In this document: positions 1 through 21,543 of the stretch, piece after piece
How positions within the stretch are numbered: the first letter of the stretch is position 1
How the letters are laid out: every line of letters begins with the position of its first letter
Virus record (IMG/VR): IMGVR_UViG_3300031684_000014
Span: 1 to 21,543 of that record
Origin: a virus
Direction: 5' to 3' (one strand)
Length of the DNA: 21,543 nt
Translations under genes and position numbers: made by a program
Notes under the pieces: generated by a model
The model's database searches: none
Seen by the model: only the letters and a program-made list of their open reading frames with translations
Told to the model about the DNA's origin: nothing

Positions 1-150
1 AAAGTTCTGTTTAAGGTAACCCCTTTTTCTAAACGGACCCTCATCCTAGCTGAGGACTGGCTACCAGCAGAAAAAAGGTACAACGGACCACCTCTAGAAG
101 AGGTGCAACTTGTTGAAAAAGAAGGGAGATACCTCCCAAGAGACCTTTAA
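1..150 (+). CDS. C-terminal end of an unknown protein (5' partial)
   Basis: Frame 1 is open from the first base to a TAA at 148-150 and gives 49 residues, so the true start lies upstream of the window. The visible part is of mixed charge with no motif I recognise. It ends in a Leu-Glu-Glu-Val stretch and a basic/acidic tail. A hairpin follows, then the reductase gene 62 bases later on the same strand. Codon use (AAA, GAA, CTA) resembles the downstream phage genes, which supports real coding. No function can be assigned. Confidence 0.6.
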   Translation, partial: KVLFKVTPFSKRTLILAEDWLPAEKRYNGPPLEEVQLVEKEGRYLPRDL

Positions 151-158
151 ATAATAAT

Positions 159-183
159 CACCCCCCGCTTAACGGTGGGGGTG
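159..183 (+). terminator. Intergenic hairpin, possible terminator or mRNA processing element
   Basis: CACCCCC (159-165) pairs perfectly with GGGGGTG (177-183) around an 11-base loop. The hairpin sits between the end of the first gene and the reductase ribosome-binding site. The following sequence is GTAATA-like rather than a T-run, so it may be a leaky terminator or a 3'-end stabiliser rather than a full stop. Confidence 0.45.
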
Positions 184-212
184 TAATACTAGAAACTACC
201 ATAGGAGGACTA

Positions 213-2315
213 ATGAATTCATCCGAACTACCTACTTCTTACCAAAAGTTTATTGCCCTTTCTCGTTATGCTCGATGGATTGAGTTCCTCCAAAGGCGAG
301 AAAACTACCATGAAACGGTAGATAGATACATTGATAATGTTGTCACCAGTGTTATGAGGGGTCACATTGGCGAATTAAGCCAAGAGGACCTTGATGTGAT
401 CTCAGAACTACGACAAGGTATTTATGATCTTGAAGCCATGCCTTCTATGAGGGCAATGATGACAGCAGGACCTGCTCTAGATCGAGATAACACGGCTGGC
501 TTTAATTGTGCTTTTCTTGTTGTTGACAACATCCATTCCTTTAGAGAAACTATGATTATCTTGTCAAACGGTACAGGTGTTGGTTTCTCTGTAGAAAATA
601 AGTTTGTGTGTGACCTTCCTGAAGTTGCAGAGACTATGACAAAAGTCCCTACACAAATTATTGTGGAAGACTTCAAAGAAAGTTGGGCGGATGCTTTGCA
701 TCAGCTTATATCCCTACTCTTTTCTGGCATTGAGCCTAGCTGGGACACAACTCGTGTCCGTAAAGCTGGTACCCCACTAAAAACTTTTGGTGGACGTGCT
801 AGTGGACCTGAACCGCTAGAAGATCTTTTTCATTTCGTTGTTAAAGTGTTTCGTGAGGCGAGAGGTCGCCAACTTAAAACACAAGAGTGTCATGACATAA
901 TGTGCAAGATTGCTCAAGTTATTGTTGTTGGTGGAGTCCGTCGATCCGCAATGATCTCGCTTTCCGACCTTGATGACGCTGAGCTTCGCATTGCTAAAGA
1001 GGGTGAATGGTATATTGTACATCCTGAACGTGCTCTGAGCAATAACTCAGTTGCATATGACCATAAGCCAAACGAAGCCACTTTCTGGGAAGAATGGCAG
1101 GCCTTGATTAAATCTGGTTCTGGTGAGAGGGGTATCTTCAACAGAGAAGCGGCACAAAGGATTATTAAAAAACACGGTCGTCGTATGACCCATGCTACAA
1201 GTGCTAATGACCCAAGTCGTTGGGAAAAGATTGACTTTGGCACAAATCCGTGCAGTGAAATAATCCTTCGTCCTTATCAGTTCTGTAACTTAACAGAGGC
1301 TGTTATACGGCCCAAAGATACCGTTGAAGATATTAAAGAGAAGATCCGCAAAGCGGTGATTCTTGGTACTATCCAATCTACTCTAACCCATTTCCCTAAT
1401 CTACGTAGTATCTGGAAAAAGAATACTGAAGAAGAAAGACTCCTAGGCGTGTCTCTTACTGGTATTATGGATAACCCTCTAATGACTCGTAAGAACTCTG
1501 GTCTGGAGGCAACCCTTGATTACTTCAGGGGGTATGCTGTAGAGGTGAACCGTATTTGGGCAAATAAGCTAGGCATTAATCAGTCTGTTGCTATTACTTG
1601 TGTAAAGCCTAGTGGTACAGTGTCTCAAATGGTAGATAGTGCCTCTGGCATCCATACTCGTTTTGCTCCATACTACCTTCGTACAGTACGAAATGATAAC
1701 AAAGACCCTGTTACCCTTCTTATGAAGGATCAAGGAGTGTACTGGGAGCCTAATGTTATGGAGTTTTTCAGTAAAGGTGGGCTTGCTATCGTGGAAGACT
1801 ATGAAAATCTTTCTAAAGACGAAGAAGGGAAAATCAATAACAACAGCTATGTCTTTGATATTAAGACTAAAACTCTTTTGAAAGAATATCAAGTAGTTGG
1901 AGAAGAAGAGTATAGCAGCACTGTATTCTATTTTCCAATGAAAGCGCCAGACAAAGCCGTCTTTAGGCATGATATGAATGCTATTGATCAGCTTAAGACT
2001 TGGCTTGTTTACCAAGATCACTGGTGTGAGCACAAACCATCTGTGACAATTTCAGTTGAAGATCACGAATGGGAAGAAGTAGGAAAATTTGTCTATGAGC
2101 ACTTTGACAAGATGTCTGGTGTTTCCTTCTTGCCTTACGATGGCGGGACTTATCAGCAAGCTCCTTATGCTGAAATCTCTGAAGAAGAATACAGAGAATG
2201 GAGCCGTGAACGTAGTGTAGAGGTTGATTGGTCTCTACTTTCATTTTATGAAAGCACCGACATGACAAAAGGTAGTCAAGAGCTAGCTTGCGTCGCTGGA
2301 GGTTGCGAAATCTAA
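213..2315 (+). CDS. nrdJ: Adenosylcobalamin-dependent ribonucleoside-triphosphate reductase (class II, monomeric RTPR type)
   Basis: Class II ribonucleotide reductase, which makes deoxynucleotides from ribonucleotides using a B12-derived radical; needs no oxygen and no small subunit. The 700 residues carry the expected cysteines. C99 sits in GFNCA. The thiyl-radical C347 and E349 sit in NPCSEI. C358 in FCNLTE lies 11 residues after C347, the same spacing as C408/C419 of the Lactobacillus leichmannii enzyme. C693 and C698 form the C-terminal redox pair (CVAGGC), with the same 5-residue offset as C731/C736. Also visible are SNGTGVGFSVEN (118-129) and GGVRRSA (240-246). Length is slightly below the usual 740. 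The start has a strong AGGAGG ribosome site at 203-208. A glutaredoxin lies four genes downstream. Gene identity is secure; its reductant is inferred. Confidence 0.95.
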   Translation: MNSSELPTSYQKFIALSRYARWIEFLQRRENYHETVDRYIDNVVTSVMRGHIGELSQEDLDVISELRQGIYDLEAMPSMRAMMTAGPALDRDNTAGFNCAFLVVDNIHSFRETMIILSNGTGVGFSVENKFVCDLPEVAETMTKVPTQIIVEDFKESWADALHQLISLLFSGIEPSWDTTRVRKAGTPLKTFGGRASGPEPLEDLFHFVVKVFREARGRQLKTQECHDIMCKIAQVIVVGGVRRSAMISLSDLDDAELRIAKEGEWYIVHPERALSNNSVAYDHKPNEATFWEEWQALIKSGSGERGIFNREAAQRIIKKHGRRMTHATSANDPSRWEKIDFGTNPCSEIILRPYQFCNLTEAVIRPKDTVEDIKEKIRKAVILGTIQSTLTHFPNLRSIWKKNTEEERLLGVSLTGIMDNPLMTRKNSGLEATLDYFRGYAVEVNRIWANKLGINQSVAITCVKPSGTVSQMVDSASGIHTRFAPYYLRTVRNDNKDPVTLLMKDQGVYWEPNVMEFFSKGGLAIVEDYENLSKDEEGKINNNSYVFDIKTKTLLKEYQVVGEEEYSSTVFYFPMKAPDKAVFRHDMNAIDQLKTWLVYQDHWCEHKPSVTISVEDHEWEEVGKFVYEHFDKMSGVSFLPYDGGTYQQAPYAEISEEEYREWSRERSVEVDWSLLSFYESTDMTKGSQELACVAGGCEI

Positions 2316-2330
2316 AGGAAAATATTAAAC

Positions 2331-3089
2331 ATGTATAATGAACATGTCCCCCTTATTGCACAGCAAGCGAAGTCTATTGAAGGCTTCCTTGCTGTGTGTA
2401 GGTTTACAATGCATTCAATTCGACGCCCTTTTAACAGAATTGATGTAGATAACAAAATTACCTCAACAACAGAAGAAGGTTGGTCACATCTTGTTGACAA
2501 CGTTGATAAGTACTTTGAAGCTGCAACAAGCGAAGAGTTTTGTCTCACTGATAGGTTTTACCACTTGCTGGATATAAAGGGTCTGAATCTTACAAAAGTT
2601 GGTTTTGTTCTGCAAATGTGTGGGCACCCCATAGGTTGCATTGATACACATCACATACAGGACTTTAACAAAAAGCACAAGTTTGAACTACCTAGTTCCC
2701 GTCCCTACAAAAGTATTAGGTGGGAGACAATATCAAAGTTATCAGACAGGGTTTTGAAAGCAAATAAAAAGCCAAATTACGATAATTCCCCCTACCCTAA
2801 TTACGAATACAACGTTTGGCGTAATCGCGATCTTGTAACTAGATATATCGGTCTATGTTATCACGAGCCAATGAAGAATCCAGAACACATGTGGAACTCT
2901 TGGTGTGATAAGATTGCTATTAAATACAATAAAGACTACAAAGATGGATACCAAGTATCCGCACATCATCTCTCTCACATTATAGGATTCCGAAAGGAAA
3001 TTGAAAATGGAAAGTTTGGAACCTCACTACTCTGGTCAAACAAATCAAATGATCAAGACAAATTCGAAGCTGCGTTGTGTGCTGTCTGA
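2331..3089 (+). CDS. Conserved phage protein of unknown function, HhH-like segment suspected
   Basis: A 252-residue soluble protein starting 15 bases after the reductase stop, with AAGGAAAAT upstream, so probably co-transcribed. The middle (about residues 85-115) reads as a helix, a turn with VLQMCGHPIGCIDTHHI, then another helix. I associate that pattern with a protein found in several marine phages, and it could be a helix-hairpin-helix-like nucleic-acid-binding element, but this rests on memory of the pattern rather than a search. The rest is rich in aromatic and charged residues (YNVWRNRDLVTRYIGLCYHE), with several cysteines and histidines not arranged as an obvious zinc site. The 3' end overlaps the next gene by about 80 bases. 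Function unknown. Confidence 0.75.
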   Translation: MYNEHVPLIAQQAKSIEGFLAVCRFTMHSIRRPFNRIDVDNKITSTTEEGWSHLVDNVDKYFEAATSEEFCLTDRFYHLLDIKGLNLTKVGFVLQMCGHPIGCIDTHHIQDFNKKHKFELPSSRPYKSIRWETISKLSDRVLKANKKPNYDNSPYPNYEYNVWRNRDLVTRYIGLCYHEPMKNPEHMWNSWCDKIAIKYNKDYKDGYQVSAHHLSHIIGFRKEIENGKFGTSLLWSNKSNDQDKFEAALCAV

Positions 3090-3273
3090 AACTCAATTCT
3101 ACGAGAAAGGGGCGTTGTATGACGTGTACAACGTAAAGCATGAACACGGTGAGAAAAATGCTCGTAGGTTCGTACAAGGATCTGACGGTATCTACGACGA
3201 TGTGGCTATGACTGTATCTAAATTCAAAGAGGAAAAGAATGGAAAACGAAACAAAGGGGCCTGCGACAAGTAA
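3007..3273 (+). CDS. Hypothetical protein overlapping both neighbours
   Basis: An 88-residue basic protein. I chose ATG 3007 because AAAGGAA at 2994-3000 is well spaced from it; TTG 3001 and ATG 3049 are the alternatives. It overlaps the previous gene by 83 bases and the next by 35, an unusually deep double overlap, so the true start could be the later ATG. The C-terminal half has FVQGSDGIYDDVAMTVSKFKEE and ends in a lysine-rich tail. Bases 3154-3194 inside it are the reverse complement (40 of 41) of 15421-15461, so it is a possible antisense target. No domain recognised. Confidence 0.5.
   Translation: MESLEPHYSGQTNQMIKTNSKLRCVLSETQFYEKGALYDVYNVKHEHGEKNARRFVQGSDGIYDDVAMTVSKFKEEKNGKRNKGACDK
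3154..3194 (+). repeat. Distant inverted repeat, left arm (41 bp, 40/41 to 15421-15461)
   Basis: The reverse complement of this segment matches 15421-15461 at 40 of 41 positions, and the match stops abruptly at both ends. Here it lies within a coding sequence and encodes KNARRFVQGSDGIY in the frame of the 3007 gene. The other arm lies at the 3' end of a membrane-protein gene beside the structured, gene-free region. Confidence 0.9.
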
Positions 3274-3745
3274 AGTCAAGCGTAAACCGGGACGGCCAAA
3301 GAAAGGGGATGAAGATCCAAAGATCCCTCAAAGAAAAACAGCAAGGAGAAAAATGGTATTGAAACGAGACAATGAACGAATTGTCCAAGACGTCATCAAA
3401 AGTTTGGCCGGGCGTAAAGAGGATCTTACAGTCGAAGTCTATATGTGTGACCCAATCACTCTTCTTCTTCTTCCCAAACTGGTAACTTCTCTCTCTTCTA
3501 ACTCTCTTATTCTATTTACTGATCCTGATGATAACCAATCAACAGTTATGAATAGGACGATTCACGGTTTGTCTAATACTCTGGATCGTGTAGAGTTCTT
3601 ACATCCATCACAAATGGGAATTGGATATGGAGAAATCCTAATCTTTGGTGAAACTGATTCAGTTAAGAAATTTCTGAAGATGCGGAAAAATGACTACAAC
3701 TATGAGGATCACTACAGTGAAATTATTGTGGCAGAGGAATTCTGA
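3239..3745 (+). CDS. Hypothetical protein with AT-hook-like N-terminus
   Basis: A 168-residue protein. The first 40 residues are very basic, with a KPGRPKKG core (residues 17-24) typical of AT-hook minor-groove binders, so DNA contact is plausible. The remainder (about 45-168) is a mixed alpha/beta domain with alternating hydrophobic segments (TVEVYMCDPITLLLLPKL, NSLILFTDPDD, GEILIFGETDSVKKFL), perhaps a small Rossmann-like fold. ATG 3239 has AGAGG about eight bases upstream and starts inside the preceding gene. The stop TGA 3743-3745 overlaps the next ATG. Function unknown. Confidence 0.75.
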   Translation: MENETKGPATSKVKRKPGRPKKGDEDPKIPQRKTARRKMVLKRDNERIVQDVIKSLAGRKEDLTVEVYMCDPITLLLLPKLVTSLSSNSLILFTDPDDNQSTVMNRTIHGLSNTLDRVEFLHPSQMGIGYGEILIFGETDSVKKFLKMRKNDYNYEDHYSEIIVAEEF

Positions 3746-3957
3746 TGAGTGATAATATAGAGACTCTTCTTGTTGAGAGGGAAGGGAAGTTTATCAAAGC
3801 TGAATTCGTTAGGGGAAGTATGAGCGGAAATTTGTCATACTTCTTCTCTGACATTATAACTGTGAAATATAAAGGTCAAGAGTATGATTTGAGATGGAAT
3901 AAATTTGAATCAGACTATAGGGGGATTGTAGATGGGAGATCTGTTATCTTACTCTAA
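3745..3957 (+). CDS. Small hypothetical protein
   Basis: A 70-residue protein whose ATG overlaps the upstream stop (TGATG), with AGAGGA nearby, so it is translationally coupled. Content is mostly beta-like: repeated V/I/L alternating with polar residues (IITVKYKGQEYDLRW, GIVDGRSVILL). It overlaps the glutaredoxin start by 26 bases. No recognisable motif, cysteine pair or membrane segment. Confidence 0.65.
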   Translation: MSDNIETLLVEREGKFIKAEFVRGSMSGNLSYFFSDIITVKYKGQEYDLRWNKFESDYRGIVDGRSVILL

Positions 3958-4222
3958 AGAAGATTTAGTAGTATTCACAAGAAAAGAATATTGCCCACAC
4001 TGCAATGATGTAAAGAGAATTCTTCGAGAACTCGAATTTGAATTTACTGAAGTTAATGCAACATCTATCCGGCCACTCTTTGTGGCAAAACACAGAACTG
4101 TTCCTCAGGTGTATTCTAAAGGGTTGTGTATAGGTGACGCAGACTCTATTTTCCTCATCTACGAGACTTACTCTTTAGAAAATGCTAGACGAATCATAAT
4201 TGAAGGAATCTATCCAAAATGA
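3932..4222 (+). CDS. Glutaredoxin / NrdH-like redoxin
   Basis: A 96-residue thioredoxin-fold protein for cytoplasmic dithiol exchange. The classical dithiol active site is CPHC at residues 21-24 after the beta strand LVVFTR. The cis-proline motif is TVP (56-58), and IGDAD (67-71) occupies the place of the usual GG-D glutathione/tail-recognition region. The start is set by AGGGGG about nine bases upstream of ATG 3932. The gene overlaps both neighbours, and its TGA overlaps the RIIA-like ATG (ATGA). In many phages such a redoxin lies near ribonucleotide reductase and reduces its C-terminal cysteine pair, and that role is inferred here from the nearby class II enzyme. Confidence 0.9.
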   Translation: MGDLLSYSKEDLVVFTRKEYCPHCNDVKRILRELEFEFTEVNATSIRPLFVAKHRTVPQVYSKGLCIGDADSIFLIYETYSLENARRIIIEGIYPK

Positions 4223-6423
4223 AGTTGATGCAAGAAGAACGTGATGTACGTACGAGCGTGTCTCAAGAAGGTCGTTTCAAAATTGCTGAGAATGCAAAGG
4301 CCTTTAAGGCTCTTATTGACGGTCTATACTCCCGCAAGGCGGAATCAATTACTAGGGAGATCTGGTCTAACGCTTACGACGCTCATACAGAACGTGGTAA
4401 CAAGGACCGCCCCTTTTCTGTTACGTTTCCTAGTTTGTTCAACAACGAGTTTAGGGTGCGTGATTATGGCTATGGATTGTCTCATGAAGATGTCATGGGA
4501 CTGTATACAACTGTGTTCCAATCTACAAAAGAGGATACAAACTCTCAAACGGGCAAGTGGGGTCTTGGTTCTAAATCGCCTTTCTCCTACACTGACACAT
4601 ACGGGGTTACATCTTGGCATGATGGAAAGCGTAGGGTCTATTCAGCAGTAATTGGTCGAGACGGTGTACCAACCATTAACTTGATGCACGAGGAAGACTC
4701 TAATGATGAAACTGGTCTAGAGGTAACTTTCCCTGTTGATGCTAGAGACGTTCAGTCTTTCCGGGATGCTGCTGAGTGGGTTTCTCTCGCCTATGACCCT
4801 ATCCCAGAGGGGTTTGAGCCTAAAAAGCGTATCAAATATGACATTGATAAAAAAGGTCTTTACAAGATAGGCAATTTCTGTGATAAAAACGGAAGCCCCG
4901 TAGGGATAGGGTATAACGAAACCATTGTTTTTGCTAAAATGGGTACCGTTCTTTATCCTATCAAGCCTAACGATTATGTTTCTTCTTCCGAAATTATTAC
5001 TCTAACAAAACTTTGTGGTCGTGATGACATTATTGTCCTACCCTTTGAAATGGGGGAACTTGAGATAACTCTGTCTCGGGAGGAGCTATCTTTCGGTAAA
5101 GATGAACCTACTGCTGACTCTATTAAAAAGAGAATTAATGAAGTATCAGATGTAATCTTAGAGGATACTCTTGAAGTAGTAAACAAATTTAAAACGCTTG
5201 AAGAAGCTAACAAATACTTTCGGAGTAGAGTTTCACATAACTATTTTAAGCAACAATACTTCACTTCTGCCAGTTCAATAGTAAAATTTAGTACTAACTC
5301 AAACCTAGAAAAATATGACCCAAAGAAACCGCAATATGGGAATGCTACTGTTTACAAAGAAGGTAGGTTTACTTCTGTTTGGGGCAAATTACTCAATTCC
5401 CATATTCTAACCGAGCTAGACCAATTTTCTTTTGCTTGGATAGATCATAAAGCCACAGCCAACGCAAAAATTACTAAAACAAATCATTTTACTGATTCAA
5501 TTTACCGGCTTACCACAGATCCAATTCTTATTATATCCGATCAAAGGAAGGGAGCGCCCCAAGCAAAGCATAATGCCAGACGTGTACATAAGTACCTAAC
5601 GGAAAAAGGTTTTAGTCGAGCTTCCTATGTTGAAATAACGGACGACAACGAGAAAGAAGCTCTGGATCAGATAAAGACCTATAAGTCTAGGCGTGCAAAA
5701 GAGAATAGGGGAACTATTTTTACCCACGAAATAGACTACACCCATCCTAAAAAGGGGAGGTCTCGTGTAAAACTCAGGGAACTGAAAGGGAATGGCAGCT
5801 TCCGTGGTTACGATACTACACTTGAACCTGAAGAATTTGATGAGGGTGGTTACTATCTTCGCATGTTTAGAAACGATATCCAAGACGGGGCTTTCAAGGA
5901 AAATTTTCTTCTCCCTAACTGGAAAAGTATTCTTGGGCTAAGTCCTGATGATAAAGTTGTTATTGTTCCTAAAACTATGTGGAGTCGATTTGATAAAGAC
6001 CCAGATTGGATTAATCTTGATGTCACTGCTAAAGAGGTAATTAATAGTGGAGAATACAAACGTCTTGTTAATCTGAGGCATTGCATAACTGCAAAAAATC
6101 GTATTAGTAATATCATAAATTCCTCTTACAATTCTTACACACTTCCGTTTTGGCCAAGCAGGCATATAAATGCTATAAGGCCAATCTATGAAAAACTTGA
6201 GAAAATTACCGCATCTATAACGAGGGATGATCTACACAAAATTAACTCAGTTAGGGCTGATGTTAAAGAGTCAGGACATCTTGTTTCTTACGATCGTATC
6301 ATTGAGGCAATCTCGAAAGAACGATCTTCCCTGTTTCCACTCCTATCTAAACTGAACGGATGGAATAAAGATACTGTTAAGCAGTATGAAGACCTAGTCA
6401 TGAACCAAAAAGGAAAGTTTTAA
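4219..6423 (+). CDS. rIIA: RIIA-like protein with GHKL-type ATPase domain
   Basis: A 734-residue relative of phage T4 rIIA, about the same length. The N-terminal 150 residues show a GHKL (Hsp90/gyrase/MutL) ATP-binding fold. The N-box is REIWSNAYDAH (47-57, with N51), the G1 box is RDYGYGLS (81-88, D82 and the two glycines) and the G2 box is GKWGLGSKSPF (112-122). The remaining residues have no clear motif; the C-terminus is helical. T4 RIIA with RIIB affects lysis and confers growth in lambda-lysogenic cells through a still poorly understood membrane-linked role. The gene is coupled to glutaredoxin upstream (ATGA) and abuts the RIIB-like gene downstream (TAATG), the same order as in T4. Family assignment is firm; the role in this host is unknown. 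Confidence 0.88.
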   Translation: MKLMQEERDVRTSVSQEGRFKIAENAKAFKALIDGLYSRKAESITREIWSNAYDAHTERGNKDRPFSVTFPSLFNNEFRVRDYGYGLSHEDVMGLYTTVFQSTKEDTNSQTGKWGLGSKSPFSYTDTYGVTSWHDGKRRVYSAVIGRDGVPTINLMHEEDSNDETGLEVTFPVDARDVQSFRDAAEWVSLAYDPIPEGFEPKKRIKYDIDKKGLYKIGNFCDKNGSPVGIGYNETIVFAKMGTVLYPIKPNDYVSSSEIITLTKLCGRDDIIVLPFEMGELEITLSREELSFGKDEPTADSIKKRINEVSDVILEDTLEVVNKFKTLEEANKYFRSRVSHNYFKQQYFTSASSIVKFSTNSNLEKYDPKKPQYGNATVYKEGRFTSVWGKLLNSHILTELDQFSFAWIDHKATANAKITKTNHFTDSIYRLTTDPILIISDQRKGAPQAKHNARRVHKYLTEKGFSRASYVEITDDNEKEALDQIKTYKSRRAKENRGTIFTHEIDYTHPKKGRSRVKLRELKGNGSFRGYDTTLEPEEFDEGGYYLRMFRNDIQDGAFKENFLLPNWKSILGLSPDDKVVIVPKTMWSRFDKDPDWINLDVTAKEVINSGEYKRLVNLRHCITAKNRISNIINSSYNSYTLPFWPSRHINAIRPIYEKLEKITASITRDDLHKINSVRADVKESGHLVSYDRIIEAISKERSSLFPLLSKLNGWNKDTVKQYEDLVMNQKGKF

Positions 6424-7217
6424 TGCAATACCCCTATACCTACACCCCGAAAGCAATCTCTATCTTCTTTAACGGCAAGTCGCATAACATCCCGAGTGAC
6501 TCAAAGAACTTTGATAAGCTTTGTGAACACCTTCTTTACGAGCCTCATGACCCTGAACTTATCACCAGTCTGATTGACCGTGGTCTTGCAATGTCTAAGT
6601 TTGCAGAAGGTTCTGACGTTATTGTCGACCTTGAAGCACAAACTATCACCTACAAGGGTGAAGAGCTTCATGGTGTTCTCGTAGATAAGATGCTTGATCT
6701 TGCTGACGAAGACGCTGACATTGAGCCCTTGGCTAACTTCCTTCGCAACATTGACCAGAATCCTAGCTACAACTCTCGTCAGTCTCTGTTTGCATTCCTT
6801 GAGCACTGGATGGCTCCTATCACAGAAGATGGGCACTTTGTGGCCTTTAAGAACGTTCGCGAGAACTACCGTGACATCCACTCAAATACATTTGACAATA
6901 GTCCGGGTAAGGTGTGCGAAGTTTCTCGACATCAGGTTGATGACAACATCAATAACACCTGCTCGCAGGGTCTCCACGTTGCAGCTACCTCTTACCTGAG
7001 TCATTTCTACTCTAACGGTAGTCGTACTGTTGCAGTTAAGGTAAACCCGGCAGACGTGGTTGCTGTGCCGCCGGATTACGGCAATGCCAAGATGCGTTGC
7101 TGCCGGTACGAGGTTCTTGAAGAAGTTGAGCCTAATAGTCTTGAAGAACGCTCTACAAGGGTCGTTTATGATCGTGATTACGATCAGGCCCCGAGTCATC
7201 GGGCGTTCCGAGTCTAA
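6423..7217 (+). CDS. rIIB: RIIB-like protein
   Basis: A 264-residue protein matching RIIB in position (directly after RIIA, TAATG overlap) and in motifs. The C-terminal half carries VAFKNVRENYRDIHS, a CSQGLHVAATSYL segment and VKVNPADVVAVPPDYGNAKMRC, which are the conserved RIIB blocks. The N-terminal 100 residues hold an acidic linker (LADEDADIEP). T4 RIIB is somewhat longer (312). It is expected to act with RIIA. A hairpin 25 bases after the stop probably ends or protects the transcript. Confidence 0.88.
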   Translation: MQYPYTYTPKAISIFFNGKSHNIPSDSKNFDKLCEHLLYEPHDPELITSLIDRGLAMSKFAEGSDVIVDLEAQTITYKGEELHGVLVDKMLDLADEDADIEPLANFLRNIDQNPSYNSRQSLFAFLEHWMAPITEDGHFVAFKNVRENYRDIHSNTFDNSPGKVCEVSRHQVDDNINNTCSQGLHVAATSYLSHFYSNGSRTVAVKVNPADVVAVPPDYGNAKMRCCRYEVLEEVEPNSLEERSTRVVYDRDYDQAPSHRAFRV

Positions 7218-7242
7218 TCGTCGGAACTGGTAATAAAACATT

Positions 7243-7269
7243 GGTCATCCCTCTTTCTGAGGGGTGGCC
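7243..7269 (+). terminator. Hairpin after rIIB
   Basis: GGTCATCCCTC (7243-7253) pairs over 11 bp, two of them G-U, with GAGGGGTGGCC (7259-7269) around the loop TTTCT. It sits in the only clear gap between the rII operon and the 730-residue gene. No T-run follows, so it may be a weak or factor-dependent terminator or an mRNA-end protector. Confidence 0.5.
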
Positions 7270-7316
7270 TACAAAACCAAACCTGTAAACTGAACTCCTA
7301 TAAAGGACCAGACCAA

Positions 7317-9509
7317 ATGACAAACTTCAAACTTTTTGCTAACACAGTAAACAAGAGCTTCGACAAAATGTCTAAAGGTGAACTATTCGTTGTTGACCTA
7401 GAACTTCAGGACTTTGGTGAAAAAGAGGTGTACGCCAAGAACGACTACGGGCGTCCAGCCTATGACCTCGGACCAATCAAAGACAAGTATGAAGAAAAAG
7501 ATTTCTTTGACTTTTACCTCGACGCGTTTACCGGGAAGGAAAACCCCATCTTCCGTACACGTACGTTCCACGATGGTTCATATGATAAACAATTTATTCG
7601 TCGAGTTGGCGGCGTCATATCCATTGATCCGAAGACTTTTGAGAAAACTACTGTATGGGATAACTGTAGTAACCTTCCAGAGCCTTACAACAGAATAGCG
7701 AAGGCAATGAGGAGTATTGTAAAGTCCACGCCGATCAAATCTATCTTCCGATCCTCTGAATGGAAGGTGTCGGTGCCCTCTAACAAGAACCTTGATCCGG
7801 ATGGTAACGTGGAAACCTTCTACCATTTTCACGCTAGCATCGACAAGGCCCATTACCATAAGTCTCCGGGGGATCCACAGGGGAAAGTCAAATCTCTTTA
7901 TGGGGTTTTTAAACGATCAATGGACGAATTCACCATTGATGCTCTTGAAACAGTAAAGGATTTGATTGACGAAAACAGTCTCTACCGAGGTCAAGAGCAT
8001 AAGAAAAAAGTTAATGACATGCTCAAGGCAAAAAAAGATTTTAAGAATAAGCTAGTTTCTTCACAAAAGGATAGTTTCCTGTGGCATGTAGCAGCAACAA
8101 ACCCCGGCCTCGCTTCCTTCCGAAATACCTCAATTGGTACTCTTGTTACAGACTTGTCCAAGGGTAAAGAGGTTGAATCAGCGGTAAAGTCTTTTGAAAG
8201 TAAAGTTGCTCCTCAAAACTACAAGCGTCCTAAAGCTTTGATCACCCAACGTATGGTTGATGATGCTGTTAAGACTCTTAAAGAGCTTAACATGGAACAC
8301 GCTGTTGATCGTAGGCTTGCTCGTGCTTCAGATATGGACGTTAACGACGTTTTGTTTGTTGACCGGGACACTGGTAAACAGATGATCGGTGGTTCTGTGA
8401 TTAATGATTTGCTTTCTTCTGAAGTTAAAAAGACAGACTTTAGCATCAAGAACGCTAAGCCGATTCCAGCAGAGGACTTCATTGAACATGTTGTTCCTCA
8501 GGCCAATAAGATTGAAGCCTTGGTTCGTAACGATCATACGGCTAACTTCATGACAGTTACCGCTCCCAAACACGGTGACTCCGGTGGTCTCTTTAGCTGG
8601 AACAATGACTTTGGTTGGGCCTACAACGGTGGTATCACTGATTCTGATCTCCGCCGTGAGGTTGCTGCACGAGGGGGTTCGGTTAATGGTGACTTCCGGT
8701 TCTCTCACTCTTGGAACCACGAGGGTCGGCGTAATGCCTCCCTTATGGATCTTCATGTTTTCCACCCCGAAAATAGCAAGAGGACTTTTAAAGTTGATGA
8801 CAACTATGGTAACACAGAACAGCGAGTAGGCTGGAACAAACGTCAACATTTGCAAACAGGAGGAGTTCAAGACGTAGATTACACTTTAGCTGTGCCAAGT
8901 GGCAATGTACCAGTTGAAAACATTACTTACCCGTCTCGTAGTAAAATGTCGGATGGTATATATCGTTGTGCCATTCATAACTGGAAACTTCGTTCTCCTA
9001 CAGAAGGTGGCTTCAAAGCCGAGATTGAGTTTGATGGTCAGGTCTTTGAATATGACTATCCTAAAAAACTTGGTCACAAAGAATGGGTTCTTGTTGCTGA
9101 GGTAACCCTAGAAAATGGTGTGTTCTCTATCGCTCACAAGATCCCTTGCTCTTCCCAGTCTTCCAAAGATATTTGGGGAGTAGATACAAACAACCTAGCA
9201 ACGGTTCGTACTATCATGAACTCACCTAACTACTGGGGTAATAATAAGGCTGGTAATAAACACACCTTTTTCATCCTCGACGGGTGTGAGATTGATGAGG
9301 AACCTCGTGGTATCTTTAATGAGTTTCTAAGTCCAGCGCTTTATAAGCACCGTAAGGTGTTTGAAGTACTTGGAAACAAGACTAAGTGCGAGCTTGATCC
9401 CGACCAGCTTTCTGGTGTTGGATTTTCTCATACCAAAAAAGCCGAAATCGAACTTTTGGTAACAGACAACAAAGGTAAGAAAACCGCTTACAACGTAAAC
9501 TTTGGATAA
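7317..9509 (+). CDS. Large conserved phage protein with a YfaP-like beta-sandwich domain
   Basis: A 730-residue protein with no signal peptide or membrane helix visible. The central part (about 460-545) resembles the YfaP family. It has a tryptophan/asparagine strand (FSHSWN), DLHVFHPEN at 478-486, then DVDYTLAV and PVENITYP at 519-539. That matches the DLDLHV...P...DVD...PENI pattern of YfaP-type domains. Residues 205-260 are helical and lysine-rich. The C-terminal 200 residues form a further beta-rich domain (FILDGC, GIFNEFL, QLSGVGFS). Such genes beside rIIA/rIIB are often labelled 'cell surface protein', but with no export signal a virion or intracellular role is equally possible. The start has AAAGGA about ten bases upstream. 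Confidence 0.75.
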   Translation: MTNFKLFANTVNKSFDKMSKGELFVVDLELQDFGEKEVYAKNDYGRPAYDLGPIKDKYEEKDFFDFYLDAFTGKENPIFRTRTFHDGSYDKQFIRRVGGVISIDPKTFEKTTVWDNCSNLPEPYNRIAKAMRSIVKSTPIKSIFRSSEWKVSVPSNKNLDPDGNVETFYHFHASIDKAHYHKSPGDPQGKVKSLYGVFKRSMDEFTIDALETVKDLIDENSLYRGQEHKKKVNDMLKAKKDFKNKLVSSQKDSFLWHVAATNPGLASFRNTSIGTLVTDLSKGKEVESAVKSFESKVAPQNYKRPKALITQRMVDDAVKTLKELNMEHAVDRRLARASDMDVNDVLFVDRDTGKQMIGGSVINDLLSSEVKKTDFSIKNAKPIPAEDFIEHVVPQANKIEALVRNDHTANFMTVTAPKHGDSGGLFSWNNDFGWAYNGGITDSDLRREVAARGGSVNGDFRFSHSWNHEGRRNASLMDLHVFHPENSKRTFKVDDNYGNTEQRVGWNKRQHLQTGGVQDVDYTLAVPSGNVPVENITYPSRSKMSDGIYRCAIHNWKLRSPTEGGFKAEIEFDGQVFEYDYPKKLGHKEWVLVAEVTLENGVFSIAHKIPCSSQSSKDIWGVDTNNLATVRTIMNSPNYWGNNKAGNKHTFFILDGCEIDEEPRGIFNEFLSPALYKHRKVFEVLGNKTKCELDPDQLSGVGFSHTKKAEIELLVTDNKGKKTAYNVNFG

Positions 9510-9522
9510 AGGAATCAAAACC

Positions 9523-9924
9523 ATGACTAATCTCTACAAACGTGCTGCAAAAGAAAACTGGCGCTTCAACTCCACTAAGGGCCAGATGACCGTTGAGGAT
9601 CTGTTCAAGTTGGCTCTGACTTCTCAAACAGGTGCTGCTTGCCTTAATAAGGTGGCAATTGATCTTTCTCGTCAGATTCGTGAAACGGGAGAAGAGACCT
9701 TCGTTGATACTGGGTCTAACCCCCAGTTGACTCGTTGGAAAGATCAGCTTGAGCTTGTTAAAGACGTAATTGCTGATAAGCAAGACGAAAACGCTGCTCG
9801 TCAAGATGCCCGCGCTAAAGCTGAAAAGCGTCAGAAGCTTCTTGAGATCCTTGATAAGAAACAAGAAAACAAACTGGAAGGTCTTTCCGAAGATGAAATC
9901 CGAAAGCAACTTGCCGAACTTTGA
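9523..9924 (+). CDS. Conserved phage protein with C-terminal coiled coil
   Basis: A 133-residue protein, taking ATG 9523 because AAAGGA (9508-9513) is spaced nine bases from it; TTG 9502 would overlap the previous gene and has no better site. The N-terminus (LYKRAAKENWRFNSTKGQ) and a globular segment to about residue 75 are followed by a highly charged helical region (residues 78-133, QDARAKAEKRQKLLEILDKKQENKLEGLSEDEIRKQL) likely to form a coiled coil. It follows the YfaP-like gene by 13 bases, so co-expression is likely. I recall similar proteins in other large phages, without a known function. Confidence 0.75.
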   Translation: MTNLYKRAAKENWRFNSTKGQMTVEDLFKLALTSQTGAACLNKVAIDLSRQIRETGEETFVDTGSNPQLTRWKDQLELVKDVIADKQDENAARQDARAKAEKRQKLLEILDKKQENKLEGLSEDEIRKQLAEL

Positions 9925-10138
9925 TCTTCTTAGTCTGATGAATAGGAGCGCTAGAAACTCTGATGCGTATCTTAGTTTACATGCGCTTGGCGCTGCTAGA
10001 CATTACAACACTATGTTTAACTCCTACAAACAGGAACTGATTTCACGCGGGGTAAAACTCGCGTGGGATCAAAAAGGTTTTGCAACTATAGTAAGCAAGG
10101 AAAAAAAACAATGCACTGGTGTGATAAAGCCGAACTAG
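9893..10138 (+). CDS. Small hypothetical protein overlapping upstream gene
   Basis: An 81-residue protein from ATG 9893 (AAGG at 9878-9881, slightly long spacing); ATG 9938 is the alternative. It overlaps the previous coding end by 32 bases and the next gene by 28. The sequence is mixed, with SLHALGAARHYNTMFNSYKQELISRG forming an evident amphipathic helix and a lysine-rich tail. The protein end lies in an A-rich segment used as ribosome site by the following gene. No domain recognised. Confidence 0.5.
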   Translation: MKSESNLPNFDLLSLMNRSARNSDAYLSLHALGAARHYNTMFNSYKQELISRGVKLAWDQKGFATIVSKEKKQCTGVIKPN

Positions 10139-10269
10139 AACTTGAACAAGAGCTTGAGGATGGCCTTATAACTCAGGAAGAGTTTAATGAGTATATAAGA
10201 GACCTCAAGCAAGAACTCAGAGAAGCAAGAGAAGAGGCTGCAGAAGCTGCATTTGACAACTACTACTGA
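10111..10269 (+). CDS. Small acidic helical phage protein
   Basis: A 52-residue protein starting at ATG 10111 with AAGGA (10099-10103 region) about ten bases before it. It is almost entirely a charged helix (ELEQELEDGLITQEEFNEYIRDLKQELREAREEA) ending in AFDNYY. Similar short 'LEEGxITxEEYxxxLRDLxxEL' proteins are widespread in phages, with unknown roles. The start codon lies inside the preceding gene. Confidence 0.65.
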   Translation: MHWCDKAELELEQELEDGLITQEEFNEYIRDLKQELREAREEAAEAAFDNYY

Positions 10270-10283
10270 CTATACTGTATACT
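10253..10283 (+). promoter_or_regulatory. Possible sigma70 promoter
   Basis: TTGACA at 10253-10258 and TATACT at 10278-10283 are near-consensus boxes, but the 19-base spacer is long. The -35 box lies in the end of the previous gene, and a 39-base gap before the next start gives room for a leader. Confidence 0.3.
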
Positions 10284-10308
10284 AAATCAACAGAAGGAAG
10301 CCATAACA

Positions 10309-10503
10309 ATGGTGAAAAAGACAGAAGAGTATTACATTTGTGATAGGTGTAATATTAAAATGGAGAGACCTATGGTAGGGTGCGATCTGGCAGGTTGGGT
10401 GGCTTTAAATTGGACAGATCTTTGTTGTTCCTGTAACTTTCACCTTGAAAACCTAGTCAAGGACGAGCAGAAAAAACAACGAAAAACAAGGGCAAAACTA
10501 TGA
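10309..10503 (+). CDS. Small zinc-ribbon-like protein
   Basis: A 64-residue protein with two CxxC-type pairs, CDRC (residues 11-14) and CCSC (39-42 region), about 25 residues apart, the arrangement of a treble-clef or ribbon zinc site. A basic tail (KKQRKTRAKL) follows. AGAAGGA lies about ten bases upstream of ATG 10309, and the TGA overlaps the next ATG (ATGA). Zinc binding is inferred from the spacing; nucleic-acid or protein contacts are both possible. Confidence 0.65.
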   Translation: MVKKTEEYYICDRCNIKMERPMVGCDLAGWVALNWTDLCCSCNFHLENLVKDEQKKQRKTRAKL

Positions 10504-10643
10504 AGATTGATCTAGATAGGATTAAGCCGGTGGGTGGTAGCCGACTCACCAAAGAAGAATGTCTTAGGCGCATCAAAGAATGCCAAGAGGCTAACATGAT
10601 CCATGCTGTCGAAGCGTTAAAAGAAGAAATGAAAGGTTACTAA
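10500..10643 (+). CDS. Small hypothetical protein (47 residues)
   Basis: Begins at ATG 10500 in an ATGA overlap with the zinc-ribbon-like gene and ends at TAA 10641-10643. The product is 47 residues, starting MKIDLDRIKPVGGSRLTKEE, then a charged helix with two cysteines about six residues apart. Coupled translation and the three-base gap to the next gene support it. No function recognised. Confidence 0.6.
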   Translation: MKIDLDRIKPVGGSRLTKEECLRRIKECQEANMIHAVEALKEEMKGY

Positions 10644-10646
10644 CTT

Positions 10647-11045
10647 ATGGCTTATATGAATTATAACTGGGATCTTGTGAGCAACCTATGCTTTGTTTTT
10701 GGTTCTAACCTCGCTGGTTATCACAGTGCAGGGGCGGCTTACTACGCACATCAAGGCCTTGGAGCAGCTTGGGGTGTAGGGACTGGCCGTACTGGCCGGT
10801 GCTATGCTATCCCTACTAAAGACGGGAGTATGCAGACTTTGTCTCTCGATAAAATTGAGAACTTTGTCTATAGGTTTATCAAGTATGCTGAGGCTCGCCC
10901 CGGTCTCTTGTTTGTTATCACACCAATTGGTTGTGGTCTGGCTGGCCATAATCGAGAGGACATCATGCAGCTTATCATAGATCAAGGAGGTCCTCTCCCT
11001 AACATGGTCTTCACAGCAAGCTGGGTGGATCTGGACGTAATCTAA
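10647..11045 (+). CDS. A1S_2505-family phage non-structural protein
   Basis: A 132-residue protein with the family's signature blocks. FVFGSNLAGYHSAGAAYYA lies at about 17-35, GRCYAIPTKDGSMQTLSL at about 50-67, and FVITPIGCGLAGHNREDI at about 89-106. The glycine-rich loops (GSN.AG.H..GAA and GCGLAG) recall nucleotide or ADP-ribose pockets of macro-like folds. The biochemical activity is unknown to me. The start ATG 10647 follows AAAGG of the previous gene's end by about nine bases. Confidence 0.8.
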   Translation: MAYMNYNWDLVSNLCFVFGSNLAGYHSAGAAYYAHQGLGAAWGVGTGRTGRCYAIPTKDGSMQTLSLDKIENFVYRFIKYAEARPGLLFVITPIGCGLAGHNREDIMQLIIDQGGPLPNMVFTASWVDLDVI

Positions 11046-11069
11046 ACACATAGGATAAGGAGAAAATCA

Positions 11070-11312
11070 ATGGCTGGTGGAAAATCTGGAATTGGTAAAG
11101 CAAAGGCACGTCAGAGCAGCCACAAGAGTGCTCTTGGAATTAACGCTAGGCAGAAAGCCGGGCTTCCGGCTAAGTCTGGTCGTCGTCGATCGCCTAACAT
11201 TCGTTCTGAAGTTGATCGGCATGGTAAGCGGAATTGGGTTACTGCAACCCCCAATGAAGTCCATGCTAACAACAAGAAGAATCACCAGAAGTCCCAAAGC
11301 GTGGCTGTGTAA
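11070..11312 (+). CDS. Small highly basic protein
   Basis: An 80-residue protein rich in Lys, Arg, Ser, Asn and Gly (KSGRRRSPNIRSEVDRHGKR), with few hydrophobics, likely disordered and nucleic-acid binding. AAGGAG is spaced eight bases before ATG 11070. Its stop overlaps the next start (TAATG). A second, unrelated small basic protein is at 14011. No family recognised. Confidence 0.65.
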   Translation: MAGGKSGIGKAKARQSSHKSALGINARQKAGLPAKSGRRRSPNIRSEVDRHGKRNWVTATPNEVHANNKKNHQKSQSVAV

Positions 11313-11488
11313 TGGTGTATGAGGATCTTGGTCCATTTAAGACAAAGGAGGACGCCCTTGTGGCGTCTTCTAACTACCTGAGAAAGTATCCTGCGCAAGG
11401 CTACGATACTATAACCCGCAAACCATATATGTCTCCGAGAGATAACAAGTGGTATGCGATAGTTTCGAGAGGAAACAACTGTGATTGA
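11312..11488 (+). CDS. Small hypothetical protein (58 residues)
   Basis: Starts at ATG 11312 in a TAATG overlap with the basic-protein gene and ends at TGA 11486-11488, overlapping the next GTG start. The 58 residues begin MVYEDLGPFKTKEDALVASS, then a basic strand-rich segment (DTITRKPYM, KWYAIVSRG). The layout, a helix then beta strands, resembles small phage accessory proteins. No function recognised. Confidence 0.6.
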   Translation: MVYEDLGPFKTKEDALVASSNYLRKYPAQGYDTITRKPYMSPRDNKWYAIVSRGNNCD

Positions 11489-11672
11489 ATCTTACAAACC
11501 TAACAAAAAATCTTGGCTATTTGTTAAAGGCTATGAAGAAATTTTTGAGAAAAGGAGACAAAACTACGTGGCCAAACCGCCCGGCCTTATCAATACAAAG
11601 TACCGGTCTATCAAATACAATTTCTGCCCTAGGGTGGATTACAGTAAGGTGAAAAACTATGACAATTGCTAA
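11481..11672 (+). CDS. Small basic hypothetical protein, GTG start
   Basis: A 63-residue basic protein beginning at GTG 11481, supported by AGAGGA at 11468-11473 seven bases before it. It overlaps the previous gene by eight bases and the next by 14. Tyr/Lys/Asn-rich with short helices (KGYEEIFEKRRQNYV). No motif recognised. Confidence 0.55.
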   Translation: MIESYKPNKKSWLFVKGYEEIFEKRRQNYVAKPPGLINTKYRSIKYNFCPRVDYSKVKNYDNC

Positions 11673-12018
11673 AATAACTGATAAGGAATTTAATCAATGG
11701 ATGGCCGCACTCCGCAGTGGTAAGTACCAGCAAATACAAGGGACACTTATGGGTGTTTCAGAGTTTGGTAAGACAGGTTATTGCTGCCTTGGTGTACTTA
11801 ATGATTTGTTTCATCTCGGCCCTATGGAAGTTGAGAGTCTTAATAAAAGTGGTTTTACTTTTGAAGGACACGAGATAACCTATGACCACATAATGAAATT
11901 CACCCAAGACTCAAAAATATCAAGAATTGCTACAGAAATGAATGACAAAGGTAAATCCTTTAGTGAGATTGCAAATGCTCTAGAAGAATACTATTATAGC
12001 AAAGGAAAACCTAAATGA
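11659..12018 (+). CDS. Conserved phage protein with YCCLGVL motif
   Basis: A 119-residue protein with a pattern common in phages: W-x-x-ALRSGKYQQ near the N-terminus (residues 14-24), GYCCLGVLNDLF at about 40-51, and a C-terminal helix MNDKGKSFSEIANALEEYY. The family is conserved but lacks a defined activity to my knowledge. ATG 11659 has AAGGTG seven bases before it. Its stop overlaps the start of the duplicated gene beginning at 12015, exactly where base composition starts to rise, so it is the last native-looking gene left of the GC-rich island. Confidence 0.7.
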   Translation: MTIAKITDKEFNQWMAALRSGKYQQIQGTLMGVSEFGKTGYCCLGVLNDLFHLGPMEVESLNKSGFTFEGHEITYDHIMKFTQDSKISRIATEMNDKGKSFSEIANALEEYYYSKGKPK

Positions 12019-12050
12019 AAAACCTAACACAAGCAGATGTCGCCCGCCTT
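12015..12050 (+). repeat. 36-bp direct repeat, copy 1 (gene start duplicated from 12601)
   Basis: This segment matches 12601-12636 at 35 of 36 positions and encodes MKNLTQADVARL, the start of the downstream gene. After it the sequences diverge completely. Each copy has an AAAGGA ribosome site just upstream, so both starts could be translated. Confidence 0.9.
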
Positions 12051-12312
12051 GAATGCGCGCTGGAAGTCGTCCGATCTGATCGGGCTGTTGCCCGTGTTGG
12101 TGCAGCCGTCACACGTTGGCAAAACGCTTGGCGTGTTCCCGGCGGTCGAAACCAAAAAGCCCGGCTGGCGTCTGACGCCCGGCGACAAACGCGGCCTGCG
12201 CCTGGCCGCTTTCCTGCAATCCGTTCGGGGCTTCGGCGGTGTCGGTGGGTTTTGTTGCACAGCCGACGATTTTGCAAAATTACTGCTTGACTCGTGCGGT
12301 ATTAACGGGTAA
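12037..12312 (+). pseudogene. 5'-truncated VRR-NUC nuclease fragment
   Basis: The frame from ATG 12037 encodes 91 residues that from residue 8 onward match the C-terminal two thirds of phage VRR-NUC nucleases. WKSSDLIGLLPV is followed by HVGKTLGVFPAVETKKPGW (the E-x-K of the active site), then DKR and a closing GGVGGFCCTADDFAKLL. The N-terminal part expected before WKSSDLIG is absent. In its place is the duplicated start of the 12601 gene in another frame, whose translation (12015-12290) is nonsense after about 12 residues. No ribosome site precedes ATG 12037. I read it as a decayed fragment; a short expressed product cannot be excluded. Confidence 0.7.
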
Positions 12313-12359
12313 TAGTGGTGCAAGGAAACGGGCAGACGCCCACAACTGGAGAGACCAAG

Positions 12360-12545
12360 ATGAGCATGCAGATTTTGAAATACAGCGTTTACGCAAACGG
12401 CATCTTCTGGGGTGAGTTTGAAGGCACGAGCGAGCAAGATGCAATGGAAGTTGCAGCCACACTTCACGGCACGCCATACATTGACGATGACGGCGACGAG
12501 TGCCCCGACACCACCGGCATGACCGCCGTTGAAATTGACGCATGA
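12360..12545 (+). CDS. Small acidic hypothetical protein
   Basis: A 61-residue protein from ATG 12360, chosen because GGAGAG lies about eight bases upstream; an in-frame GTG at 12315 is the alternative. It contains a strand-rich N-terminus (ILKYSVYANGIFWGEFEG), a helix (SEQDAMEVAATLHG) and an acidic end (DDDGDECPDTTG). GC-rich codon use contrasts with the genes left of 12015. A GC-rich hairpin follows. No family recognised. Confidence 0.6.
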   Translation: MSMQILKYSVYANGIFWGEFEGTSEQDAMEVAATLHGTPYIDDDGDECPDTTGMTAVEIDA

Positions 12546-12552
12546 CCCCCAC

Positions 12553-12571
12553 CCCCGGCCACGCGCCGGGG
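12553..12571 (+). terminator. GC-rich hairpin between island genes
   Basis: CCCCGGC (12553-12559) pairs perfectly with GCCGGGG (12565-12571) around CACGC. No T-run follows, so termination is uncertain. Confidence 0.35.
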
Positions 12572-12600
12572 ACCACACATCAACCAAAGGAACCAACCAA

Positions 12601-12636
12601 ATGAAAAACCTAACACAAGCAGATGTCGTCCGCCTT
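12601..12636 (+). repeat. 36-bp direct repeat, copy 2
   Basis: Partner of 12015-12050 (35/36). Here it is the intact start of a full-length gene, so this copy is probably the parental one. Confidence 0.9.
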
Positions 12637-12981
12637 TTTGAGGATGCAGGTCTGACGATAGACATTCGCGGATCGCTCCGAGTTACCCACAAAACAGGCA
12701 CATTCCTTTACGATACTGAGGACGAGGACGACCGCGGCGTTTATATCGCAATGCACCAAGACACCATTGACGCCGATGAAAAATACCGTGCAGAAGAAGA
12801 GAAGCGCGCAGCGGAGGAAGCCAAACTGAAGGCCGCGTTCTTGGAAACGGATGAAGGAAAGGAGTGGGCGGAGAAAAACGCATTCCCTACCATTGACGTT
12901 TCTAGCGGGTCTGAGACGTATTTTACGGGCATATTTGTTAACTGTGCCGACCTTAGCGGCGGCAAGCCTTGGCTGAAATAA
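12601..12981 (+). CDS. Hypothetical protein with duplicated 5' end
   Basis: A 126-residue protein from ATG 12601 (AAAGGA ten bases before). An N-terminal domain (LTQADVVRLFEDAGLTIDIRGSLRV) looks like a helix and strands. A very charged helix (residues about 58-95, EEEKRAAEEAKLKAAFLETDEGKEWAEK) may form a coiled coil, and the C-terminus ends KPWLK. The first 36 bases occur again at 12015 in front of the VRR-NUC fragment. The body is GC-richer than most of the window. Function unknown. Confidence 0.65.
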   Translation: MKNLTQADVVRLFEDAGLTIDIRGSLRVTHKTGTFLYDTEDEDDRGVYIAMHQDTIDADEKYRAEEEKRAAEEAKLKAAFLETDEGKEWAEKNAFPTIDVSSGSETYFTGIFVNCADLSGGKPWLK

Positions 12982-13014
12982 CTAAGTCCATTTAAATAAC
13001 AACGGAGAGAGACC

Positions 13015-13092
13015 ATGTCCGACTTCGCCACGCGCCTGTTCCTGATTATGGACCGCCAGCGCGACGATCAACACAAGGAGACAGACAGATGA
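13015..13092 (+). CDS. 25-residue ORF coupled to the hexapeptide-repeat gene
   Basis: ATG 13015 follows GGAGAGAGACC, the same kind of ribosome site seen before 12360 and 17410. The reading frame gives 25 residues beginning MSDFATRLFLIMDRQRDDQ and ends in an ATGA overlap with the next gene. It could be a tiny protein or a leader that couples translation. The strong site and the overlap support translation; function is unknown. Confidence 0.45.
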   Translation: MSDFATRLFLIMDRQRDDQHKETDR

Positions 13093-13760
13093 AAGAGCAA
13101 ACTCACAATTTCGGAGACGGCAACGGCCCCGTTCCTGCGCACAGGCATATTAAAGGCAACGGGTGGGTGGCTGATACGGCTAACGTACATAATAGCGCGT
13201 ACATTGGAGAAGATGCGCTGGTCTACGGCAATGCGCTGGTCTACGGCAATGCGCTGGTCTCCGGCGATGCGCTGGTACACGACAATGCGCTGGTCTACGG
13301 CAATGCGCGGGTCTACGGCGATGCGTGGGTCTCCGGCAGTGCGCGGGTCTACGGCAATGTGCTTGTCTACGGCGATGCGCGGGTCTCCGGCAATGCGCGG
13401 GTCCGCGGCGATGCGCTGGTCTACGGCAATGCGCTGGTCTCCGGCGATGCGCGGGTCCGCGGCGATGCGTGGGTCTCCGGCAGTGCGCGGGTCTACGGCA
13501 ATGCGCTTGTCTACGGCGATGCGCGGGTCTCCGGCAATGCGCTGGTCAAGCGCGGGGTGTACACGTCTACGCCTACAAGCATAACCCGATCAGATGGGTA
13601 CATGTTCACCTTGCAATCGGACGGATCGATTGTCGCTGGGTGCCGCGACTTTACGCCTGACGAGGCGAAAGCCCATTGGGGCCACCCTAAGCACCACAAA
13701 CATCGTGAAAGCATGGCAATTGTCACCGCTCTGAATGCAATCGCTGCCGAGCGACAGTAA
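13089..13760 (+). CDS. Hexapeptide-repeat beta-helix protein
   Basis: A 223-residue protein. Residues 42-155 are 19 successive six-residue units of the type [N/D]-A-[L/R/W]-V-[Y/S/R]-G, the signature of beta-helical hexapeptide proteins; three units make one coil. A short N-terminal segment precedes them. The C-terminal domain (about 156-223) has TRSDGYMFTL, GCRDFTPDEAKAHW and a histidine-rich GHPKHHKH. This repeat-plus-'GCRxFT' architecture recurs in phage and prophage proteins without a firm function. Possible roles are a trimeric structural or surface protein. The gene is coupled to the 25-residue ORF upstream (ATGA). Its DNA is a near-perfect 18-bp tandem repeat with a recent-looking internal duplication. 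Confidence 0.8.
   Translation: MKEQTHNFGDGNGPVPAHRHIKGNGWVADTANVHNSAYIGEDALVYGNALVYGNALVSGDALVHDNALVYGNARVYGDAWVSGSARVYGNVLVYGDARVSGNARVRGDALVYGNALVSGDARVRGDAWVSGSARVYGNALVYGDARVSGNALVKRGVYTSTPTSITRSDGYMFTLQSDGSIVAGCRDFTPDEAKAHWGHPKHHKHRESMAIVTALNAIAAERQ
13212..13553 (+). repeat. 18-bp tandem repeat array (18 full units plus one divergent)
   Basis: Units follow the pattern RATGCGCKGGTCTACGGC with scattered changes, in frame with the hexapeptide protein. Units 7-10 (13320-13391) and 15-18 (13464-13535) are identical except for one base, revealing a 144-bp higher-order period of eight units. Confidence 0.95.
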
Positions 13761-13805
13761 ACTCAACGGGGCCAAGCGCCCCCATTACCACAGGAAGAAA
13801 GAGAA

Positions 13806-14081
13806 ATGAACATCACCGAGACGGCCAAGCTGTACGCCGCCCAAATAAGCCCTGAGATTGACGCGCATGCTGCCCGCGCCTGTTCCTCTTCCCGCAGCGG
13901 GTTGGCTGATGCTGGTGGGGCTAGGCGCGCTTTTGATAAAAGGAAAATCCTATACAACATGAAAGCGTCTGAGATCAGACTTATAGACAAACTAGAAGAA
14001 GGACTACACAATGGAAACAGTACCAGTTATGAACAAAACCGGTGTACGTACGCTCAAGACAGCGGCTTCAGGCGGCAATAA
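13806..14081 (+). CDS. Chimeric ORF spanning the right edge of the GC-rich island
   Basis: ATG 13806 has a purine-rich AGGAAGAAAGAG site and opens a 91-residue frame. The first 25 residues (MNITETAKLYAAQISPEIDA...) have GC-rich codons like the island. After a frame-incompatible stretch (13867-13935) the last 40 residues have AT-rich phage codons and begin with an internal ATG at 13959. The native gene may therefore be 13959-14081 (40 residues, starting MKASEIRLIDKLEEGLHNGN), with AAAGGA at 13939-13944. The long form is probably an accidental read-through of two joined pieces. Neither part is recognised. Confidence 0.4.
   Translation: MNITETAKLYAAQISPEIDAHAARACSSSRSGLADAGGARRAFDKRKILYNMKASEIRLIDKLEEGLHNGNSTSYEQNRCTYAQDSGFRRQ
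13849..13962 (+). pseudogene. Orphan VPLPA-CTERM sorting-signal fragment
   Basis: In the frame of ATG 13867, bases to the stop at 13960-13962 encode 31 residues containing PVPLPAAGWLMLVGLGALLIKGK. This is the VPLPA-CTERM pattern: a VPLPA motif, a hydrophobic helix and a basic end. Such signals occur at the C-termini of exported Rhodobacteraceae proteins handled by exosortase-type enzymes. The frame is open only from 13849 because of a stop at 13846-13848, so the exported body of the protein is missing. The stop overlaps ATG 13959 of the next phage frame. It is probably the broken 3' end of a host gene captured by the phage, though a translated membrane peptide is possible. Confidence 0.6.
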
Positions 14082-14199
14082 CACCCTTCCCTATCAGAAG
14101 CTTAAAGGGCCGGTGTCTAAAGGAAAATCTTGGGGTCGATGCACTACAGCAGACGGCTCTAAAGCAACCAAACGAAAACTCGGAAAAAGGTTCACCTAA
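14011..14199 (+). CDS. Small basic hypothetical protein
   Basis: A 62-residue Lys/Gly/Thr-rich protein (GVRTLKTAASGGNN, KGPVSKGKSWGRC, KATKRKLGKRFT) with AGAAGGA about ten bases upstream of ATG 14011. It overlaps the end of the chimeric frame before it, which favours a native pair of overlapping small genes. Likely disordered and possibly nucleic-acid binding. Not recognised. Confidence 0.6.
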   Translation: METVPVMNKTGVRTLKTAASGGNNTLPYQKLKGPVSKGKSWGRCTTADGSKATKRKLGKRFT

Positions 14200-14228
14200 C
14201 AATCGAAAGGAAAAAAAAAAAAAAGGGG

Positions 14229-14405
14229 ATGTTAGAGACCGCGCTATTCCTCTTTGGGGGGATCTTTCTGTTCAACGTAGCAGTAAGATTTGTTCGAGAA
14301 TCTCAAAGAATAAAGGAGAGACAGGAAGAAACAACAGAAAAGGCTGATGCTCTCAAAGATTCTTGCTCTGATAGCGTAACGAAAGAACTTAAAGGAGACA
14401 AATAA
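14229..14405 (+). CDS. Small single-pass membrane protein
   Basis: A 58-residue protein from ATG 14229. Residues 3-20 (ETALFLFGGIFLFNVAVR) are a hydrophobic helix, followed by a charged, helical tail (ESQRIKERQEETTEKADALKD). The upstream AAAGG (14206-14210) is separated from the start by a run of 14 A and GGGG, an odd ribosome-site layout. The stop overlaps the next start (TAATG). A holin-accessory or inner-membrane role is conceivable but unproven. Confidence 0.6.
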   Translation: MLETALFLFGGIFLFNVAVRFVRESQRIKERQEETTEKADALKDSCSDSVTKELKGDK

Positions 14406-14530
14406 TGGACTTTTTTGTCACGATAATAGCTATTATCGTCATCATCGCTTTTTTTAAAGGGGGCGGCGGTGGACCCTCTGGACCCGGAGGAGGTGCTAGT
14501 CGTGTTACCCCAAATAAACCAGCTCTTTGA
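14405..14530 (+). CDS. Tiny membrane protein with glycine-rich tail
   Basis: A 41-residue protein from ATG 14405, coupled by TAATG to the previous membrane gene and preceded by AAAGGAG. Residues 2-17 (DFFVTIIAIIVIIAFF) are a membrane helix, then a Gly/Pro-rich segment (KGGGGGPSGPGGGAS). Similar hydrophobic-plus-glycine mini-proteins are common in phage genomes. The glycine codons double as the ribosome site of the next gene. Confidence 0.6.
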   Translation: MDFFVTIIAIIVIIAFFKGGGGGPSGPGGGASRVTPNKPAL

Positions 14531-14696
14531 AGAATGGTACTGGGATGAGTTCCACGGATCTCATTTCAGGCCAGATGACTCAGTAAGAGAGACTATAGAG
14601 TCCTCACCGACCTATAGTATCATAAGAAGAGCCTTCTTTGCAGGCTATGAAAAAGCTCAACACCAAACCAGTAAGGACGCTAAAAATGGAAAATAA
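14502..14696 (+). CDS. Small hypothetical protein, GTG start
   Basis: I chose GTG 14502 (64 residues) because GGAGGAGGTG at 14486-14495 is an almost perfect Shine-Dalgarno site six bases before it. An in-frame GTG at 14469 (75 residues) is possible. The product has FEEWYWDEFHGSHFRPDDSV and IIRRAFFAGYEKAQ, the latter resembling the 'AFxAGxxA' helix of many small phage proteins. It lies inside the previous gene for 29 bases and overlaps the next start by 11. Function unknown. Confidence 0.6.
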   Translation: MLPQINQLFEEWYWDEFHGSHFRPDDSVRETIESSPTYSIIRRAFFAGYEKAQHQTSKDAKNGK

Positions 14697-15246
14697 CCAG
14701 CGCACTCATACCAATCCAGATGATGATCTCTACTTTGCGGAAAAGATCTACTGGGATGAAGAAGACGAACTTGAAGCTGAAACTAAGGATAAGAAGAATT
14801 CTAAAATGAACAAACCGCAAAATGCCACCCCCTACCAATACCGATACCAATACAAATGCACTTGTAAGCCTGATAGTATTGTTCTCGGTGAAGATATGAT
14901 TGTTGATGTACCTGAGGAGGAATATCAAGACTTTTTCGTCATTGATGGCAACAGCCCAATCTTCATGAGCATGAACCCTGAAGAAGCTGAACTTGAAGCA
15001 GACGAATATGGGGCAGAAGAAGCTGAACTTGAAGAGGAGAAAAAACTTAGGACTATCCTTGACAGGGAGCGTAATGCTGCACTTGAAGAAGCTGCTCTGT
15101 CTGTAGATCGTCATGTTGAGTTCGCTTTCCATAACATTCTGAATGCCCCTACTACAGAAATTCGGATACAATGGTCTGTCATTATGACTTATATGGCGAG
15201 GGAGGCAGAAGTCATCCGCAACATGAAAACCGGTCTCTCCTACTAA
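14686..15246 (+). CDS. Acidic hypothetical phage protein
   Basis: A 186-residue protein from ATG 14686, chosen for AAGGA (14673-14677) eight bases upstream. It is strongly acidic. A first third (DDDLYFAEKIYWDEEDELEAETKD) looks disordered. A strand region (YQYRYQYKCTCKPDSIVLGEDMIVDVP) follows, then a Glu-rich coiled-coil-like helix (NPEEAELEADEYGAEEAELEEEKKL). The helical end (RIQWSVIMTYMAREAEVIRNM) closes it. ATG 14807 could serve as an internal start. Acidic phage proteins sometimes mimic DNA, but nothing specific supports that here. Confidence 0.65.
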   Translation: MENNQRTHTNPDDDLYFAEKIYWDEEDELEAETKDKKNSKMNKPQNATPYQYRYQYKCTCKPDSIVLGEDMIVDVPEEEYQDFFVIDGNSPIFMSMNPEEAELEADEYGAEEAELEEEKKLRTILDRERNAALEEAALSVDRHVEFAFHNILNAPTTEIRIQWSVIMTYMAREAEVIRNMKTGLSY

Positions 15247-15263
15247 GAAAAGGAAAATAAGCT

Positions 15264-15476
15264 ATGCTTACTGCTATCTTCTATCTGGCAATTGTCTTAG
15301 CAGGTACCTATTTGGTTTTAACGGGGAACAAGCTCTTCGAAGGATACGAGAAGGATAGTAAAAGAGTCATCTATTTTGTCCTAACTGTTGTGTTTATCGT
15401 TCTATCTGTCTCTATTGTCTTAGATACCGTCAGATCCTTGTACGATCCTACGAGCATTTTTTTGAGGAGCAGATAA
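15264..15476 (+). CDS. Two-pass small membrane protein with a C-terminal segment from an inverted repeat
   Basis: A 70-residue protein, AAAGGAAA about ten bases before ATG 15264. Two hydrophobic helices (about 2-19, LTAIFYLAIVLAGTYLVL, and 35-53, VIYFVLTVVFIVLSVSIVL) flank a charged loop (GYEKDSKR). Size and topology would fit a holin or an inner-membrane accessory protein; no family is recognised. The last residues (from TVRSLYDPTS) are encoded by a 41-bp segment that is the reverse complement of 3154-3194, so the natural C-terminus may have been replaced. It is the last gene before the gene-free control region. Confidence 0.6.
   Translation: MLTAIFYLAIVLAGTYLVLTGNKLFEGYEKDSKRVIYFVLTVVFIVLSVSIVLDTVRSLYDPTSIFLRSR
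15421..15461 (+). repeat. Distant inverted repeat, right arm (41 bp, 40/41 to 3154-3194)
   Basis: Forty of 41 bases match the reverse complement of 3154-3194; the single mismatch is near the middle and the match ends sharply on both sides. Any rightward transcript through here carries a sequence complementary to the mRNA of the 3007 gene. Confidence 0.9.
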
Positions 15477-15675
15477 GGCTCTTCAATGAGGAACAAGAGG
15501 CTAGCATTAGTATGTGGCCCTCTTACTGAAGTTACCGATCAACTATGGTAAAGTGCCTCAAAGGAGACCGTAGAGACATGGGTTCACTCTTCTAGTAGGG
15601 TGGGTATCCAGAGCTTAGAGGAGTCACCAGAGGGGTACACTCTGGAGCTCTCTGGTATGAAGAGACCTTACTCAT

Positions 15676-15716
15676 GAACCCCCATCCTGTCCCTTAATTG
15701 GGATGGGGTGGGGGTC
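15676..15716 (+). promoter_or_regulatory. Hairpin that competes with the terminator (possible antiterminator)
   Basis: Bases 15676-15693 pair over 17 bp, three of them wobble (two G-U and one U-G) and with one bulged A, with 15700-15716 around TTAATT. This uses 15710-15715, the left arm of the terminator hairpin that follows, so the two folds exclude each other. Confidence 0.5.
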
Positions 15717-15737
15717 ATACCCCCTTTTTTTTTTTTT
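15710..15737 (+). terminator. Strong intrinsic terminator
   Basis: GGGGGT (15710-15715), loop CAT, ACCCCC (15719-15724), then 13 consecutive T (15725-15737). This is a canonical rho-independent terminator closing the rightward transcript from the small-gene cluster, ten bases before the first tandem promoter. Confidence 0.85.
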
Positions 15738-15819
15738 CTTATCTTTTTTGACAAAAGTCATAGTTTAAGGTAGATAAACAATTGAAAGTAAAGAGAAAAA
15801 ATAGGTGACGTTAAAGAAG
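15737..15819 (+). repeat. Promoter-leader direct repeat, copy 1
   Basis: These 83 bases are identical to 15844-15926 (offset 107) and are diverged but clearly present at about 16113-16195. The unit spans the -35 box, -10 box and about 40 bases of A-rich leader ending GGTGACGTTAAAGAAG. Such identity in non-coding DNA implies recent duplication or selection on the whole leader. Confidence 0.9.
15748..15776 (+). promoter_or_regulatory. Tandem promoter P1 (sigma70 type)
   Basis: Perfect -35 TTGACA (15748-15753), 17-base spacer, -10 TAGATA (15771-15776). Start is expected near 15783. A strong terminator lies directly upstream. Confidence 0.8.
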
Positions 15820-15837
15820 AGGGTAAAAAGAAACCCT

Positions 15838-15856
15838 AAAGGATCTTATCTTTTTT
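15838..15856 (+). terminator. Weak terminator-like hairpin at the end of unit 1
   Basis: AAAGGAT (15838-15844) pairs with ATCTTTT (15848-15854) around CTT, and T continues to 15856. The T-run runs into the P2 -35 box. The stem is A/T-rich, so efficiency may be low. Confidence 0.35.
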
Positions 15857-15926
15857 GACAAAAGTCATAGTTTAAGGTAGATAAACAATTGAAAGTAAAG
15901 AGAAAAAATAGGTGACGTTAAAGAAG
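15844..15926 (+). repeat. Promoter-leader direct repeat, copy 2
   Basis: Identical over 83 bases to 15737-15819. After 15926 the units differ: copy 1 continues with an AGGGT/ACCCT hairpin, copy 2 with GGGG/CCCC and CCCCT/AGGGG hairpins. Confidence 0.9.
15855..15883 (+). promoter_or_regulatory. Tandem promoter P2 (sigma70 type)
   Basis: TTGACA (15855-15860), 17-base spacer, TAGATA (15878-15883), same as P1. Predicted start near 15890; the transcript would run to the terminator at 16080-16125, about 235 nt. Confidence 0.8.
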
Positions 15927-15951
15927 GGGGAAAACCCCTAAATAGGGGTCC

Positions 15952-16075
15952 TAACTAGGGGCCTTACTGACGAGATCGGAGTCAGTGGAGGCTAAGAAGA
16001 GACCCTAAAGGGTCTTCCCTTGAATCGAAAGCATTGTTGTTTGTTGATTATTTGTTAATAAATACTTTAACAGAG
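15952..16075 (+). repeat. 124-bp structured repeat B, copy 1
   Basis: Matches 16224-16347 with only a handful of differences. It contains two conserved hairpins, ACTGAC/GTCAGT (15966-15971/15981-15986) and AGACCC-TAAA-GGGTCT (16000-16015), then a T/G-rich segment and AATAAATA (16057-16064). No coding frame is shared. Confidence 0.85.
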
Positions 16076-16079
16076 ACTT

Positions 16080-16125
16080 AAGGTAGGATCCTAACTAGGG
16101 ATCCTAAGAGGATCTTACCTTTTTT
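16080..16125 (+). terminator. Intrinsic terminator ending unit 2, abutting P3
   Basis: AAGGTAGGATCC (16080-16091) pairs over 12 bp (one G-U) with GGATCTTACCTT (16110-16121), followed by T to 16125. An alternative GGATCC/GGATCC stem lies within. The T-run forms the upstream part of the P3 -35 region. Confidence 0.65.
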
Positions 16126-16153
16126 AACAAAACTTACAGTTTTATAGTAGATA
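16124..16153 (+). promoter_or_regulatory. Tandem promoter P3 (degenerate sigma70 type)
   Basis: TTAACA (16124-16129), 18-base spacer, TAGATA (16148-16153). Weaker than P1/P2 by one -35 base and spacing. It is the promoter nearest the 16382 gene, giving a leader of about 220 bases. Confidence 0.65.
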
Positions 16154-16223
16154 AACAATTGAAAGTAAAGAAATAAAATAGGTGACGTTAAAGAAGAGGG
16201 TAAAAAGAAACCCTAAAGGATTC

Positions 16224-16347
16224 TAACTAGGAACCTTACTGACGAGATCGGAGTCAGTAGATGCTAAGAAGAGACCCTAAAGGGTCTTCCCTTGAATCGA
16301 AAGGACTGTTGTTTGTTGATTATTTGTTAATAAATAATTTAACAGAG
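16224..16347 (+). repeat. 124-bp structured repeat B, copy 2
   Basis: Partner of 15952-16075. Both hairpins are preserved (ACTGAC/GTCAGT at 16238-16243/16253-16258; AGACCC/GGGTCT within 16272-16287), as is AATAAATA (16329-16336). Here it forms the 5' leader of the 16382 gene. Confidence 0.85.
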
Positions 16348-16381
16348 CCTTAGACCTCAAATCTAAAGAGAGGATCCTAGG

Positions 16382-16675
16382 ATGAGTGAAGAAAAGCAAA
16401 GCTATGAAATAAGAGCTTTATGTAGAGCAGTAGAGGAACAAAAAAGAAAAATAGAACTAACTGAACTAAAAGTTAGAGAAATGGAAATAACTGAAACAAC
16501 TATGAAATCCCAGATCAAAACTCTTACAGAACTCTTAGCACAGACTAATCATGCTATTAAAGAGAATGATGATAGGATGAGAACAGGTTGGAACAGATTT
16601 TTCTGGATCCTTGGCGGGGCATTTATAGCTTCTGTCTGGACTTGGGTCTCCAGAGGAGGACTTATAGGACAATGA
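16382..16675 (+). CDS. Coiled-coil protein with C-terminal membrane helix
   Basis: A 97-residue protein. Residues 8-60 are a long charged coiled coil (AVEEQKRKIELTELKVREMEITETTM). Residues 70-90 (NRFFWILGGAFIASVWTWV) are a membrane helix with a short basic end. This resembles XhlA/hemolysin-like and holin-associated proteins in layout, but other tail-anchored phage proteins share it. It is the first gene after the tandem promoters. GAGAGGA lies about ten bases upstream of ATG 16382, and its stop overlaps the next start (ATGA). Confidence 0.7.
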   Translation: MSEEKQSYEIRALCRAVEEQKRKIELTELKVREMEITETTMKSQIKTLTELLAQTNHAIKENDDRMRTGWNRFFWILGGAFIASVWTWVSRGGLIGQ

Positions 16676-17196
16676 CCAAATATGAATATAAATATAAATA
16701 TAATGCTACATTGAAAACTTGGTTTATAAGACTGGTATTTTTGATTTTTGGTGTTGCTGCAACTAGTGCTTTCTACAGCTCTTATAACTACTACAACTTT
16801 CCCTACAGGATAAGTGAGCCTTATTCGAAGGTAAGGCTAGATAACCCTCATGTGGAAGAAAAGAGTTTCATTGTTGATGTGTCTTTTATCAAGAGGGCTT
16901 GTTCTTTTCTTTCTCTAGAGATCTATCACTCGGTTAGAGGAGAGACTAGTGAGTTAGATTGGCAAGCCAATGAAAACGAGGGTAATAGACCACCCGGACC
17001 ACAGGAGTTTAGGCTATATGTCATCAGTGGTGGAGAGGATACCTTTTCATTAAAGAAAGGCACTCTAACTGCTGTAACAGACCATCTTTGCTATGATGAA
17101 CGCATTAGAAACTTTGTTGTGAAGTCTACAACCTTCTTTAGCATATCTCTCGATGATTACTCTAAAGAGGTCGGTCCTTTTTATTTACCTGAATAA
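16672..17196 (+). CDS. Membrane-anchored protein with exported domain
   Basis: A 174-residue protein from ATG 16672 (ATGA overlap; AGGAGGA about a dozen bases upstream). A Tyr/Lys-repeat start (KYEYKYKYN) precedes one membrane helix (about 17-36, WFIRLVFLIFGVAATSAFYS). The rest, about 135 residues, is beta-rich (FIVDVSFIKRACSFLSLEIY, EFRLYVISGG) with three cysteines and probably lies in the periplasm. The signal-anchor is not followed by a clear lipobox or cleavage site. Pairing with the coiled-coil membrane gene suggests an envelope-acting complex; no family recognised. Confidence 0.65.
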   Translation: MTKYEYKYKYNATLKTWFIRLVFLIFGVAATSAFYSSYNYYNFPYRISEPYSKVRLDNPHVEEKSFIVDVSFIKRACSFLSLEIYHSVRGETSELDWQANENEGNRPPGPQEFRLYVISGGEDTFSLKKGTLTAVTDHLCYDERIRNFVVKSTTFFSISLDDYSKEVGPFYLPE

Positions 17197-17227
17197 AGGG
17201 TCTTTTAGTAATCTCCCGATGAAGGTA

Positions 17228-17257
17228 TTGATAATTTTATCTGGTCTTTATTTTAAT
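17228..17257 (+). promoter_or_regulatory. Candidate promoter before the packaging operon
   Basis: TTGATA (17228-17233), 18-base spacer, TTTAAT (17252-17257), each 5 of 6 to consensus. The -35 overlaps an inverted repeat GATAA-TT-TTATC (17230-17241) that could be an operator. The 17197-17409 gap otherwise holds A/T-rich sequence, with one TTTATT/AATAAA palindrome at 17316-17331. Confidence 0.4.
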
Positions 17258-17409
17258 AGAATCTTTAAAAAAGATCTAATGAAATCATGTAGTTAAGGGA
17301 ACTTAAGATGGGTTTTTTATTGTTTAATAAACTTAATAGCTATTTAGTACCCTGTCTTCATTCCCTATTTTCCTATAGTAAACATACAGATAAATGATAA
17401 GGAGAGACC

Positions 17410-18171
17410 ATGTCTGATAATAAAGATGACAAACCTAAGCGTCCTCGTGGTCGACCTCGCAAAGATGGTCTTCCGCCGGGGAGTCCTAAGCCAAAAAAGA
17501 ACCATGTTTCAGAAAAAGACAAGATGAGCCACGTAGGGTGTGAAGGGAGAGAGAATCCTCCTTTATTCAGTGGGGAAGAAGGTACTGAAAACGAAACTAG
17601 ATGGAATACAGAGCAGGCTGCTCGTGCAGCTATGGAAGATAAGATCAATGCCGTAGATAACGGTGATTGGGACTTTGAAAACAATCGTAGATTCAATAAA
17701 GGCGGTAGACCTAAAGGCTCTAAGAATGTGAAGATCGATCCCTCTAATGCTGCTGGTAAGCTAGAAGAGCTTAACTTCGATCCTATGGTTGAGATGATCA
17801 AACTCTATAAGCAGATTAACAGAGATCTTTCTGCTGTGAGAGTTAAGAAGACTGATAAAGCTCGTAACGCTCCTACAGACGACCCTGATAGGTATGAGTA
17901 TACAGTTCCTCGTGGATCACACCAGTATAACGGTATGCTACAGATCAAACAGACCATCATTAAGGATCTCCAGCGGTATGGTTATCGTATGGTACCTGAT
18001 AAGCAAGAGTTGGACATCAATGAAAAGGCTCCAACTATTATTAAACTTGATCTCGGTGAAAAAGACAACAATGACTCGGATTCAGATTCAGATTCAGATT
18101 CAGATGGAAGATTCTCTGAGGATGAGACCTCTAAGAAAGAAACGACTATTAACGCTAGCTACGAGTTCTGA
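17410..18171 (+). CDS. AT-hook DNA-binding protein, putative small terminase subunit
   Basis: A 253-residue protein. Two AT-hook-like motifs are present: RPRGRPRK (11-18) and GGRPKGSKN (98-106). The central part (about 110-200) is helical, and an acidic DS repeat occupies 222-232 (five DS pairs plus D). Position three genes before the large terminase and the DNA-binding motifs make it the best candidate for the small terminase subunit, which recognises phage DNA and loads the motor. I see no classic TerS helix-turn-helix, so this is inference. The start has GGAGAGACC about two bases before ATG. Confidence 0.6.
   Translation: MSDNKDDKPKRPRGRPRKDGLPPGSPKPKKNHVSEKDKMSHVGCEGRENPPLFSGEEGTENETRWNTEQAARAAMEDKINAVDNGDWDFENNRRFNKGGRPKGSKNVKIDPSNAAGKLEELNFDPMVEMIKLYKQINRDLSAVRVKKTDKARNAPTDDPDRYEYTVPRGSHQYNGMLQIKQTIIKDLQRYGYRMVPDKQELDINEKAPTIIKLDLGEKDNNDSDSDSDSDSDGRFSEDETSKKETTINASYEF
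18079..18105 (+). repeat. GATTCA hexanucleotide microsatellite
   Basis: Four perfect GATTCA units plus GAT encode alternating Asp-Ser in the putative small terminase. Slippage would add or remove DS pairs without a frameshift. Confidence 0.85.
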
Positions 18172-18313
18172 TTCTGAACCTAAGGTCCATAAGAGGTTCT
18201 ATAGTTCATGGGAGTTCTGTCAGCTTATGCGAGAAGACCTAGTTAGATGGCACCTTCATGTAGGTTTTGCTTCTCTAACAGATACAGGAAGGAAAGTATT
18301 AGATGAGTTTTGA
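18122..18313 (+). CDS. Small hypothetical protein overlapping the putative TerS end
   Basis: A 63-residue frame from ATG 18122, overlapping the end of the preceding gene by 50 bases and the next start by 11. The portion beyond 18171, where no other gene runs, has natural-looking protein sequence (SSWEFCQLMREDLVRWHLHVGFASLTDTGRKVL), ending like a small winged-helix protein. GGAAG lies about ten bases upstream. ATG 18227 would give only 28 residues. Without this gene there would be a 130-base gap in a compact operon, which supports it modestly. Confidence 0.45.
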   Translation: MRPLRKKRLLTLATSSDSEPKVHKRFYSSWEFCQLMREDLVRWHLHVGFASLTDTGRKVLDEF

Positions 18314-18533
18314 AACTATATACAGAGTGTTCTATCGATCACCCGCTGATGACTATAATACAGTTAAACAACTCGGTATCTATGAGAGTCAAGCAGCAGC
18401 TAAAAAAGCTATTTCCATGACCCGTAAAAGTAGAAAAGCACATGGTCGTAGTTGGGAAGTTAGGGCGTATGGAATAAACCTTGAGTACGATGTAGTGTAT
18501 GAAAACAACGAAAGGGACTATTATGGAGCTTAA
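18303..18533 (+). CDS. Small hypothetical protein
   Basis: A 76-residue basic protein with AAGGAAAG about seven bases before ATG 18303. It has a strand (TIYRVFYRSP), a helix (SQAAAKKAISMTRKSRKAHG) and strands (WEVRAYGINLEYDVVYE), like small alpha/beta phage proteins. It overlaps the next gene by 11 bases. Located between putative TerS and TerL; role unknown. Confidence 0.65.
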   Translation: MSFETIYRVFYRSPADDYNTVKQLGIYESQAAAKKAISMTRKSRKAHGRSWEVRAYGINLEYDVVYENNERDYYGA

Positions 18534-18885
18534 AAGTGTGAAAACCATCGATCTTATAGCCGAATTGATTATGCGTAGGGACCCAACAGGCTCTATTGGT
18601 GGGTCTGTGTTCTTTGAGTTCTTCCCTTGGAAAGAGGCATTAGAGAGTCCTGTTGTTATTACTGTAGAAAAGAACCATCATAATAAGCTCTTATCTCATT
18701 ACAGCGCTATGGCTACTTCTGATTCTGAAACCTCTGTTCATGAATACGAGTATAGGAGACCTAAAGTGTATAGTGAGTTTAAAAAAGTAGGGAAACAAAG
18801 AGTACACAAAAACGAGTTCGTAGAGACAGACAATAGACAAGACAGTCTTTGGGACTACTGGTCTTCAGAACCGGTTGTAGGATAA
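18523..18885 (+). CDS. Hypothetical protein preceding large terminase
   Basis: A 120-residue protein, with ATG 18523 chosen for AAAGGG seven bases upstream. Opens with a helix (SVKTIDLIAELIMRRD), then GSVFFEFFPWKEALESPVVITVEK, and a long polar, probably flexible C-terminal part ending in WDYWSSEPVVG. No motif recognised. The six-base gap to TerL suggests coupled expression; an accessory packaging role is possible by position alone. Confidence 0.65.
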   Translation: MELKSVKTIDLIAELIMRRDPTGSIGGSVFFEFFPWKEALESPVVITVEKNHHNKLLSHYSAMATSDSETSVHEYEYRRPKVYSEFKKVGKQRVHKNEFVETDNRQDSLWDYWSSEPVVG

Positions 18886-18891
18886 TAGAGC

Positions 18892-20229
18892 ATGCCAAGT
18901 ATTAAACTACACCCCGGTCAAAGTAGAGTGTTTAAAGATGTTATGGTTGATGGAAAATACCGTTATGGTGTGGTTTGCGCTGCCCGAGGTTGGGGTAAGT
19001 CTTATTTCGCTGGCACTACGGCGCTACAGGCAGTTCAAGAACTAGTTAACATGCCAGCCGATGTTCCTAACAAGAACGTTGCTATTATTGCTCCTACCTA
19101 TCAGCAGGTGGTGGATATTTACTATCCGCTGCTTGCTTGGCAGCTCGGTCTAGAGGACTTTGCTGTTAAACATAGTAGATCTGCTGGTCAGTTTTGGCTC
19201 CCTAACAACGTTATGCTTAAGCTCTGGTCTTACGAGGCTTCAGAGCGTATGCGTGGTACAGGACAATACCTTGTTATTCTTGATGAGGTCTGTTCTTGGA
19301 AGGGTGCAGGTACTAACCTAAAGGAAAGCTGGGAGTCGGTAATCGAGCCTTGTGTTACTACTCGTTGGTCCCCTATGATGCAAAAGAAGTGGAATAGTCC
19401 TTTTCCCGGTCGTGCTATTGTCATTAGTACACCAAGGGGTCATGACTATTTCTATGAGATGTTCAATAGGAAAGAGAATGACAACGCTTGGGGTTCTTAC
19501 CACTTTAACTATAGACAATCACCCTACTTAGATCCTGATGAGATTCAACGAGCTAAGATGACTCTAGACCCTCTTAAGTTTGCAAGAGAGTATGAAGCAT
19601 CATTTAAAGACTCTGGTAACAATCTGTTTTATATGTTTAATCGTAATGATCACGTAGACTCTGCTCTACCTGACATCCAGAAAGGAGAAGATGTTCATGT
19701 TGCAATGGACTTCAACATCGGTATTATGGCTTCAGCTATCGGCGCTCGCCGTGGTAATCAGACGCATTGGCTGCACGAACTTAGTGGCCATCCTGATACT
19801 GATTCGGTCGCTAAGTCCCTCGTAAGTAAATACGTAAAGAATGGGCATAAGGTAATCGTCTATCCGGATCCTACAGGTAAGAGTCGTAAGACCTCTGCCT
19901 CTGGGGAGACCGACTTCAGTATTCTTCGTAAGGCTGGTCTAACCGTAAGGGTTAGAGAGGCATCTCCAGCTATCATAGATAGTACTAACGCAGTTAACGC
20001 TCAGCTTAAGAACGCTAACGGGAATGTTAATATGTACTTTCACCCTCGTATGCTTAACACTGTTCGTTCTATGGAGCGCACGTCTTGGCTAGAGAATAAC
20101 CCAGATACAGCACAAATCAATAAGACCGAGGGGGTCGAACACTGGTCTGATGCTATTAGGTACTATACAGAGTATAACTACCCTATTCGTAGCGGTAGTG
20201 TAGGCGTTGTTAAGACTTCTACTTTCTAG
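18892..20229 (+). CDS. terL: Terminase large subunit (packaging ATPase and nuclease)
   Basis: A 445-residue DNA-packaging motor that pumps and cuts genome DNA at the prohead portal. ATPase domain: Walker A ARGWGKS (31-37), a Q-rich adenine region near HPGQSR (7-12), Walker B YLVILDE (126-132) with catalytic E132, and coupling motif STPRG (179-183). The nuclease (RNase H-like) domain has D273 in AMDFNIG, D326 in YPDPTGK and D420 in SDAIRYY, the acidic triad expected for metal binding. Length fits the family. AGGATAATAGAG precedes ATG 18892. Small-gene order with an AT-hook protein upstream supports a packaging module. Confidence 0.92.
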   Translation: MPSIKLHPGQSRVFKDVMVDGKYRYGVVCAARGWGKSYFAGTTALQAVQELVNMPADVPNKNVAIIAPTYQQVVDIYYPLLAWQLGLEDFAVKHSRSAGQFWLPNNVMLKLWSYEASERMRGTGQYLVILDEVCSWKGAGTNLKESWESVIEPCVTTRWSPMMQKKWNSPFPGRAIVISTPRGHDYFYEMFNRKENDNAWGSYHFNYRQSPYLDPDEIQRAKMTLDPLKFAREYEASFKDSGNNLFYMFNRNDHVDSALPDIQKGEDVHVAMDFNIGIMASAIGARRGNQTHWLHELSGHPDTDSVAKSLVSKYVKNGHKVIVYPDPTGKSRKTSASGETDFSILRKAGLTVRVREASPAIIDSTNAVNAQLKNANGNVNMYFHPRMLNTVRSMERTSWLENNPDTAQINKTEGVEHWSDAIRYYTEYNYPIRSGSVGVVKTSTF

Positions 20230-20280
20230 GTTCTGATACTGTTTAGTGCCACCAAACAAAAAGAAAAGGAATTAATAAAA

Positions 20281-20520
20281 ATGCAAGCAACAAAAGTATC
20301 AGGCTTAGCCCCCAAGTGGAGAGCTACAGGTGATGGTGATTACGTTCCAGAGGATGTCTGTGTAGGCTTCTTTGTAAATGAAGGTGGAGTAGTTTCTTTC
20401 GACAGTGCCGGAGAGACCATTGAAGCAGAAGTAGGTAGCGGTACTCTTATTACAGCAAATGTCTCAAGGTTTAATGCGGCAAATACATCAGCTGTTGGTA
20501 TCTTCGCTCTATTAACTTAA
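20281..20520 (+). CDS. Small probable virion-associated protein
   Basis: A 79-residue protein, AAAGGAA about ten bases before ATG 20281. Nearly all beta-like: VGFFVNEGGVVSFDSAGETIEAEVGSGTLITANVSRF, with small residues and no cysteine pairs, ending VGIFALLT. This resembles small head-decoration or capsid-stabilising proteins, and the position after the large terminase fits, but I recognise no family. Confidence 0.6.
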   Translation: MQATKVSGLAPKWRATGDGDYVPEDVCVGFFVNEGGVVSFDSAGETIEAEVGSGTLITANVSRFNAANTSAVGIFALLT

Positions 20521-20541
20521 TATTAATAGAAAGGTCGAGAA

Positions 20542-21543
20542 ATGAGACTAACGACAGCACTTAACATGACTTCTACTCCCGTTTTCTATAGCCGAAGTGG
20601 TCGATCCGGCGTGCTTGTGTTCCCGCAGACCCTCTATACATCAAACGATCAGGGCTTTGTCGTGGATGCCTACGCTACGTCGAGTCTTTGGCAAGATGAT
20701 GCCGGGACAATTCCGGCGACGGCCCATGACGATCCCGTGGCTCTTTGGAAAGATAACAGCGGAAGCACGAACGGGGTGGATCACAGCACGGAGGTACTCG
20801 CCGACCGTCCGAGGCTGCAGATTGTGGGTAACCGTCGAACGATACTTTCGGACGGTATCAGTGATAAACTGACGAGCGTGACCCGAGACTTCACAGGCAA
20901 GGATGTTTTCACCGCATGTTTTGCAATCAGGTCGCTGGACACAAACGGAAACTCCAACCCTGTCTGGGCTGCCCATGATATTAATGACGGACTAAGGATT
21001 ATCTATGCGCCGCGCAATTCGAGTCTCCCTGTCCGGTTCCAGATTGACAACGACGGGACAGATGTTCTCGATGCACCCAGTCCGACATATGATCCGCCGC
21101 TTGACATGGTGATCATCGTAGAGGGCGACATACCGAGCGGCACTCTTAAACTCTGGATCGACGGAACTCTGGTTGCCTCGGAAACAGGTGTCAGTTTCTA
21201 TCCGGACTGGCAAACAGGAGTTAGCCAATTGTTTGGCAACAAAGGTGTGTTTAGCGAAGATACTTTTGCCAAGGTAGAAATAGCGCGAGGAATGGAGATC
21301 AGTCGCGGTCTGACAGCGTCTGAATTTACAGACCTCTTAAACTGGGGACAGGCAGGTCTCAAGGCATTCGCGCCGACGATCACCTCCGCCCCGCAGATCA
21401 CCGGCGATCCGGCACAGGGTAGCACAGTGACAATCGTTGAAGGCATCTACTCCGGGTCGCCTGCACCTACTTTGACACCTACGCTTACGCTTGATGGCGT
21501 TGACGTTACGGCGAACCTTTCTGGTCTCGACTATACTATACCG
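20542..21543 (+). CDS. LamG/concanavalin-like plus Ig-like structural protein (3' partial)
   Basis: ATG 20542, with AAAGG and a GAG near it, opens a frame that stays open to the window end (334 residues so far). Residues 35-65 (SLWQDDAGTIPATAHDDPVAL) and the following beta-strands (TLKLWIDGTLVASETG) look like a LamG/concanavalin-type domain with carbohydrate-binding character. From about residue 275 (APTITSAPQITGDPAQGSTVTI) an Ig-like beta-sandwich begins. Such combinations occur in tail or appendage proteins. The first dozen codons fit the AT-rich neighbours, then GC-rich codons take over, suggesting transferred or host-adapted sequence. The frame lacks a stop because it runs off the window. 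Confidence 0.7.
   Translation, partial: MRLTTALNMTSTPVFYSRSGRSGVLVFPQTLYTSNDQGFVVDAYATSSLWQDDAGTIPATAHDDPVALWKDNSGSTNGVDHSTEVLADRPRLQIVGNRRTILSDGISDKLTSVTRDFTGKDVFTACFAIRSLDTNGNSNPVWAAHDINDGLRIIYAPRNSSLPVRFQIDNDGTDVLDAPSPTYDPPLDMVIIVEGDIPSGTLKLWIDGTLVASETGVSFYPDWQTGVSQLFGNKGVFSEDTFAKVEIARGMEISRGLTASEFTDLLNWGQAGLKAFAPTITSAPQITGDPAQGSTVTIVEGIYSGSPAPTLTPTLTLDGVDVTANLSGLDYTIP

Follow-up and report, generated by a model that had tools for sequence, protein, structure and literature searches.

Why should the end of a small membrane-protein gene in a phage carry, in reverse, a piece of another gene 12 kb away? The question is raised by a 21.5-kb phage contig (the window), in which an earlier note had pointed out a 41-nt segment complementary to the middle of a distant gene and had offered two readings of it: a trans-acting antisense regulator or the scar of an illegitimate recombination. 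The elements at issue are these:

3007 to 3273, + strand: the donor gene (3007 gene), 88 aa, function unassigned, conserved in Noahvirus DSS3_PM1 and DSS3_VP1 by tblastn matches and alignment
3154 to 3201, + strand: arm A, the source of the copy, spanning codons 50-65 of the 3007 gene (KNARRFVQGSDGIYDD)
15264 to 15476, + strand: two-helix membrane ORF, 70 aa
15414 to 15461, + strand: arm B, inverted copy of arm A

A repeat-finding tool applied to the window pairs the two arms as a 48-nt inverted repeat with 94% complementarity. Base-by-base comparison bears out the 41-nt match, with 40 of 41 reverse-complement matches in the core (3154-3194 against 15421-15461), and extends it to 45 of 48 over the full arms, leaving three mismatches. 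The edges had also been called sharp, which holds less well for the left edge of the copy, where weaker similarity continues to 15414. The match is far above chance: the longest exact inverted stretch runs to 25 nt, while in 20 versions of the window shuffled by dinucleotide the longest runs to 13-17 nt, and Blast of a composite genome (three overlapping contigs, circularly joined, about 75 kb) gives the arm pair an E-value of about 4e-13. The arms are the sole long-range inverted pair in the composite, where the remaining dispersed repeats are all direct.

One or both arms are found in eight database contigs. IMGVR_UViG_3300031704_000002 (G004, 61 kb) contains both, and arm B is carried by G001, G002, G004, G005, and the window, five contigs that are identical across the locus and whose flanks differ only at 14224, 15737, and 16386. 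Contigs G003, G006, G007, and G008 have arm A only, and since all four terminate before the B region, they say nothing about the absence of B. A short match in a metagenome-derived contig could conceivably be an artefact of assembly or a chance similarity. I reject both as scarcely credible, chance because of the shuffles and the E-value, assembly error because both arms lie together in G004 and arm B recurs in four database contigs besides the window, the five having identical structure and different dataset numbers.

The same contigs bear on the idea that the two arms are maintained as an inverted repeat through which recombination flips the intervening 12-kb segment. Forty-one inverted nucleotides at 98% identity could recombine in principle, but all the copies recovered show one or other of the two normal sets of flanks, none of the contigs contains an inverted junction, and a flip would break the transcription of both genes. 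In view of the lack of flipped junctions I rejected such a switch, which must be considered very improbable.

If the match is real, which arm came first? The nearest isolates are DSS3_PM1 and DSS3_VP1, 70-75-kb phages of the Naomviridae (Noahvirus), in the second of which deoxyuridine is reported to replace thymidine (PMC12697855). Homologs of the 3007 gene in the two isolates align with it at 47-50% identity, and its product has no Pfam match. Arm A encodes a motif, K50-D65, largely invariant among these sister phages (K50, R54, QGSDGI at 57-62, and D64 are strictly so). The recipient is of a different character. Arm B supplies codons 51-66 of 70 in the membrane ORF, and so does form the C-terminal coding end of that gene, as the earlier note had it, but the ORF has no relatives in phage records or prokaryote genomes and within viral contigs occurs in this phage only. 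Because the motif of arm A is conserved in the sisters and the ORF that bears arm B is without relatives, arm A is, by the evidence of conservation, the donor and arm B the derived copy. A search of bacterial chromosomes with a 23-nt exact pattern from arm A revealed no source there for the 41-mer. There is an A-run at one edge of the copy; with regard to microhomology at the junctions, the edges are decayed and no empty site is available for comparison. Directly 3' of arm B, in another frame (15458-15526), there is an open stretch, FFEEQIRLFNEEQEASISMWPSY, which may be an earlier C-terminus of the membrane ORF, from before the copy shifted the frame; no homolog of the stretch was found.

What follows arm B had been described as a candidate structured RNA. 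It turns out to consist mostly of a gene fragment and a terminator:

15462 to 15539, + strand: stretch between two fragments, present only in this phage
15540 to 15659, + strand: degenerate copy, in direct orientation, of an internal stretch of the primase-helicase gene, formerly the candidate structured RNA
15674 to 15737, + strand: strong terminator, a hairpin with a T-run, to which the folding signal is due

The primase-helicase copy matches its source at 84% over 120 nt and at 88% over 107 nt. The source lies just past the Walker A motif of the gene, which is found to the left of the window in longer contigs (reverse strand of G004, 16995-19712 as numbered along that strand). That gene contains an intein with a LAGLIDADG homing-endonuclease domain, and DSS3_PM1 has no such intein. 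The copy shows 13 changes in 107 nt, most of which alter the protein, and has evidently lost coding constraint. No other source was found for the 78 nt that separate it from arm B. Scans with the terminase, the neighboring gene, the helicase piece, and this spacer found no diverged strain that spans the locus, nor was a relative found that spans it without the copy; the two contigs of one diverged strain, 3300028368_000019 and 3300028366_000127, stop on either side of window 13800-16130.

The folding signal is that of the terminator. The region 15480-15720 folds with a z-score of -3.55 if the terminator is included and -1.35 if it is not; the terminator alone gives -4.6 and the helicase-derived piece about 0, no better than shuffled sequence. 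I therefore rejected a structured RNA at 15480-15720. The clustered changes in the helicase copy can be drawn by eye as new stems, but selection for structure was also rejected, the fold being no more stable than that of the original and equaled by 24% of random mutants. Rfam has no family at the gathering threshold for the neighboring region; a match to RT-16 was dismissed as sub-threshold, with no reverse transcriptase found.

That enzyme matters to another reading, in which the arms are the template and variable repeat of a process of the retroelement type, a diversity-generating retroelement for example. All three mismatches, read on the strand of arm A, are adenine in B, as would be expected with B in the role of template. 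Against this, no reverse transcriptase (PF00078) was found in five contigs that jointly span the genome, by a search whose control was positive; arm A hardly varies from strain to strain; the arms, besides being short, are inverted; and the helicase copy shows no adenine bias. Absent the reverse transcriptase, I reject a diversity-generating retroelement, and the chance of any such process is negligible.

The two fragments, one inverted and one direct, both fall within 250 nt at the end of an accessory block (9924-16380, up to the terminase genes) that is almost wholly unrelated to the corresponding block of the sister isolates and has no match in plasmids. At 12000-12636 there is a 586-nt insert of 58% GC, flanked by direct repeats of 38-53 nt that duplicate a gene start (MKNLTQADV). 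The insert is present in one strain group, and strain G007 has an empty site with a single repeat; the presence of the insert in some strains and not in others indicates that the region is prone to illegitimate rearrangement within the species. The block also encodes, at 13089-13760, a beta-solenoid repeat protein of the YdcK type; the 18-nt repeats of which it is built match DNA of Acidovorax phage AP1 at 85-88%, and several contigs end nearby.

The inserted sequences thus match donors elsewhere in the same genome, over 45 of 48 nt in the case of the inverted 3007 copy and over 120 nt in the case of the helicase copy. They are the only gene-fragment copies in the approximately 75 kb of the composite, and no comparable copies were found in the sister genomes. 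I consider it probable, with some assurance, that arm B is the scar of a templated insertion, by template switch or illegitimate recombination, adopted as a C-terminus. That part of the earlier note which proposed a recombination scar is borne out by the conserved donor, the hypervariable recipient, and the second core-gene fragment 78 nt away. The scar is favored because one copying process explains both fragments, while an antisense role explains only one.

The course of events was probably as follows. During replication or recombination in the phage lineage, a short piece of the 3007 gene would have entered the accessory block as an inverted copy, probably through template switching or illegitimate end repair, and at the same spot a piece of the primase-helicase gene would have been inserted as a direct copy. 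Open in frame by chance, the inverted piece would have become the C-terminal end of the small membrane ORF, and the helicase piece would have decayed in the untranslated stretch ahead of the terminator. I infer that no function was selected beyond the extension of the ORF, and any count of the events is inferred likewise. The inverted copy is 94-98% identical to its donor, as compared to 84-88% for the helicase copy, a gap that could reflect different ages or else constraint on arm B, whether as coding sequence or as antisense.

An assessment of the antisense alternative requires the layout of transcription. A motif, [AT]TAGGTGACGTTAAAGAAG, which resembles the SP6 promoter, occurs on the + strand at window coordinates -10388, -821, 15801, 15908, 16178, 26699, and 34557. 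Three of the sites lie just beyond the locus:

15801 to 15819, + strand: phage-RNA-polymerase-type promoter motif 1 of 3 (ATAGGTGACGTTAAAGAAG), which would open the next transcription unit
15908 to 15926, + strand: phage-type promoter motif 2 of 3
16178 to 16196, + strand: phage-type promoter motif 3 of 3

DSS3_PM1 has a matching motif, TAGGTTACGTTAAAGAGG, as well as its own RNA polymerase gene, and the recurrent motifs are presumed to be phage promoters. Read in that way, they put arms A and B into a single unit that runs from -821 through the terminator (15674-15737), and so the two apparently are transcribed together, both from the + strand. The stretch from 15737 to 16352 consists of three tandem repeat blocks, each with a phage-type promoter motif, and related copies of these blocks appear in longer contigs at window-relative 34354-34750.

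With both arms transcribable from the + strand, RNA from the end of the operon, perhaps after processing to a small RNA derived from the 3'UTR and ending at the terminator, might pair with the middle of the 3007 mRNA and expose it to RNase III. The effect might be felt within the phage itself, or it might confer immunity to related phages that superinfect. The pairing that the earlier note envisaged is physically possible (45 of 48 nt, with a predicted duplex energy of about -77 kcal/mol), arm B is just upstream of a strong terminator with a long T-run, and phages are known to make antisense RNAs (CfrI of S-PM2, PMC2984593; STnc6030 of BTP1, PMC12197685). However, no phage-type or sigma-70-like promoter motif immediately precedes B on the + strand; the RNA minus the terminator has no unusual fold (the z-score of -1.35 given above) and no Rfam match above threshold; the fragment adjoining B copies another gene in the sense direction; and the target, codons 50-65, lies in mid-gene, away from the start region. 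These points tell against the trans-acting regulator that had been suggested, and I regard an antisense element as unlikely. Complementarity across relatives offers no variation to compare, all five copies of B being identical. Quite unlikely too is a combination of the two ideas, in which fragments of the phage's own core genes were taken up at the 3' end of an accessory operon and the inverted one has come to silence the 3007 gene as antisense; possibly such a silencer would act in cis at a late stage of infection, or else on relatives that superinfect.

Seen as a probable scar of templated insertion, the locus offers a readable case of a variable region stitched together out of fragments of a phage's own core genes, and one in which a piece from the antisense strand has been able to become the C-terminus of a protein. 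It also offers a caution, that long self-complementarity and a strong folding score beside a terminator can mimic a regulatory RNA. Were the antisense reading true after all, the locus would exemplify a regulator that arose in one step from gene duplication, born of a copying accident.

How does the locus compare with known systems? Like CfrI of cyanophage S-PM2 (PMC2984593), RNA from arm B would be phage-encoded and complementary to a gene of the phage itself, but CfrI has been verified as a transcript of the strand that faces its targets, whereas the complement at this locus would come from a copied fragment far from its target, for which no promoter was found. STnc6030 of prophage BTP1 (PMC12197685) is likewise complementary to a phage gene and could serve as a model for arm B in superinfection exclusion, but it is an experimentally demonstrated RNA with escape mutants, unlike arm B. 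Diversity-generating retroelements share with this locus a second copy of a gene piece, with mismatches on the adenine side, and differ from it in that here there is no reverse transcriptase, the target is invariant, and the copy is inverted and short. The closest likeness of process is to template-switched inverted chimeras, documented with the T7 replisome in vitro (PMC9484634), and to the templated and inverted insertions of yeast (PMC11724301), in both of which short pieces come from elsewhere and are often inverted; the sister phages encode a T7-like DNA polymerase. The T7 and yeast events were observed in vitro or in yeast, while the phage case is deduced from an old natural scar, and unlike them, the scar combines two fragments in opposite orientations, one of which has been retained as coding sequence.

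Follow-up and report, generated by a model that had tools for sequence, protein, structure and literature searches.

What is the function of three closely similar units that lie in tandem in non-coding phage DNA, a short distance ahead of a terminase gene? We have studied this in a stretch of viral DNA of 21,543 nucleotides (the window). The conclusion that emerges from analysis of the sequence is that the region very probably controls the late genes of a Naomviridae-like siphovirus, comprising a boundary terminator, tandem promoters for a phage polymerase, and structured 5′ leaders. Computation gave the promoter family with its strand and gene context, the gene for the polymerase, and the conservation of a terminator-plus-promoter layout in relatives.

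The array makes up the whole of the non-coding stretch between an ORF that ends at 15476 and another that starts at 16382. It contains a unit of 91 nt in three copies, at 15737-15827, 15844-15934, and 16114-16204. Between units 1 and 2 the identity is 98%, and it is complete over the 83 nt from 15737 to 15819; for unit 3 it is 77%. An earlier reading made from the sequence only had reported three repeated units with 83 bases identical in the first two, and these are real and correctly placed. The segment that it found to be common to units 2 and 3 was also confirmed, extending over 135 nt (15946-16080 and 16218-16352) with 93% identity. Four other contigs, from as many other metagenomes, contain the array with 100% identity, and it is therefore not an artefact of assembly.

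The genome context was taken from a contig of 61,150 bases (L015-L018) that is 99.68% identical to the window; positions marked rc refer to its reverse complement, i.e., to the direction of the genes. The first ORF 3′ of the array (16382-16675, plus strand) encodes an unknown protein of 97 amino acids with no Pfam or PHROG match. The gene for the terminase large subunit (18892-20229, plus strand) marks the late module that would be transcribed from the array. There was no DNA match to the window among named phages, and relatives were therefore reached by way of protein and pattern.

Two features of the surrounding DNA may be mentioned. A stretch of 107 bp (15553-15659) directly upstream of the boundary terminator matches a part of the phage's own primase/helicase gene (rc 18022-18128) with 88% identity. 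We considered the section 15476-15710 as a group I intron, and dropped this; Rfam does not support it, and the copied helicase fragment makes up part of the section. Between 12000 and 14000 the G+C content of the window is 54-59%, compared with about 42% elsewhere, and there are a repetitive ORF (13089-13760) and internal repeats; this section is probably an acquired island.

Predicted SP6-Type Promoters in the Repeated Units

The most conserved part of the leader in each unit is AAATAGGTGACGTTAAAGAAGAG, spanning positions -17 to +6. This is the extent of the consensus of ∼23 bp found in promoters of the SP6/T7 class. All three promoters lie on the plus strand and are found with matrices for both SP6 and the marine phage DSS3_VP1. 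P1 (15799-15821, with its 16-mer core at 15802) and P3 (16176-16198) match the SP6 consensus at 18 of 23 positions, and P2 (15906-15928) at 17 of 23; the predicted starts are 15816, 16193, and 15923, respectively. The SP6 consensus ATTTAGGTGACACTATAGAAGAG was checked on the SP6 genome (NC_004831), giving four perfect copies of the core and ten near ones, all on one strand. As in SP6, the sites are intergenic, on one strand, and downstream of the polymerase gene, with TAGGTGAC identical at -14 to -7 and a G at the start. They differ from those of SP6 at -6/-5, which is GT here and AC in SP6, and at -2, which is A here and T in SP6.

The 16-mer core TAGGTGACGTTAAAGA is present in seven perfect copies in the 61-kb contig (rc 10325, 19892, 36514, 36621, 36891, 47412, and 55270), all in gene direction and none on the other strand; about 4e-5 would be expected per strand. 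Two variant cores, TACGATGCGTTAAAGA and TACGATGTGTTAAAGA, occur at rc 55124 and 55481. About 82% of the contig is coding, yet all nine sites, which share the direction of the genes, have intergenic predicted starts. A weight matrix made from SP6 only returned the seven perfect sites as its top seven, with 12.4-21.1 bits (next forward site 11.6, best reverse site 8.0), and one made from DSS3_VP1 only placed all nine on top with scores of at least 19.2 (next forward 15.9, best reverse 9.9). When viral contigs were scanned with the 16-mer, chance matches in unrelated coding sequence, told by their flanks, were left out. Further copies form a second array (array B) before the portal gene at rc 55121-55546. 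It has three promoters, of which two show the variant TACGATGYG; the structured segment is present twice, once in truncated form. We conclude that the conserved units are in all likelihood promoters of a single-subunit SP6-type RNA polymerase of the phage, and not of the sigma70 type.

Sigma70-Type Boxes and Probable Early Promoters

The sequence-only reading had assigned a sigma70-type layout to the units. The boxes lie on the plus strand with the form TTGACA-17-TAGATA in unit 1 (15748-15776) and unit 2 (15855-15883), and TTAACA-18-TAGATA in unit 3. TTGACA is exact in the first two, yet TAGATA matches TATAAT at only three of six positions, and a consensus scan of moderate stringency called none of the three. 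As host promoters with -35 and -10 hexamers spaced by 16-18 nt they are no better than background, sites of equal score being common on the same strand of the 61-kb contig (654 with at least 8/12 matches, 128 with at least 9/12). Their role is thus doubtful, and the transcription starts placed by them at 15783, 15890, and 16160 lie about 33 nt upstream of those predicted for the phage promoters.

Might each unit nevertheless be a dual promoter, with a working host sigma70 promoter ∼33 nt upstream, such that the host polymerase also transcribes the late genes? We consider this unlikely. The -35-like box is kept in all three units and in the second unit of array B (five of six positions in unit 3 and in B2), and TAGATA is retained in all four despite a spacer that has changed and gained an indel. 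This conservation is unexplained by the phage polymerase alone and counts against our main reading, and because of it the boxes may have some minor role. However, the poor -10 box and the abundance of such sites genome-wide argue against a working host promoter, and no such pair is found at the phage's other promoters, nor upstream of those of DSS3_VP1 and DSS3_PM1. The sequence-only reading had envisaged relatives that might keep the -35/-10 boxes and lose the hairpins; the reverse is seen, the DSS3 phages keeping the phage-type boxes and G-rich leader hairpins without -35/-10 boxes.

The further suggestion of stacked early promoters does not agree with the position of the region at the head of the terminase and structural genes. 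Early-type promoters are found elsewhere in the genome, where a block AAAGTGAGAAAAC.AAG.CATCTATAATGA with a perfect TATAAT occurs in the early region (rc about 147 in the 61-kb contig; about 35794 and 36237 in DSS3_VP1). It is likely to be an early promoter for the host or a virion polymerase, and its presence there in both phages argues against an early role for the array.

A Single-Subunit RNA Polymerase Encoded by the Phage

Promoters of the SP6/T7 class require a cognate single-subunit polymerase, and one is encoded in the same genome. The 61-kb contig contains a gene for a T7-type enzyme (PF00940, E = 1.5e-80; phrog_414, E = 4.2e-113). All nine promoter sites are downstream of this gene, the first by about 0.7 kb, and the 61-kb contig has no promoter site upstream of it. 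A polymerase gene ahead of the first promoter site is the order known from T7-like phages. The protein is only 32% identical to the SP6 polymerase, which counts against our main reading, and SP6 is a podovirus whereas the phage studied here is a siphovirus.

In T7 RNA polymerase it is residue 748 that reads the bases of the promoter near -10/-11. If residues are counted from the conserved Phe 733 of the T7 enzyme, this position is Asn in T7, Arg in both SP6 and the present phage, Lys in DSS3_VP1, and Glu in a more distant relative (G024) in which the promoter word was not found.

A group I intron (RF00028), together with a gene for an HNH endonuclease, splits the polymerase gene (L017:13455-13639, minus strand, and flanks). 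A gene for a DNA primase/helicase (L017:1439-4156, minus strand) contains an intein-like insertion (Hom_end_hint, LAGLIDADG).

Predicted Promoters and Terminators in Related Phages

Among named phages, the closest are DSS3_VP1 and DSS3_PM1 (64% for the polymerase, 69% for the terminase), which are classified as Naomviridae. The genes for terminase, polymerase, portal, and head fusion have homologues in a similar order in this family, which places the present phage among the relatives of Noahvirus. Both DSS3 phages carry the same promoter family on one strand, and the opposite strand gave no match even when three mismatches were allowed. As here, the sites have TAGGTGAC / TAGGTTAC / TAGGGTGC together with GTTAAAG and are followed by G-rich 5′ hairpins; tandem sites follow the late terminator, and a further tandem group lies ahead of the portal gene, in the position that array B has here. 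In DSS3_VP1 the tandem pair is at 2243 and 2334, in the gap 2143-2534 upstream of the terminase and directly after a strong terminator, and the homologous predicted starts are at 2257, 2348, and 19341. Unlike the array studied here, those of the DSS3 phages have no -35/-10 boxes and no internal terminator, and the leader sequence is different. No promoters are annotated in the DSS3_VP1 and DSS3_PM1 records, and our literature search, which did not extend to the paper first describing the DSS3 phages, gave no account of promoters in the Naomviridae.

The DNA of DSS3_VP1 contains deoxyuridine (PMC12697855). PF00383, the family of the VP1 deaminase, was not found in the incomplete contigs of the species studied here.

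We also fetched 60 relatives by terminase, of which 16 have a long enough stretch upstream. A hairpin with a T-run is present upstream of the terminase in 11 of the 16 (exactly one in each of ten by scripted search, and in L117 by reading); the other five lack a strong one. The exact promoter word gave nothing convincing in the more distant relatives, which counts against our main reading, and neither TWATGATA nor a loosened promoter word was clearly strand-biased there.

Phage T7 has tandem phage promoters, leaders with stem-loops or RNase III sites, and its own single-subunit polymerase. The present phage resembles it in its tandem promoters, structured 5′ leaders, and polymerase. The promoter sequence differs, and here a terminator candidate and a repeated 135-nt leader lie within the array.

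Candidate Terminators and Structured Leaders

The boundary terminator candidate (15674-15737, plus strand) is a long G+C-rich hairpin followed by T13 (15725-15737). A second candidate within the array (16080-16125, plus strand) has a 13-bp hairpin and T6, with z = -3.45. Both have the G+C-rich hairpin and T-run of an intrinsic terminator. The sequence-only reading had placed a terminator before each unit; there are good candidates at 15710-15737, which falls within the boundary candidate, and at 16080-16125, but 15838-15856 is not supported as a terminator, its hairpin being A/U-rich and unremarkable (z = -1.57). That a -35 box adjoins each terminator T-run was not confirmed; the T6 before TTGACA belongs to the repeated unit, and in unit 1 the T13 of the terminator is a separate run just upstream. 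In its broad outline of tandem promoters, bounded by terminators and with structured leaders, the earlier reading was right.

A G-rich 5′ hairpin is possible at each transcript start, as at most other promoters of these phages; that predicted by folding for the P1 transcript (15820-15837, plus strand) is weak. The structured segments of unit 2 (15946-16080) and unit 3 (16218-16352), both on the plus strand, contain the hairpin ACTGACGAGATCGGAGTCAGT at 15966-15986 and 16238-16258. The corresponding transcripts fold far better than shuffled sequences (z = -5.28 and -4.10, respectively). With those of array B there are four paralogous copies of the 135-nt segment, one of them truncated, and the ACTGAC/GTCAGT hairpin is invariant; no contigs other than those of this phage group gave a match to ACTGACGAGATCGGAGTCAGT. 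Rfam 15 gave no family at gathering score in the window, nor in the late regions of relatives. The best weak match, RT-16, falls mainly on the terminator hairpin and is below the cut-off.

A Proposed Mechanism of Late Transcription

We propose that read-through from the upstream genes would be stopped at the boundary terminator. The phage's own SP6/T7-class polymerase, whose gene comes earlier in the gene order, would start at P1-P3 and then transcribe the terminase and structural genes. Each RNA would begin with a G-rich 5′ hairpin, to which the P2 and P3 RNAs would add the folded 135-nt leader, which probably serves to stabilise the mRNA or as a site of processing. The three copies of the promoter, which very probably arose by tandem duplication and have a related array before the portal gene, plausibly raise the output. 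From these features we infer the use of the sites by the polymerase, its timing, the higher output from three copies, the function of the leaders, and the activity of the terminators. The internal terminator is a poor fit with simple stacking of promoters; if active on the phage polymerase it would stop the P1 and P2 transcripts, which would then give a separate RNA of about 200-310 nt.

This leads to a different explanation, that the product of P1 and P2 is a discrete structured RNA of this length, ending within 16080-16125 and acting alone, such that P3 alone drives the late genes. The good terminator candidate and the folding of the unit 2 transcript are consistent with it, as is a covarying, pseudoknotted RNA in the same slot in relatives. 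In the late control gap of six relatives, a 6-mer in a hairpin loop (GGUAUC, GACAUC, AACAUC, or UGCAUC) is exactly complementary to a 6-mer downstream (L103:5719; L104:2520, the same in L105-L109; L110:136; L111:2113; L115:6038; L121:6378). Seven of twelve pairs are changed on both sides, none of 500 shuffles was as good, and this element in the relatives has no Rfam match. However, the window itself showed no such pseudoknot motif, an almost identical structured segment is present in the leader of the P3 mRNA and in array B, and there is no terminator between the tandem promoters of DSS3_VP1 nor between B1 and B2. A separate small RNA is therefore doubtful. A broader proposal is less probable still: that the gap between terminator and late genes is a family-wide slot for small structured phage RNA (from P1 and P2 here, ending within 16080-16125, and pseudoknotted in other Naomviridae relatives), in phages with two single-subunit polymerases, one SP6-like and the other head-fused and injected with the DNA.

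It is also improbable that recombination merely copied a promoter unit of which one copy alone matters: the 83 identical bases of units 1 and 2 make the duplication look recent, and the helicase fragment just upstream indicates that recombination happens here, but unit 3 has kept its promoter exactly though its upstream part has diverged, promoters at the same late genes are in tandem in array B and in the DSS3 phages too, and contigs from several metagenomes carry the array without change.

Under our preferred reading, as promoters of the phage polymerase, P1-P3 are further members of the SP6/T7 class; a tandem array that includes a terminator candidate and a repeated leader is unusual in its layout, and not a new principle. 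They provide a promoter sequence and a transcription map for the Naomviridae, a family of marine phages known for deoxyuridine DNA. An SP6-type promoter in a siphovirus with so divergent a polymerase offers a direct test of the co-evolution of polymerase and promoter specificity, and possibly a new orthogonal polymerase-promoter pair.

A Head-Fused Second Polymerase

A larger surprise, apart from the array itself, is that the same phages encode a second T7-type polymerase that is likely to be carried in the virion. In this protein a Mu-F head domain (PF04233, E = 1.8e-13) is fused to a T7-type RNA polymerase domain (PF00940 above the cut-off; phrog_414, E = 4.9e-25). The genes are located at L095:21242-25633 (DSS3_VP1 gp108), L137:11701-16149, and L140:13057-17505, and in the species studied here at about 6252-10920 of L178 (minus strand). 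They are annotated only as head morphogenesis or minor head protein. Among 50,697 phage records, matches to the fusion were confined to DSS3_VP1, DSS3_PM1, and EBPR siphovirus 1. The structure model of the fused polymerase is poor (mean pLDDT 49.9), and in the present species the polymerase is interrupted by about 270 bp near motif B. The fused polymerase keeps DxxGR and the residues of motifs A, B, and C, and judged by its sequence it is a candidate for an RNA polymerase injected from the virion in siphoviruses.
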